Positions 1 to 64,000 of a DNA stretch of 64,000 nucleotides are shown piece after piece (the stretch's first letter is position 1; each line of letters opens with the position of its first letter). The notes beneath the pieces were generated by a model that saw nothing but the letters and a program-made list of their open reading frames with translations, ran no database searches and was not told the origin of the DNA. This stretch comes from Thermalbibacter longus. Lineage in GTDB: Bacteria; Chloroflexota; Chloroflexia; Thermomicrobiales; Thermomicrobiaceae. The translations under genes and the position numbers were made by a program. The stretch lies in the NCBI RefSeq assembly GCF_023806485.1, contig NZ_JAMSLR010000001.1:186001-250000 (forward strand), given 5' to 3'.

Positions 1-2
1 GC

Positions 3-119
3 GAGGCACTGCTTCAGGCGCTGGCGCTGGTTGAGCAGCTCAAGCGCCGCTACCCCGAGTTCTACCCGGCACCGAGCCCGTATTTCCCCGACACCCGTAC
101 CAATACCTTTGGGTCTTGA
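3..119 (+). CDS. C-terminal end of an unidentified protein (5' partial)
   Basis: An open frame enters from the left edge and stops at TGA 117-119. It gives about 38 residues: a helical stretch (ALLQALALVEQLKRRYPEF) and then a proline-rich tail ending in TNTFGS. The other two forward frames do not look coding. I do not recognise the family from this tail. The next gene (panC) is on the opposite strand, so the two are convergent. Confidence 0.5.
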   Translation, partial: EALLQALALVEQLKRRYPEFYPAPSPYFPDTRTNTFGS

Positions 120-215
120 GTGCCGGTGAAGTCCGGCAACTGTGCGGACTGGACTCTCCCGGCGCGCCCTGTTTCGCGCGCCTGTCGACTCCCGGCCGAG
201 CTGCTCGTCCTGACC

Positions 216-1055
216 TCACTCGACGCCGAGTAACTCCGAGTCGATCAGGCGGGTGGTTCCCAGCCAGGCGGCGAGGGAGAGGATCGCCGGGCGGTCGACG
301 ACTACGAGCTCCTCCATCGTAGCGGCATCGGCAACGCTCACGTAGTCCACCCTGAGCAGGGGCTCATCGGCCAGTCGAGCGCGCACAGCCTGGCGTAACC
401 TCTCGGCATCCCGCTCGCCTTCCTGCCAGAGCGCCCTCGCGCGGGCAAGCGCGGCGTAGAGCGCCGGGGCGACCCGTCGCTCCTCGGGGCTGAGGTAGAC
501 GTTGCGGCTGCTGCACGCCAGGCCGTCTGGCTCGCGGACAGTAGGCACCGCCACGATCTCGACCGGGATCGCGAGGTCTGCCACCAGCTTGCGGATCACG
601 ACCACCTGCTGGGCATCTTTCCAGCCGAAGTAGGCGCGGTGTGGCTGCACGATCATGAAGAGCTTGGTCACCACGGTCGCGACGCCGCGGAAGTGGCCCG
701 GCCGGCTCGCCCCTTCCAGCCGCTCGCCGATCGGCCCGACATCCACCTGGGTCGTGAAGCCGGGCGGGTAGATCTCTGCTATCTCGGGAGCGAAGACGAG
801 ATTTACTCGCTCGCCCTGCAGCAGCCGGAGGTCACGCTGAAGATCGCGCGGATACCGGGCGAAGTCCTCGTGTGGCCCGAACTGCAGGGGATTGACGAAA
901 ATGCTGACGACGACCGCGTCGTTCTCGCGCCGCGCCCGCCGTACCAACTCGAGGTGGCCAACATGGAGATACCCCATCGTGGGCACGAAGCCGACCGAGC
1001 CCTCGACGTGCCCGCGCCATGCTCGAACCTGCTCGATCCGCTCGGCGACGAGCAT
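216..1055 (-). CDS. panC: Pantothenate synthetase
   Basis: Joins pantoate and beta-alanine using ATP to make pantothenate (vitamin B5, precursor of CoA) in the cytoplasm. The 279-residue protein is of usual length. It shows the nucleotidyltransferase HxGH motif (HVGH, residues 31-34, within PTMGYLHVGH) and the later SSRNVYLS segment. I start it at ATG 1055, not at the upstream in-frame start near 1115, because the family begins just before this point and because ATG 1055 overlaps the panB stop as ATGA, which indicates translational coupling. It is the last gene of the operon DUF2520-panB-panC. Confidence 0.96.
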   Translation of the reverse strand: MLVAERIEQVRAWRGHVEGSVGFVPTMGYLHVGHLELVRRARRENDAVVVSIFVNPLQFGPHEDFARYPRDLQRDLRLLQGERVNLVFAPEIAEIYPPGFTTQVDVGPIGERLEGASRPGHFRGVATVVTKLFMIVQPHRAYFGWKDAQQVVVIRKLVADLAIPVEIVAVPTVREPDGLACSSRNVYLSPEERRVAPALYAALARARALWQEGERDAERLRQAVRARLADEPLLRVDYVSVADAATMEELVVVDRPAILSLAAWLGTTRLIDSELLGVE

Positions 1056-1933
1056 CAGCCTGCCCCGGAAGAGCGCGCTCGCTCCGCGAACTGCCGCGCA
1101 AGGTCGTCGAGCCAAGCCGTATCGAAGCCCTTCGGAAGCTGGAAGCTCTCGGCCGTGCCCGGGAACTCGCCGTTCTGCACCGCCTCCGCGTAGCGGGCGA
1201 GCGCGTCGCGGATGAGCTCTCCGGCTTCTAGGAAGGGCCGGGCATGCCGTGGCAGTGGTCCGGGTAGGAGGTGAAGGAGGTCGGCGATCACCTGCACTTG
1301 CCCGTCGCAGTGCGGCCCGGCGCCGATGCCGATCGTCGGGACATCCAGGATCTCGGTGACCGCTCTGGCGACAGGGGCGGGGATTCCTTCCAGCACGAGC
1401 GAGAAAATGCCGGCCTCTCGGAGCAGGAGGGCATCCTCGATGAGGATCTGGATCTGCTCTCTCGCCCTGGCCTGTACCCGGAAGCCTCCCATCTGGTGAA
1501 CTGACTGCGGGAGCAGCCCCAAGTGTCCCATCACCGGGATCCCGGCAGCCACGATCCTGCGCACCTGGTCGACGACGGATCGTCCGCCTTCCAGCTTGAC
1601 GGCCTGCGCGCCGCCTTCCTGGATCAGCCGGCCGGCGTTGCGCACCGCCTCCTCGCTGCTGATCTGATAGGTGAGAAACGGCATATCGGCGACGACCATC
1701 GCGCGCTGTGTCCCGCGTACGACCGCCTTCGTGTGGTGGATCATCTCCTCCAGCGTGACCGGAAGCGTCGTCTCGTACCCCAGGGCCGTCATCCCGAGCG
1801 AGTCACCCACCAAGACGATCGGAATCCCAGCCTCATCGAGCAAACGAGCCAGCGGATAATCGTAGGCTGTCACCATGGCGATCCGCTGGCCGCTGCGCTT
1901 CATCTCCGCCAAATCGCGCACCGTGATCCGCAT
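1055..1933 (-). CDS. panB: 3-methyl-2-oxobutanoate hydroxymethyltransferase
   Basis: Transfers a hydroxymethyl group from 5,10-methylenetetrahydrofolate to 2-oxoisovalerate, giving ketopantoate, the first committed step of pantothenate synthesis. The 292-residue protein has the family's MVTAYDYPLARLLDEAG start and the VGDSLGM segment (about residues 42-48) that carries a metal-binding Asp; a VKLEGG segment follows in the middle. It starts at ATG 1933 behind a GAGGGAA ribosome binding site lying at the end of the upstream DUF2520 gene (10-nt gap). It overlaps panC by the ATGA arrangement. Identity is clear. Confidence 0.97.
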   Translation of the reverse strand: MRITVRDLAEMKRSGQRIAMVTAYDYPLARLLDEAGIPIVLVGDSLGMTALGYETTLPVTLEEMIHHTKAVVRGTQRAMVVADMPFLTYQISSEEAVRNAGRLIQEGGAQAVKLEGGRSVVDQVRRIVAAGIPVMGHLGLLPQSVHQMGGFRVQARAREQIQILIEDALLLREAGIFSLVLEGIPAPVARAVTEILDVPTIGIGAGPHCDGQVQVIADLLHLLPGPLPRHARPFLEAGELIRDALARYAEAVQNGEFPGTAESFQLPKGFDTAWLDDLARQFAERARSSGAG

Positions 1934-1943
1934 CGCCGTTCCC

Positions 1944-2825
1944 TCACGACTCCTGCGCCGTCTCGACCGCCTCGAGGATTGCCTGGGCCGTCACTCGGTC
2001 GAGCCCTCGCTGTTCCGCGAGTGCGACTGTCTGCCGGGTTATCTCCCGGTACAAGCCTAGCAACTCGGGAAACCGGCCCGCCAGCGCGGAGACATGCCGC
2101 CGCACCGTCTCGACGTCGCCCCGGGCGACCGGTCCGGTCAGAGCCTGTGCCGTGCCGAGGCGTTCGATGTTCTCCACGGTGGTGCGCATCAGCGGCGCCA
2201 GCCCGCGCGTCGCCTGCTCGGCCGGCAAACCGAGTTCCTGCCAGATCCGCGCCGCGACCGCTGCGAGCGTTACCACCGCGTTGGAGGCGAAGACTGCCGC
2301 CGCGTGGTACAGCACCCGGTTCGAGCCCTCGACCGCCAGCGGGTAGCCTCCGAGCCGGTAGGCGAGCTCTTCCAGATAGCGACGCAGTGGCTCTCCGGCC
2401 TCGATCCCGAAGACGCACCCGGCGAGCCGCTCGGCGTCCGCCTCCGTCCCGGCGAACGTCTGCACCGGGTGAAAGCCACCGATCCAGGCGCCGGCTCGCC
2501 GCGCCGGCTCGAGCACGTCCAGTCCATGCGCGCCGCTGCAGTGGACAGCCGCCGTGCCGGGGCGCCACCGCAGTGCCGAGCAGGTTGCCTCGATCAGATC
2601 GTCGGGCACGGTAAGGAACACCCGGTCGCACGAGTCGACCACATCTTGGGCAGAGGCGGCAACCGAGCAGCCGGGGATGCGACGAGCCAGAGCCCCAGCG
2701 CGCTCATTCTCGCGGTCGAACACGACGAGCACCGGCTCACCGCGACGCGCGAGCGCAACCGCGAGCGCGCTTCCCAACCTCCCCGTCCCGATCAGGCCGA
2801 CGCGCCAGCGAGTCGTGTCCGGCAT
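1944..2825 (-). CDS. DUF2520/Rossmann-fold oxidoreductase, candidate ketopantoate reductase
   Basis: A 293-residue NAD(P)-binding protein. The N-terminus has the Rossmann motif GLIGTGRLGSAL (about residues 10-21); HCSGAHGLDVL and GGFHPVQTF in the middle are typical of the DUF2520 family, and the C-terminal half is a helical 6-phosphogluconate-dehydrogenase-like domain. It is the first gene of an operon with panB and panC. The missing step between their reactions is reduction of ketopantoate, classically by PanE, and no panE is visible here. I recall a non-PanE ketopantoate reductase called PanG described in Francisella; whether it belongs to this family needs checking. Family call is firm, substrate is inferred from context. 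Start ATG 2825 has AGGGAG six bases upstream. Confidence 0.85.
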   Translation of the reverse strand: MPDTTRWRVGLIGTGRLGSALAVALARRGEPVLVVFDRENERAGALARRIPGCSVAASAQDVVDSCDRVFLTVPDDLIEATCSALRWRPGTAAVHCSGAHGLDVLEPARRAGAWIGGFHPVQTFAGTEADAERLAGCVFGIEAGEPLRRYLEELAYRLGGYPLAVEGSNRVLYHAAAVFASNAVVTLAAVAARIWQELGLPAEQATRGLAPLMRTTVENIERLGTAQALTGPVARGDVETVRRHVSALAGRFPELLGLYREITRQTVALAEQRGLDRVTAQAILEAVETAQES

Positions 2826-2928
2826 CGATTACTCCCTGCCGCGAATTGATCCCGCGTCACGAGTTGCAGCCCGGTCGCAAGAGCGCCGCTTCCCGGGGCC
2901 AGCGCCGGTAAGCTGGGCGCCGGCTCGC

Positions 2929-4884
2929 TCAGCCTGCCCGGACGCTGGCGATGGCGTCCACGGCGGCGGGGTTCTCCAGTGCCGAGAGGTCACCGGGATC
3001 CTGTCCCAGGTAGGCGGCTCGGACTACCCGGCGCATGATCTTCGCATTGCGCGTGCGCGGCAGATCGGAGACGAACACCACGCGCTCGGGCTGCAGCGGC
3101 CGGCCGAGCTGGCGTGCCACCGTCGCCTGGACTTCGCGCGCCAGATCCTCGCCTGGCTCCCAGCCCGGGCGCAACACCGCGAACACGACGATCGCCTCGC
3201 CCTTCACGGCATCAGGAACGCCGATCGCGGCCGCCTCCTGGACCGCCGGGTGTGCCACCGCCGCTGACTCGATCTCCGCTGGGCCGACCCGCTTGCCGGC
3301 TGCCTTGATGGTATCGTCGGACCGTCCGAGGATGTACCAGAACCCGTCCTCATCGATCAGTGCCCAGTCGCCGTGCACCCACACGTTCGGCCAGCGGGAC
3401 CAGTAGGTCGCCAGGTAACGCTCCGGGTCGCGCCAGAATCCGCGCGTCATGCCGACCCAGGGGAACTTAATGACCAGCTCGCCGACCTGGCCCCGCACCG
3501 GCCGGCCGTCCTCGTCGACGACATCAGCGGCCATCCCGGGGACCGGACCGGTGAATGCGCAGGGTTTGATCGGCTCGATCGTCGTACAGCCGACGATTCC
3601 GCCACTGATCTCAGTGCCGCCCGAATAGTTGATGATCGGGCAGCGCCCCTCACCGGCAACTGAGAAAAGCCAGTGCCAGGGAGCGGGGTTCCAGGGCTCT
3701 CCGGTGGATCCGAAGGCGCGCAGGCTGGACCGATCGCGTGCCGTTACCCAGTGGTCGCCCTGGCTCATCAGTGCGCGTACGGCCGTGGGCGAGACGCCGA
3801 GCACGGTGATGCGGTGACGCTCCACGAGCCGCCAGAGGCGATCGGGCTGCGGCCAGTCCGGCGTGCCCTCGTAGAGGACGAGGGTGGCGCCGAGGATGAG
3901 CGTGCCCTCGATGGCCCAGGGGCCCATCATCCAGCCCAGGTCGGTCAGCCAGAGGAGCCGGTCATCCTCCTGCAAGTCGAAGCAGACGGCCAGATCGTGG
4001 GCGGCCTTGATCGGGAAGCCGGCGTGGACGTGGACAGCTCCCTTGGGCCGCCCGGTGGTGCCCGAGGTGTAGATGATCATGAACGGGTCGTCGGCACCCG
4101 TCGGCTCGGCCGGGGACTCGATGGGCTGGCTGGCGACCAGCTCGTCCCACCAGTGATCGCGGCCGCTCTTCCACGCCACCTCGCTGCCGATCCGTCGCAC
4201 GACAACGACGCGCTCGACACTGGGGGCAGCGGCGAGCGCCGCGTCGGCAGTCGCCTTCATGGCCACGACCCGGCCGCGGCGGGGGAAGCCATCGGCAGTG
4301 ATCAACAGGCGCGCGTCGCAGTCGCGCAGCCGGGTCGCGACCGCCTCTGGGCCGTAGCCGGAGAAGATCGGGACAAAAACGGCGCCGATCTGACTGCAAG
4401 CCAGGGTGGCGATCGCCGTCTCCGGGAGCATCGGTAGGAAGATGCCGACACGATCGCCGCAGCCGATCCCCAGGCGTCGCAGCGCGTTCGCGAACCGGTT
4501 GGTCTCCGCGGCCAGTTCGCCGTAGGTGAGCGTCCGCGTTTCGCCGCCGTCGCCTTCCCAGACAAGCGCGGGCCGGTCGCGTTCGGGGCCGATAGCGCGC
4601 TTGCCCACCGCATCGTGGACGTAGTTGTACCCAGCGCCCACGAACCAGCGGGCCCAGGGGATCCCGTCGGACAGGTCGAGCACCGCATCGTAGGGGCGGT
4701 GCCAGGTCAGGCCGAGGTGATCGACCATCGCGGCCCAGTACCACTCGGGGTTCTCGACTGCGCGGGCATGCAGTGCCGGAAGGCTCTCGATCCCCTGAGT
4801 GGCCATGAACCGCCGGAGACGGCTGCGCTCCAGGTGCTCCGGTTCGGGCTCCCAGACGATCCGGCTCGCGTGCTCTGTGGTCAT
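2929..4884 (-). CDS. AMP-forming acyl-CoA synthetase (acetyl/propionyl/acetoacetyl-CoA synthetase-like)
   Basis: Activates a short carboxylic acid to its CoA thioester through an acyl-adenylate. The 651-residue protein has an N-terminal domain like those of acetyl-CoA synthetases, the AMP-binding motif YTSGTTGRPKG (residues 272-282), and a C-terminal domain with KRVGPAEIESAAVAHPAV and, near the end, the TRNAKIMRR segment whose Lys is expected to catalyse adenylation. The open frame extends upstream to 5028, but ATG 4884 is preceded by a good AGGAGG site and fits the family N-terminus. The exact acid cannot be told by eye. It lies upstream of, and codirectional with, the pantothenate operon, so a CoA-related link is possible. 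Confidence 0.88.
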   Translation of the reverse strand: MTTEHASRIVWEPEPEHLERSRLRRFMATQGIESLPALHARAVENPEWYWAAMVDHLGLTWHRPYDAVLDLSDGIPWARWFVGAGYNYVHDAVGKRAIGPERDRPALVWEGDGGETRTLTYGELAAETNRFANALRRLGIGCGDRVGIFLPMLPETAIATLACSQIGAVFVPIFSGYGPEAVATRLRDCDARLLITADGFPRRGRVVAMKATADAALAAAPSVERVVVVRRIGSEVAWKSGRDHWWDELVASQPIESPAEPTGADDPFMIIYTSGTTGRPKGAVHVHAGFPIKAAHDLAVCFDLQEDDRLLWLTDLGWMMGPWAIEGTLILGATLVLYEGTPDWPQPDRLWRLVERHRITVLGVSPTAVRALMSQGDHWVTARDRSSLRAFGSTGEPWNPAPWHWLFSVAGEGRCPIINYSGGTEISGGIVGCTTIEPIKPCAFTGPVPGMAADVVDEDGRPVRGQVGELVIKFPWVGMTRGFWRDPERYLATYWSRWPNVWVHGDWALIDEDGFWYILGRSDDTIKAAGKRVGPAEIESAAVAHPAVQEAAAIGVPDAVKGEAIVVFAVLRPGWEPGEDLAREVQATVARQLGRPLQPERVVFVSDLPRTRNAKIMRRVVRAAYLGQDPGDLSALENPAAVDAIASVRAG

Positions 4885-5105
4885 GGGGCGCCTCCTCGTG
4901 GCTGTCTGACCCCACCACTCGGTGGGACCCAGGTTCGCGCCTGTCGTTCGCGTCACCGGATGGTGTCCGGACGCCAGCATGCAGGTGAGCCGCACCTGAT
5001 TGCTGCACTCTTTAGGATGGTCCCGCACCTTTTCATCGTCAAGCCGATGGCTGGCCGTCGCAGGCGTCTCGTTGCCCGCTCATCGGATCTGGTAAGCTTA
5101 TCGTT

Positions 5106-5143
5106 AGCGGCGGTCGTGCACCCCGGCGGCGGCGACCGCCGCT
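5106..5143 (+). promoter_or_regulatory. Leader stem-loop upstream of the DEAD-box helicase gene
   Basis: A perfect 11-bp inverted repeat: AGCGGCGGTCG at 5106-5116 and its complement at 5133-5143, with a 16-nt loop. It ends about 40 nt before the helicase start. There is no U-tract, so a simple terminator is less likely than an mRNA leader structure, but neither can be excluded. Confidence 0.45.
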
Positions 5144-5185
5144 TTGCTTGAACGCCGGGACAGGAGAGGCACGCGCACATTCTCG

Positions 5186-6814
5186 ATGGCGACTGTGATG
5201 ACTGAGACACGCATGCAACCCAATGGAAACCCGTTCGCCGGCCTAGGCCTGAGCGATCCGCTGCTGCGGGCGATCCGCGAGGTCGGCTTCGAGGAGCCGA
5301 TGCCAGTGCAGGCAGAGGCGATCCCGATCATGCTCGCTGGGCGAGACCTGATTGCCCAGGCACATACTGGTACCGGCAAGACGGCCGCGTTTGCCTTGCC
5401 GATCCTCCAGCGGCTGGAACCAGACGGGACGGCTCCGCAAGCTCTGGTTCTGACTCCGACCCGTGAGCTGGCCGTCCAGGTTGCCCAGACGTTCCACCGG
5501 CTCGGCAAATATCTCGATACCCGGGTGCTGGCCGTCTACGGCGGGCAGCCGATCGAGCGGCAGCTCCGGGCGCTGCGTCATCCGGTCGATGTAGTGGTCG
5601 GCACTCCAGGGCGGGTGATGGATCACTTGCGCCGGGAGACACTGCGGCTGGATCAGGTCCGCGTGGTGATCCTCGATGAGGCCGATGAGATGCTCAACAT
5701 GGGCTTCATCGAGGACGTCGAGTGGATCCTGGAACGGACGCCGCGAGAGCGCCAGACGGGCCTCTTTTCCGCCACGATTCCGGATCGGGTGGCCGAGCTA
5801 GCCAGGCGATACCTGCGCGATCCGGTGCGGATCGCGATCGAGCCGGAGCGGGTGACCGCGCCGCGGACGACGCAGGTCTTCTACGAGGTCGCGCCGCGAG
5901 CCAAGGTCGAGGCGCTGGCGCGCATCCTCGACCTGGAGACGCCGGCATCGGCCATCGTCTTCTGCCGCACGAAGAGCGGCGTCGATGAGCTCGCGCACGC
6001 GCTCCAAGCCCTCGGCTATGCCGCCGAGGCCATCCACGGCGACATGAGCCAAGTCCAGCGGGATCGCGTGATGGCCCGCTTCCGCAGTGGGCAGGCCGAG
6101 CTCTTGATCGCCACCGATCTGGCTGCCCGCGGGCTCGACATCCCCATCGTCAGCCACGTGATCAACTACGACATCCCGTCTGATCCCGAGAGCTACGTGC
6201 ACCGGATCGGCCGCACCGGGCGGGCAGGGGCACCGGGAGTGGCGATCACGCTGGTCACGCCGCGCGAGCGCTGGATGCTGCGGACGATCGAACGGGCCAT
6301 CGGGCAGCGACTCCAGCAGCGGACGACCCCGACGAGACAGCAGATCGTGCAGCGACAGCGCGAGCTGCTAGGCGCCTCGCTGATCGAGATGATCGAGAGG
6401 AACGACCTGGACTGGGCGATGCGGCTGGTCGACGAGTTGGCCGCGTACCATGACCCTGCGGTGATCGCGGCGGCTGCGGTCAAGCTGCTGGCGCAGCAGC
6501 GCAACCTCGACCCCGAGCGGGCTGAATCGCTCTTCGAGGAGGAGACGGATCAGCCAGAACCGGGGATGACGCGGCTCATCCTCAACCTGGGCCGGCGGGA
6601 CGGTATCCGCCCGATGGACGTGGTCGGTGCCATCGCCAACGAAGCCCGCATCCCGGGCAAGCGCATCGGCCAGATCGAGATCGGTGAGCGGCAGACGACA
6701 GTCGAGATCCCGGAGGAGCTCACCGAGCGCGTGGCGCGGGCGCTGAGCCGGACACGGCTGCGCGGCAAGCCGGTGCGCGTGGAGACGACCCGAACGCGGC
6801 CTGCGGTGCGCTAA
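5186..6814 (+). CDS. ATP-dependent DEAD-box RNA helicase with DbpA-type RNA-binding tail
   Basis: Unwinds RNA duplexes, for example in ribosome assembly or RNA decay. The motifs are in order: Q-motif region GFEEPMPVQ (about 34-42), motif I AHTGTGKT (59-66), PTRELA, GTPGR, DEAD (164-167), SAT, and HRIGRTGRAG (motif VI). After the two RecA domains the protein (542 residues) ends in a small domain resembling the DbpA/CsdA RNA-binding domain (GMTRLILNLGRRDGIRP onward). ATG 5186 is chosen because the extra residues from the earlier TTG 5144 overlap the leader stem-loop; ATG 5198 is also possible. The gene seems monocistronic. Confidence 0.93.
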   Translation: MATVMTETRMQPNGNPFAGLGLSDPLLRAIREVGFEEPMPVQAEAIPIMLAGRDLIAQAHTGTGKTAAFALPILQRLEPDGTAPQALVLTPTRELAVQVAQTFHRLGKYLDTRVLAVYGGQPIERQLRALRHPVDVVVGTPGRVMDHLRRETLRLDQVRVVILDEADEMLNMGFIEDVEWILERTPRERQTGLFSATIPDRVAELARRYLRDPVRIAIEPERVTAPRTTQVFYEVAPRAKVEALARILDLETPASAIVFCRTKSGVDELAHALQALGYAAEAIHGDMSQVQRDRVMARFRSGQAELLIATDLAARGLDIPIVSHVINYDIPSDPESYVHRIGRTGRAGAPGVAITLVTPRERWMLRTIERAIGQRLQQRTTPTRQQIVQRQRELLGASLIEMIERNDLDWAMRLVDELAAYHDPAVIAAAAVKLLAQQRNLDPERAESLFEEETDQPEPGMTRLILNLGRRDGIRPMDVVGAIANEARIPGKRIGQIEIGERQTTVEIPEELTERVARALSRTRLRGKPVRVETTRTRPAVR

Positions 6815-6919
6815 CATCCTCACCACCCTGCTGAACGTTCAGTCGTGGCTTGCCGCAGCGACGTCGATTCGGCAGAATTAACAGAGAAGCCGTTGCCCTG
6901 CGGGCTCTTCAGGCTCGAC

Positions 6920-6938
6920 GCTCTCTCCGAGAGAGAGC
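6920..6938 (+). promoter_or_regulatory. Small hairpin in the leader region of the yebC-like gene
   Basis: GCTCTCTC at 6920-6927 pairs perfectly with GAGAGAGC at 6931-6938 around a CGA loop. It lies in the 241-nt gap between the helicase stop and the YebC start, which shows no other clear content apart from a 12-nt palindrome CTGAACGTTCAG at 6831-6842. Function unknown. Confidence 0.3.
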
Positions 6939-7055
6939 AAGCGACGCGAGGAACACACCGTGACAACCTGAAGCGAGAGCGGGGTCGCGCCGCGGCCTGG
7001 GGCCTCACCTGTGCGGCGGCGCGAGGCTGGAAGCCAGAACCAGGGGGTGCGAGCT

Positions 7056-7805
7056 ATGGCCGGGCATTCCAAGTGGGCACAGATCAAGCGGCAGAAGGCG
7101 GCGGCCGACTTTCGCAAGGGACAGGTCTTCAGCAAGCTGGCGCGGGAAATCCAGGTCGCGGTGCGCGAGGGTGGGCCGAATCCCGAGGCGAACGTCCGGC
7201 TGCGGATGGCAATCGAACGCGCGAGGCGCGAAGGGATGCCCAAGGACACGATCGAGGGGGCGATCGCCAAGGCGAGCGGCGCTACCGGTGGCGGTGAGCA
7301 GTACGAGACCGTCGTCTACGAAGGCTATGGCCCTGGCGGCATCGCCATCATGGCGATTGCTCTAACCGATAACCGCAACCGGACAGCCTCCGAAGTACGC
7401 CATGCGTTCACCAAGCATGGCGGGTCTCTGGGCGAGTCCGGCAGCGTCGCCTGGCAGTTCGACACTGTCGGGCAAATCGTCGTGCCGCTGGGTGGGCGCG
7501 ACGCTGATGAGGTCGCGCTGCTCGCGATCGATGCCGGCGCCCGTGACTTCGAGATCGACGATGGGACACTCGTTGTCACCACTGAGCCTGAGCTGCTGAG
7601 CGACGTGGTCGAAAAGCTCCAGGAGGCCGGCATCCCTGTCCAGCAAGCCGACATCCAGCGGGTGCCGCAAACGACGGTCGAGCTGGAGGGGAGCCAGGCG
7701 CAGACCGCGCTGAAGCTCCTGGAGACGCTCGAGGATCTGGACGATATCCAGGAGGTCTACACGAACGCGAGTTTCCCCGCGGAGGTGCGTGAGGCTGCCG
7801 TTTGA
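7056..7805 (+). CDS. YebC/PmpR-family transcriptional regulator (TACO1-like)
   Basis: A 249-residue member of the YebC family, DNA-binding regulators and, as shown for some members, translation factors that help ribosomes through difficult peptides. The family start MAGHSKWAQIKRQKAA is clear, followed by FSKLAREIQVAVREGG and the typical GYGPGGIAIMAIALTDN segment. I start at ATG 7056 because it begins exactly at the family start and has CAGGGGGTG seven bases upstream; the open frame extends back to 7011. A strong hairpin follows the stop codon, so it is probably the only gene of its transcript. In many bacteria yebC sits beside ruvC; that is not the case here. Confidence 0.95.
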   Translation: MAGHSKWAQIKRQKAAADFRKGQVFSKLAREIQVAVREGGPNPEANVRLRMAIERARREGMPKDTIEGAIAKASGATGGGEQYETVVYEGYGPGGIAIMAIALTDNRNRTASEVRHAFTKHGGSLGESGSVAWQFDTVGQIVVPLGGRDADEVALLAIDAGARDFEIDDGTLVVTTEPELLSDVVEKLQEAGIPVQQADIQRVPQTTVELEGSQAQTALKLLETLEDLDDIQEVYTNASFPAEVREAAV

Positions 7806-7832
7806 GCACGCGATGGTGACCCGGAGACTGAG

Positions 7833-7861
7833 GAACGAGCGGGCCACCGGCCCGCTCGTTC
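7833..7861 (+). terminator. Hairpin terminator after the yebC-like gene
   Basis: Perfect 13-bp arms (GAACGAGCGGGCC at 7833-7845, complement at 7849-7861) with an ACC loop, 28 nt after the stop codon. No U-run follows, as is common for hairpins in this GC-rich window. Confidence 0.7.
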
Positions 7862-7916
7862 GATCAGGATCGGTTCTCGACGACCGGATGCGACCGTTTC
7901 GGCAGCTCCCCTAACC

Positions 7917-8162
7917 TCAGACCCGATGAGCTCGCCCGTTACTCAGCGGCTTCAAGTGCCAGCAATGTCCCGGGTTCTCGACCTCGAGACAGTTCTCAGC
8001 GTCTTCTGCTGTCGGGATCGCGTAGCCCAGCGCGCATCGCCACACTGACCGCTGACTCCCCTTGACAGACACTGAAGCGCGACGAAGCATCGGGCACCCA
8101 AAGTGGAGCTGACCATTCGGTTCAACATCCGGCGCCACTTCCGACACCTCGGGTCGTAGCAT
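7917..8162 (-). CDS. Small cysteine-containing protein of unknown function
   Basis: An 81-residue open frame alone in a 620-nt gap between the yebC-like and threonine aldolase genes. The central part has four spaced cysteines (LHFGCPMLRR, VWRCALGYAIP, AENCLEVENPG, GHCWHLKP), a pattern that looks like a small metal-binding or disulphide-rich domain rather than random reading. AGGGA lies 13-17 bases before ATG 8162, which is far. I do not recognise the family beyond a vague memory of similar short Chloroflexota proteins. The flanking 8163-8424 is AT-richer than average and shows no gene. Confidence 0.45.
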   Translation of the reverse strand: MLRPEVSEVAPDVEPNGQLHFGCPMLRRASVSVKGSQRSVWRCALGYAIPTAEDAENCLEVENPGHCWHLKPLSNGRAHRV

Positions 8163-8424
8163 GGCGCCTGTCGCTTCCCTGGCTTAGGATCTCATCCCAG
8201 CCGCCAAACCGAATATCCTCCGTGCGACCGGATCAACACAACAGGCCTGAAAATCAACATAATACAGCGGCCCATTGTACTGATACGGTCCCACTCATAT
8301 GCAAGTATACCGGATCGGCTGCTGGCGGGGTAACTGCATGGCAGTACCCGGTCACCCGCGCTCAGCTATCGGGTGATCGCGATGATCCCCGGGTCCGTTC
8401 TCCGCGCGCAGAATTCCCACAGGG

Positions 8425-9459
8425 TCAGGCGAAGATCTGGCGAGCAACCGCTAGTACCCGATCGACATCGGCACGGCTGACCGCGTAGTGGGTGGCGAAG
8501 CGCAGCCGGCGTGGCCCGAAGACCGAGCAGCGGATCCCTTCCTCCTCGAAGCGGGCCGCGACGCCCTCCGCTGTCAGTGGCGGGCGCACATCGAAGAAGA
8601 CGAGGTTCGTCTGCACTGTCTCCAGGTCGATCTCGACTGCTGGGTACTCTGCGAGCCCCTCGGCGAGCCGGCGCGCGTTCGCGTGGTCTTCCGGCAGGCG
8701 GTCCACCATCTGCTCCAGGGCCACGATGCCGGCAGCCGCGATCACGCCGGCCTGCCGCATCGCGCCGCCCAGGAGCTTCCGCTTCTGGCGTGCCCGCTCG
8801 ATCACGTCGGCCGGACCGCAGACGACTGAGCCGACCGGCGCCGCCAGTCCCTTGGAGAGGCAAAACGTGACGGTGTCGACATGGGCTGCCAGGTCGGCTG
8901 CCGGGATACCGAGCGCGGCCGCGGCGTTGAAGATGCGCGAGCCGTCGAGATGGACCGGGATACCGTGCCGGTGTGCGACCGCGCACAGCTCGGCGGTTTG
9001 CTGCGGGGTGAGTACCGTGCCGCCGCAGAGGTTATGCGTGTTCTCCAGCATCAGCAGGCCGGTGCGAGCGCAATGGATATCGAGCGGGTTAATCGCCTCC
9101 TCCACGGATGTCGGATCGAGCATTCCGAAGCGGTCGTTGGGCACGGGGCGAAAGGGATGACCGCCGATAACGGCGGCCCCACCGGCTTCGGAGAGGTAGG
9201 CATGCGATTTGTCACCCAGGATGATCTCGGTTCCGTATTCGGCCAGGGCGAGCACGCTCACCAGGTTACCCATGGTGCCGCTCGGGACGAAGAGAGCAGC
9301 CTCCTTGCCCATGCGCTCGGCTGAGAGTTCCTCTAGCCGGATGACGGTCGGATCTTCGTGCGAGTTGTCGTCACCCACCTCGGCTTCGGCCATTGCCCGG
9401 CGCATCGCCGGAGTGGGCGGCGTGGCCCAATCGCCTCGCAGATCGATGATCTCCGGCAT
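8425..9459 (-). CDS. Low-specificity threonine aldolase (beta-eliminating lyase family, PLP)
   Basis: Splits L-threonine/allo-threonine to glycine and acetaldehyde. The 344-residue fold-type I PLP enzyme shows the VPSGTMGNLVS cofactor-binding segment (about 58-68), HLDGSR (170-175, the Asp that contacts the PLP ring nitrogen) and the Schiff-base lysine K203 in CLSKGLAAPVGS. Start ATG 9459 has GAGGAAG just upstream. The gene is monocistronic and divergent from the membrane metalloprotease-like gene at 9613. The threonine synthase fragment at the right edge of the window is too far away to be co-transcribed. Confidence 0.93.
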   Translation of the reverse strand: MPEIIDLRGDWATPPTPAMRRAMAEAEVGDDNSHEDPTVIRLEELSAERMGKEAALFVPSGTMGNLVSVLALAEYGTEIILGDKSHAYLSEAGGAAVIGGHPFRPVPNDRFGMLDPTSVEEAINPLDIHCARTGLLMLENTHNLCGGTVLTPQQTAELCAVAHRHGIPVHLDGSRIFNAAAALGIPAADLAAHVDTVTFCLSKGLAAPVGSVVCGPADVIERARQKRKLLGGAMRQAGVIAAAGIVALEQMVDRLPEDHANARRLAEGLAEYPAVEIDLETVQTNLVFFDVRPPLTAEGVAARFEEEGIRCSVFGPRRLRFATHYAVSRADVDRVLAVARQIFA

Positions 9460-9572
9460 CGGACTTCCTCCTCATCGAGCCGGTTTCGTGCTGCCAGCGC
9501 CCTCGCGACATCAGGCGGCGACCGTCCCTGCGGAGTGTAGCACGTCGATGGGAGGGTTCAGACCGAGCCGGC

Positions 9573-9581
9573 TGTTACAAT
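9573..9581 (+). promoter_or_regulatory. Extended -10 promoter element upstream of the M50-like gene
   Basis: TGTTACAAT (TG-N-TACAAT) lies 32 nt before ATG 9613, in the 153-nt gap between divergent genes. I see no convincing -35 box, as expected for extended -10 promoters. The predicted start of transcription would leave a leader of about 25 nt. Confidence 0.45.
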
Positions 9582-9612
9582 CAACCGGAACGGGTCCGAC
9601 GAGGAGTTGCCG

Positions 9613-10620
9613 ATGTCGACCTTCCTGCTCTTCCAGCTCGCCAGCGTGCTCCTCGCCATCGTCGCGATCGGCGTGCTGGTGACGACCGTGCGCGCTCGCC
9701 GGACGCTCTTCGACGAGACGTTGACGCTCGCTGACCGGCAACAGCTCAGCGAGGCCGCGTTCTTCCTCCTTCTGCCGCTGGGCGTGCTCCTGCACGAGCT
9801 CGGACATGCGATCGCCGTCCGCCTCGCGGGCGGGCAGGTGGTAGGCTTCGGTTTCCTCTTCTTCCTCGGCTGGGTCGAGCATACCGGGAGCTACACGCCT
9901 GCCGAGCTCTACTGGATCGCGCTGTCCGGCAACCTGGTAAGTTTGGGGTTGGGATTGGGGGCCCTCGCTCTGGCGCTCTTCGGCCCCTTCGGCCGCGCGG
10001 TGAACTGGCTCCTGCTCGTCTTCAGTGGCCTCGAGCTCGGAACCACGCTCGTCTTCTACCCGCTGCTCGATCTGGTCAGCGATCTCCACGGGGATTGGGC
10101 CACGATCTACCGCGAAGGCACGCCGGTTCTCTCGGGGGTGACGGCGCTGGCTCATGCCGGCATGGTCGTCGCCGGGCTTTTCCTCTGGCGGAGCTCGCGC
10201 TTCCGGCTCCTGGTCGAGCAGCGTACTGGTGCTCGTTGGCCGAGGCGACTGACCGCCGGCCAGCGACGCGCGCTCGCCTCGAACCTGGCTGAGGCGGCCG
10301 AGCGTGTCGCTGGAAGCTGGGGCAGCCCGGTCGAAGCGATAACCGGCTTGGGGCTCGATCATGCGGGGGTGGCACTCCGCTGGGAGAGCGGCGGACTGCG
10401 GCGGCGGATCGAGGCACTCCTCGTCCCCGAGAGCGGGCTACTCGAGCTGCGGGCCGAACTCGACAGCCTGGCATCGCCGGGCGCGCGGCTGCGCCAGCGG
10501 CTCGGTGTCCTAGACCGGCCGCTGCCGCCGGAGGATCTGGCCGGCATCCTGAGGCGGATGATGGAGATCGTCGACCGGTGGCCAGCCCAGGCTATCGTCG
10601 AGCAGGCCGGTGATGGGTAG
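9613..10620 (+). CDS. Integral membrane M50-like zinc metalloprotease (HELGH)
   Basis: A 335-residue membrane protein. It has an N-terminal transmembrane helix (about 4-25), a second hydrophobic segment containing the zinc-binding HELGH motif (residues 61-65, LLHELGHAIAVR) as in site-2 proteases, then at least three more hydrophobic segments to about residue 190. The C-terminal 130 residues are soluble, charged and helical. A second zinc ligand of the DG type might be the Asp in HGDW, but this is uncertain. ATG 9613 is chosen over TTG 9607 because GAGGAG lies exactly six bases before it. It overlaps or nearly touches the next gene, with which it probably forms a two-gene unit. Substrate unknown. 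Confidence 0.75.
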   Translation: MSTFLLFQLASVLLAIVAIGVLVTTVRARRTLFDETLTLADRQQLSEAAFFLLLPLGVLLHELGHAIAVRLAGGQVVGFGFLFFLGWVEHTGSYTPAELYWIALSGNLVSLGLGLGALALALFGPFGRAVNWLLLVFSGLELGTTLVFYPLLDLVSDLHGDWATIYREGTPVLSGVTALAHAGMVVAGLFLWRSSRFRLLVEQRTGARWPRRLTAGQRRALASNLAEAAERVAGSWGSPVEAITGLGLDHAGVALRWESGGLRRRIEALLVPESGLLELRAELDSLASPGARLRQRLGVLDRPLPPEDLAGILRRMMEIVDRWPAQAIVEQAGDG

Positions 10621-10636
10621 TCTGGGAGGAAACCGT

Positions 10637-11485
10637 ATGGCCTGGTGGAGATTGCGACGGCGAGCCGTCCCGGAACACAGCCCGAGCGCTGCTGGCACGA
10701 CCGGCCAGGAGACAGCCCAGCCGTACATCCGGGAGGCCGAGCAGAGGCGGTTGCTGCGGCTGCTGAAACGACGGGCGGAGCTGGCTTACGATCTGGAACA
10801 ATCTGAGCAAGCTCTGCAGCCGGTCAATCGCTGGACCGAACGGTTGGACGAGTTGAGCGCCGCCATCGCGCAGGCCGAGGCCGACCTGGACGCATTGAAG
10901 CCACCGCCTCCCCGCGATCTGCCGCCTCCCCTCCCACCGATCCCCATCGAGGTCATCTCCGTGTCGAGCGGGCCGCCGGCTCAGGTTGAGGTGCGGATCG
11001 ACACCGAGACGTTCGCCTGGCGCGAGGAGGTCGACTGGTCGGAACGGGGACACCAGCTCGCGCCCTCGCGGCTGCTCCGCCACCGTGGCGACCCGGCCTC
11101 GGTTGCACCGGCCAGCCTGCCCGAGCACCTGCGCGAGCCGTTGATCGAGCGGCTGAGCGCGAGCCTCGACCAGCTCGCGGAAGACCTGCTCGGGACAGTG
11201 TCCGCCGCTGAACCCTTGCCCTCGCTGACGCTGGCCGACCTCGCTAGGCCATGCCCGAGCTGTGGCGGCTGGCAGGACCTGCGGGGTCGCTGCCCGGTCT
11301 GCACGGGCTTAGCCTGGCGGCGCCAGCAGCTTCAGGCCGACGTGCGGCGGCTGCGCAAGGAGCGCGACGCGACGCTCGCCGACCTCCAGCGGGCACGCGA
11401 TCGACTGCCGGTGATCCGGCGCCAGCTTGCCGAGGTCGAGGCTGACATCGCCGCGCTCCGCGCCAAGGGAGTCGAACCCGCGTAG
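10637..11485 (+). CDS. Coiled-coil protein with a CxxC...CxxC zinc ribbon, function unknown
   Basis: A 282-residue soluble protein. The order is: a basic N-terminus, a predicted coiled coil (about 30-88, rich in Leu, Arg, Glu), a proline-rich linker (88-104), a middle domain, a zinc-ribbon-like knuckle CPSCGGW...GRCPVCTG (Cys 206, 209, 219, 222), and a second coiled coil to the end. ATG 10637 is chosen because GGGAGGA lies six bases upstream; an in-frame ATG at 10610 would overlap the membrane protease gene by 11 nt. No family recognised. Its position suggests it works with the HELGH membrane protein. Confidence 0.75.
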   Translation: MAWWRLRRRAVPEHSPSAAGTTGQETAQPYIREAEQRRLLRLLKRRAELAYDLEQSEQALQPVNRWTERLDELSAAIAQAEADLDALKPPPPRDLPPPLPPIPIEVISVSSGPPAQVEVRIDTETFAWREEVDWSERGHQLAPSRLLRHRGDPASVAPASLPEHLREPLIERLSASLDQLAEDLLGTVSAAEPLPSLTLADLARPCPSCGGWQDLRGRCPVCTGLAWRRQQLQADVRRLRKERDATLADLQRARDRLPVIRRQLAEVEADIAALRAKGVEPA

Positions 11486-11561
11486 CGGCTCGTGCCTGCG
11501 CGCAGCGTGGTGGCACGAGGCGAGGCGGTGACGTGGTGAGCCGGGAGCGGCGAGCGCAATT

Positions 11562-11570
11562 TGCTACAAT
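11562..11570 (+). promoter_or_regulatory. Extended -10 promoter element of mreB
   Basis: TGCTACAAT (TG-N-TACAAT) lies 83 nt before the mreB start codon in the 167-nt gap after the coiled-coil gene. No clear -35 hexamer. It matches in form the element at 9573-9581. Confidence 0.45.
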
Positions 11571-11652
11571 TCCGCGTTGGCATGGTCTACCTGGCGAAAC
11601 AGGCCTGCCGAGGCTTGCAGCCGGGTGATTCAACCGATCGGGAGCAGCCAGC

Positions 11653-12657
11653 GTGGCCAAGCAGCTCGGCATCGATCTGGGTACCGCGAACGTGCTCGTC
11701 TACGTCAGGGGCCGGGGGATCGTGATCAACGAGCCGTCGGTCGTCGCCATCTCGGCGAAGGACGGCAAGGTGAAGGCGGTCGGCATCGAGGCCCGGAACA
11801 TGCTCGGGCGAGAGCCGCGCGACACGATCGAGGTCGTCCGGCCGATGCGTAACGGGGTGATCGCCGACTACATGGTCACCCAGGAGATGCTTCGCTACTT
11901 CATCAACAAAGCGGTCGGGCGCTTTTCGCTGATCCGACCAGAGGTGATGATCTGCGTCCCGGCTGGGGTGACCAGCGTCGAGCGGCGAGCAGTGCGCGAC
12001 GCGGCGCTCAATGCCGGTGCCCGGCGGGCCTATCTGATCGCCGAGCCGCTGGCGGCGGCCATCGGGGCGAAGGTGCCGGTTGCCGATCCGAGCGGGAACC
12101 TGGTGATCGACATCGGTGGCGGGACGACCGAGGTTGCCGTCATCTCGTTGAACGGCATCGTCGTCGCTCACTCGATCCGCAAGGGAGGCAACCACATCGA
12201 CGACGCCATCGCCACCTACGTCAAACGAAAGCACAACCTCCGGATCGGCGAGCGGACGGCAGAGGAGGTGAAGATCGCTATCGGCTCGGCCCTACCGGTA
12301 GACGAAGACCTGGTCATGGAGGTACGGGGTCGCGACGAGGTCACCGGTCTGCCGCGGACGATCCTGCTCCATGCCAACGAAGTCGTCGAGGCGATCACCG
12401 AGCCGCTGGAGGCGATCATCAGTACTGTCCGTGCCGTGCTCGAAGAGACGCCACCGGAACTCGCGTCGGACATTATCGACAAGGGCATGGTTCTCACCGG
12501 AGGTGGGGCGCTGCTCCGCAACCTCGACCGGCTGTTGACCGAGGTAACCGGCGTTCCCTGCTACGTGGCCGATGACCCGCTGAGCTGCGTGGCCATCGGC
12601 ACCGGCCTGGCGCTCGAATACTTCGACGTCATCCGGGATAGCCTCGAGGAGCTGTAA
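11653..12657 (+). CDS. mreB: Rod-shape determining protein MreB (actin-like ATPase)
   Basis: Forms membrane-associated filaments that guide cell-wall synthesis along the cell side. The 334-residue protein has the actin-fold phosphate-1 loop [12 protein letters not shown] (about 6-17), the phosphate-2 loop [15 protein letters not shown] (about 152-166), and the adenosine motif [12 protein letters not shown] near residue 280. It starts with GTG 11653 (GTGGCCAAGCAG), with GGAGCAG upstream. The genes usually next to it (mreC, mreD) are absent; the companion elongation protein RodA is encoded about 9 kb to the right. The following 360 nt have no gene. Confidence 0.96.
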
Positions 12658-12808
12658 CCCCTCTTTCTGGCCGCGCTGCCGGCCCCGGCGCCAATGATCC
12701 AGGGGCGAGCAGCACTCCCCGTTCACATTCGGAGATCGACACCCCTCACCCGGTACCTGTTCGGGAATAACATAATGTTCGCTCTATCGTCTAACAATGG
12801 GTTAGGCC

Positions 12809-12837
12809 TTGACGCGGGTTGGTGACCGCGTTATCAT
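12809..12837 (+). promoter_or_regulatory. Orphan sigma-70-type promoter pointing at the IS remnant
   Basis: TTGACG at 12809-12814, a 17-bp spacer and TATCAT at 12832-12837. No intact gene follows before the broken IS element starts about 180 nt later. The stretch 12843-13018 contains a possible small stem (GCGTGG...CCACGC) but no open frame I can support. It may have served a gene now lost, or a small RNA. Confidence 0.5.
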
Positions 12838-13018
12838 GAGGCGAGCACAACATAAAGCGTGGCTGCGATACTCCTACCACGCAGTTAGCGGCCCGGCATA
12901 TGGCCTGAGCCTGGTCGAGACCCCGCGCTTGAACCCTACCGATACGCTGTCACCTCTCTCCAGCCTCCATCCACGCGGCCCGCAGCCCTTTCTCCTCGTA
13001 CACTGCTGTGTTGAACAA

Positions 13019-13978
13019 TCAAGTCTGAGGGGCTATAAGGGCGGTGGAGGGATTTGCGATGACCGAGGAGAGACAGCCCGAGTGGGACTGGAAGGGATAC
13101 AACGAGCACCTCGTCCAGCGGGGAGAGATCCTACTCAATGGGGAGAGCTTGCAAGCCTGGAAGGAGGAGCGAAAGAAGATGAACCTGGGGAAGAGGGGGC
13201 GGCCCTTCAGATATCCCCACAGCCTGATGTTTTTGTTCGGGACACTCCGGGTGGTCTTCAGGCCTCCCTACCGCCAGTTGGAGGGGTTGGCTTGAGGCTT
13301 GGGCACGCTTTGCTCCATCCCCGCTCCGGATTACAGCACTTTGTCCTTGCGTATCCCTTCCTTAGACCTCGACCCGGATCTGGGCTACCGGCTCCCGGCG
13401 GGGGAAGAGGTGATAAGCCCTGTCGACCGCACCGGGATCAAGGTGACCAATCGCGGGGAATGGATGCGCCGGCAGCGGAAGGGCTACACCAAGATCCATG
13501 TAGGGGTTGATATGAAGACCAAGCAGGTGGTGAGCCTGGAAGTGAGCGATGAGCGCACTTCCGATGGAGAGAAGCTCAAGCCGTTGGTGAAGAAGGATGG
13601 AAGGAAGGTGAAGGGCAAGCGGGTCCTGGGGGATGGCGGCGACGACACCCACGACCACTTCAATTTCTGAGCCTCTTGTGGGACTGAGGCCGGCATCAAG
13701 GTGCGGGAGGATTCGGATCCTACTTGTGGTGGGGTGAGAGAGAAGGTGGTGCGAGCCTCCCTCGAGGACCCTCCAGGAGGGAAGGGGCGGGTAGGCTCTA
13801 GGAAGCGGTGGATGGCCGAGGCGTTCTGCGCTGGATTCAAGCGGCCGTTTGGGGAGGCCGTCCAGGCGGTGAGGTTTGAATGGATGTGAAGGAGATCCCG
13901 CTCAAGGTCTGGGGCTACAACTGGATGCTGGGCTTGAGTGCGGTCTCCGTTCCTGCTCTCTCCGCAGCGGAGACTTGA
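13019..13978 (+). mobile_element. Degenerate IS5-family insertion sequence
   Basis: About 960 bp, with possible short terminal inverted repeats: TCAAGTCT at 13019-13026 and its complement AGACTTGA at 13971-13978. The repeats match for 8 bp and then diverge, and I see no clear target-site duplication. The internal gene is a broken IS5-type DDE transposase. The element is therefore dead on its own. Confidence 0.7.
13059..13978 (+). pseudogene. IS5-family transposase, interrupted by stop codons and a frameshift
   Basis: The pieces read in order as one IS5-type transposase. The N-terminal part has GKRGRPFRYPHSL and PPYRQLEGLA (the usual helical domain). The core has DRTGIKVTNRGEWM and KGYTKIHVGVDMKTKQVVSLEVSDERTSD (around the DDE residues), then IKVREDSDP, KRWMAEAFCAGFKRPFGEAV and KVWGYNWMLG. 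In-frame TGA codons fall at 13293, 13668 and 13887, and the last piece continues in another frame to TGA 13976-13978. The Asp expected in PVD of the first DDE block is present, but the second block (GDGGDDTHDHF) looks damaged. Confidence 0.85.
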
Positions 13979-14002
13979 CAGGCGGGGGTAGAGGTGTATC
14001 AT
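13975..14002 (+). promoter_or_regulatory. Outward promoter at the right end of the IS remnant
   Basis: TTGACA at 13975-13980 overlaps the IS end (its last bases are AGACTTGA) and is followed after 16 bp by TATCAT at 13997-14002. The arrangement resembles outward promoters formed by IS ends. It points to the DndC-like operon, whose first start codon is 400 nt downstream. The -10 and the bases after it resemble the orphan promoter at 12809-12837. Confidence 0.45.
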
Positions 14003-14145
14003 AAGGCTGGAAGCTTGAGCTGGAAGTTATTCAACAAAGCAACGCAAAGCCAAATACGATGATGCCGATTTGTTTGATAATCCCTACCGCGTCCCCTATC
14101 ATTGACATGTCCTTTAGTATCTCCTTTCGCGCGACCTGAGGATGC

Positions 14146-14352
14146 TTGGAGACGCTGGAGGTGGACGCCGATAAGAATGCTGTCAAGGTGGACCTGAGCA
14201 AAGTTTCCGAGGGCGTCGACATCGCTGAGACGCTTTCCCACCTGATGGGCAAGTAGGTCAAGCGCGTTACTGCCGATTCGGTGGAGTTTGAGGATGGCGA
14301 GGTTATCAACACGAAAAACCTGGACTGGAAACGGATTAAACCTATGATCTAG
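14146..14352 (+). pseudogene. Remnant of an unknown small gene, split by an in-frame TAG
   Basis: One reading frame gives ETLEVDADKNAVKVDLSKV and then ETLSHLMGK up to TAG 14254-14256, and continues in the same frame as VKRVTADSVEFEDGEVINTK...KRIKPMI to TAG 14350-14352. The two halves have coherent, charged, protein-like composition, so I read them as a single small gene of about 68 residues broken by one stop. No family recognised. It lies directly before the DndC-like gene. Two adjacent small proteins are the alternative. Confidence 0.35.
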
Positions 14353-14402
14353 TGGTGAGAAGCGTGAGCGAAATCATAAAGCTTGGTTGTGGAGGAGAGA
14401 GA

Positions 14403-15464
14403 ATGAATAAAGACTGGAATGCCTTGTGTGACCCGTTCGTGGGGGCCAAGATTGAAGACGATGGTGGGGCGCGTTTGCTTCAGCGCTTCGACGAGTCCGT
14501 CTCCGCCCTCCGTTCCAAGGTGGAAGAAGGTTATAATCACTGGATTATCACCTTCTCAGGTGGCAAGGATTCGACCACTGCCGTAGTTGTTGCGCTGGAA
14601 ACCGCCTTGACTTGCTTAGGGCAAATAGAAGCAATCGATATTGTATACTCTGATACAATGGTGGAAATACCCGTCATCCGGCAATTCGCTTTAAGTTTTT
14701 TGGAAAGGCTTAAGAGTCTTGACCGAATCGCTGGGCTGCCAGTATACTATCATGCGGTCTATCCCGCTGTAGAAGAGCGATTTTGGGTTTGCTTGCTTGG
14801 CAAAGGGTATCCGCCCCCACACCAGCGGTTCCGATGGTGTACGCGGCGCTTAAAGATCCAGCCTGTTGAACATGCTTTGAAGGCGTTCATTACGGCGGGC
14901 AGAACTCTTATTCTTACTGGGGTCCGATTGGGCGAATCGCGCAGCAGGGACATCAGTCTGTATCGGTCGTGTAAGCGCGGCGGCGAATGTGGGCAAGGGC
15001 TTTGGTTCCGATATAGTTCCCGCCTTCAAGCCGGTTATATGGCGCCGATAGTCGAATGGAGCGAGTGCGACGTTTGGGACTTTCTACGATTTTACGCACC
15101 GACACTGGGCTACCCGACAGGCTACTTGGAGGACGAAGTCTACAACGGCCGAGAGACAAGGTTCGGATGCTGGATGTGCACCGTTGTGAGACAAGACAAA
15201 GCGATGGAGAAGATCACGTCGCTTCCAGAGTGGGCTCATCTCAGACCCCTGCTCAATTTTCGCCAGCATGTGAAAGATCTTACAAGAGCTCCTGAGTCCC
15301 GAGTTCCCCGCGCGGACGGAAAGCTGGGACGTTTGACCTTAGAAATCAGGCAACAATTGCTCGATGAATTGTTAAAATTAGAGGAAAAGATTGGGATGAC
15401 ACTTATATCACCCGATGAGATTCAAGCCATCCGAGAAATTTGGCAACAGGAGGTTGACCGATGA
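14403..15464 (+). CDS. DndC-like PP-loop protein (PAPS-reductase family, predicted DNA sulfur modification)
   Basis: A 353-residue ATP-pyrophosphatase of the phosphoadenosine-phosphosulfate reductase superfamily. The PP-loop SGGKDST is at residues 52-58. Beyond it are features of DndC, the sulfur-transfer enzyme of DNA phosphorothioation: DTMVEIPVIRQF after the loop, FRWCTRRLKIQP in the middle, a Cys pair SCKRGGEC, and FGCWMCTVVRQDKAME late in the protein. These cysteines could bind an iron-sulfur cluster as in DndC. ATG 14403 is chosen because GGAGG lies seven bases upstream; a GTG at 14352 is less likely. Its stop overlaps the HerA-like start (ATGA). DndA, DndD and DndE partners are not present here, so the reaction is inferred only. 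Confidence 0.85.
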   Translation: MNKDWNALCDPFVGAKIEDDGGARLLQRFDESVSALRSKVEEGYNHWIITFSGGKDSTTAVVVALETALTCLGQIEAIDIVYSDTMVEIPVIRQFALSFLERLKSLDRIAGLPVYYHAVYPAVEERFWVCLLGKGYPPPHQRFRWCTRRLKIQPVEHALKAFITAGRTLILTGVRLGESRSRDISLYRSCKRGGECGQGLWFRYSSRLQAGYMAPIVEWSECDVWDFLRFYAPTLGYPTGYLEDEVYNGRETRFGCWMCTVVRQDKAMEKITSLPEWAHLRPLLNFRQHVKDLTRAPESRVPRADGKLGRLTLEIRQQLLDELLKLEEKIGMTLISPDEIQAIREIWQQEVDR

Positions 15465-17131
15465 CCATTGGTCGAGTGGTAATCACGCAGAAAGAGCCTG
15501 CTAAGCCATACGAGTTCTGGTGCTGGCTGAAAAACGACCCTTCCGTAAACGTTGAAGTCGGTACCATTTTAATTGCCGAAGGCGATTCAGGTGAAAAAGC
15601 GCTTGCTTTAGTCGAAGATATGCAAAGTACCAGCGCAGCCTCAGATCACTTATTAGACTTCTACGGTAGTGGATACGGCAATCCTGACATCGACCCGCCA
15701 ACCCGGCCAACTCTTATCCGGTTGGCGAAACTCCGAGCGCTTTATCGGGAGCCTTCAACCGCTTCTCCTCCGACAGGGCGGTGGCGAGTCAGATTTGCTC
15801 AAGCCGCAGATGTGAACCTCCTCGCTCAGCGGATCCCTGAGAGATACCGTGTGCTGGCCGGATTTTTGCGTGTCGGGAGTGACGAGACCGATCCAGGAAG
15901 TTGGCTGCCTGTTTTCGCTCACGCTCAATTTCTGCTTGGGCCTGAAGGAGCTCACGTTAACATCACAGGAGCTACAGGGTTGGCAACCAAGAGCAGTTAT
16001 GCCCTCTTTCTCAGTTATGCGGTTTTGTCCTGGGCGAAGAAAGCCGAAGAGAATGTAGCAGTAGTTCTTTTCAACGTGAAACGACGGGATTTTCTGAGCC
16101 TCCATCAACTGCCGGAGGACTGGGATGAGGCAGACCAATGGTGCCACCAATGGGCGGCAAGTATCGGAGAGACGAACCTGGCAAGCCGTGTTCAGGCGAT
16201 GTGGAAACAGGCAAAAGAACAAGGCGTAGACCCGATCGCACATAAGTTTCCGGTGCGGTACTTTACCTATCAAGGTGATCCGGATAGGTCGTCCATGCAA
16301 AATCCGCAAATCTACAGTTATGGGTTTGATGATCTGGAACGCGGGGATTTCGAAGCAGCGTTATTTACTGCCGCTTACAGTTCAACGGACCCTCAGGTGA
16401 TTCTGCTGACAGCTTATTTGGATGCTAAGTTAGGGCAAGGAACTTCATTTCAGACTATGGAGCAAGACCTTGACAGGCGAAATCTCATAAAGGTATCTGG
16501 CAGTAATGAGGTTCAGGTACGTGGGGTCAGTGGTTCCTGGATGAGCGGTGTTCCGCCAGCGCTCGGACGACGGCTATCAGGGTTTCTGAGTCGAGCCTCG
16601 CATGTGGTGGAAAAGAACCAGCCACACGGGCAACCGTTCAGCTTTAGCGCCCTGGTGCCTTATGGGCTTCATGTCATCCAACTCTACCGGTTAACGGAAG
16701 AAGAAAAGCGTCTTGCGGTAAACGCTGTCATAAGGAAGATTTCTCAAGGCCTCGAAGGGCCCGACAGGCATATAGACCGGGTCTTGGTCATCGCGGATGA
16801 GCTCAACAAGTATGCCCCAAGTGGGGCCATGTCCCCTATGAAAGAGCAGATTATTGATGTAGTAGCCCGGGGCCGTGATCTCCAGCTGACGCTCATAGGA
16901 GCCCAGCAATTCGCCTCGCAGGTGGACGATCAGGTGTATGGAAACTCTGAGACGAAAGTTGTGGGCTATTCTGACGAGTCGGAGCTAACCAATTCGATCT
17001 ATAAGTACTTGGTCGATCTACGCGCTCAAGTTCCCAACCTGAAGAAGGGGCAACTTATCCTTCGGCACCCAGTGTATCCATCGCCACTCATCTTCTGGTT
17101 TCCAACCCCGCTCCATGAGATGAAACCATAG
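15461..17131 (+). CDS. HerA-like hexameric ATPase/translocase (DUF87-type), variant Walker A
   Basis: A 556-residue protein of the HerA/FtsK ATPase superfamily. The N-terminal 150 residues form a beta-rich domain like the HAS-barrel. The nucleotide loop NITGATGLATKSSYA (K177, S178) has Thr where the classical loop has the Gly before Lys. Walker B is RVLVIADE (440-447), and ARGRDLQLTLIGAQQFASQV (469-488) is the typical HerA sensor region. HerA partners NurA in DNA-end processing, and related ATPases occur in phosphorothioation-linked restriction (DptH) and other defence systems. Start ATG 15461 has AGGAGG seven bases upstream and overlaps the DndC-like stop. The NurA-like gene follows after 10 nt. 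Confidence 0.85.
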   Translation: MTIGRVVITQKEPAKPYEFWCWLKNDPSVNVEVGTILIAEGDSGEKALALVEDMQSTSAASDHLLDFYGSGYGNPDIDPPTRPTLIRLAKLRALYREPSTASPPTGRWRVRFAQAADVNLLAQRIPERYRVLAGFLRVGSDETDPGSWLPVFAHAQFLLGPEGAHVNITGATGLATKSSYALFLSYAVLSWAKKAEENVAVVLFNVKRRDFLSLHQLPEDWDEADQWCHQWAASIGETNLASRVQAMWKQAKEQGVDPIAHKFPVRYFTYQGDPDRSSMQNPQIYSYGFDDLERGDFEAALFTAAYSSTDPQVILLTAYLDAKLGQGTSFQTMEQDLDRRNLIKVSGSNEVQVRGVSGSWMSGVPPALGRRLSGFLSRASHVVEKNQPHGQPFSFSALVPYGLHVIQLYRLTEEEKRLAVNAVIRKISQGLEGPDRHIDRVLVIADELNKYAPSGAMSPMKEQIIDVVARGRDLQLTLIGAQQFASQVDDQVYGNSETKVVGYSDESELTNSIYKYLVDLRAQVPNLKKGQLILRHPVYPSPLIFWFPTPLHEMKP

Positions 17132-17141
17132 GGAGATGACC

Positions 17142-18422
17142 ATGGCAACGGATCCCCTGGATTTATTGAGAGGGTATCTACTAGACAACGCGGGGGCTAG
17201 TCCCCTCCCACCGAGCGACCTCCCGGAGGAGCGGGCGCCCGATCTCCCGACGGCGACATCTTCTTCTCCAGCCCAGGAGATGGCGCGCCTGGAGATCGAC
17301 CCGTTTCCGGAAGGTTCGGCCCTGTTCCGCTTCTTTGTGGACGGAGTGCAGCGCACAGTCCCGGTAGCCGAGATCCTTGTCAACAAAGTGCGAGTCCCCT
17401 TGCACCTTTCACACCTGATTGTTGGGGCTATGGAGCGGGCAGATAGAGAGCTCCGACCATTTAAGGTGCGGGAAGCTCTTGTGCTGCTCCTCCCTTATCA
17501 AGCCTTACAAGTCGCTGACTCAGCATGGTCTAGCAGAAGACCCCCCGGCCGAGAACTGGGATCTGCTGGCCGCATCTATGAAGCGGTACAGAGCGGCAAG
17601 TTACTGTATTCGGACACCTCTCTCACTTTGCGCCTCGGTTCGGATGGTCGCCCCGGCATTTTGCTTCAGGCAGGCGACCTGATTCGCACCGGAGAAGTGC
17701 GTCGGAAGGCACTTGACCGCGCAAAGGAATTGCTGCGGATTATGGAAATAGGCATCTTGTGGGAGTTGAGGCAGGAATGCCCCGAGAATTGGATATTATT
17801 GGACGGGCCTGTAGCACCGCCGCTCAAATATGGTCGCCTTGTGGCCCCGGCTCTCCAGGGGCTAGAAGAAATAGCCAGACCCGATATAGCCTTTGACTTT
17901 CTCCGTCGTGTTGTTGGAGCTGTTAAGAGAGTCCAGATTGTCCCCCAAAGCGGACTGGAAGTGGCGCTGAGTTCTGATAAGCGTCCGGTGCTTCCCATTT
18001 ACAGATTTGGAGAGGTAATCGAAGAGGACGACGCAGTAACTAAGGAGATCCTCTCGGCCTTTCTTTGGCTGAGACGGGAACTGGCAGGAGAAATCTCTGC
18101 CCTATGGTCCACTGTCAGCGGCCTTGCTCGAATCGATATCCCTATTCCAGCCGTATTTGACGACCCTGCCCGGAGAAACGGATGGAACACCCTTGACGAG
18201 AGAGATATCACAGATCTCCTTGCTGACCGCAGCAGTGCCGAGCGCCAGAGGCTTGAAGAGATATTGCGATCTATAGTGACAGAACGCTGGCCGGTACCGG
18301 CGTCCACCGTGACCAGAATGCTTGTGGAGTTGTTTCCCATTGCTGAAACCGAGCTTTGGTTAACAGCCCAGTTACGCACCGTGTACGAAATGCGGAGCGT
18401 GTTTTCTTTCTCACATCAGTAG
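17142..18422 (+). CDS. NurA-like nuclease, predicted partner of the HerA-like ATPase
   Basis: A 426-residue protein resembling the NurA family of 5'-3' nucleases, RNase H-like enzymes that work inside a HerA ring. The first expected metal-binding Asp is in RFFVDGVQRTVP (D67) and a second in NWILLDGPVAPPL (D221), corresponding to the paired DG motifs of NurA. The remaining acidic and His ligands are not certain by eye. The first 50 residues are Pro/Ser/Glu-rich and probably flexible. GGGAG lies six bases before ATG 17142; ATG 17136 is also in frame. It is the last intact gene of the operon. Immediately after its stop, and in the same frame, lies a type III Res remnant. The NurA call is moderately sure. 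Confidence 0.7.
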   Translation: MATDPLDLLRGYLLDNAGASPLPPSDLPEERAPDLPTATSSSPAQEMARLEIDPFPEGSALFRFFVDGVQRTVPVAEILVNKVRVPLHLSHLIVGAMERADRELRPFKVREALVLLLPYQALQVADSAWSSRRPPGRELGSAGRIYEAVQSGKLLYSDTSLTLRLGSDGRPGILLQAGDLIRTGEVRRKALDRAKELLRIMEIGILWELRQECPENWILLDGPVAPPLKYGRLVAPALQGLEEIARPDIAFDFLRRVVGAVKRVQIVPQSGLEVALSSDKRPVLPIYRFGEVIEEDDAVTKEILSAFLWLRRELAGEISALWSTVSGLARIDIPIPAVFDDPARRNGWNTLDERDITDLLADRSSAERQRLEEILRSIVTERWPVPASTVTRMLVELFPIAETELWLTAQLRTVYEMRSVFSFSHQ

Positions 18423-18650
18423 CGTTGCGATGACGGCCGGGAAATGAAGATCATCTTAGAGGTCAAGGGCTTTGAGACCGAGCAGGACGGGCAGAAAGAA
18501 GCTGACGCTAAGCGCTAGGTGCGGGCGGTCAATTATCGCGGCGGGTTCGGACGGTGGACCTTCGTGCTGTGCAAGGATTCGGACCGTCTCTCCGAGGACG
18601 TCCGCCGGTCGGTTAACCATCTTCGCAGCAGCGCTCCTGACTCAAATTGG
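18423..18650 (+). pseudogene. C-terminal remnant of a type III restriction enzyme (Res) gene
   Basis: Reading on from the NurA stop in the same frame gives DDGREMKIILEVKGF, then ETEQDGQKEADAKR, a TAG at 18516-18518, then VRAVNYRGGFGRWTFVLCKD. This is the recognisable C-terminal end of type III restriction Res subunits, where EVKG carries part of the PD-(D/E)xK nuclease site and the WV.AVN..G..GRW.F segment follows. The stop sits where a Trp is expected (RWVRAVN). The helicase part is absent. It shows that a restriction system once neighboured the cassette or was shuffled into the same place. Confidence 0.65.
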
Positions 18651-18696
18651 AACGGGCGCAATTGCTGGCGGAAGGGGCCAACGCCTGCCTGAAGGG

Positions 18697-19485
18697 ATGG
18701 AATTGATGGCAGAGGCGTTCTCCTCTGGATTCAAGCGGCCATTTTTCGAAGACCACTTCATCCTGCTCGCCAATATCTTCCCGACCGGCTACCACGGCGC
18801 TGAGCTGGCCGATGTCCGGCCAGGGGAGAGCGTGGCAGTCTTCGGCGCTGGGCCGGTCGGCTTGATGGCGGCCTATAGCTGTCTGCTGCGCGGCGCCTCG
18901 AAGGTCTTCGTAGTGGACCGCATCAAGGAGCGGCTCGACAAGGCGCGGGAGATCGGCTGCATTCCGGTCAACTTCGACGAGGTCAACCCGGTCGAGTTCA
19001 TCAAGGAGCAGTCGCCCGGCGACCGGCTGGCCACCGGCTCGGTACCCAACAAGGCGTTTGCCGGCGTCGACAAGGGGATCGACGCTGTTGGCTACCAGGC
19101 ACACGTGCGCGGCGCAGCGCGCGAGGATCCGGCTATCGTCCTCAACACCCTGATCGAGGTCGTGCGGCCGACGGGCGCGATCGGTGTGCCAGGTCTCTAT
19201 GTCCCCGCCGATCCCGGCGCGCCCGACGAGGAAGCGAAGCAGGGACGCCTGCGGTTGGCGATCGGGCGGCTCTTCGAGAAGGGGATCCGGCTCGGAACCG
19301 GCCAGTGCAACGTCAAGCGATATAACCAGTACCTGCGCGACCTGATCATCGCCGGCCGGGCTAAGCCCTCCTTCGTCGTCTCGCACCGCCATCGTCTGGA
19401 GGAAGCCCCGCTGGCTTACGAGAAGTTCGACAAGCGGGTGGAAGGCTACGTCAAGGTCGTGCTCAAGCCGCAGATGGCGGCCTAG
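18697..19485 (+). pseudogene. N-terminally truncated zinc alcohol/formaldehyde dehydrogenase, fused to a transposase scrap
   Basis: From about 18745 the frame reads as a glutathione-independent formaldehyde dehydrogenase-like protein: DHFILLANIFPTGYHGAE, the NAD-binding GAGPVGLMAAYS, and KGIDAVGYQAH through to EGYVKVVLKP at the end (about 246 residues). Full-length relatives are near 390-400 residues, so roughly 140 N-terminal residues are missing, including the GroES-like domain that holds the catalytic and structural zinc ligands. Residues before the junction (MAEAFSSGFKRPF) are transposase, not dehydrogenase. An ATG at 18697 or 18706 would allow translation, but the product should not be active as a dehydrogenase. 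Confidence 0.85.
18706..18744 (+). mobile_element. 39-bp fragment of an IS5-type transposase gene
   Basis: These 39 bases match 13812-13850 of the broken IS at 35 positions, in the same orientation and the same reading (MAEAF..GFKRPF). Because of the four differences it is probably a related copy rather than a recent duplicate. It directly abuts dehydrogenase sequence and so marks the right junction of the island. Confidence 0.75.
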
Positions 19486-19640
19486 CCGGCCGGCGTGCTC
19501 AGGGGTGGCACGGCACCGCGCTACCCCCTTCTCGCTGTGAAAGACGCTCTCCATTGGGAGGTCGCCCCAGCCTTGCCCAGGAATGCGAGCTGGCCGATAC
19601 TGGCCGTGCGCCGGTAGACGGGCAGGCGAGGTGCGAGCGG

Positions 19641-20759
19641 ATGGGCGAGCGCGCAGCAGCCGAGGTCGTAGTCGTCGGCGGTGGCGTGATCGGCTCTGCA
19701 ATCGGCTACGAGCTGGCCCGCCAGGGCGTCGCGGTGACGCTGGTCGAGGCGGCCACGATCGCGGCGGGGGCCTCGGGTGCCAGTGCCGGCGGGGTGCGGC
19801 AGCAAGGCCGCGACCTGCGCGAGCTGCCGATCGCCCTGCGCGCCATTCGGCGCTGGCCGCACCTGGCCGAGGAACTGGGCGCGGATCTGCACTACCGGCA
19901 GGACGGCAACCTGACGCTGGCCGAGCGGCCGGAAGACGTCGCCGCACTGGAGCGTCGGGTGGCCGAGGAGCGGGCTCTCGGGCTGGACGTCCGGATGATC
20001 GGCCAGGCCGAGCTGCGCGAGCTGGTTCCGGACATCGCCCCCACGGTGCTCGCAGCGAGCTGGTGCCCGAGCGACGGCCACGCGATGCCGAGCCTGGTGA
20101 CCCATGCCTTCGCTCGAGCGGCGACCCGTCTCGGGGCCCGGATTCTTCAGCAGACACAGGTGACCGGCATCTCGCATCATCGGGGCCAGGTGGCCAGCGT
20201 GACGACGACGCGGGGCCAGATCTCTTGCCGCTGGGTCGTGAACGCGGCCGGTGCCTGGAGCGCCGTGATCGCGCGGATGGTTGGGCTCAGGATCCCGATC
20301 GAGCCGCGGGCGCTCCAGATGCTGGTGACCGAGCCGATGCCGCCACGGCTACGGCCGGTGCTGGGAAGCGTGCATCGCCCGCTCAGCCTCAAGCAGTTGC
20401 CGGGAGGCTCGTACCTGATCGGGGGTGGCTGGCCTGGCCGGCTCGACCTCGCGACCCGGCGCACGCGGCTGCTTCAGGCGAGCATCGCTGGCAGCGTTCG
20501 GGAGGCGAGCGCGGTCTATCCTCTGCTCGGCCGGGCCCGGCTCGAGCGTGGCTGGGCGGGCATCGAGGCGATCGCCGTCGACGAGGTGCCGATCCTAGGG
20601 ATGGGCGGTGAGGTCGAGAGATTCGTCTTCGCCTGCGGGTTCTCCGGGCACGGCTTCGCGCTGGCTCCCGCCATCGGTCAGTCGATCGCCGAGCTGATCA
20701 CGGAGGGGCGCTCGAGTCTCCCGCTCGATGCGCTCTCGCCCGCGCGGTTCGGTGTTTGA
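19641..20759 (+). CDS. FAD-dependent amino-acid oxidase/dehydrogenase (DAO family)
   Basis: A 372-residue flavoprotein of the D-amino-acid/glycine/sarcosine oxidase family, which oxidises the C-N bond of an amino acid or N-methyl amino acid. The FAD-binding motif VVVGGGVIGSAIGYELAR lies at residues 10-27, ASGASAGGVRQQ follows, WVVNAAGAWS is the second FAD-binding segment, and FACGFSGHGFALAPAIGQ the conserved C-terminal one. ATG 19641 is chosen because it begins the family domain and has GGCGAGGTG upstream; the open frame reaches back to 19554. It may have once been paired with the damaged dehydrogenase to its left (156-nt gap). Substrate not determinable by eye. Confidence 0.85.
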   Translation: MGERAAAEVVVVGGGVIGSAIGYELARQGVAVTLVEAATIAAGASGASAGGVRQQGRDLRELPIALRAIRRWPHLAEELGADLHYRQDGNLTLAERPEDVAALERRVAEERALGLDVRMIGQAELRELVPDIAPTVLAASWCPSDGHAMPSLVTHAFARAATRLGARILQQTQVTGISHHRGQVASVTTTRGQISCRWVVNAAGAWSAVIARMVGLRIPIEPRALQMLVTEPMPPRLRPVLGSVHRPLSLKQLPGGSYLIGGGWPGRLDLATRRTRLLQASIAGSVREASAVYPLLGRARLERGWAGIEAIAVDEVPILGMGGEVERFVFACGFSGHGFALAPAIGQSIAELITEGRSSLPLDALSPARFGV

Positions 20760-20842
20760 GGAAAAGGTTGCAAACGGGAGCGGCGACTGATCATTCGCCC
20801 GTGCTCGCTGCCTACCTACCAGAGGTTTGTGGTCGATACGGC

Positions 20843-20848
20843 TATACT
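20843..20848 (+). promoter_or_regulatory. Possible -10 box of the HD-rodA unit
   Basis: TATACT lies 33 nt before the HD-domain start codon. I find no matching -35 hexamer at the right distance, so this is tentative. Confidence 0.3.
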
Positions 20849-20880
20849 TGGGCTCGGGCCATCGGTGGAGAGGTCGTGCG

Positions 20881-21651
20881 ATGAGCACCAACGGCGAATC
20901 GATCCCGGAGATCATCGGCGAGGCGGCTGCAGTGCGAGCCACCAAGCCGGAGGCTGCCGCTCGTCCAGCGGCGGTCGCGCTGCCGATCACGGTCGCTGAC
21001 CTCGAAAAGGACCCCGAGGTGCGCGCCTATATCGAGGCCGGCAACGCCAACCTGGCGGTGATCGGCTTCACCGAGCACGGGCTTCGGCATGCCAACCTGG
21101 TGTCGCACATCGCGCGCAACGTGCTGCGCCGGCTGGGCTACGACCAGCGCGAGCAGGAGCTGGCTGCCATCGCTGGCTATCTCCACGATATCGGCAACGC
21201 GATCAGCCGCTATGACCATAGCCTGACCGGCGCGCTGCTGGCGCGAGACATCCTGCGCCGCTACGGCGTGGCTCCTGAGGACATCGCGATCGTGATGGGT
21301 GCCATCGGTAGCCACGGTGACGACACGCAGCGGCTCGGCGAGCCGGTGCACGCGGTGTCAGCCGCGCTAATTCTGGCCGACAAGTCGGACGTCCACCGCA
21401 GCCGGGTGCAGAACCCGGATCAGAGCAAGTTCGACCAGCACGACCGGGTGAACTACGCGGCCGTCTCGTCCTTCCTGCGCGTCGACCCGGGGGAGAAATC
21501 GATTACTCTGGAACTGACGATCGACACGACGATCGCGCCGGTCATGCACTACTTCGAGATCTTCCTGCCGCGGATGGTGATGAGCGTGCGGGCCGCCGAG
21601 TTCCTCGGCTGTACCTTCCACATCAACATCAACGGCGTGGAGCTGCTCTGA
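20881..21651 (+). CDS. HD-domain phosphohydrolase-like protein
   Basis: A 256-residue protein with an HD domain, a metal-dependent phosphohydrolase fold often acting on nucleotides. Visible ligands are H70 in GLRHANLVSHIA, the HD pair H102-D103 in GYLHDIGNAISRYDH, H113, and an Asp in LILADKSDVHRS. The N-terminal 40 residues are Ala/Pro-rich. The C-terminal 80 residues (SITLELTIDTTIAPVM...) form an added domain of unknown role. The gene is only 3 nt from rodA, so it is almost certainly co-translated with it and may act in cell-wall or signalling control. ATG 20881 is used rather than the upstream frame opening at 20827. Substrate unknown. Confidence 0.8.
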   Translation: MSTNGESIPEIIGEAAAVRATKPEAAARPAAVALPITVADLEKDPEVRAYIEAGNANLAVIGFTEHGLRHANLVSHIARNVLRRLGYDQREQELAAIAGYLHDIGNAISRYDHSLTGALLARDILRRYGVAPEDIAIVMGAIGSHGDDTQRLGEPVHAVSAALILADKSDVHRSRVQNPDQSKFDQHDRVNYAAVSSFLRVDPGEKSITLELTIDTTIAPVMHYFEIFLPRMVMSVRAAEFLGCTFHININGVELL

Positions 21652-21654
21652 GCC

Positions 21655-22797
21655 ATGGGTACGGTCGTTACCTCGCTCCAGACGCACCGTCGCGCCGCAA
21701 GCTGGGCCGCGTTCGATCCCTACATGGCGATCACCACGCTGGTTCTCATCGGCTTCGGGCTCGTCGCGATCTGGAGCGCCGAAGGGGGAGGGGCGCTGCG
21801 GCTCGACAGCCTGGCGGTGCGCCAGTTCATCTACGCGCTCATCGGCCTTCCGTTGCTGATCGGCCTGTCCTGGGTCGACTACCGCTACATCAAGTCGATG
21901 GCGTGGCCGATCTACGGCCTGACCCTGGCGCTCCTGATCCTCGTGATGCTAGTCGGAACGAACATCGGTGGCTCGGTTCGCTGGATCGAGCTGGGGCCGA
22001 TCACTGTCCAGCCATCGGAGCCGGCCAAGCTGGGGGTGATCGTCGCACTGGCGGCGTTCATCGCCAACCGGGGCGAGGAGATGAGCCGGCTGAAGAACTT
22101 CGTGCTGAGCGGCCTGCTGGTGGCTCTGCCGGCCCTACTGGTGTACCAGCAGCCTGACCTCGGCACGGCTGGCGTCTTCGCCGCTATCTGGCTGGCGATG
22201 GTTCTCTTCAGCCCGACCCGGCTGCTCTATGTTGCCGGTGTCCTGCTCGCCTCGCCCGTCGTCGCCCTGTTCGCCTGGAAGTACGTCCTGCACGATTACA
22301 TGCGGGAGCGGCTGCTGATCTCGTTCGAGCCGGAGCGGGACTATTTCGGCGCTGGCTTCAACATCATCCAGGCTCAGATCACGATCGGCACCGGTGGCTG
22401 GTACGGTAACGGGCTGGCCGGCAGCATGCAGAGCCAGCTCGACCTGCTCCGGGTACGGACGACCGACTTCATCTTCGCCCATGCGATGGGCATGTTCGGG
22501 TTCATCGGCGGCGTCGCCCTGATCGTCACCTACCTGATCCTGCTATGGCGCACCAGTCACGTCGTGACCGTCGCCCCCGACCTGTTCGGCCGGCTGCTGG
22601 CGGTCGGCGTCACCGTGATGATCTTCTTCCAGGCGTTCGTGAATATGGGGATGAACGTCGGGATCATGCCGGTGACGGGCCTGCCGCTTCCCTTCATCAG
22701 TCTCGGTGGCAGCTCGCTGTGGACGCTGCTGGCCAGCCTAGGGGTGCTCCAGAGCGTGCTGATCCATCGGCGGCGCATCGGATTCAAGCTCGGATAG
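21655..22797 (+). CDS. rodA: Rod shape-determining peptidoglycan glycosyltransferase RodA (SEDS family)
   Basis: Polymerises lipid II into glycan strands during side-wall growth, together with a class B penicillin-binding protein. The 380-residue protein has about ten transmembrane segments starting at residue 24, with the SEDS motifs GGSVRWIELGPITVQPSEPAK (about 103-123) and the late GLPLPFISLGGSSL. RodA rather than FtsW is favoured by the near-linked mreB and by overall length, but the two are hard to separate by eye. It follows the HD gene with a 3-nt gap. The next 240 nt to the small HTH gene contain no open frame that I can support. Confidence 0.9.
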   Translation: MGTVVTSLQTHRRAASWAAFDPYMAITTLVLIGFGLVAIWSAEGGGALRLDSLAVRQFIYALIGLPLLIGLSWVDYRYIKSMAWPIYGLTLALLILVMLVGTNIGGSVRWIELGPITVQPSEPAKLGVIVALAAFIANRGEEMSRLKNFVLSGLLVALPALLVYQQPDLGTAGVFAAIWLAMVLFSPTRLLYVAGVLLASPVVALFAWKYVLHDYMRERLLISFEPERDYFGAGFNIIQAQITIGTGGWYGNGLAGSMQSQLDLLRVRTTDFIFAHAMGMFGFIGGVALIVTYLILLWRTSHVVTVAPDLFGRLLAVGVTVMIFFQAFVNMGMNVGIMPVTGLPLPFISLGGSSLWTLLASLGVLQSVLIHRRRIGFKLG

Positions 22798-23036
22798 CTG
22801 GCCCCGGGCCCATCTGACCGATCGAGCGGTAGTAGAGTCCTGCTGTCCTGTTTGACAGCCTTTCCCACACGATCGCGAGAACGGGGTCGGACGACCCGCT
22901 GCTGCCGCCGCGCCGCGCGATGGATGCCCCTGGAGTGCGTGAGACGAATGATGCAGTGCCCCGCCATTGCGGGATCCTTCGACTGGCTCGCCCGGGAACC
23001 TGACGTCGGTAGGGAGCAGCGGGCCCTGGCAGCGGC

Positions 23037-23291
23037 CTAGTGCGCGGGCGTGAAGACGGCTCGAGCGTCTCCGCCGCTGACCACGGGCACCGACCACGGG
23101 AATGGCTCGTCGTTCTGCCGCAGAAAGGCGAGGAGATCGTCCGGCTCGACCAGCCAGTCGTCCGCGGGCTCGAGGCGAGTTCCACGTAGCTCGCCCACCC
23201 GAAGCCAGTAGCGGACGGCTTCTGGGTGGAACTGGAGCAGTTGAGCAGCTTCCTGGACCGTCAGCCCGCGCCGTAGCCCTTTCGCCAGCAT
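23037..23291 (-). CDS. Small helix-turn-helix (MerR/excisionase-like) DNA-binding protein
   Basis: An 84-residue protein. GLTVQEAAQLLQFHPEAVRYWLRVGELRGTRL is a winged HTH of the excisionase/MerR N-terminal type, and DDWLVEPDDLLAFLRQ is the usual end of such domains. ATG 23291 is chosen because GGGGGAG lies six bases upstream; in-frame alternatives are ATG 23297 and GTG 23342. There is no integrase or phage gene nearby, so it is more likely a stand-alone regulator. No target can be named. Confidence 0.6.
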   Translation of the reverse strand: MLAKGLRRGLTVQEAAQLLQFHPEAVRYWLRVGELRGTRLEPADDWLVEPDDLLAFLRQNDEPFPWSVPVVSGGDARAVFTPAH

Positions 23292-23411
23292 GCGCATCTC
23301 CCCCACGGACTGTTTGCCTCGACCGAACCCGCGTACGTACACCTCGTATGGTAGCAGAGGTGTGTCTCGCTGGCAAGGATTCGGGGCGGGAGTGCGACTG
23401 CAACGCAGGGC

Positions 23412-24047
23412 CTACCGTGCGCCGCGGGTCGCTGGCTCTAGCTGGACGGCCGGCGAGTGCTCGCGGGCCAGCCGGCAAAACCAGGCGTGAAAGCGGTCGT
23501 CGCCGGTCAGCTCCGGATGGAAGGCAGTGCCGATCAGGTTGCCCTGGCGTACCGCGGCTACCGTGCCGTCCGTCAGCCGGGCCAGGGGCTCGACCGCCGG
23601 CCCCATCTCGGCTACCACTGGAGCTCGGATGAACACCGCGCGAACCGGCTCGCTCCCAACTGCCGGGATCTCCAGATCGGTCTCGAAGCTCTCGATCTGA
23701 GGCCCGAACGCGTTCCGCCGCACGACGATGTCCAGCAGGCCGAGGAGGTGCTGGGTGCGAGCGCGCGTCTCGGGGTCGACTTCCCGGGCCAGGACGATCA
23801 TCCCCGCGCAGGTGCCCCAGATCGGCCGCCCTGACCTGGCGAACTCCACGATCGGCTCGCGCAGGCCGAATCGCTCGATCAGCCGGCCAATCGTGGTGCT
23901 CTCGCCACCGGGGATGATCAGCCCGCTGATCCCCGCGAGCTCGCTCGGCAGGCGGATCTCGCGCCCCTCGACGCCCAGCCGGGCCAGCGCTGCTAGGTGC
24001 TCGCGAAAGTCCCCCTGCAGGGCCAGGACGCCGATGACTGGCTGCAT
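23412..24047 (-). CDS. pdxT: Pyridoxal 5'-phosphate synthase glutaminase subunit
   Basis: Releases ammonia from glutamine and channels it to PdxS for vitamin B6 synthesis. The 211-residue class I amidotransferase has IIPGGESTTIGRL (about 44-56), the nucleophile C80 in IWGTCAGMIVLA, and the His/Glu pair in GTAFHPELTGDDRFH near residue 190. It is of usual length up to the Arg-rich tail. ATG 24047 has GGGAGGG upstream and lies 13 nt after the pdxS stop, giving a pdxS-pdxT operon. Confidence 0.96.
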   Translation of the reverse strand: MQPVIGVLALQGDFREHLAALARLGVEGREIRLPSELAGISGLIIPGGESTTIGRLIERFGLREPIVEFARSGRPIWGTCAGMIVLAREVDPETRARTQHLLGLLDIVVRRNAFGPQIESFETDLEIPAVGSEPVRAVFIRAPVVAEMGPAVEPLARLTDGTVAAVRQGNLIGTAFHPELTGDDRFHAWFCRLAREHSPAVQLEPATRGAR

Positions 24048-24060
24048 TCGCTCCCTCCCC

Positions 24061-24942
24061 TCACCAGCCACGGGGGGCGAGGCGCTGGCCGGCCGGGATC
24101 GCCTCCAGCTCCAGCCCGCGCATCGGCTCGCCGAGGCCACGGCTGACCTCGGCCAGGATCGCTGGATTGCGGTAGTGAGTCACGGCCTCGACGATGGCCC
24201 GCGCTCGCGCCCTCGGGTTCTCCGACTTGAAGATGCCAGAGCCGACGAAGACGCCCTCGGCGCCGAGCTGCATGACCAGCGCGGCGTCGGCCGGGGTTGC
24301 GACGCCGCCGGCGCAGAACAGCACCACCGGAAGGCGGCCAGTCTCGGCGACCTCGCAGACGAGCTCGTACGGGGCGCCCAGCTCCTTCGCTGTCGTCATC
24401 AACTCTTCCTTCGGCAGCGCTTGGAGCCGGCGGATGCCGTCCAGGATATCGCGCAGGTGGCGAACCGCCTCGACGATGTTGCCGGTTCCAGCCTCACCCT
24501 TGCTGCGGATCATCGCGGCACCCTCGCCGATGCGCCGTAGCGCCTCGCCGAGATCGCGGGCGCCGCAGACGAACGGCACCTTGAACTGATGCTTGTCGAT
24601 GTGGTAGCGGTCGTCTGCCGGGGTCAGCACCTCGCTCTCGTCGATGTAGTCGATGCCGATCGCTTCCAGGATCTGCGCCTCGACGAAGTGGCCGATCCTC
24701 ACCTTCGCCATCACCGGGATGGTCACCGCCTCCTTGATCCGGAGGATCAGCTCCGGGTCGCTCATCCGGGCGACCCCGCCCTCCCGGCGGATATCGGCGG
24801 GCACCCGCTCGAGCGCCATCACCGCGACCGCGCCTGCTTCTTCGGCGATCTGCGCCTGCTCCGGCGTGACCACGTCCATGATCACCCCGCCCTTGAGCAT
24901 CTGAGCCAGGCCTACCTTCGTCGTCCAGGTCGACTTCTCCAT
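24061..24942 (-). CDS. pdxS: Pyridoxal 5'-phosphate synthase subunit PdxS
   Basis: Makes PLP from ribose 5-phosphate, glyceraldehyde 3-phosphate and ammonia delivered by PdxT. The 293-residue TIM-barrel protein is highly typical: [20 protein letters not shown] (11-30), [15 protein letters not shown], the catalytic Lys in VMAKVRIGH (K80), [14 protein letters not shown], and [22 protein letters not shown] 24942 has AGGAGG upstream. It is the first gene of the pdxST pair and lies 117 nt downstream of a codirectional MocR-type regulator. Confidence 0.98.
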
Positions 24943-25059
24943 CTGCCGCGACCTCCTCGCTGCTCACCGATCGCTGACGCTCGATCCAGTTCACTTAGCC
25001 TGATGGTTTTGGGCTTGTTCCGCCCGTGCTCTGCCCGCTCGCCCGCGCGGCACGGACGA

Positions 25060-26574
25060 CTAGACGATCGGAGCCACGACTCTCGCCCGCCGACTCCCTT
25101 CGCCGTTGAGCCGGATGCTTCTGAGCGCCTGCACTGCTTCGGCCAGCCGTGCGATACCCGGCTCGATCGCTGTTACCGGCGGGAAGGTGAAGTTGAGGCG
25201 CAGCGTGCCGGTTCCCGCATCGTCGGGATGGAAGCTCTCGCCCGGCGCGAAGGCGACGCCGCGCCGGGCCGCCTCCGGCAGCAGGTCGCGGGCGCGGAGC
25301 CCGTCAGTCAACCGGCACCAGACGTAGAAGCCCCCGGCCGGCCTCGTCCACTCCAGCACCCCGGTCGCGTATCGCTCCAGGGCGGCCAGCATCCGCTCGA
25401 GCCGCTCTGGGTAGTGCCGGCGCAGCCGCTCCAGGTGAGCGTCGAGCAGGCCGCGGGTGATGAAGGCCCAGACAGCCCACTGCGCCAGTGGGTTGGTATC
25501 TAGATCCACGATCTGCTTGAGGATCGCCAGTCGCTCGATGACTGGCCTGGGGCCGGCGATCCAGCCGATCCGAAAGCCGGGGAACAGGATCTTGGACACC
25601 GTGCTCAGGTAGAGTACCACCCCGTGCTGGTCGAGCGCGGCCAGGGGCGGAATCGACTCGCCCGCATAGCGGAGCGCGCCGTAGGGGTCGTCCTCGATGA
25701 CCGGCACCTGGTAGCGGGCAGCGAGCGCCAGCAGGCGCTCCCTCCGGTCGCGGCTCATCGTTGTGCCCGTCGGGTTCTGGAAGGTCGGGAGCGTGTAGAT
25801 GAGCTTGGGGCGTCGCCGGGCGACCACGTCCTCCAGCAATCCCACTCGCATGCCGTGTTGATCGACCGGGATCGGCAGCAAGCGGGCGCCGACCGCCCGG
25901 AAGACCTGAAGCGCGCCCAGGTAGGTCGGCGACTCGACCGCGACGATGTCTCCAGGTTCGAGCAGCGCGCGGGCCAGCAGGTAGAGCCCCTGCTGCGATC
26001 CAGCCACCACCAGGACGTCATCTGGGCCGAAGCGCATGCCGGATGGTGCGATCCAGCTCGCCAGCGCCTCGCGGAGCGGTGGGTAGCCTTCAGCCGGGCA
26101 GTACTGGAGCAAGCTCTGGCCGGCCTGGTGAAGCGCCTCGTCGAGGAGCTGGCGCATGGTCGCGATCGGGTAGAGCTCCGGGGCCGGCATGCCGGTTGCG
26201 AAGGTGATCACGTCGGGGCGGGACGACACCAGCATGGTGTCTTGCAGCAGCGGATCGTTCATCACGTCAGTGGCCGGCGTGAAGAGCTGGGGCCAGGGGA
26301 TACCGCTGGCCGGCGTTCCCGGTTCGTGGAGGCGGCTGGGGTCGGCGACGATCGTCCCTCGTCCGACATGGCCGACAATGAGCCCGTCAGCGGCCAGCTC
26401 GCGGTAGGCGTTCACCACCGTCGTCCGGTTGACGCCTAGGACGGCCGCGAGCCGGCGCTCCGGCGGCAGGCGGGTGCCGGGGACCAGCTCGCCGCTGCTG
26501 ATCCGCGCGCGGAGCTGCTCGGCGATCTGCCGGTACAGCGGGACGGTGCTGGTGCGGTCGAGCTCGATCAACAT
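25060..26574 (-). CDS. MocR-type transcriptional regulator (GntR HTH plus aminotransferase domain), possible PdxR
   Basis: A 504-residue regulator. Residues 1-75 form a GntR winged HTH (VPLYRQIAEQLRARISSG, then ERRLAAVLGVNRTTVVNAYREL), and the rest is a fold-type I aminotransferase-like domain with the PLP lysine K328 in STVSKILFPGFRIG and NPTG at 267-270. MocR proteins sense PLP or amino-acid adducts. Members called PdxR control pdxST in several bacteria, and pdxST lies just downstream here. However, PdxR genes are usually divergent from pdxST, while this one is codirectional. The divergent neighbour is a PucR-type gene. ATG 26574 follows GGGAGGA; the open frame reaches 26655. Confidence 0.88.
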   Translation of the reverse strand: MLIELDRTSTVPLYRQIAEQLRARISSGELVPGTRLPPERRLAAVLGVNRTTVVNAYRELAADGLIVGHVGRGTIVADPSRLHEPGTPASGIPWPQLFTPATDVMNDPLLQDTMLVSSRPDVITFATGMPAPELYPIATMRQLLDEALHQAGQSLLQYCPAEGYPPLREALASWIAPSGMRFGPDDVLVVAGSQQGLYLLARALLEPGDIVAVESPTYLGALQVFRAVGARLLPIPVDQHGMRVGLLEDVVARRRPKLIYTLPTFQNPTGTTMSRDRRERLLALAARYQVPVIEDDPYGALRYAGESIPPLAALDQHGVVLYLSTVSKILFPGFRIGWIAGPRPVIERLAILKQIVDLDTNPLAQWAVWAFITRGLLDAHLERLRRHYPERLERMLAALERYATGVLEWTRPAGGFYVWCRLTDGLRARDLLPEAARRGVAFAPGESFHPDDAGTGTLRLNFTFPPVTAIEPGIARLAEAVQALRSIRLNGEGSRRARVVAPIV

Positions 26575-26670
26575 GACATCCTCCCGATTGGATGCATCCA
26601 GAAGAGACGCTACCGGGTCAACTGCCAGCGCGCAAGAGCCAATCGCCAGCATCACCAGCAGTCCAAGACA

Positions 26671-26690
26671 ACCAATTATGGCATATTGGT
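26671..26690. promoter_or_regulatory. Dyad operator candidate (ACCAAT...ATTGGT)
   Basis: Perfect 6-bp inverted repeat, ACCAAT 26671-26676 and ATTGGT 26685-26690, with an 8-nt spacer. It lies in the divergent promoter region between the MocR-type and PucR-type genes, immediately beside a longer palindrome. Confidence 0.45.
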
Positions 26691-26692
26691 CG

Positions 26693-26712
26693 GTATACGG
26701 GTTCCCGTATAC
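26693..26712. promoter_or_regulatory. Perfect palindrome GTATACGGG-TT-CCCGTATAC, operator candidate
   Basis: Perfect 9-bp arms (26693-26701 and 26704-26712) with a 2-nt centre, in the 189-nt gap between divergent regulators (26574 minus, 26764 plus). It is placed to bind a dimeric regulator encoded on either side. The embedded GTATAC is AT-richer than the surroundings. Confidence 0.6.
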
Positions 26713-26763
26713 TGACGATGCGCCCTTCCCGAAGCGGAAGGACTAGCCGGCGTGGGAGGAGGC

Positions 26764-28326
26764 ATGTCCGAGATCACGCTACGCGATCTCTGCCGCTGGG
26801 ACCGTCGCTTCACGCTCGTCGTGCCGTCCGGCATGCAGGAGGAGACGATCCTCGATCGCGCGATCTCCTGGGCGGTGTCGGTGCGCGTGGGTGCGCCGCA
26901 CCTGCCGCCGCTGCGCGGTGACGAGCTGATCGTGCTCTCCGGGCGCGTCCTCCACGAGATCGAGTCGACTGCCTCGCTAACACGCGACGAGCTACTGGTG
27001 ACGCTCAGCCAAGCACCGGTAACGGCGCTGGTGACGGAGCCAGGGCTCTTCTCCGGGCCAGTCGGCTCGCTGCCGCTCTTGCTGATGCCAGGCCCCCTGC
27101 CGCTCGATCTCGAACTCACGCTGAACCGGCTGCTCACCGAGCAACGCAGCGCGCTCTACCGGCTCACGACCGAGCTGTCGCGCGATCTGTCACGGGCAGC
27201 GGTCGGCGGAGGAGGCTTGGAGGCGGTGCTCCAGGTCGCGGCGCTGGCCAGCGGTCGCTCGCTCGCCCTGCAGGATGCCGAGGGACAGGTCCTGGCGCAG
27301 GCAGGGCCCGAGCCGGCGCCGGTTTCGCCAGGCGTGCTCGGGCGGGCGCGGCCGTACCCGGCGGCGGCACTGCTACCCTCGCGGGGAGGGGGTGAGTTGC
27401 TGCTCACAACGATGACGGCCGGCGGCCGGCCAGCGTACCTGGCGCTCTCCTCCGCCGCCGGCGGGCTAACCGAGCGCGACCGGTTGGTTCTCTCGATCAC
27501 TGCTGGGGTCTGTACCAGCCTGCTGGCACGCGATCCACGGCGCGCCGGACGTGTCAACATCACTGGGGAGCTGGTTGCCGACCTCTTGCTGGGCCGGGCG
27601 AGTAGCGAGGCTGCCGTGCATACGCGAGCGCAGCGCCTGGGGCTCGATCCCCAGGCGCCCGTCGTCGTCGGCCTGGTCGCTGCGCCGGAAAACCCGCAGC
27701 GGGGGATTGACGTAGTGCGCCGCGCGACTGGCCGGCTAGCCAGGGAACGCTGGGTCGAGCTGGGCGACGAGGTAGCGTTCCTGGTGCCAGCGATCGAGTT
27801 GCAGGGGGTTATCGAGGCGTTTCGGTCGCTGGCGCGATCGGCAGACTCGGCCGGCTGGTCAGTGGCACTCAGCGCGTGCTTGTCCCGGCTGCGCGAGGCT
27901 CCGGAGGGTCTCCGGCAGGCGCGGTTCGCGCTCGCTCTGTGGCGGAGCGGCGCCGTGCCCGGCCCGCTGCTCCGGTTCGAGGCGGTGGAGGACCTCGGGC
28001 TGTTCAGCCTGCTCTACTACCTGTGGGGCAACCGGGCCGGTGAAGCATTTCGCCGCGCGGTTCTGGGTCCGCTGGCCGATCGCTCGAACCGAACGGCAGA
28101 CCTGATCGAGACCTTGCAGGCGTACCTTACCTGGGGGAGCGCCGGAGAGGTCGCGGCGCGGTTGGGCCTCCATCGCAACACGGTGGGCTATCGCCTGAAC
28201 CGGATCAGCCAGCTCACCGGCCGCGATCTGAACAACCCGCAGCATCGGCTCCTCCTCCACGTGGCTGTCCTGCTGGGCCTGCTGCCACCACCTGAGCCGC
28301 AGCCGGTCGACCGCGAAGCGGACTAA
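26764..28326 (+). CDS. PucR-family transcriptional regulator
   Basis: A 520-residue regulator. The N-terminal 110 residues are a PucR-type sensory domain (TLRDLCRWDRRF...). A middle region (about 140-260) is GAF-like. The C-terminal HTH is clear: ETLQAYLTWGSAGEVAARLGLHRNTVGYRLNRI, typical of PucR/CdaR proteins that control purine or other nitrogen-compound use. ATG 26764 is chosen over GTG 26752, which lies within the ribosome binding site GGGAGGAGG. It is divergent from the MocR-type gene. Its stop codon TAA overlaps the convergent stop of the next gene. Confidence 0.85.
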   Translation: MSEITLRDLCRWDRRFTLVVPSGMQEETILDRAISWAVSVRVGAPHLPPLRGDELIVLSGRVLHEIESTASLTRDELLVTLSQAPVTALVTEPGLFSGPVGSLPLLLMPGPLPLDLELTLNRLLTEQRSALYRLTTELSRDLSRAAVGGGGLEAVLQVAALASGRSLALQDAEGQVLAQAGPEPAPVSPGVLGRARPYPAAALLPSRGGGELLLTTMTAGGRPAYLALSSAAGGLTERDRLVLSITAGVCTSLLARDPRRAGRVNITGELVADLLLGRASSEAAVHTRAQRLGLDPQAPVVVGLVAAPENPQRGIDVVRRATGRLARERWVELGDEVAFLVPAIELQGVIEAFRSLARSADSAGWSVALSACLSRLREAPEGLRQARFALALWRSGAVPGPLLRFEAVEDLGLFSLLYYLWGNRAGEAFRRAVLGPLADRSNRTADLIETLQAYLTWGSAGEVAARLGLHRNTVGYRLNRISQLTGRDLNNPQHRLLLHVAVLLGLLPPPEPQPVDREAD

Positions 28327-28778
28327 CTCCGCGAGTGCTCAGCTCCCCCGCGCTCACGCGCGGCAGATTCGTGCGCATGGCTGGATTGGCCGCGCCGCGC
28401 TAGTTCGGCCGCCGTCCGCCGTAGCACGACACGCTCCAGCGACACCGCCAGCACGTTATCGAGCGACACCTCGCGCCACCCGATCGGCACCGGGAGGCGA
28501 CCGAAAACCAGACGCCCCTGCCCGATCGGAGGTGCCCCATCGGGCTGGCTGGCGAAGCGTCGCCGGGCTGATTGGGTGGACGGGCCCGGGTTGCCGATCG
28601 TCGCAGTGGGCATGGGGCCGAGCAGTTCGCCTGGTAGCTGGCTAGCCTGGAAGTCCTGGGGGCCAACCGCCCGTCGCGGGGCCGGTTCGGGCATGACACG
28701 GCGTACGGTTCCCAGGTAGACATTGTCGAAGCTGTACACATCCATTCCGGGGCGGATATCCCGCAGGTCGAAGCTCAT
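28323..28778 (-). CDS. DUF2171/PRC-barrel-like small protein
   Basis: A 151-residue protein. The start, FDLRDIRPGMDVYSFDNVYLGTVRRV, resembles the DUF2171/PRC-barrel beta domain (I..GM.V...DG..IGTV). The middle is Pro/Ala/Gln-rich and disordered-looking, and a second beta-rich part (IGWREVSLDNVLAVSLERVVLRR) may complete the barrel. ATG 28778 has GGGGGAA five bases upstream; the open frame extends to 28961 but without family similarity. The gene is convergent with the PucR-type gene and overlaps its stop by 3 nt. Confidence 0.6.
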   Translation of the reverse strand: MSFDLRDIRPGMDVYSFDNVYLGTVRRVMPEPAPRRAVGPQDFQASQLPGELLGPMPTATIGNPGPSTQSARRRFASQPDGAPPIGQGRLVFGRLPVPIGWREVSLDNVLAVSLERVVLRRTAAELARRGQSSHAHESAARERGGAEHSRS

Positions 28779-28908
28779 GGGTGTTCCCCCGCTTACCCGA
28801 TCGACAGCCACTGCTCCAATCATATGCAATGGGCTACGCCAGGATGCGAGAGAGCGATGCTGACGGGACGAGAGGCCTGGCGAGACCGGCATTGACATAA
28901 TATCGCTC

Positions 28909-28937
28909 TTGACAACGGAATCGATTATCCGTAGGCT
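28909..28937 (+). promoter_or_regulatory. Sigma-70-type promoter of the first ABC importer operon
   Basis: TTGACA at 28909-28914, a 17-bp spacer and TAGGCT at 28932-28937, in the 350-nt gap before the solute-binding protein gene. Another TTGACA stands at 28892-28897. The implied leader is long, about 185 nt. The rest of the gap shows no gene. Confidence 0.5.
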
Positions 28938-29129
28938 GACCGTGTATACCGCTCTTGTCATTTAGGTACCGACAGCGTGTCTCTGACGATCCGGAGCTAG
29001 CTTGCCGATCGATCCGGTGGGTGTACTGGTGAAGGGAGGCGGTGAGCGAGAGGCACATCGAGAGCTTCTGAATACCCTGTGATGTGATGATAAGTCGACA
29101 TGATCACTCAAAGTGGGGAGGAGTTACCG

Positions 29130-30617
29130 ATGCTCGAGCGCGATGGCCGGAAAGCGCCAGGACACGACCAGGGCAACATCGGGGACATCTTGCAGCTCCG
29201 GTACTCTCGCCGCCAGATCCTACGCCGGGCAGCGACGTTCGGTCTCTCGGTGCCGGTCGTGAGCGCGCTGCTGGCGGCCTGCGGCGGCGAGGAGGCGACA
29301 CCGACTACCGCGCCTGCCGCACCGGCCGCATCACCGACGGCGGCGGCCGGCCAGACTCCGGCGGCGGGCCAAACGCCGGAGGCCGGCGCCACGCCAACCG
29401 GCGCGCCCGCGGTGCTCAAGGGGACGCAGCTTACGCTCTTGTTCGGTACTTTCTTCGTCCCTGAGACGCAGGATCTCATGAAAGAGCAACTCGAGGAGTG
29501 GGGGAAGCAGAACGGCGTCCAGACGGCGATCGACTTCGTCAACTGGCCCGACCTGCAGCCGAAGATCAGCGCGGCGGTTCAAGCGGGTGCCGGGCCAGAT
29601 ATTGTCCACTTCTGGCCAGGATGGCCGTATCTCTACAAGGACGCGCTCGTCGAGGTCAACGACCTGGCCGAGAAGGTCGCCCAGACCGAGGGGGACTACT
29701 TCGACTGGGCGATGAAGACCGTGCGGGTCGACGATACCTGGCTGAGTGTCCCGATCGGCACGTCCACGAGTGCGCAGGTCTACCGCATCAGCTTCTTCCA
29801 GGAGGCCGGCTGGGATGACCCGGTCAACAACCCGCCGGATACCTGGGAAGATCTGTTCCGGATCGGCGTGGAGCTGAAAAAGCGAGGGACACCGCTCGGC
29901 CAGGCGTTCGGTCACAGCACCGGAGACCCGCCGTCCTTTGCCTACTCGTTCATGTGGGCGCACGGCGCCATGGAAGTCGAGGAGGATGGCAAGACCGTTG
30001 CCTTCAACAAGCCCGAGTTCGTGGAGGGCATGAAGCTGCTCCTGAGCTACTGGACACAGGCCTTCGACGAGACCGGCCTCTCCTGGGACGACGCGACCAA
30101 CAACCGTGCCTTCCTGGCGGGCCAGATCGCCTGGACGTTCAATGGGAGCAGCATCTACATCGCGGCACAGAAGGATGCGCCCGACATCGCCGAGGACACC
30201 ATGCACCACATCTTCCCGCAAGGGCCGGCCGGGCGGTTCAACAACCTGGGCAGCCAGTCGGTCGGGATTCTGAGCTACTCCAAGAACGTCGAGGGCGCCA
30301 AGGCGTTCCTGGAGTGGTGGCGGTCTCCTGAGCAGTTCCGGCGCTGGCTGGAGATCCAAAAAGGCTACCAGCTCACGCCGACCCCGTACTACATCGAGGA
30401 TCCGTACTACACGCAGGATCCGAAGCTGAAGCCATATGCCGAGGTCGGCAAGTACGGGCGCAACATCGGGTTCGCCGGGCCCACCAACGAGAAGGCGGCG
30501 GAGGCGTCGGCCCGCTACATCGTCGTCGATACCTTCGCTCGGGCGATTCAGTCGGGGAATGCCGAAGAGGCGATCCAGTGGGGCGCGAGCGAACTGGAGC
30601 GCATCTACGGCGGGTAA
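29130..30617 (+). CDS. Carbohydrate ABC transporter substrate-binding lipoprotein (family 1, Tat signal)
   Basis: A 495-residue extracellular solute-binding protein. The N-terminus has a twin-arginine motif (SRRQILRR, residues 26-33) followed by a hydrophobic stretch and a lipobox ending at C51 (LLAAC), then a Pro/Ala/Thr linker. It should therefore be exported folded and lipid-anchored. The body resembles sugar-binding proteins (GPDIVHFWPGWPYLYKD, GQIAWTFNGSS). ATG 29130 is preceded by GGGGAGGAG; the frame opens at 29100. It is the first gene of an operon with two permeases, an ATPase and probably a dehydrogenase. Substrate unknown. Confidence 0.92.
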   Translation: MLERDGRKAPGHDQGNIGDILQLRYSRRQILRRAATFGLSVPVVSALLAACGGEEATPTTAPAAPAASPTAAAGQTPAAGQTPEAGATPTGAPAVLKGTQLTLLFGTFFVPETQDLMKEQLEEWGKQNGVQTAIDFVNWPDLQPKISAAVQAGAGPDIVHFWPGWPYLYKDALVEVNDLAEKVAQTEGDYFDWAMKTVRVDDTWLSVPIGTSTSAQVYRISFFQEAGWDDPVNNPPDTWEDLFRIGVELKKRGTPLGQAFGHSTGDPPSFAYSFMWAHGAMEVEEDGKTVAFNKPEFVEGMKLLLSYWTQAFDETGLSWDDATNNRAFLAGQIAWTFNGSSIYIAAQKDAPDIAEDTMHHIFPQGPAGRFNNLGSQSVGILSYSKNVEGAKAFLEWWRSPEQFRRWLEIQKGYQLTPTPYYIEDPYYTQDPKLKPYAEVGKYGRNIGFAGPTNEKAAEASARYIVVDTFARAIQSGNAEEAIQWGASELERIYGG

Positions 30618-30625
30618 TCTGAGCT

Positions 30626-30663
30626 GGCGCGGGGAGCCGGGACGAGCCCCGGCTCCCCGCGCC
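30626..30663 (+). terminator. Strong hairpin between binding-protein and permease genes
   Basis: Perfect 16-bp arms (30626-30641 and 30648-30663) around a 6-nt loop, 9 nt after the stop codon. In many ABC operons such structures stabilise the binding-protein mRNA and reduce read-through into the permeases, which keeps the binding protein in excess. A full terminator is the alternative. Confidence 0.7.
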
Positions 30664-30703
30664 CCCTCTGATACTGGTGTGGCTTGAAGATGTGAGGTGC
30701 TGG

Positions 30704-31648
30704 ATGACCACGGCACCGGTCAGAACCATCGCGCAGGTAGCGCCGCTCCCGCTGAGGCAGCGGGTTCGGCTATGGGTCGAGAGCGAGCCGGTGCTCGCGT
30801 ACCTCTTCATGACGCCCGGCTGGCTCATCTTGCTCCTGTTCATGAGTTACCCGTTCTTCCTCGGCATCTGGATCTCGCTGACCGATCGCACGGTCGGCTT
30901 GCCGACCGGTGAATTCGTCGGCTTGCAGAACTATCGAGACCTGCTGCGCGATGGCGTGTTCCGCCTGACCGTGCTCAACACGTTCATCTACGGCTTCGTG
31001 ACGGTGCCCTTCAAGCTGCTCCTCGGATTGTTGCTGGCGCTACTCCTGAACCAGGCCTTCCGGTTGCGCAACGTGCTGCGAGCCGCGTTGCTGCTCCCCT
31101 GGATCGTCCCTACCGCGCTCAGCAGCCTCGCCTGGCTCATGCTCTACGACCCGGTGCTCAGCCCGTTCTCCTGGCTGCTGAAGGACCTGGGACTGATCGA
31201 CGCAAGCATCTCGTTCCTCGGGAGCCGGGGCCATGCCATCCTGTCGCTCTGTCTCGCCAACATCTGGCGTGGAACGCCGTTCTTTGCCGTCGCCATCCTG
31301 GCCGGGCTCCAGGCCGTGCCTCAGGAACTGCACGAGGCGGCAGCGATCGAGGGAGCGAACGCGGTCCAGCGTTTCTTCGCGGTGACGCTCCCAGTGATCA
31401 GAGGTATCGTGGTGATCACCACGCTGTTCTCGATCATCTGGACCTTCGCTGACTTCCAGCTCGTTTACGTCCTGACGAAGGGTGGCCCGGCGAACTCGAC
31501 CCACATCTTCGGCACGTTTGCCTGGCAGGAGGGGATCGGCGGAGCGGGGAAGCTCGGCATGGGCGCGGCGGTGTCCTTGTACATGTTCCCGATCCTGGCT
31601 GTGCTCTCGGCGATCCTCCTCCGCCACGTGCGCTCGCAGGAGGCCTGA
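30704..31648 (+). CDS. Carbohydrate ABC transporter permease (MalF/UgpA type)
   Basis: A 314-residue inner-membrane permease with about six transmembrane segments, starting near residue 27 (LAYLFMTPGWLILLLF). The coupling loop that contacts the ATPase has the EAA motif (HEAAAIEGANAVQRFFAVTLP). ATG 30704 follows GAGGTG; GTG 30677 is a weaker choice. It is followed, one base after its stop, by the second permease. Confidence 0.93.
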   Translation: MTTAPVRTIAQVAPLPLRQRVRLWVESEPVLAYLFMTPGWLILLLFMSYPFFLGIWISLTDRTVGLPTGEFVGLQNYRDLLRDGVFRLTVLNTFIYGFVTVPFKLLLGLLLALLLNQAFRLRNVLRAALLLPWIVPTALSSLAWLMLYDPVLSPFSWLLKDLGLIDASISFLGSRGHAILSLCLANIWRGTPFFAVAILAGLQAVPQELHEAAAIEGANAVQRFFAVTLPVIRGIVVITTLFSIIWTFADFQLVYVLTKGGPANSTHIFGTFAWQEGIGGAGKLGMGAAVSLYMFPILAVLSAILLRHVRSQEA

Positions 31649-31649
31649 G

Positions 31650-32495
31650 ATGGTTGGGAGCAACCGACTGAGCAGCCGTATCGTCTTCCTCTACATACCG
31701 CTGGCGCTGTTCACGATCTTCCTGCTTTTTCCCTTCTATTGGATGCTCATCATCTCGCTCAAGCCGAACAGCCTGCTCTTGAACACGCGGGTAAACCCGC
31801 TCTATCTCACGGAGTTCACCCTGCGTCACTATCGCTACCTCTTCGAGAACACCGACTTCCCGCGCTGGGCGTGGAACACGGCGGTCGTGACCTTCGGTGC
31901 GACGCTCCTGTCGCTTACCTGCAGCATCCTGATGGGCTACGCGCTCGGTCGTTTCCGTTTCAAGGGCGGGAACCTGATGGGGACTGCGGTCTTCCTGGCC
32001 TATCTGATCCCTCCGACGCTCCTCTTCATCCCGCTGAGCCAGGTTGTCGTCCGGTTCGGTATCTACAACGAGTACTGGGCGCTGATTCTCACCTATCCGA
32101 CCTTCCTCATCCCATTCGCGAGCTGGCTGCTGATGGGCTACTTCCGGACCATCCCGCGCGAGCTGGAAGAGTGTGCCATGATCGACGGGGCCAGCCGCAT
32201 CCAGGCGATGCGGAGAATCATCCTACCCCTGGCACTGCCGGGCGTGCTCTCGGCCGCGATCTTCTCGTTCACGCTCTCCTGGAACGAGTTTCTCTACGCG
32301 CTCGTCTTCATGGGCTCAGGGCATATGAAGACGATCCCGGTGGGTACCGTCAACGATCTGATCCGGGCAGACGTGTTTCAGTGGGGGCCGCTGATGGCGG
32401 CAGCCGTGCTCGGCTCGGTGCCGGTCGCCGTGGTGTACATGTTCTTCGTGGACCATTACGTCTCAGGCATGACAGCGGGCGCGGTGAAGGGATAG
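31650..32495 (+). CDS. Carbohydrate ABC transporter permease (MalG/UgpE type)
   Basis: A 281-residue permease, partner of the one before it. It starts with a hydrophobic segment (YIPLALFTIFLLFPFYWMLI) and carries the EAA-type loop (ELEECAMIDGASRIQAMRRIILP). ATG 31650 lies one base after the previous stop, with GCAGGAGG inside the previous gene; the longer open frame from 31482 is only an overlap reading. The C-terminal segment MFFVDHYVSGMTAGAVKG is typical of MalG-like permeases. Confidence 0.93.
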   Translation: MVGSNRLSSRIVFLYIPLALFTIFLLFPFYWMLIISLKPNSLLLNTRVNPLYLTEFTLRHYRYLFENTDFPRWAWNTAVVTFGATLLSLTCSILMGYALGRFRFKGGNLMGTAVFLAYLIPPTLLFIPLSQVVVRFGIYNEYWALILTYPTFLIPFASWLLMGYFRTIPRELEECAMIDGASRIQAMRRIILPLALPGVLSAAIFSFTLSWNEFLYALVFMGSGHMKTIPVGTVNDLIRADVFQWGPLMAAAVLGSVPVAVVYMFFVDHYVSGMTAGAVKG

Positions 32496-32594
32496 GATAC
32501 AGCTCGTCCTGACAGCAATGCCGAAGTCTGCGATACTTGACAGTGGTGATCCCTGAGGAGATCTGCAGCGAGGTAGCGCAGCGGAGGGTTAGGT

Positions 32595-33695
32595 ATGGCG
32601 GAGGTAATCTACGACCACGTCACCAAGCGCTTCGACAGCGTGGTGGCGGTCAACGACCTGACGCTCGAGGTGGAGGACGGCGAGTTCCTGGTGCTGGTCG
32701 GTCCGTCCGGCTGTGGAAAGACGACAGCGCTCCGATGCCTTGCCGGGCTGGAGGAAGTCACCAGCGGTGACATCGTTATTGGCGACCGGGTCGTGACCCA
32801 CATCCCACCGAAAGACCGCGACATCGCCATGGTCTTCCAGAACTACGCCCTCTATCCTCACATGACGGTGTACGACAACATGGCCTTCGGCCTGAAGCTG
32901 CGCAAAGTGCCTAAGCAGGAAATCGACCGGCGGGTCAAGGAGGCAGCGGAGATCCTGGGCATTCAGGATCTCCTGAACCGCAAGCCGCGCCAGCTTTCGG
33001 GTGGCCAGCGGCAACGCGTGGCGCTCGGTCGCGCGATTGTCCGTGAGCCGCAGGTCTTCCTCATGGACGAGCCGCTGTCCAACCTCGATGCCAAGCTCCG
33101 CGTGCAGACGCGCGGTGAGCTGATCAAATTGCAGCGCCGGCTCGGCGTTACCACGATCTACGTCACCCATGACCAGGTCGAAGCGATGACGATGGGACAT
33201 CGCATCGCCGTCATGAACCAGGGCGTCCTCCAGCAGCTCGACACGCCGGAGAATCTCTACGACCGCCCGGCGAACCTGTTCGTGGCGACCTTCATCGGTA
33301 GCCCGGCGATGAACATCTTCCCAGCCCAGGTCGTCGGCGGAGACGGTACGGTGCAGCTCGTTGCCGGCGACGTCAAACTCGAAGCCCCACCGAGTCATCG
33401 CAATCGCCTGGCCGACTACGTCGGTCGGGAGGTGCTCGTCGGTATCCGACCCGAAGATCTGGAGGTCGTGGCGGGGAATCCGGAGTCCGAGGGTGGCGAC
33501 ACGGTGCGGCTGCCAGTCGAGCTGATCGAGCCGCTCGGTGCGGAGACGCTCGTCCACCTGCGTGGTCCGGCTGGCACGCTGATCGCTCAGGGCGAGCCAC
33601 GCATCCATCTCGACCCCGGCGATGTCGTGACGATCCGGGTCCGGAAGGACCACCTGCACACCTTCGATCCGCAGACCGAGCTGGCGCTCTTCTAG
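32595..33695 (+). CDS. ABC transporter ATPase of the MsmK/UgpC/MalK type
   Basis: A 366-residue ATPase that powers carbohydrate ABC importers. It has Walker A GPSGCGKTT (36-44), the Q-loop FQNYALYPH, signature LSGGQRQR (134-141), Walker B VFLMDEP (155-161) and the switch His in YVTHDQ. The C-terminal regulatory beta domain (TOBE/OB fold, from about residue 245) is typical of the MalK group, whose members can be shared by several importers. The second importer in this window lacks its own ATPase, so sharing is likely. ATG 32595 has GGAGGG upstream; the gap from the permease is 99 nt. Confidence 0.95.
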   Translation: MAEVIYDHVTKRFDSVVAVNDLTLEVEDGEFLVLVGPSGCGKTTALRCLAGLEEVTSGDIVIGDRVVTHIPPKDRDIAMVFQNYALYPHMTVYDNMAFGLKLRKVPKQEIDRRVKEAAEILGIQDLLNRKPRQLSGGQRQRVALGRAIVREPQVFLMDEPLSNLDAKLRVQTRGELIKLQRRLGVTTIYVTHDQVEAMTMGHRIAVMNQGVLQQLDTPENLYDRPANLFVATFIGSPAMNIFPAQVVGGDGTVQLVAGDVKLEAPPSHRNRLADYVGREVLVGIRPEDLEVVAGNPESEGGDTVRLPVELIEPLGAETLVHLRGPAGTLIAQGEPRIHLDPGDVVTIRVRKDHLHTFDPQTELALF

Positions 33696-33814
33696 CCAGC
33701 TCCGCGCTCGTCACCGAACCTGCTCGGGGCGCATCCCCGCCTGTCCCGCGGCCGATGCCGTGGTGGCACGGGAGGCGCCCCTCACTGTTTCGGCGTCTGG
33801 AGAAGGGAGCGACG

Positions 33815-34606
33815 ATGCGCCTTGCTGACAAAGTCGCGCTGGTGACGGGCAGTGGTTCGGGCATCGGGCGGGCTATCGCCGAGCGCTTCGCCCGCGAGGG
33901 AGCGCGGGTGATCGTCAATGACCTCCACCGCGATCGAGCCGAAGAGACGGTTCAGCGCATCGCCGCGGCCGGCGGGGAGGCGCTGGCGATCCAGGCGGAC
34001 GTGACGCAGAGCGCAGCGGTCCAGGCGATGGTCGAGCAGGGAATAGCCGCATTCGGCCAGATCGATATCCTGGTCAACAACGCCGGCGCCTCGCAGGGCG
34101 ACGATATCCTGACGTTCGACGAGGCCACTTGGGATTGGAATCTGGCCGTCGTCTTGAAAAGCGCCTATCTCTGCTCGCGGGCAGTGCTGCCGCGGATGAT
34201 CGAACGCCGGAGCGGCGCGATCGTCAACATCTCCTCGGTCAACGGCATCGCCGGGCTGGGCGAGGAGGCGTACAGCGCCGCCAAAGCCGGGATGAACGTG
34301 CTGACGAAGAACATGGCGGTCAAGTACGGCCGCTTCGGCATCCGGGTCAATGTCATCTGTCCGGGTACCATCCGCACGCCGATCTGGGGCCCGCGCCTGG
34401 AGAAAGACCCGCTGATCTTCGAGAAGCTGGCCAAATGGTACCCGCTGGGGCGGGTGGGCGAGCCAGAGGACATCGCCAATGCGGCGCTCTTTCTTGCCTC
34501 GGACGAGGCGTCCTGGATCACCGGCACCGTCCTCATCGTCGATGGGGGCCTCCTGGCCGGCAGCTACCGGATGACACTGGAGCTCGAGGGGAAATCAGAG
34601 GAGTAG
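33815..34606 (+). CDS. Short-chain dehydrogenase/reductase (SDR, classical)
   Basis: A 263-residue NAD(P)-dependent oxidoreductase. The cofactor motif TGSGSGIG is at residues 11-18, NNAG at 88-91, and the catalytic residues are S140/S141, Y153 and K157 (YSAAK). Many SDRs of this kind oxidise sugars, polyols or sugar acids, which fits the transporter beside it. ATG 33815 begins the family domain and has AGAAGGGAG upstream; the frame opens at 33755. It ends one base before the convergent stop of the SelA-fold enzyme. Substrate unknown. Confidence 0.92.
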   Translation: MRLADKVALVTGSGSGIGRAIAERFAREGARVIVNDLHRDRAEETVQRIAAAGGEALAIQADVTQSAAVQAMVEQGIAAFGQIDILVNNAGASQGDDILTFDEATWDWNLAVVLKSAYLCSRAVLPRMIERRSGAIVNISSVNGIAGLGEEAYSAAKAGMNVLTKNMAVKYGRFGIRVNVICPGTIRTPIWGPRLEKDPLIFEKLAKWYPLGRVGEPEDIANAALFLASDEASWITGTVLIVDGGLLAGSYRMTLELEGKSEE

Positions 34607-35758
34607 TCAGTCGCCCACTCTCCTTCCGGCCGTTGCCTGAATGATCGCCGTGACCCGCTCAGCGATCAGCTCCTCCTCGCCGGTTTCGAGCGTGTCCGGA
34701 GTGATGTAGACGCCACGATCGCCCGCCGGGGCTACCGCGATGCGCGGGTCGCCCTCCCAGAGCCGTTGCCGCAGCTCGCCGCCGGTTAGCCCAGCCTGCT
34801 CCGGATCGAGTTCGAGCAACAGCCGGGGCACGGGCTGGCCGGCCTCGTTCGGGAAGTCGCGGCGCGCCTTCGCGCCCGGCAGCCGGCTGAACTGCTCGAC
34901 CCAGCCCTGGACGATCGCCTCGCAGCGGGCGATCCGCGCCGCGTGGTCTTGCTGAAGGTACAGCTCGAGGGCGGTGAGGAGGCCGATCATCTCCTCGCGC
35001 CCCACCTTCATCGGCCGGCCGAGCCGCTGGTGCGGCGCGCCGTGGTGGAAGACAGCTTCGATCAGGTCGGCCCGGCCGACGATCAGCCCGCTCGCCTGCG
35101 GGCCGCGCAGGTCTTTCCCACCGCTGAAGATGGCCAGATCCGCTCCGAGATCGCGGGTGAATCGCCAAAGGTTCTCCGGCGGCGGGAGCTGGGCCGCGGC
35201 GTCGACGATGACCGGCACCCCGTGCGCGTGGGCGATCTCGATTACCTGGGACAAGGGGAGCGCTCCGCGACTCAGGTGCTCGCCGGCCATGTAGACCACC
35301 GCCGCCGTGCGCTCGGAGATGGCGGCCTCCAGCTCCCAGGGGAAAGTCTGGAGCACGTTGCCGATCTCGACCAGGCGGGCGCCGGCCAGCCGGATGGCAG
35401 GGTCGTAGGGGATGCGGTGGGCGGTGTGGATGATCACCTCATCCCTGGCCAAGACCGGATCGGGCATCTGGTCCACCAACTGGCTGATCGCTCTCAGGTC
35501 CGGGCCGGTCAGGCAGGCGAGTGTGGCGAGGAAGAGGCCGGCTGAGGCGCCGGTACAGACGTAGGCCGCCTCGTTGTGGGTCAGCTCGGCGATGCGCCGG
35601 CCAACGGCGCGTTGGAGTTCGAAGAGATCGACGTACCACTGGGCCGCCTCGGCCATCGCGGCCAGCACCTCAGGCGGCATGATGGAGCCACCCAGCCGGG
35701 TCAGGCGAGCATCGGCGTTGATCACGCGGCGCAGGCCGAGTCGCTGGTAGACATGCAT
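34607..35758 (-). CDS. SelA-fold PLP-dependent enzyme (seryl-tRNA selenium transferase-like lyase)
   Basis: A 383-residue fold-type I PLP enzyme of the SelA/DgaE group. VCTGASAGLFLATLACLTG (about 67-85) is the cofactor-phosphate region, IVDAAAQLPPP holds the ring-binding Asp, and K215 in FSGGKDLRGPQASG is the Schiff-base lysine. True SelA makes selenocysteinyl-tRNA, but no selB or tRNA-Sec is visible here. Relatives in sugar-use operons act on amino-sugar acids, for example glucosaminate 6-phosphate ammonia-lyase. The carbohydrate context favours the latter. ATG 35758 has AAGGAG seven bases upstream. It is divergent from the LacI-family regulator. Confidence 0.82.
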   Translation of the reverse strand: MHVYQRLGLRRVINADARLTRLGGSIMPPEVLAAMAEAAQWYVDLFELQRAVGRRIAELTHNEAAYVCTGASAGLFLATLACLTGPDLRAISQLVDQMPDPVLARDEVIIHTAHRIPYDPAIRLAGARLVEIGNVLQTFPWELEAAISERTAAVVYMAGEHLSRGALPLSQVIEIAHAHGVPVIVDAAAQLPPPENLWRFTRDLGADLAIFSGGKDLRGPQASGLIVGRADLIEAVFHHGAPHQRLGRPMKVGREEMIGLLTALELYLQQDHAARIARCEAIVQGWVEQFSRLPGAKARRDFPNEAGQPVPRLLLELDPEQAGLTGGELRQRLWEGDPRIAVAPAGDRGVYITPDTLETGEEELIAERVTAIIQATAGRRVGD

Positions 35759-35910
35759 CGGACTGCTCCTTCCACTGGCTTCGCTGGGCCTGGAGCCACG
35801 TGCCTGGTCGAGAGGCTTACCCGAGCACTGATCGTTAGCGGCAGTATCGTCTGGAGCCGCCGGAGGTGCAATCGCTGCCGCGGCCTAACGGCCGTTCTAG
35901 GCACAGAGGC

Positions 35911-35940
35911 TTGACGGAGCCGGCTGATGAGTGGTAGGAT
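35911..35940 (+). promoter_or_regulatory. Promoter of the LacI-family regulator gene
   Basis: TTGACG at 35911-35916, an 18-bp spacer and TAGGAT at 35935-35940. The predicted start of transcription, near 35947, falls inside the operator described next, leaving a leader of about 28 nt before GTG 35975. Confidence 0.6.
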
Positions 35941-35941
35941 A

Positions 35942-35970
35942 TCTGTACCGGTTTAGTGAAACGGTACAGA
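35942..35970. promoter_or_regulatory. LacI-type operator dyad on the regulator's own promoter
   Basis: TCTGTACCG at 35942-35950 and its perfect complement CGGTACAGA at 35962-35970, separated by 11 nt; three further TTT/AAA pairs lie inside with one base offset. It covers the expected transcription start and ends 4 nt before the regulator's start codon, so binding should block its own expression. It could also serve the divergent SelA-fold gene 184 nt away. Confidence 0.7.
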
Positions 35971-35974
35971 GAAC

Positions 35975-37000
35975 GTGCGCGAGCGAGCGAATCGAACGAC
36001 GATCCGGCGAGTTGCCCGCGAGGCGGGAGTCTCGGTCACGACGGTCTCGAACTACCTCAACGGCCGGCACTCGCAGATGAGCGCCGCCACCCGCGAGCGC
36101 GTCCGCGAGGCCATCGAGCGGCTGGGCTATCACCCCAACCACGTCGCGCGCAGCCTGGCCACTCGGCGTACCGCGACCATCGGGCTGATCATCAGCGAGC
36201 TGACCAATGCGCTGTATCCTCCGGTGATCCTGGGGGCGGAAGCGGCCTGTCGCCAGGCGCAGTACAGCTTGCTCCTCGCCAACGCCCCGGACGCCGGTTC
36301 GGAGCGCCGAGCTGTCGAGCTGATGCGGCGCAAGCAGGTCGATGGCTTGATCCTCTTCTCCGTCTCGTTCATCGACATTGCCAACGACCACCTGCTGCGT
36401 GCCCATGAGGAGGGGGTGCCGATCGTCGTGATCAACCGCACCATGCCGGAGGGGGCCCCCATTCCCAGGGTCGTGCTCGACAACTTCCGCGGGGCTTACC
36501 TGGCAACCCGGCACCTCGTCGAGCTCGGTCACCGGCGCATCGCGCATATCGCCGGGCCATCCAACCGCTTTACCGGACTGGATCGCCGAGCCGGCTACCT
36601 GGCTGCGCTGGCCGAAGCAGGGCTGGAGAGCGACCCGAGGCTGGTGGTCGAAGGCGACTACAGCTTCGAGAGTGGCTATCAGGGCATGCGCACACTGCTC
36701 GACCACCGGCCGAGCGCCGTCTTCGTCGGCGGCGACGCGATGGCACTCGGCGCCCTGCGTGCGATCCGCGATTCCGGCCTGCGCGTTCCTGACGATCTCT
36801 CGCTGGTGGCGTTCGGGAACCCGGATTTCGTCCACTACGCCACGCCGGCGCTCACCACGGTCGATCTCCCGATCGTCGAAGCTGGGCAGATTGCGGTCGA
36901 GCTACTGCTGGAACGGATCGCAGTGCCGGAGACGCCGGAGGAGACGCGAGTGCTCCAGCCCGGCCTGCTTGTGCGCGAATCGGCGATCCCCCTCGCGTGA
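35975..37000 (+). CDS. LacI-family transcriptional regulator
   Basis: A 341-residue sugar-responsive repressor. The N-terminal HTH is typical (TIRRVAREAGVSVTTVSNYLNG, about residues 9-30), with the hinge-helix region GYHPNHVARSLATRRT next, then a periplasmic-binding-protein-like sensor domain (IGLIISELTNALYPPVI through to the C-terminal VDLPIVEAGQIAVELLL). It starts with GTG 35975; no strong ribosome site is visible because the operator dyad occupies that position. It precedes the second ABC importer operon by 86 nt and probably regulates it or the whole 29-41 kb region. Confidence 0.92.
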   Translation: MRERANRTTIRRVAREAGVSVTTVSNYLNGRHSQMSAATRERVREAIERLGYHPNHVARSLATRRTATIGLIISELTNALYPPVILGAEAACRQAQYSLLLANAPDAGSERRAVELMRRKQVDGLILFSVSFIDIANDHLLRAHEEGVPIVVINRTMPEGAPIPRVVLDNFRGAYLATRHLVELGHRRIAHIAGPSNRFTGLDRRAGYLAALAEAGLESDPRLVVEGDYSFESGYQGMRTLLDHRPSAVFVGGDAMALGALRAIRDSGLRVPDDLSLVAFGNPDFVHYATPALTTVDLPIVEAGQIAVELLLERIAVPETPEETRVLQPGLLVRESAIPLA

Positions 37001-37085
37001 GGAGGCGCAGGCGGAAGGAGGACGATATCGAAAGATGGCTCGAGCATGAGCTACCAGCAACGGTGATGACCGAGGGCCAGGGTTG

Positions 37086-38528
37086 ATGGAGGAGGAGTCG
37101 ACCCTGAGCATTCGCCATCGATCATCGAGCCTGTCCGCACGACTGAGCCGGCGTGATCTGCTGCGCCGCGCAGCGCTGCTCGGTGCCGGGACTGGTCTCG
37201 TGCCCCTGCTAGCCGCATGTGCTCGAGAGGAGGCCGCCGCCCCTGGTGCACCCACCACGCCGCAGGCAGCTCCTTCCCCGGCGGCAGGGCAGACACCGGC
37301 TGCAGGCGCGAAGGCAGTGACGCTGGACTTCGTCGTTTGGAGCTACAGCGTCGAGACGATTCAGGACAACATCAAACGCTTCCAGGAAAAGTATCCTGGC
37401 ATCACCGTGAATCTCAGCGACTTTTCGTGGAACGCCTACCATGAGACGATGGTTAACCGGTTCCAATCGAAGACACCGACCGATGTCGCCTACAACGGCG
37501 AGGATTGGCTGCCGGAATTCGCCGCGGCCGGCTGGGTCGTGCCGCTGGAGGACTACTTCGACTGGGTCAAGGGTTACGAGGACAAGACTTTCCCCTTTGC
37601 CTGGCAGAGCATGATCTACCAGGGCAAGGTATACGGCCTGCCGTACTACGCCGACACGATCACCTTCCTGTACAACGAGAAGGTGCTCCAAGACGCAGGC
37701 ATCAACGCCCCTCCCGAGACCTGGGAGGAGGTCACCGAGCAGGCCAAGTTCCTCCAGCAGCGGGGAATGGAGTTCCCATTCATTGCCGAGATCGCTCAAG
37801 ACCTGCCGAACACCACCTCGGCGTTCGCGAGCATGGTCTTCGGCCGGGGCGGCGACCTCTTCGATGAAGAGGGCAACCTCCTGTTGAGCGACCCCAACAG
37901 CCCGGCGGCGCAGCAGTTCCGCTGGATCGTGGACGCGCGGAACCAGGACAAGATTCTGACGTATGTGCCACACGAGACCGATGTGATCAAGGCTATGAAC
38001 ACTGGCCAGCATGCCTTCACGGTGCTGTTTAACTATAATCTGGCCGAGCTCAACAACAAGGCGCGCTCGCCGCTGGCCGGGCAGTTCAAGCTCGGGCTGA
38101 TGCCGGGCGAAACCCACGAGTGCTACGGCTTCGCCAAGTTCTACAACATGACCCAGATGGCCGTAGACCGCGGGCCGGACGTGATCGACGCCTGCGGCAA
38201 GTTCATCCAGTACTTCGGTGGCGAGGTCGACGGCGAATACCACGTGGCCAAGCGCTGGGCAGTCGAGAAGGGGCTCGGCTTCGGCCAGAAGCCGCTGATG
38301 GACGACCCGGACGTGCAGCAGACCTTCTCCCAGTGGATCGATGTCGATCTCTGGAAGCAGCAGCTCGAGAAGGCGAAGGCGCTCCGCCAGTTCGTCTGGT
38401 ACGGCATCTGGAGCGAGTTCTTCCGCCGCGAGTATGTCCGCGCGATCGCTGGCGAGACGAGCGTGGAGGACGCGCTGGAGTCAGTCACCCGGCAGTGGGA
38501 TCAGCTCAAGCAGCAATATGGCGGTTGA
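37086..38528 (+). CDS. Carbohydrate ABC transporter substrate-binding lipoprotein, second system
   Basis: A 480-residue extracellular solute-binding protein with a twin-arginine motif (SRRDLLRR, residues 21-28) and a lipobox ending at C45 (LLAAC), followed by a Pro/Ala-rich linker. The body starts VTLDFVVWSYSVETIQDNIK and contains typical family 1 features (VYGLPYYADTITFLYNEKVL). Export by Tat and lipid anchoring are expected. ATG 37086 is chosen over TTG 37083. Two permeases follow, without an ATPase gene. Substrate unknown. Confidence 0.92.
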   Translation: MEEESTLSIRHRSSSLSARLSRRDLLRRAALLGAGTGLVPLLAACAREEAAAPGAPTTPQAAPSPAAGQTPAAGAKAVTLDFVVWSYSVETIQDNIKRFQEKYPGITVNLSDFSWNAYHETMVNRFQSKTPTDVAYNGEDWLPEFAAAGWVVPLEDYFDWVKGYEDKTFPFAWQSMIYQGKVYGLPYYADTITFLYNEKVLQDAGINAPPETWEEVTEQAKFLQQRGMEFPFIAEIAQDLPNTTSAFASMVFGRGGDLFDEEGNLLLSDPNSPAAQQFRWIVDARNQDKILTYVPHETDVIKAMNTGQHAFTVLFNYNLAELNNKARSPLAGQFKLGLMPGETHECYGFAKFYNMTQMAVDRGPDVIDACGKFIQYFGGEVDGEYHVAKRWAVEKGLGFGQKPLMDDPDVQQTFSQWIDVDLWKQQLEKAKALRQFVWYGIWSEFFRREYVRAIAGETSVEDALESVTRQWDQLKQQYGG

Positions 38529-38557
38529 CGGTCGCTGGGAAGAGTCTGGTACCTGAA

Positions 38558-38627
38558 GCCCGGTGAGGGAGGATGGCACGGAGCGACAGGGGGTACCCGG
38601 ACCCAGGCCAGTCGCTCCCCACCGGGC
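38558..38627 (+). terminator. Nested stem-loop between the second binding-protein and permease genes
   Basis: Outer arms GCCCGGTG (38558-38565) and CACCGGGC (38620-38627); inner arms GGAGCGAC (38580-38587) and GTCGCTCC (38611-38618). It occupies the same position as the 30626-30663 hairpin of the first importer but differs in sequence, which supports a shared regulatory purpose (partial termination or mRNA protection). Confidence 0.5.
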
Positions 38628-38645
38628 CGAAGCGCGGGAGGCTAC

Positions 38646-39593
38646 ATGGGCGATACGACCGCGCCGCGTGGCGAGGCGCAGGCGCTGGCAGTCGAGCAAC
38701 GATGGTCATACCGGTGGCGAGTCGCGCGTTCAGGCGCCTTGATGACGTTGCCGGCGCTGCTGGTGATCGCTCTCTTCACCATCTATCCATTCTGGTACGC
38801 GCTCAACGAGAGCCTGCACCTCTCCTCGCCGATTCTGGGGCGCCGGTTCGTCGGCCTGGATAACTTCCGCAACGTGATAACCAGCCCGTACTTCCTCGAC
38901 GCGGCGCGCACGACGCTGATCTTCGCTGCCATTGCCGTGCCCGTGCTGGTGGTGCTTGGGGTGCTGGTCGCTCTGCTTCTCAACGAGCGATTTCCCGGGA
39001 ACACGCTTTTGCGCGCCGGGATGCTCCTGCCCTGGGCTATCCCGGCCAGCGTCGTCGGGGTCATCTGGAAGTGGGTTTTTCTCGATAGCTGGGGCGCGCT
39101 GAATGCTGGCCTCTACTCCCTGGGCTTGATCGATAACTATATCTCCTGGCTGACCACGCCCTGGCTGGCGCGCTTCGCTGTGATCGTCGCCTTCACCTGG
39201 TCACAGCTCCCGCTCGTCGCCATCTTGCTCCTGGCGGCGTTGCAGGCGATTCCTGACGAGCTGTACGAGGCCGCGGCGATCGATGGGGCAAGTGCCGTGT
39301 CCCGCTTCTGGGCCGTCACGCTCCCGGGCATCCGGCCGATGCTCGTGATCGTGACACTGTACGAGATCCTGATGGCGCTGAATGTCTTCGATATCACCTA
39401 CGCGATGACTGGAGGCGGCCCCGGTACGGCGACGAGCCTGCTGACCTACTACATCTGGGCTGAGACCTTCAAGATGCTGAACTTCGGTAACGGTGCCGCC
39501 CTGGCGGTCGTGATCGCTCTTCTCGCGCTGGCGTTCATCGCCGCGATCGTCCGGGCCCTGCCGAAGGAGGCGCTGTTGGGAGAGCATGCATGA
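38646..39593 (+). CDS. Carbohydrate ABC transporter permease (MalF/UgpA type), second system
   Basis: A 315-residue permease with about six transmembrane segments beginning near residue 32 (ALMTLPALLVIALFTIYPFW). The EAA loop reads LYEAAAIDGASAVSRFWAVTLP. ATG 38646 has GCGGGAGG upstream. Its end overlaps the next permease as ATGA, indicating coupled translation. Confidence 0.93.
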   Translation: MGDTTAPRGEAQALAVEQRWSYRWRVARSGALMTLPALLVIALFTIYPFWYALNESLHLSSPILGRRFVGLDNFRNVITSPYFLDAARTTLIFAAIAVPVLVVLGVLVALLLNERFPGNTLLRAGMLLPWAIPASVVGVIWKWVFLDSWGALNAGLYSLGLIDNYISWLTTPWLARFAVIVAFTWSQLPLVAILLLAALQAIPDELYEAAAIDGASAVSRFWAVTLPGIRPMLVIVTLYEILMALNVFDITYAMTGGGPGTATSLLTYYIWAETFKMLNFGNGAALAVVIALLALAFIAAIVRALPKEALLGEHA

Positions 39594-40480
39594 GACGACG
39601 CTCGCCTGCTCAACGCGCGCTGATCGCTGCTGGTGCGGTGCTGCTAGCGCTATTCTGGTTCGGCCCCTTCGTGCTGGTGGGGATCGGCAGCGTCATTCCG
39701 GAGGGAAACCTGCTCTCGTTCCCGCCGCGCTGGTTTGCGAACCCACCGTTCCTCGGGAACTACCGGTATATCTTTACCGGTGAGATTCCGCAGACCTATC
39801 TGGAGCGTGGCGCGCTTAGGAGCATGATCTCGCAGGAGGTCCGGCTCGTCCCCCGAGCGATGCTCAATAGCGTGCTGATCGCGACGGCGGTGATGTTCTC
39901 GAGCCTCACGCTGGGGAGTCTGGCAGCCTACGCATACGCCCGGCTGCGCTTTCCTGGCCGGGCGGCCACCTTTAATTTCATCCTGGTCAGTCGCCTGATC
40001 CCCACAGTGGCGCTGGCTATCCCGTACTACGCGATCGTTCTCCGCTTGGGGCTGCTCAACACCCACTGGGCGTTGATTGCGATCTACACCGTCTTGACGT
40101 TGCCGTTCAGCATCCTTGTTCTAACGCTCTACTTCCGAACTATCCCTGCCGAGATCGATGAGGCCGCGCAGGTCGAGGGTGCATCGTCGCTGCAGGTGCT
40201 TCGCCACATCACCTTGCCGCTGTCGTTGCCCAGCCTGGTGGGTACCGGACTCTTCACGTTCATGCTGGCCTACAGCGAGTTCCTCTTCGGCCTTCTGATC
40301 AGCACTAGCGCTAGTACCCGTACTCTGCCGGTCACACTCGGAACGCTCTCGACCAATCCGGACGTCGCCTGGGGGCTGATGATGGCCAGTATCGTGGTCG
40401 GTAGCGTGCCGACGCTGATACTGGTGATTCCGGTATGGCGCTTCATGGTGCGTGGCCTCATGAGTGGCGCGGTGCACTGA
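39590..40480 (+). CDS. Carbohydrate ABC transporter permease (MalG/UgpE type), second system
   Basis: A 296-residue permease. The first hydrophobic segment is AAGAVLLALFWFGPFVLVGIG, and the EAA loop is EIDEAAQVEGASSLQVLRHITLP. It overlaps the preceding permease by 4 nt. No ATPase gene follows; the nearest is at 32595-33695. The insertion between the first and second membrane segments (residues about 45-90, IFTGEIPQTYLERGALRS...) is longer than usual for this family. Confidence 0.93.
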   Translation: MRRRSPAQRALIAAGAVLLALFWFGPFVLVGIGSVIPEGNLLSFPPRWFANPPFLGNYRYIFTGEIPQTYLERGALRSMISQEVRLVPRAMLNSVLIATAVMFSSLTLGSLAAYAYARLRFPGRAATFNFILVSRLIPTVALAIPYYAIVLRLGLLNTHWALIAIYTVLTLPFSILVLTLYFRTIPAEIDEAAQVEGASSLQVLRHITLPLSLPSLVGTGLFTFMLAYSEFLFGLLISTSASTRTLPVTLGTLSTNPDVAWGLMMASIVVGSVPTLILVIPVWRFMVRGLMSGAVH

Positions 40481-40572
40481 GGGGCCCGGGTTTACGACGC
40501 GGGCATCCGGTGCGGTACCATGATCGGCTGCGGAGGCCGATCGATTCCTGAGTCGCGGAGCGGGAGAGAGGG

Positions 40573-41343
40573 ATGGAGCAAACTGGGGAGGTTGAGCTCG
40601 GTCGCATGACCTCGCCGGAGGCCGCGACTGCTCTGGCCAGGGCGGAGGTGGCAATTATTCCCGTCGGAGCGACCGAGCAGCACGGGCCGAACCTGACACT
40701 CGAGACCGACACCACCATCGCGCATCGCCTGTCGGTGCTACTGGCGCGTAGACTGTACCCGTGCGCCGTCGTCGTGCCCCCCGTTCCCTTCGGTGTCAGT
40801 CATCACCATCTCGGCTTCGCCGGCACGCTCACGGTGGCGCCGGAGACGTTTATCGCGATCGTTCTGGATCTCGTCCGCAGCTTGCGGCATCACGGCATCC
40901 GGCGCTTCTTCATCATCGATGGTCATGCTGGCAACCAGGGGGTGCTCGAGGTGCTGATGACTAAGCTGCGCTTCGAGCTGGGGGTACAGGCGGCGTACCT
41001 CTTCTACTTCACCCTGGCGAGCGACGTGATCGAGCGAGGAGTGTGCAGCCAGCGCTGGGGACATGCCTGCGAAGTGGAAACGTCGGTCGCGCTGGCGCTC
41101 GAGCCGGGCCTGGTGCGGCAGCAGACGCTGGCCGCTGGCGAACTCCACCCGCCGAGCATGCCGTTCGTCGACCCGTGGAGGGCGCCTCGTCTGGGCGTGC
41201 CGCAGGCGTTCGAGGAGATCACAGGTAATGGGGCGCTTGGCGATGCGCGGCAGGCCAGCCCCGAATTCGGCCAGGCGATCGTCGATCGTGTCATCGAGCG
41301 GGCACAGACCTTCCTCGAGGCGTTTTTACGCCAGCCGGTTTGA
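40573..41343 (+). CDS. Creatininase-family amidohydrolase
   Basis: A 256-residue metal-dependent hydrolase of the creatininase family, whose members open cyclic amides or cleave C-N bonds. The motifs are complete: PVGATEQHGPNLTLETD (E35, H37, D46), GVSHHHLGFAGT, IIDGHAGNQG, and GHACEVETS with its Glu ligand. ATG 40573 follows a GGGAGAGAGGG stretch. It stands 92 nt after the second importer and could be part of its operon, in which case the imported compound may be a cyclic amide or amino sugar. True substrate unknown. Confidence 0.88.
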   Translation: MEQTGEVELGRMTSPEAATALARAEVAIIPVGATEQHGPNLTLETDTTIAHRLSVLLARRLYPCAVVVPPVPFGVSHHHLGFAGTLTVAPETFIAIVLDLVRSLRHHGIRRFFIIDGHAGNQGVLEVLMTKLRFELGVQAAYLFYFTLASDVIERGVCSQRWGHACEVETSVALALEPGLVRQQTLAAGELHPPSMPFVDPWRAPRLGVPQAFEEITGNGALGDARQASPEFGQAIVDRVIERAQTFLEAFLRQPV

Positions 41344-41531
41344 ACTCGCGCGTTGAGCCTGTGGGGGCTCGACCAGCATCCCGTGCTCGATCGTTCCGCG
41401 CCCCTTCCCGATCGAGCGGCTAACGGCCGGGCTCGCGATCATCGTGACGAGCCTCAGCCTATTCTCATCTGCGCTATCCTTGGGCTAAGCGTCTAGGTGA
41501 TGCCCGGCTCGGGCGGCGCGGGAGGAGCTCG

Positions 41532-42773
41532 ATGGCCCCGGTGGAGTACGATGCGATCGTCGTCGGAGCACGGATCGCCGGGAGCGCGACGGCCCTCCAC
41601 CTTGCCCGGCACGGCTACACCGTGCTCCTGCTCGACCGCGATCGTTTCCCGAGCCCCACGCTCTCCACACACCTCTTCTTCACCGATACCCTCGGCGCCT
41701 TCCGCGAGCTGGGCGTACTCGAGCGGGTGCTGGCCGTCGACGCCCCTCGCCTGCGCTGGCTGCGCTTCCCGTACGTGGCGGCGCCGTTCCCTGAGCACGA
41801 CGGGCTTGATTTCGCGCTCTGCATCCGCCGGGAGGTGCTGGACACGATTCTGCTGGAACAGGCCGCGGCCCAGCCCGGGATCACGGTTCAGGCCGGCACC
41901 CAGGTTACCGGGCTCATCTGGGATGACGACCGCGTCGTTGGTGTTCGCTACCGGGCTCGGAGGGGCCGGACCGAGGGCGAGGTTCGCGCTCGGATCGTGA
42001 TCGGGGCCGATGGTCGCGGCTCATTCGTGGCGCGCGCCGCTGGAGCCGTCGAATACGACGCGGTCCCGCCGCTGTTCGCCTGGTACTACGCCTACATGAT
42101 CGACGTTCCGCTCGACGATCCGCCGAGCGCTGCCGCCTTTCGTGGGCCGTTCCCGGAAGTCGGCGCTGAGTACTCGGCGGCCTTCATATTCCCGGCCGAC
42201 GGTGGGTTGACGCTGGTCGGCTTCGGGGTCGAACATGCCGCTTTTGGCCGGTTTCGCCGGAATGTGCGTCAGAGCTTCTTCGCCGGCCTGCGGTCGCTGC
42301 CGGCCGTCTGGGAGCGGGTGGGGCAGGCCCGGCTGGTGAGCCGGGTCCTAGGCACGGGTCATCTCCCCAACTTCTTCCGCGCTGCCTGGGGGCCGGGCTG
42401 GGCACTGGTCGGTGATGCCGGGTGCCACAAGGATCCGCACACCGTGCAAGGTATGGGCGATGCGGTGCGCAGCGCCCGCTTACTGGCTACCGCGCTCGAC
42501 CGGTGGTGGCGGGGGCAGGCGAGCGAGGAGGAGTCCCTTTCCTGGTACCAGCACGAACGGGATGCTGATCTCCGGCCGATGTACGACTTCACCACCTTTC
42601 GCTTGCAAGCACAGGTGGGCGACGAGATCTGGGAGCGCTTCAACCAGCTCACCTGGGAAGACGAGGGGCTGGCGTGCAGGCGCGTGGCCGCGATGACGCA
42701 CGCGGTCCATCCCGCGGATGTCTACACGCCGGAAGCGGTGCTCCGGGCGGTGCATGCCCATTCGGCGGCCTGA
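41532..42773 (+). CDS. FAD-dependent monooxygenase/geranylgeranyl reductase-like flavoprotein
   Basis: A 413-residue flavoprotein of the PHBH-like superfamily. The FAD motif is DAIVVGARIAGSATALHLAR (about 7-26, with Ala in the second Gly position), IVIGADGRGSFVA is the middle NAD(P)/FAD segment, and WALVGDAGCHKDPHTVQGMGDA the late GD motif. It has no extra C-terminal thioredoxin-like domain. Relatives hydroxylate aromatics or reduce isoprenoid double bonds. ATG 41532 has GGGAGGAG upstream. It is monocistronic, separated by 372 nt from the respiratory operon. Confidence 0.82.
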   Translation: MAPVEYDAIVVGARIAGSATALHLARHGYTVLLLDRDRFPSPTLSTHLFFTDTLGAFRELGVLERVLAVDAPRLRWLRFPYVAAPFPEHDGLDFALCIRREVLDTILLEQAAAQPGITVQAGTQVTGLIWDDDRVVGVRYRARRGRTEGEVRARIVIGADGRGSFVARAAGAVEYDAVPPLFAWYYAYMIDVPLDDPPSAAAFRGPFPEVGAEYSAAFIFPADGGLTLVGFGVEHAAFGRFRRNVRQSFFAGLRSLPAVWERVGQARLVSRVLGTGHLPNFFRAAWGPGWALVGDAGCHKDPHTVQGMGDAVRSARLLATALDRWWRGQASEEESLSWYQHERDADLRPMYDFTTFRLQAQVGDEIWERFNQLTWEDEGLACRRVAAMTHAVHPADVYTPEAVLRAVHAHSAA

Positions 42774-42964
42774 CCGCAAGCTGAGCCCGGAGCTGACAGC
42801 TCCGCCACTGATGGGTCAGGGTAGCGCCAGAGCGGCCGGCGACCGGCCCCTGGGCCAGACGGTGGCGGACGTACCCGTGTCTGGAGCCGTGATCGAGGAA
42901 CAGGCGTTGACGCCCGTAGCGGCTGGCTCTCGCCAACGATATGGGAATCACTCCGATGGGGGAC

Positions 42965-42993
42965 TTGACAACGGGGCTGCTCCGCAGCATGCT
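42965..42993 (+). promoter_or_regulatory. Promoter P1 of the Act operon
   Basis: TTGACA (42965-42970), 17-bp spacer, CATGCT (42988-42993; an 18-bp spacer gives ATGCTA). The -10 region GCATGCTAC is repeated exactly in P2, 63 bp downstream. The rest of the 372-nt gap shows no gene. Confidence 0.55.
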
Positions 42994-43000
42994 ACTGGAG

Positions 43001-43020
43001 GTTGTGAAGACGCTCACAAC
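43001..43020. promoter_or_regulatory. CRP/FNR-type dyad between the two Act promoters
   Basis: GTTGTGA (43001-43007) and TCACAAC (43014-43020) form a perfect 7-bp dyad with a 6-nt centre, containing TGTGA-N6-TCACA, the consensus of CRP-family regulators. It lies at the expected start of P1 and about 50 bp upstream of the P2 start. Confidence 0.65.
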
Positions 43021-43027
43021 GTGCGTC

Positions 43028-43056
43028 TTGACAACCGACCTCTGGCGGCGCATGCT
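43028..43056 (+). promoter_or_regulatory. Promoter P2 of the Act operon
   Basis: TTGACA (43028-43033), 17-bp spacer, CATGCT (43051-43056), followed by AC as in P1. TTGACAAC and GCATGCTAC are shared with P1, while the spacers differ. The first start codon is 90 nt further on. Confidence 0.6.
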
Positions 43057-43145
43057 ACCGGCGAAATCGATTGACCCGCCGCCTGTTGGCTGCACGGCCT
43101 CCGGCCGTCGCGCGCGGACAGGGATGCGATCGTAGAGGGGGAGCG

Positions 43146-43436
43146 ATGACGCCCGAGAATGTGACCAGTGAGCAGTGGCAGCAAATCAGCACGGCTCTGG
43201 TCTGGTTCTGGGCCTTCCTCGGTTGCGTCGTGGGCTTCGCTGCCAACTTCCTCGTCGGCTATGCCATCATCCCTTCTCTCGTCTCAACTCGCGATCTTCC
43301 AGCTCGCGCCATGACGGTGCGTCCAGTCCTCTTCGCCCTCGCTGTCGTGTTCCTTCTGGCGGCGATCTTCAGCTTCATCAACCTCGTTGGTGGGATCCAG
43401 GTGCTCTACGAGATCTGGCCACAGAAGTGGATCTGA
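43146..43436 (+). CDS. Small two-helix membrane protein of the Act operon
   Basis: A 96-residue protein with two long hydrophobic segments (ALVWFWAFLGCVVGFAANFL, about 17-36, and PVLFALAVVFLLAAIFSFIN, about 60-79). It has no heme or metal motif. As the first gene after the tandem promoters and before the pentaheme cytochrome gene, it is probably an accessory or small subunit of the complex. ATG 43146 is preceded by GGGGGAG; the frame opens at 43071. No named family recognised. Confidence 0.75.
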   Translation: MTPENVTSEQWQQISTALVWFWAFLGCVVGFAANFLVGYAIIPSLVSTRDLPARAMTVRPVLFALAVVFLLAAIFSFINLVGGIQVLYEIWPQKWI

Positions 43437-43513
43437 GCCGGCACGGGAACGGTACTGTCCTGGTGCCGGCTACTGGGCGGTCGTGAAGCATTAAGAGAAC
43501 GGAGCCGAGAGGA

Positions 43514-44050
43514 ATGCAGCGCTACTTCCGGTTGGTGCTGTTCGCCGCCGTGATGCTGGTGGTGCTGGCCATCCCGGTTGCTGCCGTGCTGGCGCGCTCA
43601 TACTTCCTCGCCCCTACGGCCCAGCCGGTCAAAGCCCAGCCTATTCAATTCCCGCATCAGGTTCACGTGCAGGGGATGGGGCTGGACTGCACCTTCTGTC
43701 ACCGGGGGGCTACGACTTCGGCACAGGCGACGATCCCGGCTCTCGAATTCTGCATGAACTGCCATAAGATCGTTCCCTGGGAGGGACGGCCTGACCTGGA
43801 GCGGCTGGTGGAGGCGTTCCAGAGCGGCCAGACGATCCAGTGGAACAAGGTGCACCAGCTCCCGGATCACGTCCACTTCGTCCACGCAGTTCACCTCAAC
43901 TTCGGCTTCCAGTGCGCCGATTGCCACGGTGACGTCGGCTCGATGGGGAAGCCAGGCGTGAAGCAAGTTCGTGATCTGCGCATGGGTGACTGTCTAACCT
44001 GTCACCAGCAGAACGGCGCGCGAACCGATTGCTCCGTGTGCCACTACTGA
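43514..44050 (+). CDS. actA: Alternative complex III subunit ActA, pentaheme cytochrome c
   Basis: A 178-residue membrane-anchored cytochrome. An N-terminal hydrophobic helix (about 5-27) is followed by five CxxCH heme sites: CTFCH, CMNCH, CADCH, CLTCH and CSVCH. Several extra His residues (HQVHVQ, HVHFVHAVH) can be distal ligands. ActA passes electrons from the quinol site/ActB to ActE or directly to the terminal oxidase. ATG 43514 has GGAG upstream. The next gene begins 23 nt after its stop. Confidence 0.93.
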   Translation: MQRYFRLVLFAAVMLVVLAIPVAAVLARSYFLAPTAQPVKAQPIQFPHQVHVQGMGLDCTFCHRGATTSAQATIPALEFCMNCHKIVPWEGRPDLERLVEAFQSGQTIQWNKVHQLPDHVHFVHAVHLNFGFQCADCHGDVGSMGKPGVKQVRDLRMGDCLTCHQQNGARTDCSVCHY

Positions 44051-44079
44051 TCGGCGGCACGGCACGAGTGGAGATGAGG

Positions 44080-46320
44080 ATGCGGCGACGAGAGTTCCTC
44101 AAGCTGGCAGCGACCTCAGCGACCGGAGCGGTGCTCTTCACCGGCTGCGGGTCGATCGGCGATGCGAACCCCGAGCACGAGTTCAAGATCGAAAGCCCGG
44201 TTCGCAACCCGAACGACCTGCTATACGGGCGTGACAACTGGTATGCCACGGCCACTCCGCTCTCGATCGGGGGTTACGGGATCATCGTCCGGGTCTTCGA
44301 GGGGCGAGCAAAGAAGGTCGAGGGGAATCCAGACTTCCCCGTCAACCTCGGGCGTAGCTGCGCGAAGGCACAGGCGCTGGTCCAGGAGGTCTACCACCCG
44401 GATCGAATCGGCGGGCCGCTTCGCCTCGCCGGCCAGCGCGGCTCTGGCCAGTTCCAGGTCATCGAGTGGGAAGAGGCGCTGGGCCAGGTCGCTGACCTGA
44501 TCCGGCAGGCTCCTGACTCGACGCTCCTCATCACCGAACCGCTCAACGGCGCACTCGGTGCCATCGTCGAGCAATTCGTCCAGACGACGGGCATCCAGCA
44601 CGCTAGCCTGGAGCCCGACGAGCGGGTGGTGCTGCGGGAGGCGATGCGACGGGTCTTCGGGGTGGATACCTTGCCCACGCTGGACCTCGCCAACGCTCGC
44701 TTCCTGGTCAGCTTCAGCGCCGATTTTCTGCACACCTGGATCTCGCCGGTGCAGTTCGCGCGGGCCTATGGAGCCTTCCGGCAGGGCCGGCCCGACGTGC
44801 GCGGTACGTACTATCATGTCGGCCCCCGGCTCTCCGGCACGGCCGCCAATGCCGACCGCTGGTTCCCGGTTCGACCGGGTGCCGAGGGGCTGGTCGCGCT
44901 GAGCATGGCCCAGGTCATGCTCGAGGAAGGGCTCGTCGAGGGGGACGGAGCTGAGCCGTTCTTCCAGGCAATCGGTCTGACGCCGGAGCAACTGGGGGCG
45001 GATTTCGCTCCCGATCGGGTCGCCGATGCTGCTGGGCTCACCGCTGAGCAGATCCGAGAACTGGCGCACGCCTTCGCCGAGCAGCGACCGAGCGTCGCGA
45101 TCGCCGGGACTAGCGCTGCGGCGACCACCAACGGGCTGTTCAACCTCGCGGCCGTATTCGGCCTCAACTACCTGGTGGGCAGCGTCAATAGCGAGGGGGG
45201 CCTGATCCTGAACCCTGCGTCACCGCTTCCAGACGAGCTCCCGGCGAACCGTGGCGGTGATCCATATAGCCAGTGGGTCAACATCGCCCAGCAGATCGCG
45301 GGCGGCCAGATCCGGACGGTGCTCGTCCACCGGGCGAACCCAGTGTACAGCTTGCCGCCGGCCAGCGGCATCCAGGACGCGCTGCGCGGTGCCGGGTCGG
45401 TCGTCAGCTTCTCAAGCTTCCTGGACGAGACTACGATGCTGGCAGACCTGGTTTTGCCCGATCACACCGCGCTTGAACAGTGGGGCCTGGTAGTTCCGGA
45501 ACCCGGGCCCGGCTTCGAGATCGTCGCGATCCAGCAGCCGGTGGTGAACCCGTTCGTCAACACTCGCGCGTTCGGCGATGTGTTGATTCAAATCGCTTCC
45601 CAGCTCGGGCAGGCGCTTCCCTGGCCGAGCCAGGAGGCGGCGGTGCGCGCGCTGGCCGATGGGCTGCGTGGCCTGGGGCGCGGCAACGTCGAGGCCGAGC
45701 AGCCCAGCGAGTACTTCGTCACCATGCAGACGCAAGGCGGATGGTGGGACGAAGAGGCGAGGGCCGAGGAGGCGAGCCCTCAAGCGCCGACTGCCCCGGC
45801 GAATCCGGAATTCGCTGGCGATCCCGGCCAGTTCCCGTTCTACCTCCTCCCGTTCCCGTCCGATTCGCTCGGATACGGGGAGTTTTCGCACCTGCCCTGG
45901 CTCCAGGCGCTGCCGGAGCCGGTCTCGACCAACGTCTGGGGAACCTGGATCGAGTTGAACCCGCGGACGGCCCAGGACATCGGCGTGGAGACCGGCGACG
46001 TGGTGCGCGTGGTGACGCCGCAGGGCAGCGCCGAGTTGCCAGTCTACGTAAACCCGGCGGCGATGCCCGATGTCCTCTCGGTGCCGATGGGCCAGGGGCA
46101 CAAGGCTTATGGACGCTATGCCGAGGGACGCGGGGTGAACCCGCTGGAGCTGGTCGCGCCGCAGGCAGAGCGGGAGACGGGGGCCCTTGCCTGGGCGGCG
46201 ACTCGCTGCCGGCTGGAGCTGACTGGTCGTCGGATGCGCATCGCTCGCTTCGAAGGGCAGTTCCCGGCGTTCCAGCTCGAGGAGTTCCCGATCATTCAGG
46301 TCACGCGGCCGCGAACGTGA
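44080..46320 (+). CDS. actB: Alternative complex III subunit ActB1 (molybdopterin-oxidoreductase-like, no cofactor expected)
   Basis: A 746-residue protein. The N-terminus is a twin-arginine signal (MRRREFLKLAATSATG) with a lipobox Cys at C23 (LFTGC). The body is the molybdopterin-oxidoreductase fold (NLGRSCAKAQALVQEVYHPDR, SVNSEGGLILNP, VHRANPVYSLPPASG, ADLVLPDHTALEQWG). Its end, VWGTWIELNPRTAQDIGVETGDVV, is the dinucleotide-binding-type beta barrel. In ActB this part is known to hold no molybdenum cofactor. Here it is separate from the iron-sulfur part, whereas many ActB proteins are one chain of about 1000 residues. ATG 44080 has GGAG six bases upstream; ATG 44074 is possible. Confidence 0.9.
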   Translation: MRRREFLKLAATSATGAVLFTGCGSIGDANPEHEFKIESPVRNPNDLLYGRDNWYATATPLSIGGYGIIVRVFEGRAKKVEGNPDFPVNLGRSCAKAQALVQEVYHPDRIGGPLRLAGQRGSGQFQVIEWEEALGQVADLIRQAPDSTLLITEPLNGALGAIVEQFVQTTGIQHASLEPDERVVLREAMRRVFGVDTLPTLDLANARFLVSFSADFLHTWISPVQFARAYGAFRQGRPDVRGTYYHVGPRLSGTAANADRWFPVRPGAEGLVALSMAQVMLEEGLVEGDGAEPFFQAIGLTPEQLGADFAPDRVADAAGLTAEQIRELAHAFAEQRPSVAIAGTSAAATTNGLFNLAAVFGLNYLVGSVNSEGGLILNPASPLPDELPANRGGDPYSQWVNIAQQIAGGQIRTVLVHRANPVYSLPPASGIQDALRGAGSVVSFSSFLDETTMLADLVLPDHTALEQWGLVVPEPGPGFEIVAIQQPVVNPFVNTRAFGDVLIQIASQLGQALPWPSQEAAVRALADGLRGLGRGNVEAEQPSEYFVTMQTQGGWWDEEARAEEASPQAPTAPANPEFAGDPGQFPFYLLPFPSDSLGYGEFSHLPWLQALPEPVSTNVWGTWIELNPRTAQDIGVETGDVVRVVTPQGSAELPVYVNPAAMPDVLSVPMGQGHKAYGRYAEGRGVNPLELVAPQAERETGALAWAATRCRLELTGRRMRIARFEGQFPAFQLEEFPIIQVTRPRT

Positions 46321-46380
46321 GCGCTGGCGCGTCGCTTCACCGGCTGGCAACGATGCTGGCAGAGAGAGGAAGATGAGGGA

Positions 46381-47106
46381 ATGCCACGCTGGGGAATGGT
46401 GATCGATCTCGACCGGTGCACCGGTTGCGGCGCCTGCGTTGTCGCCTGTCAGGCCGAGAACAACGTCCCGATCAATACCGAGGACGTCTATCACCAGCGC
46501 CGCGCGATCGAGTGGATCCGGCTCGAGCGCTACTGGGAGGGCGAGTACCCCAACATCAAGGCGCGCTATATCCCGGTGCCCTGCATGCATTGCCAGAACG
46601 CGCCCTGCGAGCCCGTCTGCCCGGTCTACGCGACCTACCACACCAGCGAAGGCATCAACATGCAGGTCTACAACCGGTGCATCGGTACGCGCTACTGCGC
46701 GATCAACTGCCACTGGCACGTCCGGTTCTTCAATTTCTGGGAGCCGAAGTGGCCTGACTCGCTGAAGAACCAGCTCAATCCGAACGTCACGGTTCGTAGC
46801 CGCGGTGTGATGGAGAAGTGCACCTTCTGCATCCAGCGCGTGGTGAAGGCCGAACACCAGGCAAAGCTCGAGGGCCGCGACCTCGAAGCCGATGAGTTCA
46901 CGACGGCCTGCGCGCAGGCCTGCCCGGCCGAGGCGATCGTCTTCGGGGATCTCGACAACCCGAACAGCCGGGTCGCTCAGCTCGTCAACAGCGCCGTCAA
47001 CGAGCGCGGCTACCGGCTACTCGAAGACCTCGGTACCGAGCCATCCGTCTACTATCTCAAGAAGATCGACCCCGAGGCGGCTGCCGAGGAGCACAGCGGT
47101 CACTAG
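46381..47106 (+). CDS. Alternative complex III subunit ActB2, multi-cluster ferredoxin
   Basis: A 241-residue iron-sulfur protein of the NrfC/DmsB type. Cys groups: CTGCGACVVAC (16-26 region), CMHCQNAPCEPVC, CIGTRYCAINC, CTFC and late CAQACP, enough for three or four cubane clusters, as in the C-terminal half of fused ActB. It shuttles electrons between the quinol-oxidising membrane part and the cytochromes. It begins 60 nt after the ActB1 stop. The lack of its own signal suggests export bound to ActB1 through Tat. Confidence 0.92.
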   Translation: MPRWGMVIDLDRCTGCGACVVACQAENNVPINTEDVYHQRRAIEWIRLERYWEGEYPNIKARYIPVPCMHCQNAPCEPVCPVYATYHTSEGINMQVYNRCIGTRYCAINCHWHVRFFNFWEPKWPDSLKNQLNPNVTVRSRGVMEKCTFCIQRVVKAEHQAKLEGRDLEADEFTTACAQACPAEAIVFGDLDNPNSRVAQLVNSAVNERGYRLLEDLGTEPSVYYLKKIDPEAAAEEHSGH

Positions 47107-47144
47107 GAACGATCCGGAGGCGATGAGGAAGGCGAGCGGGGCGA

Positions 47145-48533
47145 ATGGCCAGGCACACGACGGTAGTGACTCACGGACATGAGCTGCAGCGCACCTGGGA
47201 GCTTGCGCCTCGGGACGTGCTCGACGCCGGGCTTCGGTGGGTGCGCTCTCTGGGGACGGGGCGCCGGCTGGTCGCGTTGATCGCGCTGGCACTCGGCGTC
47301 GTGGGCGCGATCGCGCTCGTGGTCGGGCCGCTCTTGTCGGGTTACGCGAACCGGCAAGTGTGGGCTTACACCGCCGTCGCGTTCGTGTACCTCATGTCCA
47401 CTGCGGCGGCTGCTCCTTGCCTCTCGACCGCGCTGCGAGTGGCCCGAAGCCACTGGCGCCGGCCGGTTAACCGCGTGGCCGAGATCTGGGCGGTGACATT
47501 GATCATCCCCTTGATCCTCTACCTGCTCCTGCTCGGCACGCTACCGGGAACCGAGAACCGCCTCTCGATCTGGTTCGGCTGGCCGCTCTCACCGTGGTTG
47601 TGGGGCGCGATCCTGATGGTGAGCCTGACCGGTGCTGGCTACTTCTTCCTCTGGCTCAGCAGCCTGCCTGACCTGGCCATCGTGCGCGATCAGACCGACT
47701 CGGCTCGGCGCGGGCTGATCGCCCGGCTGGCAGGGCCCTGGCGCGGCTCGCACCGGCAGTGGCGCATGATCGAGAAGGTCGTGAACAACGCCGGAGTCCT
47801 CTACGTCCTGATCTACGTGCCGACGATGACCGTGTTCGCCACCGACTTCATCATCAGTATGATCCCCGGCTACTTCACGGCGGTCTTTCCCGCCTACTTC
47901 ACCATAAGCTCGTTCGAGGCCGGGATCGCGCTGACGATCGTTACGATGGCAGTGCTCCGCCGCTGGGGTGGACAGCAGGACTATCTCGGCCTGGAGCAGT
48001 TCTGGGCGCTGGGCAAGATGCTCCTGGCCTTCGCGCTCCTCTGGTTCTACTTCTGGTGGTCGGAGTTCATCATCTTCTGGTACGGGCGGTTGCCGCGAGA
48101 GATCAATGTGCTCAAGTACATCATGGCCGAGACGTACCTCTGGCCGTTCGTGCTGGCGTTCCTGCTCAACTTCGCCCTGCCGCTGTTGATCCTGATGTGG
48201 AACCCGATTCGCCGCAGTATCGCCGGGCCGACGGTCGTGGCCTGCATCGTGCTAGTCGGCAACCTGATCGACCGGATCCGCTTGATATCGGCCGGCTACT
48301 CGGTGCCGGATATCACCCAGCACGAGCTCCACGAGATCCCGGCGGCCTATATCCCCAACCTCCTCGACATCCTGATCCTGGCCGGCGCGATCGGCGGCGC
48401 GGTGGCGCTGGTGCTGTTCACGTTCCGGGTGTTGCCTTTCCCCTCGATCTGGGAGGTCACCGGTGGACTCTGGCTGCGTGCCCACCGCCCGTTCAAGCAC
48501 GCGCGGGTGATCGTGGTCGGTAAGCCGGAGTAA
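47145..48533 (+). CDS. actC: Alternative complex III NrfD-type membrane subunit ActC
   Basis: A 462-residue quinol-interacting membrane protein of the NrfD/PsrC family with about ten transmembrane segments, beginning near residue 45 (LVALIALALGVVGAIALVVG). It has a typical cytoplasmic/periplasmic tail ending PFPSIWEVTGGLWLRAHRPF. NrfD subunits form the quinol-binding site and, in the Act complex, a proposed proton path. The start ATG 47145 follows GGCGAGCGGGG. It is followed after 39 nt by a second protein of the same family. Confidence 0.9.
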   Translation: MARHTTVVTHGHELQRTWELAPRDVLDAGLRWVRSLGTGRRLVALIALALGVVGAIALVVGPLLSGYANRQVWAYTAVAFVYLMSTAAAAPCLSTALRVARSHWRRPVNRVAEIWAVTLIIPLILYLLLLGTLPGTENRLSIWFGWPLSPWLWGAILMVSLTGAGYFFLWLSSLPDLAIVRDQTDSARRGLIARLAGPWRGSHRQWRMIEKVVNNAGVLYVLIYVPTMTVFATDFIISMIPGYFTAVFPAYFTISSFEAGIALTIVTMAVLRRWGGQQDYLGLEQFWALGKMLLAFALLWFYFWWSEFIIFWYGRLPREINVLKYIMAETYLWPFVLAFLLNFALPLLILMWNPIRRSIAGPTVVACIVLVGNLIDRIRLISAGYSVPDITQHELHEIPAAYIPNLLDILILAGAIGGAVALVLFTFRVLPFPSIWEVTGGLWLRAHRPFKHARVIVVGKPE

Positions 48534-48572
48534 GGCGGACGGTAGACGAGCGAGCGCTGGCTGGAGGACGAC

Positions 48573-49946
48573 ATGCAGGAACGCCACCAACTAGGGGAAG
48601 AGGCGATCACGAGGGAGCTCTTCCGGCCCCTGGTGTCGACCCCGGCGATGATGTGGGTCGGCTTCATCGGCCTGGGAGCAGTCCTGGCGATCTTCGTGTT
48701 CGCCGTGAGCTGGATGTTCTATTGGGGGCTGGGCGTCACCGGGCTCCATCGCCCCAACATGTGGGGCTTCATGATCGTCAACTTCGTGTTTTGGATCGGT
48801 ATCAGCCACGCTGGCGTGATGATCTCGGCGATCCTGCGCCTCACCCAGGCCGAGTGGCGACGACCCGTCACGCGTGCCGCCGAGGTGATGACGATCTTCA
48901 GCCTGATGACCGCTATGCTCCACCCGGTCATCCACACCGGGCGGCCGTGGCGCACGCTCTACTGGGTCTTCCCGTACGATTTCTGGCGCAACCTGTGGCC
49001 TGATATCCGTGGCCCGCTGGTCTGGGACCCCAGCGCCATCCTGACCTACCTCACCGGCTCGACGCTCTTCCTCTACACGACGATCATCCCCGATATGGCT
49101 CTGGCGCGCGACCGAACGACCGGCTGGCGTCACGTGCTGTACTCCATCCTGGCGCTGGGCTGGCGCGGCAACGAGCGCCAGTGGAAGATGCAGACGATTG
49201 CCGGCTTCCTGCTCTCTGGCCTCATCCTGCCGGTGTTCGTCTCGGTGCACAGCATCGTCTCCTGGGACTTCGCTGTCTCGCTGGTTCCCACCTGGCACGC
49301 GACGGTGTTCGCGCCGTACTTCGTTATCGGGGCGATCCACTCCGGCGTCTCCGCCGTGGTGACCTTAATGGCGCTGATGCGCTGGCTCTTCCGCTTCGAG
49401 AACTACATCCGCCTGGAGCACTTCGATTCCATTGGCCGGCTCCTGATCGCTGTCGGCACCGGCTGGCTCTGGTTCTTCCTGCTCGATATCTTCTTCGCCA
49501 TCTATCCGCAGGAGGCGCGCGAGCTGGAGATCATGCAGTTCCGCCTGTTCGACTGGCCCTTCAATGTGATGACGGCGCTGATCTTCATCTTCGGTTACTT
49601 CATTCCGGTGCCGATCTGGGTCTTCCAGCGTTTCCGCCGCAACGTGAAGATCATGTTCTGGACTTCGATTGCCGTGAACGTCGGCATGTGGGCTGAGCGC
49701 TACTGGCTCATCAAGCCTGGCCTGATGCGCAAGTACGAGTGGACGTTCGACTGGGCCTGGTACCGGCCGAGCATCGTCGAGATCAGCATCGTGATGGGTT
49801 CGTTCGCACTGGTCGGCTTCCTGCTGCTCGTGTTTTCCAAGATCTTCCCGCCTATTTCGGTTTGGGAAGAGAAGGAGGGCGTGCACTTCGCCCAGCAGCT
49901 TCAGGTTGGGAAGCGGCGGGTCAACGCCATCGTCCGAGAGTTCTAA
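48573..49946 (+). CDS. Alternative complex III second NrfD-type membrane subunit (ActF-like)
   Basis: A 457-residue polytopic membrane protein of the NrfD family with about ten hydrophobic segments, related to but distinct from the preceding ActC (it starts QERHQLGEEAITRELFRPLV and ends ISVWEEKEGVHFAQQLQV). The Act complex normally contains two NrfD-type subunits, ActC and ActF. Here they are adjacent, whereas in the classical order actF comes last. Which of the two corresponds to C and which to F needs alignment. ATG 48573 has GGAGG upstream. Confidence 0.88.
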   Translation: MQERHQLGEEAITRELFRPLVSTPAMMWVGFIGLGAVLAIFVFAVSWMFYWGLGVTGLHRPNMWGFMIVNFVFWIGISHAGVMISAILRLTQAEWRRPVTRAAEVMTIFSLMTAMLHPVIHTGRPWRTLYWVFPYDFWRNLWPDIRGPLVWDPSAILTYLTGSTLFLYTTIIPDMALARDRTTGWRHVLYSILALGWRGNERQWKMQTIAGFLLSGLILPVFVSVHSIVSWDFAVSLVPTWHATVFAPYFVIGAIHSGVSAVVTLMALMRWLFRFENYIRLEHFDSIGRLLIAVGTGWLWFFLLDIFFAIYPQEARELEIMQFRLFDWPFNVMTALIFIFGYFIPVPIWVFQRFRRNVKIMFWTSIAVNVGMWAERYWLIKPGLMRKYEWTFDWAWYRPSIVEISIVMGSFALVGFLLLVFSKIFPPISVWEEKEGVHFAQQLQVGKRRVNAIVREF

Positions 49947-49981
49947 TGGTGGGTGGAAGCGAGGCGAAAGGCGGCTGAGGG

Positions 49982-50524
49982 ATGGCGATCCGAGAAGTCC
50001 TGGGCATCTACAAGGACCTCGACTCCGCGGTAGCCGCTGCGGACGCGCTGCGCGAGGCCGGGTTCGACCGCGCGGAGTTCGAGGTGCTCTCCAACGCTCC
50101 GTATCCGGAGGGGACATTCGGGGAGGAGTCGGGAATCCACCGGTTGTTCGTCTTCCCGTTGATCGGCGCGTGCTGTGGCTTCGCGGCGGGGTTGCTGATC
50201 ACCGGGGGAACCCAGCTCAGCTTCCCACTGCTTACCGGCGGCAAGCCGCTGCTCTCGATCCCGCCGATGATCATCATCATGTACGAGGGCACGATGCTCG
50301 GCGCGCTCATCTTCACCGTGCTCGGAGTACTCTTCGAGTCGCGGCTGCCGTGGATCGGCAAGGCGCTCTACGATACCCGGATCACGGCTGGCTATATCGG
50401 GATTCTGGTGCGCACCGCCCCGGAGCGCGAGTCGCTGGCGATCAGCGCGCTGCGCAAGGCGAACCCGGAAGACGTGTTGACCGAGGGCGGGAGCGTTGGT
50501 GGCACCGCGCCAGCAGCGCAGTGA
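49982..50524 (+). CDS. actD: Alternative complex III subunit ActD (DUF3341)
   Basis: A 180-residue membrane protein. The soluble N-terminal ferredoxin-like part (GIYKDLDSAVAAADALREAGF) and two transmembrane segments (FPLIGACCGFAAGLLITGG, about 58-76; IIIMYEGTMLGALIFTVLG, about 97-116) match DUF3341 proteins, the ActD subunit. It follows the second NrfD gene after 35 nt. The tail after residue 165 is Gly/Ala/Thr-rich. Confidence 0.92.
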   Translation: MAIREVLGIYKDLDSAVAAADALREAGFDRAEFEVLSNAPYPEGTFGEESGIHRLFVFPLIGACCGFAAGLLITGGTQLSFPLLTGGKPLLSIPPMIIIMYEGTMLGALIFTVLGVLFESRLPWIGKALYDTRITAGYIGILVRTAPERESLAISALRKANPEDVLTEGGSVGGTAPAAQ

Positions 50525-50552
50525 GGGACGCCGGATGCGAGGGAGCATGGCG

Positions 50553-51146
50553 ATGATGACGCGGGCGCGAGCGGGCAGTGCACGCGGCCGACGCATCGGA
50601 CTGGTGCTGGTCAGCCTCAGCGTGCTCGTGTTCGCCGCGGCGTGTAGCTCGACGAACACGTATCCGATCGACTTCTTCAGCGAGATGCACTACCAGAAGT
50701 CATTTCGCGCTCAAGAGCCACCGCGGCTCGACTCTCCGCCCGGCGCGGTACCGATCACCGGCGGTGAGCCTGCCTATACCCTTGAGGAAGCCAGGGATCT
50801 AGAGAACCCGCTAGCAGATGACCCGCAGGCGCGCGAGCGCGGGGCTCAACTCTATGCGTTGAACTGCGCGGTCTGCCATGGCGCTGAAGGCCGCGGTGAC
50901 GGTCGAATGGCGGCTATCTGGCGGGCCCGGCAAGGGGCCGTCCCGCCGGCAGACCTGACGTCCTCGGCCGTGGCGAACCGCACGGACGGCGAGCTGTACT
51001 GGATCCTCACGAACGGGTATACCTCGCCGGAGAACCAGGTGCAGTTCCCGGACGGCCTCTCAAATATGCCTGCGTTCGGCAAGCTGTTGACACCGGAAGA
51101 GCGCTGGGCTCTGGTCTCCTATATTCGCCAGCTCCAGGGGCGTTAG
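50553..51146 (+). CDS. actE: Alternative complex III subunit ActE, monoheme cytochrome c lipoprotein
   Basis: A 197-residue cytochrome. The N-terminal hydrophobic segment ends in a lipobox with C31 (FAAACSS), so it is lipid-anchored outside. The single heme site is CAVCH (105-109) and the likely Met ligand is in NMPAFGK (M172). It is the last gene of the operon. ATG 50553 is chosen because GAGGGAG lies seven bases upstream; in-frame ATGs at 50535 and 50547 are alternatives that change only the signal. A strong palindrome follows. Confidence 0.9.
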   Translation: MMTRARAGSARGRRIGLVLVSLSVLVFAAACSSTNTYPIDFFSEMHYQKSFRAQEPPRLDSPPGAVPITGGEPAYTLEEARDLENPLADDPQARERGAQLYALNCAVCHGAEGRGDGRMAAIWRARQGAVPPADLTSSAVANRTDGELYWILTNGYTSPENQVQFPDGLSNMPAFGKLLTPEERWALVSYIRQLQGR

Positions 51147-51199
51147 GGCTCCGCTCTGGCTGCTGACACTTCGGATCAGTCAACCTCGGCCAAGGAAAG

Positions 51200-51225
51200 G
51201 GGCGGCGACCGGCCGGTCGCCGCCC
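51200..51225 (+). terminator. Palindromic terminator after the Act operon
   Basis: GGGCGGCGACC (51200-51210) and its complement (51215-51225) around GGCC, which is itself self-complementary, 54 nt after the actE stop. No U-tract follows. Confidence 0.65.
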
Positions 51226-51334
51226 GCTCGTTCGCTTGGGCTGTATGCACCAGCGCGCGGCGCTTGCTCTCTGGAGAAGCCTCGGCGATGATGCTAGACA
51301 ACAAGCTAGATCGCTAGAAGGGGGCTGACGCGCG

Positions 51335-52894
51335 ATGGAGCGATACGACGCGATCGTGATCGGCTCGGGCCACAATGGCCTGATCGCTGCTGGATACCTG
51401 GCCAAAGCAGGCAAGCGCGTGCTCGTGCTGGAGCGCCGCCCGGTCATCGGGGGCGCGACCGTGACCGAGGAGCACTTTCCGGGCTACCGGCTTTCCACCT
51501 GTTCCTATGTCTGTAGCCTCCTCCTCCCCGAAGTCGTCCATGACCTCGAGATGACGAAGTACGGGTACGATGTACGTCCATTCGACCCGCAGTACTTCGT
51601 CCCCTTCCCCGATGGTCGTTACCTGATGACCTTTCTCGACGAGCGCAAGACCAAGGAGCAGCTCGCCAAGTTCTCGAAGCGGGACGCCGAGCGCTGGGAC
51701 GACTACTGGGCGATGTGGAACCGGATCATCGCCCGTGTCCGCCCGCTCCTACTCCAACCGGCGCCATCGATGGAGGAGCTCGCGCGCCGCTTCGAGGGAC
51801 TCGTCGGGCTTGAAGACCTGCGTACCTTGCTGATGAAGAGCATCGCCGAGGTGCTCGATCTGTTCTTCGAGAGCGAAGAGATCAAGGCGCCACTGTGCAC
51901 TGGCGGCGTCATCGGCGTCAATCTGGGGCCGAAGTCACCTGGATCGGCCTACGTCAAGTTCCACCATCTGCTCGGGAACCTGAATGGGCACCAGGGAGCC
52001 TGGGGCTTCGTGCGCGGCGGGATGGGCAGTATCGCTCAGGCGCTGGCCGGCTTCTGTCGCGACCACGGCGTCGAGATCCTCACGGACTCCGAAGTCGCCG
52101 AGGTCGAGGTCGAGAACGGCATCGCGCGCGGCGTGCGGCTCGTCGACGGTCGCCGATACGCGGCTCACGCCGTGCTCTCCAATGCCGACCCGCAGCGCAC
52201 CTACCTGCGCATGGTCGACCGCCGGCATCTCCCTGCCGAGTTCGTTCAGGCCGTGGAGCGCATCAGGTGCAAAGGATCGGTGGTCAAGGTCTTGCTCGGC
52301 CTCGGGGAACTGCCGAACTTCACCTGTCTGCCAGGCACTGAGGTCGGGCCGCAGCATACGGGCGGCATCGTGATCAACCCCTCGATCGATTACCTGGAAC
52401 GGGCCTGGGAGGACTGCAAGCACGGTCGGCCGTCGGCCCGTCCCTTCATGGACTGCTACATCCAGACCGCGACCGAGGAGGGGCTGGCGCCTCCGGGCAA
52501 GCACACGCTCTCGCTCTATGTGCAGTACGCGCCCTACGATCTCGCCGAAGGCACCTGGGAGGTGCGCAAGGACGAGATCGGCCGGAACATCATCGATACA
52601 TTCGCCGAATACGCGCCGAATATCTGGAACGCGATCGAGCACATGACCGTGCTCGGCCCACGCGACATCGAGGAGGTCATCGGGATCACCGGGGGGAACA
52701 TCTTCCACGGGGAGATCACGCCAGATCAGATGTTTGCCTTCCGGCCCGTGCCTGGTTGGTCGGGCTACGAGTCCCCCGTCCAGGGGCTCTATCTGTGCGG
52801 TTCGGGGGCCTGGCCCGGTGGCGCGGTGTTCGGAGCGCCGGGACGAAACTGCGCGCTCCAGGTGCTCGCCGACCTAGAGCATCGAGCTCGCTGA
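51335..52894 (+). CDS. Phytoene desaturase-like FAD oxidoreductase (PYROXD2-type)
   Basis: A 519-residue flavoprotein of the carotenoid isomerase/desaturase group. The FAD motif DAIVIGSGHNGLIAAGYLAKAG is at residues 5-26, GGATVTEEHFPGYRLSTCSY follows, GGMGSIAQALAGFCRDHGVEI is in the middle, and the late flavin segment is LYLCGSGAWPGGAVFGAPGRNCA. It resembles the PYROXD2/CrtI-related proteins whose substrate is often unknown, so a role in carotenoid pigment synthesis is possible but not shown. There are no other crt genes in the window. ATG 51335 lies behind GAAGGGGG. Confidence 0.85.
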   Translation: MERYDAIVIGSGHNGLIAAGYLAKAGKRVLVLERRPVIGGATVTEEHFPGYRLSTCSYVCSLLLPEVVHDLEMTKYGYDVRPFDPQYFVPFPDGRYLMTFLDERKTKEQLAKFSKRDAERWDDYWAMWNRIIARVRPLLLQPAPSMEELARRFEGLVGLEDLRTLLMKSIAEVLDLFFESEEIKAPLCTGGVIGVNLGPKSPGSAYVKFHHLLGNLNGHQGAWGFVRGGMGSIAQALAGFCRDHGVEILTDSEVAEVEVENGIARGVRLVDGRRYAAHAVLSNADPQRTYLRMVDRRHLPAEFVQAVERIRCKGSVVKVLLGLGELPNFTCLPGTEVGPQHTGGIVINPSIDYLERAWEDCKHGRPSARPFMDCYIQTATEEGLAPPGKHTLSLYVQYAPYDLAEGTWEVRKDEIGRNIIDTFAEYAPNIWNAIEHMTVLGPRDIEEVIGITGGNIFHGEITPDQMFAFRPVPGWSGYESPVQGLYLCGSGAWPGGAVFGAPGRNCALQVLADLEHRAR

Positions 52895-52918
52895 GCGTGC
52901 CCGATCGCGAGGGCACGC
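52895..52918. terminator. Bidirectional hairpin between convergent genes
   Basis: GCGTGCCC (52895-52902) and GGGCACGC (52911-52918), perfect 8-bp arms with an 8-nt loop, directly after the desaturase-like stop and before the end of the convergent luciferase-family gene. Confidence 0.5.
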
Positions 52919-52993
52919 CGCTCCGCAGCCCGAGGAGCTGGCTCCGGGCGACGCCCGCCTGTGACTGTCCTTGCGACCGGTGGCCGGCGGGAG

Positions 52994-53956
52994 TCAATCG
53001 GCGAAGGCCGGCATGATCTGAGTCGCGATCAGACCGAGGCTCTCGAGGTCATCGAGGTCGAAGGTCTGGAGCATGAGCCGGCTCACGCCGAGCGCGGCGC
53101 GTGCGCGTACCTGCTCGATGATTTCGGGCGGTGTCCCGACGAGCCAGCCACGCTCCCGCAGGCGAGCGATCGCCTCGTCAGGGGACAGGCCGTGCAGCGA
53201 GACGAGGATCTGCTGCAGCCGGTGTGCCCGCTCGCGGAGCTCTCGCTCGTCTCGTCCGATCAGATGGCCCACCATCCAGGAGCGCGAGATCTCACCCGGG
53301 TCACGACCGACGGCTGCGCAGTGCCGCTCCAGCGCTGCCACCTTAGCGGCGTAGCCGTCCGGATGCAGGCTTACCGCGTTCCAATCGCTCGCGTGCTCGG
53401 CGGCGATGCGGAGCAGGCGCTTCTCACCACCGCCACCGATGACCAGCGGCACGCCCTCTGGACGAAGCGGGGTCGGGTGCATCTCGGCCTCTTCCAGCCG
53501 GTAGAACCGGCCGCTGAAGCTCACCGGTTCTCCAGTCCAGAGCAGCTTGATGACCGCGATCGCCTCTTCCAGCCGATCCATTCGCTCTCTCACCGGTGGA
53601 AGGGAAAAGCCGAACGCCCGGTGCTCGCGCTCGTTCCATCCGGCACCGAGCCCCAGCCGGTACCGGCCCTCGGAGAGGCGGTCCAGAGCCACGGCATTCT
53701 GTGCCAGCTCCACGGGATGCCGGAACGTGAGCGGTGAGACGAGCTGCCCGAAGATCAAGCGCGTGCTGCGCAGCGCGACAGCGGTCAGGGAAGGCCAGAG
53801 CGCCAATGTCTCTCGCTCGGCAACTCCCATCACCGAGGTGAGGTGATCCGAGCGCCAGAGCGACTCGAAACCGAGCGTCTCACAGAGGTCGATCAACTGC
53901 AGCCAGCGCTCCCAGGTAAGATCCTCCTGAGCCTCGATCATGATCCCGAATCGCAT
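52994..53956 (-). CDS. LLM-class (luciferase-like) flavin-dependent oxidoreductase
   Basis: A 320-residue TIM-barrel flavin/F420-type enzyme. It starts MRFGIMIEAQEDLTWERW and has GFESLWRSDHL (about 29-39), the conserved RYRLGLGAGWNEREHRAFG segment, and VPLVIGGGGEKRLLRIAAEHASDWN in the second half, all typical of this family. The family includes monooxygenases and F420-dependent reductases, and the cofactor cannot be told by eye. ATG 53956 follows GGGAGGT. Monocistronic. Confidence 0.9.
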   Translation of the reverse strand: MRFGIMIEAQEDLTWERWLQLIDLCETLGFESLWRSDHLTSVMGVAERETLALWPSLTAVALRSTRLIFGQLVSPLTFRHPVELAQNAVALDRLSEGRYRLGLGAGWNEREHRAFGFSLPPVRERMDRLEEAIAVIKLLWTGEPVSFSGRFYRLEEAEMHPTPLRPEGVPLVIGGGGEKRLLRIAAEHASDWNAVSLHPDGYAAKVAALERHCAAVGRDPGEISRSWMVGHLIGRDERELRERAHRLQQILVSLHGLSPDEAIARLRERGWLVGTPPEIIEQVRARAALGVSRLMLQTFDLDDLESLGLIATQIMPAFAD

Positions 53957-54045
53957 GACAACCTCCCACACAGTGACACACGGCCCGAGTGTGAGCGAAG
54001 GATACGCATGATGTCGAGGCCGCGAGCGAGTTCGGACCTCCGGGG

Positions 54046-54552
54046 TCAGCCTCGCGCGTGCCCGCCAGGGTCGTTCACCGCCTCACTCGCGATGTCAGCG
54101 ACGGTGGCGCCGGTCAGCCGCAGGATCTCCGGCGGGCTGATCCGGAGCATCACATCGCTCGCCCCGCCACCCCCGTAGACGACCGGCTCTTCGAGTACCG
54201 CGCGGTCGACGACGACCTTGAGCGGCGTCAGGTGCCCTATCGGAGGGGTCGCGCCCGGAGGATACCCGGTGAGATCGAGGACGAGCTGTGGCGGAGCCAG
54301 TTGGGGCTGTCGCAGCCCTGTGGCCTCGGTCAGCTTTCGTCGATCGACCCGAGTTTCGCCCCGCGCGATGACCAGGACAGCCGTGCCGTCCTTGCCCTGG
54401 AAAAGGAGTGATTTGATGATCTGGCGGGGGTGAACCCCGAGAGCGGCTGCTGCCTCAGCCACCGTAGCGGTCGACTTTCCCGGGTACAGGATCTCGGCGT
54501 CGACTCCATGCTGCCGCAGGTACGCTGCCAGCCGATCCGGCCCGCTCGCCAT
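54046..54552 (-). CDS. YbaK/EbsC-type aminoacyl-tRNA deacylase domain protein
   Basis: A 168-residue stand-alone editing domain of the YbaK/ProX family, which removes wrong amino acids from tRNA. Features: VAEAAAALGVHPRQIIKSLLF (the conserved Lys), VLVIARGETRVDRRKL, and PGATPPIGH, the GxxxPxGH motif typical of the family. ATG 54552 is chosen over ATG 54567, which lies in the ribosome site (GGGGGAGGG). Confidence 0.9.
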   Translation of the reverse strand: MASGPDRLAAYLRQHGVDAEILYPGKSTATVAEAAAALGVHPRQIIKSLLFQGKDGTAVLVIARGETRVDRRKLTEATGLRQPQLAPPQLVLDLTGYPPGATPPIGHLTPLKVVVDRAVLEEPVVYGGGGASDVMLRISPPEILRLTGATVADIASEAVNDPGGHARG

Positions 54553-54647
54553 GACGCCCTCCCCCATAACCCGTAACGATAAGACGATAGGGGCATATTG
54601 CTGTATGCCCCTATAGGTCGAGCATCGACCCTGTTGGCTGCGCCCGG

Positions 54648-55121
54648 TTAGGCGATGCGCAGGATGCGTGCTTTCATGGTCGCCGCTGGTGTCTCGATGG
54701 TGACCTCATCGCCGACGCGGCGACCCAACAACGCGCTGCCGACTGGCGACTCGTTGGAGATCCGCCCAGCCGATGGCTTCGCTTCGACCGCGCCGACGAT
54801 CGTATACGTCTCCTCCTCGCCGTCGAGTTCGATCGTCACTGTGGAGCCGATACGGACGACCGAGTGATCGGCGTCCGGGCCAGCCTGCTCGATCAGCTCG
54901 ACGCGCTTCAGGATCTCCTCGATCTCCCGGATTCGACCCTCGATGAATCCCTGGTCATGCTTGGCCGCATCGTAGGCGGCGTTCTCCCGGATATCGCCGT
55001 GCTCGCGGGCTTCCTGGATGATCCGCGCGATCTCGGGCCGGCGCCGGTTCACCAGGTCCTCGTACTCGCGGCGAAGGGCTTCGAGACCCTCCTGCGTTAT
55101 CGGGATCCGTTCGCGTGCCAT
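54648..55121 (-). CDS. greA: Transcription elongation factor GreA
   Basis: A 157-residue protein that rescues backtracked RNA polymerase by stimulating RNA cleavage. The N-terminal coiled coil holds the tip residues in HGDIRENAAYDAAKHDQ (about 41-57, acidic Asp/Glu pair), and the C-terminal FKBP-like domain has the family's ESPVGSALLGRRVGDEV. I place the start at ATG 55121, where the family begins (ARERIPITQEGLEALRRE); the longer frame to 55616 is not supported. The nearest purine-rich site (GGGAGGG) is rather far from the ATG. Confidence 0.95.
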   Translation of the reverse strand: MARERIPITQEGLEALRREYEDLVNRRRPEIARIIQEAREHGDIRENAAYDAAKHDQGFIEGRIREIEEILKRVELIEQAGPDADHSVVRIGSTVTIELDGEEETYTIVGAVEAKPSAGRISNESPVGSALLGRRVGDEVTIETPAATMKARILRIA

Positions 55122-55332
55122 AGGTTCGTTACTATCCCTCCCGGTGGGCTGGTCCAGAAATTCGGGACCGACGATAGCCGTCATCCAAAGCGACCATAGA
55201 TGGTACAGAGAACGCGACCGCTTTGCCAAGGTCAGGCGGTGCACTCCGCAGAGAATTCGGAGGGGCGAGCAGCGGGGGCGAAGGATGCTAGAATGCCGCA
55301 GGCGACGGCCGGAGGATGAGCAGGAGGGGTCG

Positions 55333-56748
55333 ATGAGCACGGATCGCTTGCGAGAGCTCGACAAGATGATTCTCGGCGAGATCTGGACCTCGAGCGAGCC
55401 CTGGCGCAATCTGGTGTATCTCTGCGACGACCTCGGGCACCGCTTCGCCGGCACGGACCGGGAGCACCAGGCGGCCGAATACCTGCGTGGCCGGATGATC
55501 GAGTACGGGCTGGCCAACGTCCGCCTGGAAGAGTTCCCGATGGCGAGCTGGGAGCGAGGCCCCTGCCAGGTAACGCTCATCTCGCCGCTCGAACGAGCGC
55601 TCCCGGCGATCGCCATGCCCTACTGTCCATCGGCAGCGCTCGAGGCCGAGGTCATCGACGTCGGTGAGGGGGAGTTACCCGATTTCGAGCGGCTGGCCGG
55701 CCAGATTCCGGGCAAGGTCGTGCTGACGGACGCCGAGACGAACCGGCCCGGCGAGCGTAAAAGTCACCGTACCGACAAGTTCAACTGGGCGATCGAGCGT
55801 GGTGCGGTCGCCTGCCTGTTCATCAACCAGAATCCTGGCCAGCTCCACATTACCGGGAGCTTGAGCGGGCGCAATCCAGGGGGTGCCACTGCGGCCGACC
55901 GCGAGGCGGCCATCCCTGGCATCGGGCTGAGCTATGAGACGGGATTTACTCTCCGGCGCTTGGCGGAGCGCGGCCCGGTTCGGGTTCGGATCGAAACCCG
56001 AAACCGCACATTCGACTCGGTCTCCTACAACGTCGTCGGCGAGATTCCCGGCACAGAGCGACCAGACGAGATCGTCCTGGTCGGGGGGCACTACGACGGC
56101 CATGATATCTCGCAGGGCGCCGGCGACGACGGCGCAGGCACGGTGGTCGGACTCGAAGTTGGCCGCGTGCTGGCCCGCTTGAAGGGATCGTTGCGCCGGA
56201 CGGTGCGGGTCATCTGCTTCGGTGCGGAGGAGCTGGGCCTGCTCGGGGCCTGGCACCATGCAGCTCTCCATGCCCGGGCGGATAGCCGAGAGCGGTTCCG
56301 CTTCGTGCTCAACCTCGACGGGGCTGGTCGAGGGGCTGGAGGCCAGGAGCAGTTGACGCTCTCCGGCTTGCCCGAGCTGGTTCCCTACTTCACCGGACTG
56401 GCTCGCTCGCTGCCCTACGAGTTCGCTGTGCGCGACGAGCTCCACTCTCACTCCGATCACTTCCCGTTCGCGGTTCGCGGGATCCCCAACGCGACGCTCA
56501 ATAGCCGCGACTCGACGGCGGGGATGGTCGGGCGTGGTTGGGGACACACCGAGGCGGACACGCTGGACAAGGTGTCGCTGCGCGGCCTGCAGATGGCCGC
56601 AGCGCTAGCGGCGCGGCTGGTACTGCGTTTGAGCGAGGACGAGGAGTTCCCTGGTCGCCAGCGTAGCCTAGATGAAGTCCGCCAGCAACTCGCCGATGCC
56701 GGGATCCTGGATCGGGTGCAGCAGGCTGGTCGTTTCCCGCCCGCCTGA
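55333..56748 (+). CDS. M28-family zinc metallopeptidase
   Basis: A 471-residue aminopeptidase/carboxypeptidase-type enzyme. An N-terminal PA-type insert (about 100-190) is followed by the peptidase M28 core, with metal ligands visible in LVGGHYDGHDISQGAGDDGAG (His, Asp), CFGAEELGLLG (Glu pair), a later NLDGAG (Asp) and HSHSDHFPF (His). There is no signal peptide, so it appears cytoplasmic, which is less usual for the family. ATG 55333 has CAGGAGGGG upstream. It is convergent with lon, with a shared hairpin between them. Confidence 0.9.
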   Translation: MSTDRLRELDKMILGEIWTSSEPWRNLVYLCDDLGHRFAGTDREHQAAEYLRGRMIEYGLANVRLEEFPMASWERGPCQVTLISPLERALPAIAMPYCPSAALEAEVIDVGEGELPDFERLAGQIPGKVVLTDAETNRPGERKSHRTDKFNWAIERGAVACLFINQNPGQLHITGSLSGRNPGGATAADREAAIPGIGLSYETGFTLRRLAERGPVRVRIETRNRTFDSVSYNVVGEIPGTERPDEIVLVGGHYDGHDISQGAGDDGAGTVVGLEVGRVLARLKGSLRRTVRVICFGAEELGLLGAWHHAALHARADSRERFRFVLNLDGAGRGAGGQEQLTLSGLPELVPYFTGLARSLPYEFAVRDELHSHSDHFPFAVRGIPNATLNSRDSTAGMVGRGWGHTEADTLDKVSLRGLQMAAALAARLVLRLSEDEEFPGRQRSLDEVRQQLADAGILDRVQQAGRFPPA

Positions 56749-56791
56749 GCGGGCTGGGCGCATCCTTTGGCGAACGTGTGCAGTGGCCTAG

Positions 56792-56824
56792 CAGGCGACG
56801 CCGGCTGCTCCCCGGCGTCGCCTG
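56792..56824. terminator. Bidirectional terminator between the M28 peptidase and lon genes
   Basis: Perfect 13-bp arms (CAGGCGACGCCGG 56792-56804; complement 56812-56824) with a 7-nt loop, placed immediately after the lon stop codon and 44 nt after the peptidase stop. Confidence 0.7.
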
Positions 56825-59269
56825 TTACGTACCCGCGACTGCCTCGCCGGCCGATTCTGGGCTCCCGTGGGCGGCAGCGGCGGCGTCGGTGATCGCGCCG
56901 TCCGCGCCTACCACCGCGAGCCCGTCGCTCGGCTGTGCCGGGAGCAGCGCGATGCCGAGGACCTCGTCCATATTGGACACCCAGTGGAACTGGAGTTCGC
57001 TGGCCACCGGTTCCGGCAGCCGGGAGAGCTCACGCCGGTTGTCAGCGGGCGCGATCAGGTGGCGGATCCCGGCACGGTGAGCCGCCAGGGCCTTTTCCTT
57101 GAGGCCGCCGACCGCGAGCACGCGGCCCCGCAGCGTGACCTCACCGGTCATCGCCACGTCGGCCCGCACCGGCCGGTCGGTCAACGCCGAGATCAGGGCA
57201 ATCGCCATCGTGATGCCGGCCGATGGCCCCTCCTTCGGCTGCGCCCCCTCGGGCAGGTGGATGTGCAGGTCGCAGCGCTCGGCGAAGTCCGGCTGCAAGC
57301 CGAGCTTGGCAGCCCGCGAGCGGATGTAGCTGAGAGCGGCGCGGGCCGACTCCTGCATGATCTCGCCGGCCTGCCCGGTGATGGTGAGGTTGCCGCGGCC
57401 CGGCATAGCCGCGACCTCCACTGCGATCACCGTGCCACCGACCTGGGTCGCAGCCAAGCCCAGCGCCACGCCGACCTGAGGTTCTCGGTGGGGTTCTGTT
57501 CGGTCGTAGCGTTGTGGGCCGAGGTACTGAGCCAACCGCCGCCGGGTCAACCGTACCCGCTGATCCTTCCCCTGAACGATGTCGCGCGCGACCTTGCGGC
57601 AGATCGCGCCGATCTGCCGCTCCAGCTCGCGTACGCCGGCCTCGTGCGTGTAGCCGCGGATGAGCGCTCGCCAGGTGGCATCCGGAATCTCGAGCGTGCC
57701 CGGCTCGAGCCCGTGCGCCTCGAGCTGGCGAGGCAGCAGATGCCGCTTGCCGATCTCCAGCTTCTCCTGCTCGGTATACCCGCCGATCTCGATGACCTCG
57801 AGCCGGTCGCGCAGAGCGCGGGGTACGGTCGATAGCGTGTTCGCGGTGGTGATAAAGAGCACGCGGGAGAGGTCGAAAGGCATATCGAGGTAATGGTCGG
57901 TAAACTGGCGGTTCTGCTCGGGGTCGAGTACCTCGAGCAGCGCCGCCGCAGGATCGCCGCGATAGTCGGCCGACAGTTTGTCGATCTCGTCGAGCAGGAT
58001 GACCGGGTTGAGCGTGCCGGCCCGGCGCAGCGCACCGATGATCCGCCCGGGATAGGCGCCGATGTACGTGCGGCGATGGCCCCGGATCTCGGCCTCGTCC
58101 CGCACGCCGCCGAGACTGACCCGAGCGAAGGAGCGCCCCATTGCCGTGGCGATCGAGCGGCCGAGGCTGGTCTTGCCGACTCCCGGTGGTCCGACGAAGC
58201 AGAGGATAGTCGGGTGAGAGCTGTTTCGGCCGGCGGTGAGCTTGCGCACGGCGAGGAACTCGATGATGCGCTCCTTGACCTGCTCCAGCCCGTAGTGGTC
58301 GCGCTCCAGGATTTCCTGCGCGTGGGCCAGGTCGAGGTTGTCTTCGGTCTCCTGGTTCCAAGGGAGGGCGAGGACGGTTTCGATATAGGTGCGGAGGAGA
58401 GCCCCTTCGGCTGAGACGGCGGGCATGCGCTCGAGACGATCGACCTCGCGGAGCAAGCGCTCAGTCACCTCTTCCGGCAGCGCGAGCTCCCGGATGCGGG
58501 CGCGCAGGGCCTCGGTCTCACTACCAGCCTCGCCCGCCAGCTCGTTATGGATGACTTTAAGCTGCTCGCGGAGGTAGAACTCGCGCTGGCTGCGATCGAT
58601 CTGCTCACGGACACGATCGCGGATGCGTTGCTCCAGTTGGGCCAGGTCGATCTCCGTCGTCAGGGCGATCGCGAGCTGTTCCAAGCGGCTGAGGACGTCA
58701 GGATTTTCGAGGAAGCTTTGCCTTCGGGCCGCTTCACGGATCACCTGCGTGGCCAGGAGGTCGGCGAAGTGGGCTGGGTCATCGGTCTGGCGCAGCAATG
58801 CCAGCACGTCATCACCGAGACCGCCGCGTAGCTCCTGGCACCGGTTGACGAGCTCGCGCAGGTGGCGGATCAGGATCGCTGCCTCGGCGGCGGCTGGCAG
58901 GACTTCGTTGAACGGCTCGACGCGGGCGGTGAGGTATGGGCGCTGGCTGTCGACGGTCACGATGCAGACCCGCTGGAGCCCTTCGAGCCGTACCTGATAG
59001 CCGCCGGTGGGTTGTGGTTCCAGTGAGGAGATCCTCACCAGCGTTCCCACCTGGTGCAGGTCATCAGCTTGCGGGTCTTCGATCTCGGGATCCCGATGGG
59101 TCACGACGACGAGGCAGTGATCATGAGCCATCGCTGCCTCGACGGTCTGGATCGACCGCGGCTTGCCGACCAGCAGGGTCACGATACTGTGCGGGAAGAT
59201 CACGACGCTCTTGAGCGGGAGCAGAGGGTAACGGGTTGCGTACAGATCATAGCGGCTGCTCGCTGGCAT
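56825..59269 (-). CDS. lon: ATP-dependent protease Lon
   Basis: An 814-residue AAA+ serine protease that degrades misfolded and regulatory proteins in the cytoplasm. The order is: an N-terminal substrate-binding LON domain (about 13-205), a coiled coil, Walker A GPPGVGKTS (360-368), Walker B VILLDEID (423-430), and the protease domain with catalytic S683 in KEGPSAGIT and K726 in GGLKEKALAAH. The last 35 residues, after the usual end, are Ala/Gly-rich. Length is normal. ATG 59269 is the family start (PLLPLKSVVIFP follows). I see no CIRCE-type heat-shock element upstream. The 526-nt gap to the next gene shows no supported gene. Confidence 0.96.
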   Translation of the reverse strand: MPASSRYDLYATRYPLLPLKSVVIFPHSIVTLLVGKPRSIQTVEAAMAHDHCLVVVTHRDPEIEDPQADDLHQVGTLVRISSLEPQPTGGYQVRLEGLQRVCIVTVDSQRPYLTARVEPFNEVLPAAAEAAILIRHLRELVNRCQELRGGLGDDVLALLRQTDDPAHFADLLATQVIREAARRQSFLENPDVLSRLEQLAIALTTEIDLAQLEQRIRDRVREQIDRSQREFYLREQLKVIHNELAGEAGSETEALRARIRELALPEEVTERLLREVDRLERMPAVSAEGALLRTYIETVLALPWNQETEDNLDLAHAQEILERDHYGLEQVKERIIEFLAVRKLTAGRNSSHPTILCFVGPPGVGKTSLGRSIATAMGRSFARVSLGGVRDEAEIRGHRRTYIGAYPGRIIGALRRAGTLNPVILLDEIDKLSADYRGDPAAALLEVLDPEQNRQFTDHYLDMPFDLSRVLFITTANTLSTVPRALRDRLEVIEIGGYTEQEKLEIGKRHLLPRQLEAHGLEPGTLEIPDATWRALIRGYTHEAGVRELERQIGAICRKVARDIVQGKDQRVRLTRRRLAQYLGPQRYDRTEPHREPQVGVALGLAATQVGGTVIAVEVAAMPGRGNLTITGQAGEIMQESARAALSYIRSRAAKLGLQPDFAERCDLHIHLPEGAQPKEGPSAGITMAIALISALTDRPVRADVAMTGEVTLRGRVLAVGGLKEKALAAHRAGIRHLIAPADNRRELSRLPEPVASELQFHWVSNMDEVLGIALLPAQPSDGLAVVGADGAITDAAAAAHGSPESAGEAVAGT

Positions 59270-59795
59270 CCTCGAACGAACCCCTTCCAGAGCTGACGCT
59301 CGTCCCCCTGGCAGGCTAACGGATGGGGGCCGCTGCCTGCCGAGCTGCTCAGCGGGGTGGCGTCGCCGATTGTGCCACCCGGGTCGGGGCCGGGCAAGAG
59401 TACTTCCGGCTATCGGGGTCCATCGATGTACCCGCGCCTGGTTGGCATGCCGGTCCTTTCCAGCGCTGAAACACTAGCCTCGTGGCGCCGAAATCCGTCG
59501 CAGCGGGCGCACTGCCGGTGTATCCGGCACTCTCTGCTTGTGGACAGCAGTGCCGGGTCGCCGCGTCGGGCGGTGAGACGGTGCTATCGACCCGCAATAT
59601 TTCCACCTGTTGACGCCGGCTCACCCATCCGTTACCGTGCTGACACTGTTCCCAGCCCTCTGAAACACCAGGAAGGCTTCGCCATCGTGCTCGACGGCGG
59701 CGACCCTGGTCCGAAGATCGTCCTCACTTGGGGATGGCGACTCGAGCGCGGACCGAAGGCATGCTTGCGCTTGTGGCTGATTTGGGGGAGATTCG

Positions 59796-61050
59796 ATGAT
59801 GAAGCGGAAGCGCTGGCTGCCCTTCGTCGTGGTCCTGCTGTTGGTTCCCCTCGGGGCCATCTTTACCGGGCGGTGCGGTACAGCCGGGGAGCGACGCATT
59901 CTGGCGCGTGTGGGCCAGGACTGACAAGCCCGTCTCAGATCTCCAGGTCAGCCGAACCTGGATGTGGGGGCCGAGCGCGTTCAGCGCCGCGATGCAGGAA
60001 TCCTATGCCGAGGGGTCGAATGGGCTCCGGATCGTGCAGTACTTCGACAAGTCGCGCATGGAGATCACCGATCCAGCGGCCGATCCGGAATCGATCTGGT
60101 ACGTAACCAACGGCTTGCTGGTCGTTGAGATGGTTACCGGGAAGCTCAAACTCGGCAACACCGCTTTTGAGCAGCGAGCGCCGGCAGAGCTTAACGTGGC
60201 GGGCGATACCGACGATCCCGGTGCGCCGACCTATGCCACGTTCGGCCGGCTTGTTCGCCTCCCGCCGTTGCCGGATGGTGTCCTGATCGTCCAGCACCTG
60301 CAGCACGACGGGACCATCACCGAGCGTCCGGAGCTGGGGGCCTTCGGCGTCGTCACTGCGTACTACGTCCCTGAAACCGGGCACCAGGTCGCCTCACCCT
60401 TCTGGGACTTCATGACGAGTGGAGGACTAGTCTACGAAGATGGACTGTCGCGGCTCGCGCCGCTTTTCCAGGATCCCTTCTACGCCACCGGCTTTCCGAT
60501 CAGTGAGGCGTACTGGGCAACGGTCAACGTCGGTGGAGTTCGGCGCACTGTGCTGATCCAGTGCTTCGAGCGACGCTGCCTCACGTATACGCCCGACAAC
60601 CCTGAGGGGTGGAAGGTTGAGGCGGGGAACGTCGGCCAGCACTACTTCCGCTGGCGGTACGCCATGGATATCCCGGTTGAGCCTCCGCTCATCCAGAACG
60701 TCCACGAACCGCTGGGGCCGACGCCGTACATGCTGGTGGCGTCCGAACTGGGCGGGCAGGCTGCCTTCGCGTCCGGCAACCAGAGCCCGTACGCGCTGGA
60801 GGTGACGATCGAAGGGCCGGTTCACCAGGTGCTGACGCTCGGCGGCTGCCAGGACTGTCCAATCTACCCGCCCGGTTCAGGGCGCGTGACTTGCCGCGAA
60901 GATCTCCGGTGGCACGGGTTGATCCTCCCACCAGGAAACTACCTGATCTGGGTCCGATGGCTGGAGGGAGAGGTGCCGCCGCTGGGCGGCTACTGGACGC
61001 TGGTTGCGAACGCCGACTACGGGGGGAACTGTTTCTACATCGTGCAGTAG
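59796..61050 (+). pseudogene. Secreted Chloroflexota-type protein interrupted by a frameshift near its N-terminus
   Basis: A signal peptide (MMKRKRWLPFVVVLLLVPLG) starts at ATG 59796 behind GGGGGAG, but this frame ends at TGA about 130 nt later. The mature part is in the +1 frame: SDAFWRVWARTDKPV onward, then RTWMWGPSAF, GLRIVQYFDKSRMEI, VGGVRRTVLIQCFERRCLTY and GNVGQHYFRWRYAMDIP, ending at TAG 61048. Upstream of 59803 the second frame has stops, so it lacks a signal of its own. The mature sequence resembles a family of exported proteins I associate with Chloroflexota, function unknown. A real mutation, a base-calling error and programmed frameshifting are all possible. A start at GTG 59908 would give a protein without a signal. 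Confidence 0.7.
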
Positions 61051-61057
61051 GAGAGGC

Positions 61058-62284
61058 TCAGTCTCCCTTTGCCACCTGTTGCTGAGCGGTAACCGGGCGA
61101 GTTTCTTGTTTCCAGCGTGTTTCCTCTACGAAGAGAGCCAGGGTGCCGGCCGCAGCCAGCCCGAGGCCGGCGACTGTCCCAGCCGTGAGGACGAGCCCGA
61201 TCAAGTCGGCGACGGTTCCGATGATCAGCGGCGCCAGGGCCTGGCCGCTATCGCCGATGAGCCGCCAGATGCCCAGGAACTCGCCGGTGCGCCCACGCGG
61301 CGCCAGGTCGGCCCCTAGTGTCATCATCGTGCCCGAGCCGATCCCGTTGCCGAACCCGAGCACCAGTGCTGCGCCGAGGAGCGTCCAGTAGCTGTCGGTG
61401 AAGGGGATAAGTGCCATGCCGAGTCCGAGGATGAGAAAGGATGGCACCGCAGCGGCCTTTCGCCCATAGCGGTCCATGATCATGCCGGCCGGTACGAAGA
61501 GGGACATGTCGACCACCGACATAAGGCTCAAGATGAAGCCTACCTCTGCGCGATCGAGCCCGATGACCTCGCTACCGTAGAGCGGGATCACCAGTTGCCG
61601 GGCAGCGCGGATCATCTGGGCGAAAATCTGCGCAGAACCGGCGGCCAGGAGCTCACGCTGTCGGTCCTGGACGATCTCGCGGAGCACTCCAACTCCGAAC
61701 TGGTGACCGGAGAGGGGAGTCCAACTCGCTGGCGGATCTACAGCGACGGCTGCTATGGCCAGCGCGACGAACGCCAGCGCCCCCGCAACCAGGATCGGGA
61801 CGCTCAGGCCGTACAGTTGCCCGAGTAGCCCGCCCACAGCGGGGCCGGCGAACCATCCGATACGGTTGATGCCGCCGAAGACAGCGATGGCACGCCCCCT
61901 CGAAGCAGTGGGCACGGCGTGAGTCACGTAGGTGTGCCGTGAAAGTCCCCAGAGTGCGGTTCCGATCCCAGCGATAAAGCGGTAGAGGATCAACTCAGGC
62001 GCGAACCCAGCGAATGCGAGCGCGATAGTCCCGGTGCCGAACAGACCGCAGCCGATCACCATCGAGCGGCGGAAGCCCAGCCGGGGTAGCAACAGTCCAG
62101 TAGGGAGATCCGCGAGCAGGGTGCCGATCCAGGCGGCCGACACGACGAGTCCAGCGAGGCCGTAAGAGCCGCCGAACTCCAATGCGTACAGGGGCAGGAT
62201 GGGTACCATCACGCCCTGCCCGAATGCGAGCAGGACAGTGGGCAGGTAAACTGGGAGGAGAAGCCGCTGGTGCTCTCGCTGCAT
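61058..62284 (-). CDS. Major facilitator superfamily (MFS) transporter
   Basis: A 408-residue integral membrane transporter with about twelve hydrophobic segments. The loop between helices 2 and 3 carries the MFS signature in the form DLPTGLLLPRLGFRR (about residues 58-72). Sequence such as WGLSRHTYVTHAVPTASRGRAIAVFGGINRIGW suggests a drug/multidrug efflux-type member. ATG 62284 follows GGAGGG. It is convergent with the secreted protein gene, with only 7 nt between their stops, and divergent from the M24-fold gene. Substrate unknown. Confidence 0.9.
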   Translation of the reverse strand: MQREHQRLLLPVYLPTVLLAFGQGVMVPILPLYALEFGGSYGLAGLVVSAAWIGTLLADLPTGLLLPRLGFRRSMVIGCGLFGTGTIALAFAGFAPELILYRFIAGIGTALWGLSRHTYVTHAVPTASRGRAIAVFGGINRIGWFAGPAVGGLLGQLYGLSVPILVAGALAFVALAIAAVAVDPPASWTPLSGHQFGVGVLREIVQDRQRELLAAGSAQIFAQMIRAARQLVIPLYGSEVIGLDRAEVGFILSLMSVVDMSLFVPAGMIMDRYGRKAAAVPSFLILGLGMALIPFTDSYWTLLGAALVLGFGNGIGSGTMMTLGADLAPRGRTGEFLGIWRLIGDSGQALAPLIIGTVADLIGLVLTAGTVAGLGLAAAGTLALFVEETRWKQETRPVTAQQQVAKGD

Positions 62285-62421
62285 CCAGCCCTCCGCGCGG
62301 ACGGCGTCCTGCAGTCGCAGGCGCCACGCCGGACAACCAATCCCGCGACGCCCTGGCCGCGTTCCGTATGCTACCAGATCGCCGGTGAAAGCGACGCTCG
62401 CCAGCGAGACCGGGAGGCAGT

Positions 62422-63561
62422 ATGACAGGTCCGATTGCTCGACGCGTCTTCACCGATCAGGAATTCGCGCGGCGCTGGCAGTCCCTGCGGCGCATTCTGA
62501 CCGACCATCAGGTCGATCTCGCTGTGCTGGTGGACGCCGACACGATCTATTACCTGACCGGCTTCGCCGGCTCGGGTTCCGCGTTTCAGGCACTGCTCGT
62601 ACCGATGGATAACGAACCGGTCCATCTGTTGAGGTACACTGAGGAGTTGTCCTTTCTCAGCACATCCTGGCTCGATGTACCAGCGTTCTACAACGACTGG
62701 GATAATCCGGTGGTGCTGGCCGCCCGGCTGGCCAGGAAGCTCGTGCCGCGACTGCGGCGGGTCGGCATCGAGAAAGCGTCGTACCACCTCGCTGCGCGCC
62801 GGTATGAGCAGCTTATGGCCGAGTGGCCGGGCGCCCTCGGGGTTGATCTCTCGGATGCGATCGGCTGGCTCCGGCTCGTGAAGTCCCCCGAAGAGATCGA
62901 GCAGCACCGGCAGGCTGCCATAGCCGTTCAGCGGGGCCTGGAGACCGGCGTTGCGGCTGTCCGTGCCGGCGTGCGCGAGCGGGAGATCGCTGCAGCCCTG
63001 GCCGGCACACTCGTTCGCGCGGGAGCCGACACGTTGTTTCCCGGCACCATCGTCTCTGGGGAGCGACTGCGCGACGTCGATGGTCGACTCGGTGACCGCA
63101 CCCTGCAACATGGCGATCTGGTACGAATGGAGATGACCAACAGCGTGAATCGCTACTGGGCGCGGCTGACCAGGATGGTGTCAGTGGGTCCTCCCTCCGC
63201 CGAGATGGCTGAGCTATACGAGCAGGTGCGGCTCGCGCAGGAAGAGCAGATCACGCGTCTGGTTCCGGGCGCGATCCCCTCAGAGCTCGACGCGTTCGTT
63301 CGGTCCAAGCTGCCGATTGGGCTCTGGACCATGCAGCTCTCGGGCTATGCGCTCGCCTGCCATGAGTGCCGGATCGGGTGGAGCGAGCTCGACCGCTTCT
63401 GGATCGTTCGCGACGAGTATCGACCGCTGGCTGCCGGCATGGTCTTCCATATGGTGCTCACTGCCGGTCCTGGTCTATCGGTCGGCGATACCGTCGTCGT
63501 GACCGAGCAGGGTGGCCGGTATCTGACAACGTACCCTCGCGATCTCATCGTCGTCGAGTGA
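62422..63561 (+). CDS. M24-fold (Xaa-Pro peptidase/creatinase-like) protein lacking the metal ligands
   Basis: A 379-residue protein with the two-domain creatinase/prolidase layout: an N-terminal domain (VDADTIYYLTGFAGSGSAFQ) and a pita-bread C-terminal domain beginning LRLVKSPEEIEQHRQAA. In active peptidases five ligands bind two metals. Here the first Asp region reads RMEMTNSVNRYWARLTR (no DxG, and Arg where the second Asp of the ADxTR motif belongs), the GHGIG region reads SGYALACHE, and the late Glu region reads FHMVLTAGP. It is therefore unlikely to be a metallopeptidase. It could be a metal-free hydrolase like creatinase or ectoine hydrolase. ATG 62422 follows GGGAGG. Confidence 0.8.
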   Translation: MTGPIARRVFTDQEFARRWQSLRRILTDHQVDLAVLVDADTIYYLTGFAGSGSAFQALLVPMDNEPVHLLRYTEELSFLSTSWLDVPAFYNDWDNPVVLAARLARKLVPRLRRVGIEKASYHLAARRYEQLMAEWPGALGVDLSDAIGWLRLVKSPEEIEQHRQAAIAVQRGLETGVAAVRAGVREREIAAALAGTLVRAGADTLFPGTIVSGERLRDVDGRLGDRTLQHGDLVRMEMTNSVNRYWARLTRMVSVGPPSAEMAELYEQVRLAQEEQITRLVPGAIPSELDAFVRSKLPIGLWTMQLSGYALACHECRIGWSELDRFWIVRDEYRPLAAGMVFHMVLTAGPGLSVGDTVVVTEQGGRYLTTYPRDLIVVE

Positions 63562-63562
63562 A

Positions 63563-63592
63563 GGGGAATTTCCCTCGTCCATCAGATTCCCC
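63563..63592 (+). terminator. Weak hairpin after the M24-fold gene
   Basis: GGGGAAT (63563-63569) and ATTCCCC (63586-63592) with a 16-nt loop, directly after the stop codon and between convergent genes. Confidence 0.35.
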
Positions 63593-63623
63593 GGGGCACG
63601 TCGGCCTGAGGCTTCTCGCCTCC

Positions 63624-64000
63624 CTATTCCAAGGCGAGGCTGCCCGTCTTCAATCCGGAACCCGTCAGCACGATCACCGCCTCGCCGGCGGGCATCGGCC
63701 GGCCGCGCGCGACGGCTTGGCGGAACGCTGCCGCACCGAGCGCAGCGGTGGGCTCGACGTAGAGTCCCTGTCGCCAGAGCTGGCGGAGCGTGTCCACCAG
63801 CGAGTCTTCATCGATCGCCTCGACCCACCCATCGCTCCGGCGGATAGCCGCCAGCATCTGGCGCCCTCGCGGTGGCGCGGCGATCCGAGCACCCTCAGCC
63901 AGGGTGGTCGCTGGAGCGACCGGTGACACGTCTGGTTCCCCGCGCTCGAACGCCTGCACGAGCGGCGCGCAGGCGAGCGGCTGAGCCGCAACGAGTTTCG
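63624..64000 (-). CDS. thrC: Threonine synthase or closely related PLP enzyme, C-terminal end (5' partial)
   Basis: The open frame runs off the right edge on the minus strand. The visible 125 residues begin VAAQPLACAPLVQAFERGEPD, typical of threonine synthase after its active site, and continue with SDGWVEAIDEDSLVDTLRQL, GLYVEPTAALGAAAFRQAV and VIVLTGSGLKTGS, the conserved C-terminal segment. The Schiff-base lysine lies outside the window. Threonine synthase makes threonine from O-phosphohomoserine. A related fold-type II enzyme cannot be fully excluded from this fragment. Confidence 0.85.
   Translation of the reverse strand, partial: KLVAAQPLACAPLVQAFERGEPDVSPVAPATTLAEGARIAAPPRGRQMLAAIRRSDGWVEAIDEDSLVDTLRQLWRQGLYVEPTAALGAAAFRQAVARGRPMPAGEAVIVLTGSGLKTGSLALE

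Follow-up and report, generated by a model that had tools for sequence, protein, structure and literature searches.

A predicted Rex operator on the start of a conserved promoter of the alternative complex III operon in Thermalbibacter longus

In many bacteria, alternative complex III takes the place of the cytochrome bc1 complex. Among described respiratory promoters, the closest counterpart of the locus analysed here is the Rex operator (ROP) of cydA1 in Streptomyces avermitilis, an 18-bp site of the TTGTGAA-N4-TTCACAA type at the promoter of a respiratory operon, where Rex leaves a footprint from -3 to +25 (PMC5355995). This operator consensus, TTGTGAA-N4-TTCACAA, recurs in the described Rex systems (PMC8376106, PMC5355995), and the Rex protein of S. 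avermitilis also binds nuo, atp and hppA (PMC5355995). Gram-positive Rex regulons comprise many genes of fermentation and NAD+ regeneration (PMC5355995, PMC8376106), whereas the predicted target described here encodes a membrane quinol-oxidising complex. The site upstream of the act operon of T. longus resembles the cydA1 operator in sequence type and in its start-overlapping geometry. It differs from it, however, in that the target is the alternative complex III operon, the host is a heat-loving member of the Chloroflexota, and the locus additionally has a second promoter as well as a predicted 5' RNA stem-loop whose sequence overlaps the operator. Literature searches combining alternative complex III with Rex and operon, promoter or regulator returned sulfate-reducer work only, and searches on Rex in Chloroflexi and on 5' stem-loops returned nothing direct; control of alternative complex III by Rex may already have been predicted for other Chloroflexota. 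The Act promoter is probably a new target for a known class of regulator, and a conserved Rex operator at this position would tie alternative complex III to the cellular NADH/NAD+ ratio.

The window is the whole stretch of 64,000 nucleotides analysed (contig NZ_JAMSLR010000001.1, positions 186,001 to 250,000, forward strand); all coordinates given below are positions within it, and all features lie on its + strand. Two predicted promoters of the form TTGACA-N17-CATGCT stand in tandem ahead of the operon. As read from the sequence, P1 (42965..42993) consists of the -35 box TTGACA at 42965-42970, a 17-bp spacer and CATGCT at 42988-42993, followed by AC, and P2 (43028..43056) repeats this arrangement at an offset of 63 bp, with TTGACA at 43028-43033, a 17-bp spacer and CATGCT at 43051-43056, again followed by AC. 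Both promoters have TTGACAAC, the spacing and GCATGCTAC in common. Their start sites, placed about 7 nt past each -10 box, are predicted at ~42999-43001 for P1 and ~43062-43064 for P2. Between the two promoters lies the dyad core TGTGAAGACGCTCACA (43003-43018), a TGTGA-N6-TCACA site with no mismatch, the arms of which are perfect over 7 bases (GTTGTGA-AGACGC-TCACAAC, 43001-43020). Positions, sequences and spacing of this tandem arrangement upstream of the Act operon are exactly as claimed in the sequence-only reading, which had also placed the dyad on the P1 start and about 50 bp ahead of the P2 start; relative to the predicted starts, the dyad covers ~+3 to +18 of P1 and its centre falls at ~-52 of P2. 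A generic scan of the region for sigma-70 promoters and terminators yielded no match; P1 and P2 escaped it because their -10 boxes are far from TATAAT. The pattern TTGACA-N18-ATNCTAC, with at most one mismatch, is enriched in the genome (16 matches versus 1 for the reversed-pattern control) and, therefore, P1 and P2 look like the ordinary promoter type of the organism. The mutual likeness of P1 and P2 would partly reflect this common promoter consensus of the host genome. A special recent duplication is an unneeded claim, the shared bases being largely those of the genome's promoter consensus.

The first gene of the operon (43146..43436) encodes a predicted 96-aa, two-helix membrane protein that has no match in Pfam, NCBIfam or PDB and is kept downstream of P1 in relatives. 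It is followed by actA (43514..44050), which encodes a multiheme cytochrome c with profile matches to the ActA chain of 6btm and to chains of 8k9e, 6f0k and 6lod, by the molybdopterin-oxidoreductase-like part of actB (44029..46320, with the true start probably at 44101 or nearby) and by its iron-sulfur part (46381..47106). Two NrfD-like membrane subunits of the actC/F type (47145..48533 and 48573..49946), actD (49982..50524; PF11821, E=1.1e-29) and actE, encoding a cytochrome c (50541..51146), come next. With the actA-E set present, the PF11821 domain in ActD and the matches of ActA to solved alternative complex III chains, the identification of these genes as an Act operon is confirmed.

The act upstream regions were compared among 20 genomes with an ActA gene from the family Thermomicrobiaceae (Thermomicrobium, Sphaerobacter, HRbin26-28 and several MAGs), one of which was unreadable owing to contig ends. 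P1 is kept in 19 of the 19 readable act operons. The dyad is retained in 14 genomes of four genera, namely four of the own genus (g1), one of g3, six of Thermomicrobium (g6) and three of the Sphaerobacter type (g2), and its second half-site is weaker in the copies of the latter two groups. Four act operons of genus g4 have P1 without the dyad. In genus g5 (L034), P1 and a P2-like promoter both stand ahead of act, with one half-site only (TTGTGGA). Between the own genus and Thermomicrobium, the flanks share 23% identity, which is no better than random, and the promoter spacer 34%, versus 100% for the -35 box, 88% for the -10 region and 89% for the dyad. By this comparison of sequences, P1 with the dyad is a phylogenetic footprint. 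In the 14 genomes, the P1 -35 box and the dyad lie ~38 bp apart: the distance measures 38 bp in Thermomicrobium as well as in the own genus, and 37-39 bp in operons with a promoter spacer of 16 or 18. In genomes with both elements, the distance from the dyad to the P2 -35 box is 25, 24, 28, 28, 26, 37, 37 and 38 bp, and P2 is missing from all six Thermomicrobium operons, each of which retains P1 and the dyad. The fixed spacing to P1, the varying distance to P2 and the loss of P2 show that the dyad is locked to P1 and not to P2; P2 is best modelled as a putative separate start, lineage-specific and dispensable.

Across the 158 genomes of the class, the promoter-plus-dyad pattern has 23 matches, with none in the control. 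Six of these 23, from genomes of another family of the class (L193-L198), carry a dyad of a different kind, TGTGACACCTGTCACA, and may represent another system; in them, TTGACA-N17-TATACT is followed by TTGTGACACCTGTCACA or a close variant, directly ahead of a gene for a 493-aa membrane protein. A Chloroflexia MAG outside the family (L139) carries TTGATAATTCTTTCACAA, with 2 mismatches relative to the Rex operator, ~610 bases before actA. Exact TGTGA-N6-TCACA matches in order-level relatives were mixed and were left out of the evidence.

The predicted Rex operator GTTGTGAAGACGCTCACAAC occupies positions 43001..43020 (core 43002-43019), where the P1 transcript is predicted to begin, and TTGTGAAGACGCTCACAA agrees with the published Rex operator TTGTGAAN4TTCACAA at 13 of its 14 fixed bases. 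Operator counts were obtained by pattern searches with reversed patterns as controls. The exact TGTGA-N6-TCACA form has a single occurrence in the window; the genome search for the dyad proposed in the sequence-only reading found exactly one copy of TTGTGA-N6-TCACAA in the 3.6-Mb genome. Moreover, within the genome the dyad comes closest to the Rex operator and is the only site with at most one mismatch; such sites number 11 across the family versus 2 for the reversed-pattern controls. The genome contains one gene for the NADH/NAD+-sensing repressor Rex (G000:C1:436430; PF06971 and PF02629; NCBIfam Rex, 286 bits), whose relatives in the PDB are found with E 2e-48. Its product is similar to Rex proteins with solved structures (3ket, 5zz5, 3wg9, 3ikt) in domain architecture, in a recognition helix with Arg plus Arg/Lys/Gln, and in operator consensus. 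By numbering, Arg75/Arg76 in AAQIRRDLSFFG are the counterparts of Arg50/Arg51, the two base-contacting arginines in the recognition helix of S. agalactiae Rex (PMC8376106), and the wing residue Arg62 of the S. agalactiae protein is, also by numbering, a Gln in the host Rex, as in the Rex of 3wg9. No operator is obvious by eye upstream of the rex gene of the host genome. Since rex occurs in nearly all genomes of the family, including those of genus g4 with their dyad-less act promoters, the co-occurrence of rex and the dyad does not discriminate.

Lac-type operators have arms 4 bases apart, and a site of this kind is ruled out here by the 6 bases that separate the arms of the dyad. TGTGA-N6-TCACA is also the consensus of CRP, which counts in favour of a CRP/FNR-family protein that would bind the dyad, block P1 and activate P2, as the sequence-only reading had proposed. 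CRP sites, such as those of E. coli CRP and GlxR, share the five-base arms and N6 spacing with the dyad; in contrast, the outer T/A and the inner A of the dyad, which are conserved, are in keeping with Rex, and the cognate protein appears to be absent from the genome. No CRP/FNR transcription factor was detected in this genome, which is 99.93% complete, by PF00027 and PF13545 searches: PF00027 is found in a single protein of 664 aa, which is CBS/nucleotidyltransferase-like and has no HTH, and the PF13545 (HTH_Crp_2) matches read as GntR-, MocR-, MarR-, IclR-type and similar proteins. The sequence-only reading had made its assignment depend on the occurrence of CRP-family regulators in the genome, and with none found, the site fitting Rex better and rex being present, this part of it is abandoned. 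The dyad is likewise kept in G005, with zero PF00027 proteins, and in G011, with a CBS-type PF00027 protein only. CRP-type transcription factors with HTH do exist in two relatives, G002 and G018, and the latter, a dyad-bearing MAG of 90% completeness, has no rex match. However, the distance to P2 varies by more than one helical turn, P2 is lost in Thermomicrobium, and the standard positions for activation of class I or class II do not include a centre near -52, so that control by a CRP/FNR-family protein appears highly improbable. Another dimeric repressor, for example of the GntR/FadR type, could use the operator through the same mechanism at P1 in response to a signal other than NADH/NAD+. 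The genome does encode many HTH proteins, several of them of this type; nevertheless, the agreement of the motif with Rex at 13 of 14 fixed bases and the further sites at genes for NADH and energy metabolism, as is typical of Rex, argue against such a repressor, which we consider rather unlikely.

These further sites were found with the family form of the operator, TGTGAANNNNCTCACA, which has 17 matches in 21 genomes versus 1 control match. All 17 belong to one of three ortholog groups, with 10 matches at act, 3 at a second promoter of the own genus and 4 at a nuoE/nuoF-like operon. In the sister genus g4 (four genomes; L051, L153, L154 and L155), the start region of the nuoE/nuoF-like operon, and not act, bears the dyad, which follows a TATACT-like -10 box at a distance of ~10 bp. 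Moreover, near-consensus Rex sites occur upstream of hppA in two g4 genomes and upstream of an isocitrate-lyase-like gene in G005 (g3). Taken with the operator match and the conservation at P1, it is likely that the dyad is the operator of the single Rex repressor, and that Rex, in its NAD+-favoured state, represses P1.

At its 5' end, the P1 mRNA probably carries a conserved stem-loop, predicted at 43001..43035 (GTTGT.AAGACGC / GCGTCTT.ACAAC). Its 5' arm is shared with the operator and its 3' arm overlaps the P2 -35 box: the central bases of the dyad are complementary to the arm just downstream (AAGACGC with GCGTCTT), and GTTGT/ACAAC form the outer pairs. Pairing holds despite base changes, as AAGACGT/ACGTCTT in G005, GGCGC/GCGCC in Thermomicrobium and GCGATCA/TGATCGC in the Sphaerobacter types. 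Sliding the arms lowers it from 84% to at most 57%. The stem-loop is absent in L034 and L039, and a search of Rfam with 42700-43600 gave no match up to E = 1. It is less usual for an operator to overlap an mRNA 5' end that is structured, and the RNA structure could itself be the primary selected feature, as an mRNA stabiliser or protein-binding leader, with the DNA dyad as its by-product. Windowed folding of 13 leaders shows structure to be strongest right at the P1 start (mean z -2.63), with 11 of the 13 below -1.5, two base pairs carry compensatory changes on both sides (8 cells versus 2.5 in shuffles), and hairpins persist in some g4 operons without the dyad, all of which speak for such an origin. 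Nevertheless, TCACA lies in the hairpin loop and yet TCAC is invariant across four genera, as needed by the DNA dyad and not by the hairpin, and nuoEF promoters have the same dyad but not this hairpin; selection on the RNA first is, thus, very doubtful. Tentatively, the 35-base sequence might serve both purposes, as DNA being the Rex operator that sets the firing of P1 by NADH/NAD+ and as RNA a 5' stem that stabilises or controls the P1 mRNA; such a dual use predicts covariation between the free core bases of the operator and the RNA arm downstream, which is observed. If it is true, a switch from P2 to P1 would alter both the rate of synthesis and the lifetime of the alternative complex III mRNA.

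We infer a mechanism in which Rex binding, the start sites, the sign of regulation and the roles of P2 and of the hairpin would combine as follows. At low NADH (high NAD+), a Rex dimer on +1 to ~+20 of P1 would stop initiation or early elongation. As NADH builds up, Rex would release its operator and P1 would fire, giving more alternative complex III, which would pass quinol electrons onward. The P2 start, ~60 bp past that of P1, lies beyond the operator and could provide a basal transcript that is Rex-independent or weakly affected. P1 transcripts would start with the stem-loop, probably as protection of the 5' end with a role in its stability, and P2 transcripts would be formed without it. 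Blocking of P1 by a dyad-bound regulator is the favoured reading of the site, and this half of the earlier proposal of one regulator blocking P1 while helping P2 is retained; the helping of P2 is unsupported, given a distance of 24-38 bp and the missing P2 in Thermomicrobium.

The second promoter with a TGTGA-N6-TCACA dyad in the own genus, at G000:C45:85153-85211 (L083, L213), also has a 5' hairpin (CAGTCTG...CAGACTG). This conserved set of promoter, dyad and hairpin occurs likewise in G002:C40 and G003:C8, and the dyad is followed by TTGACA. Downstream, the first clear ORF, which encodes a DNRLRE-domain protein, lies ~730 bp away and, therefore, a small RNA or a long leader is possible at this locus.
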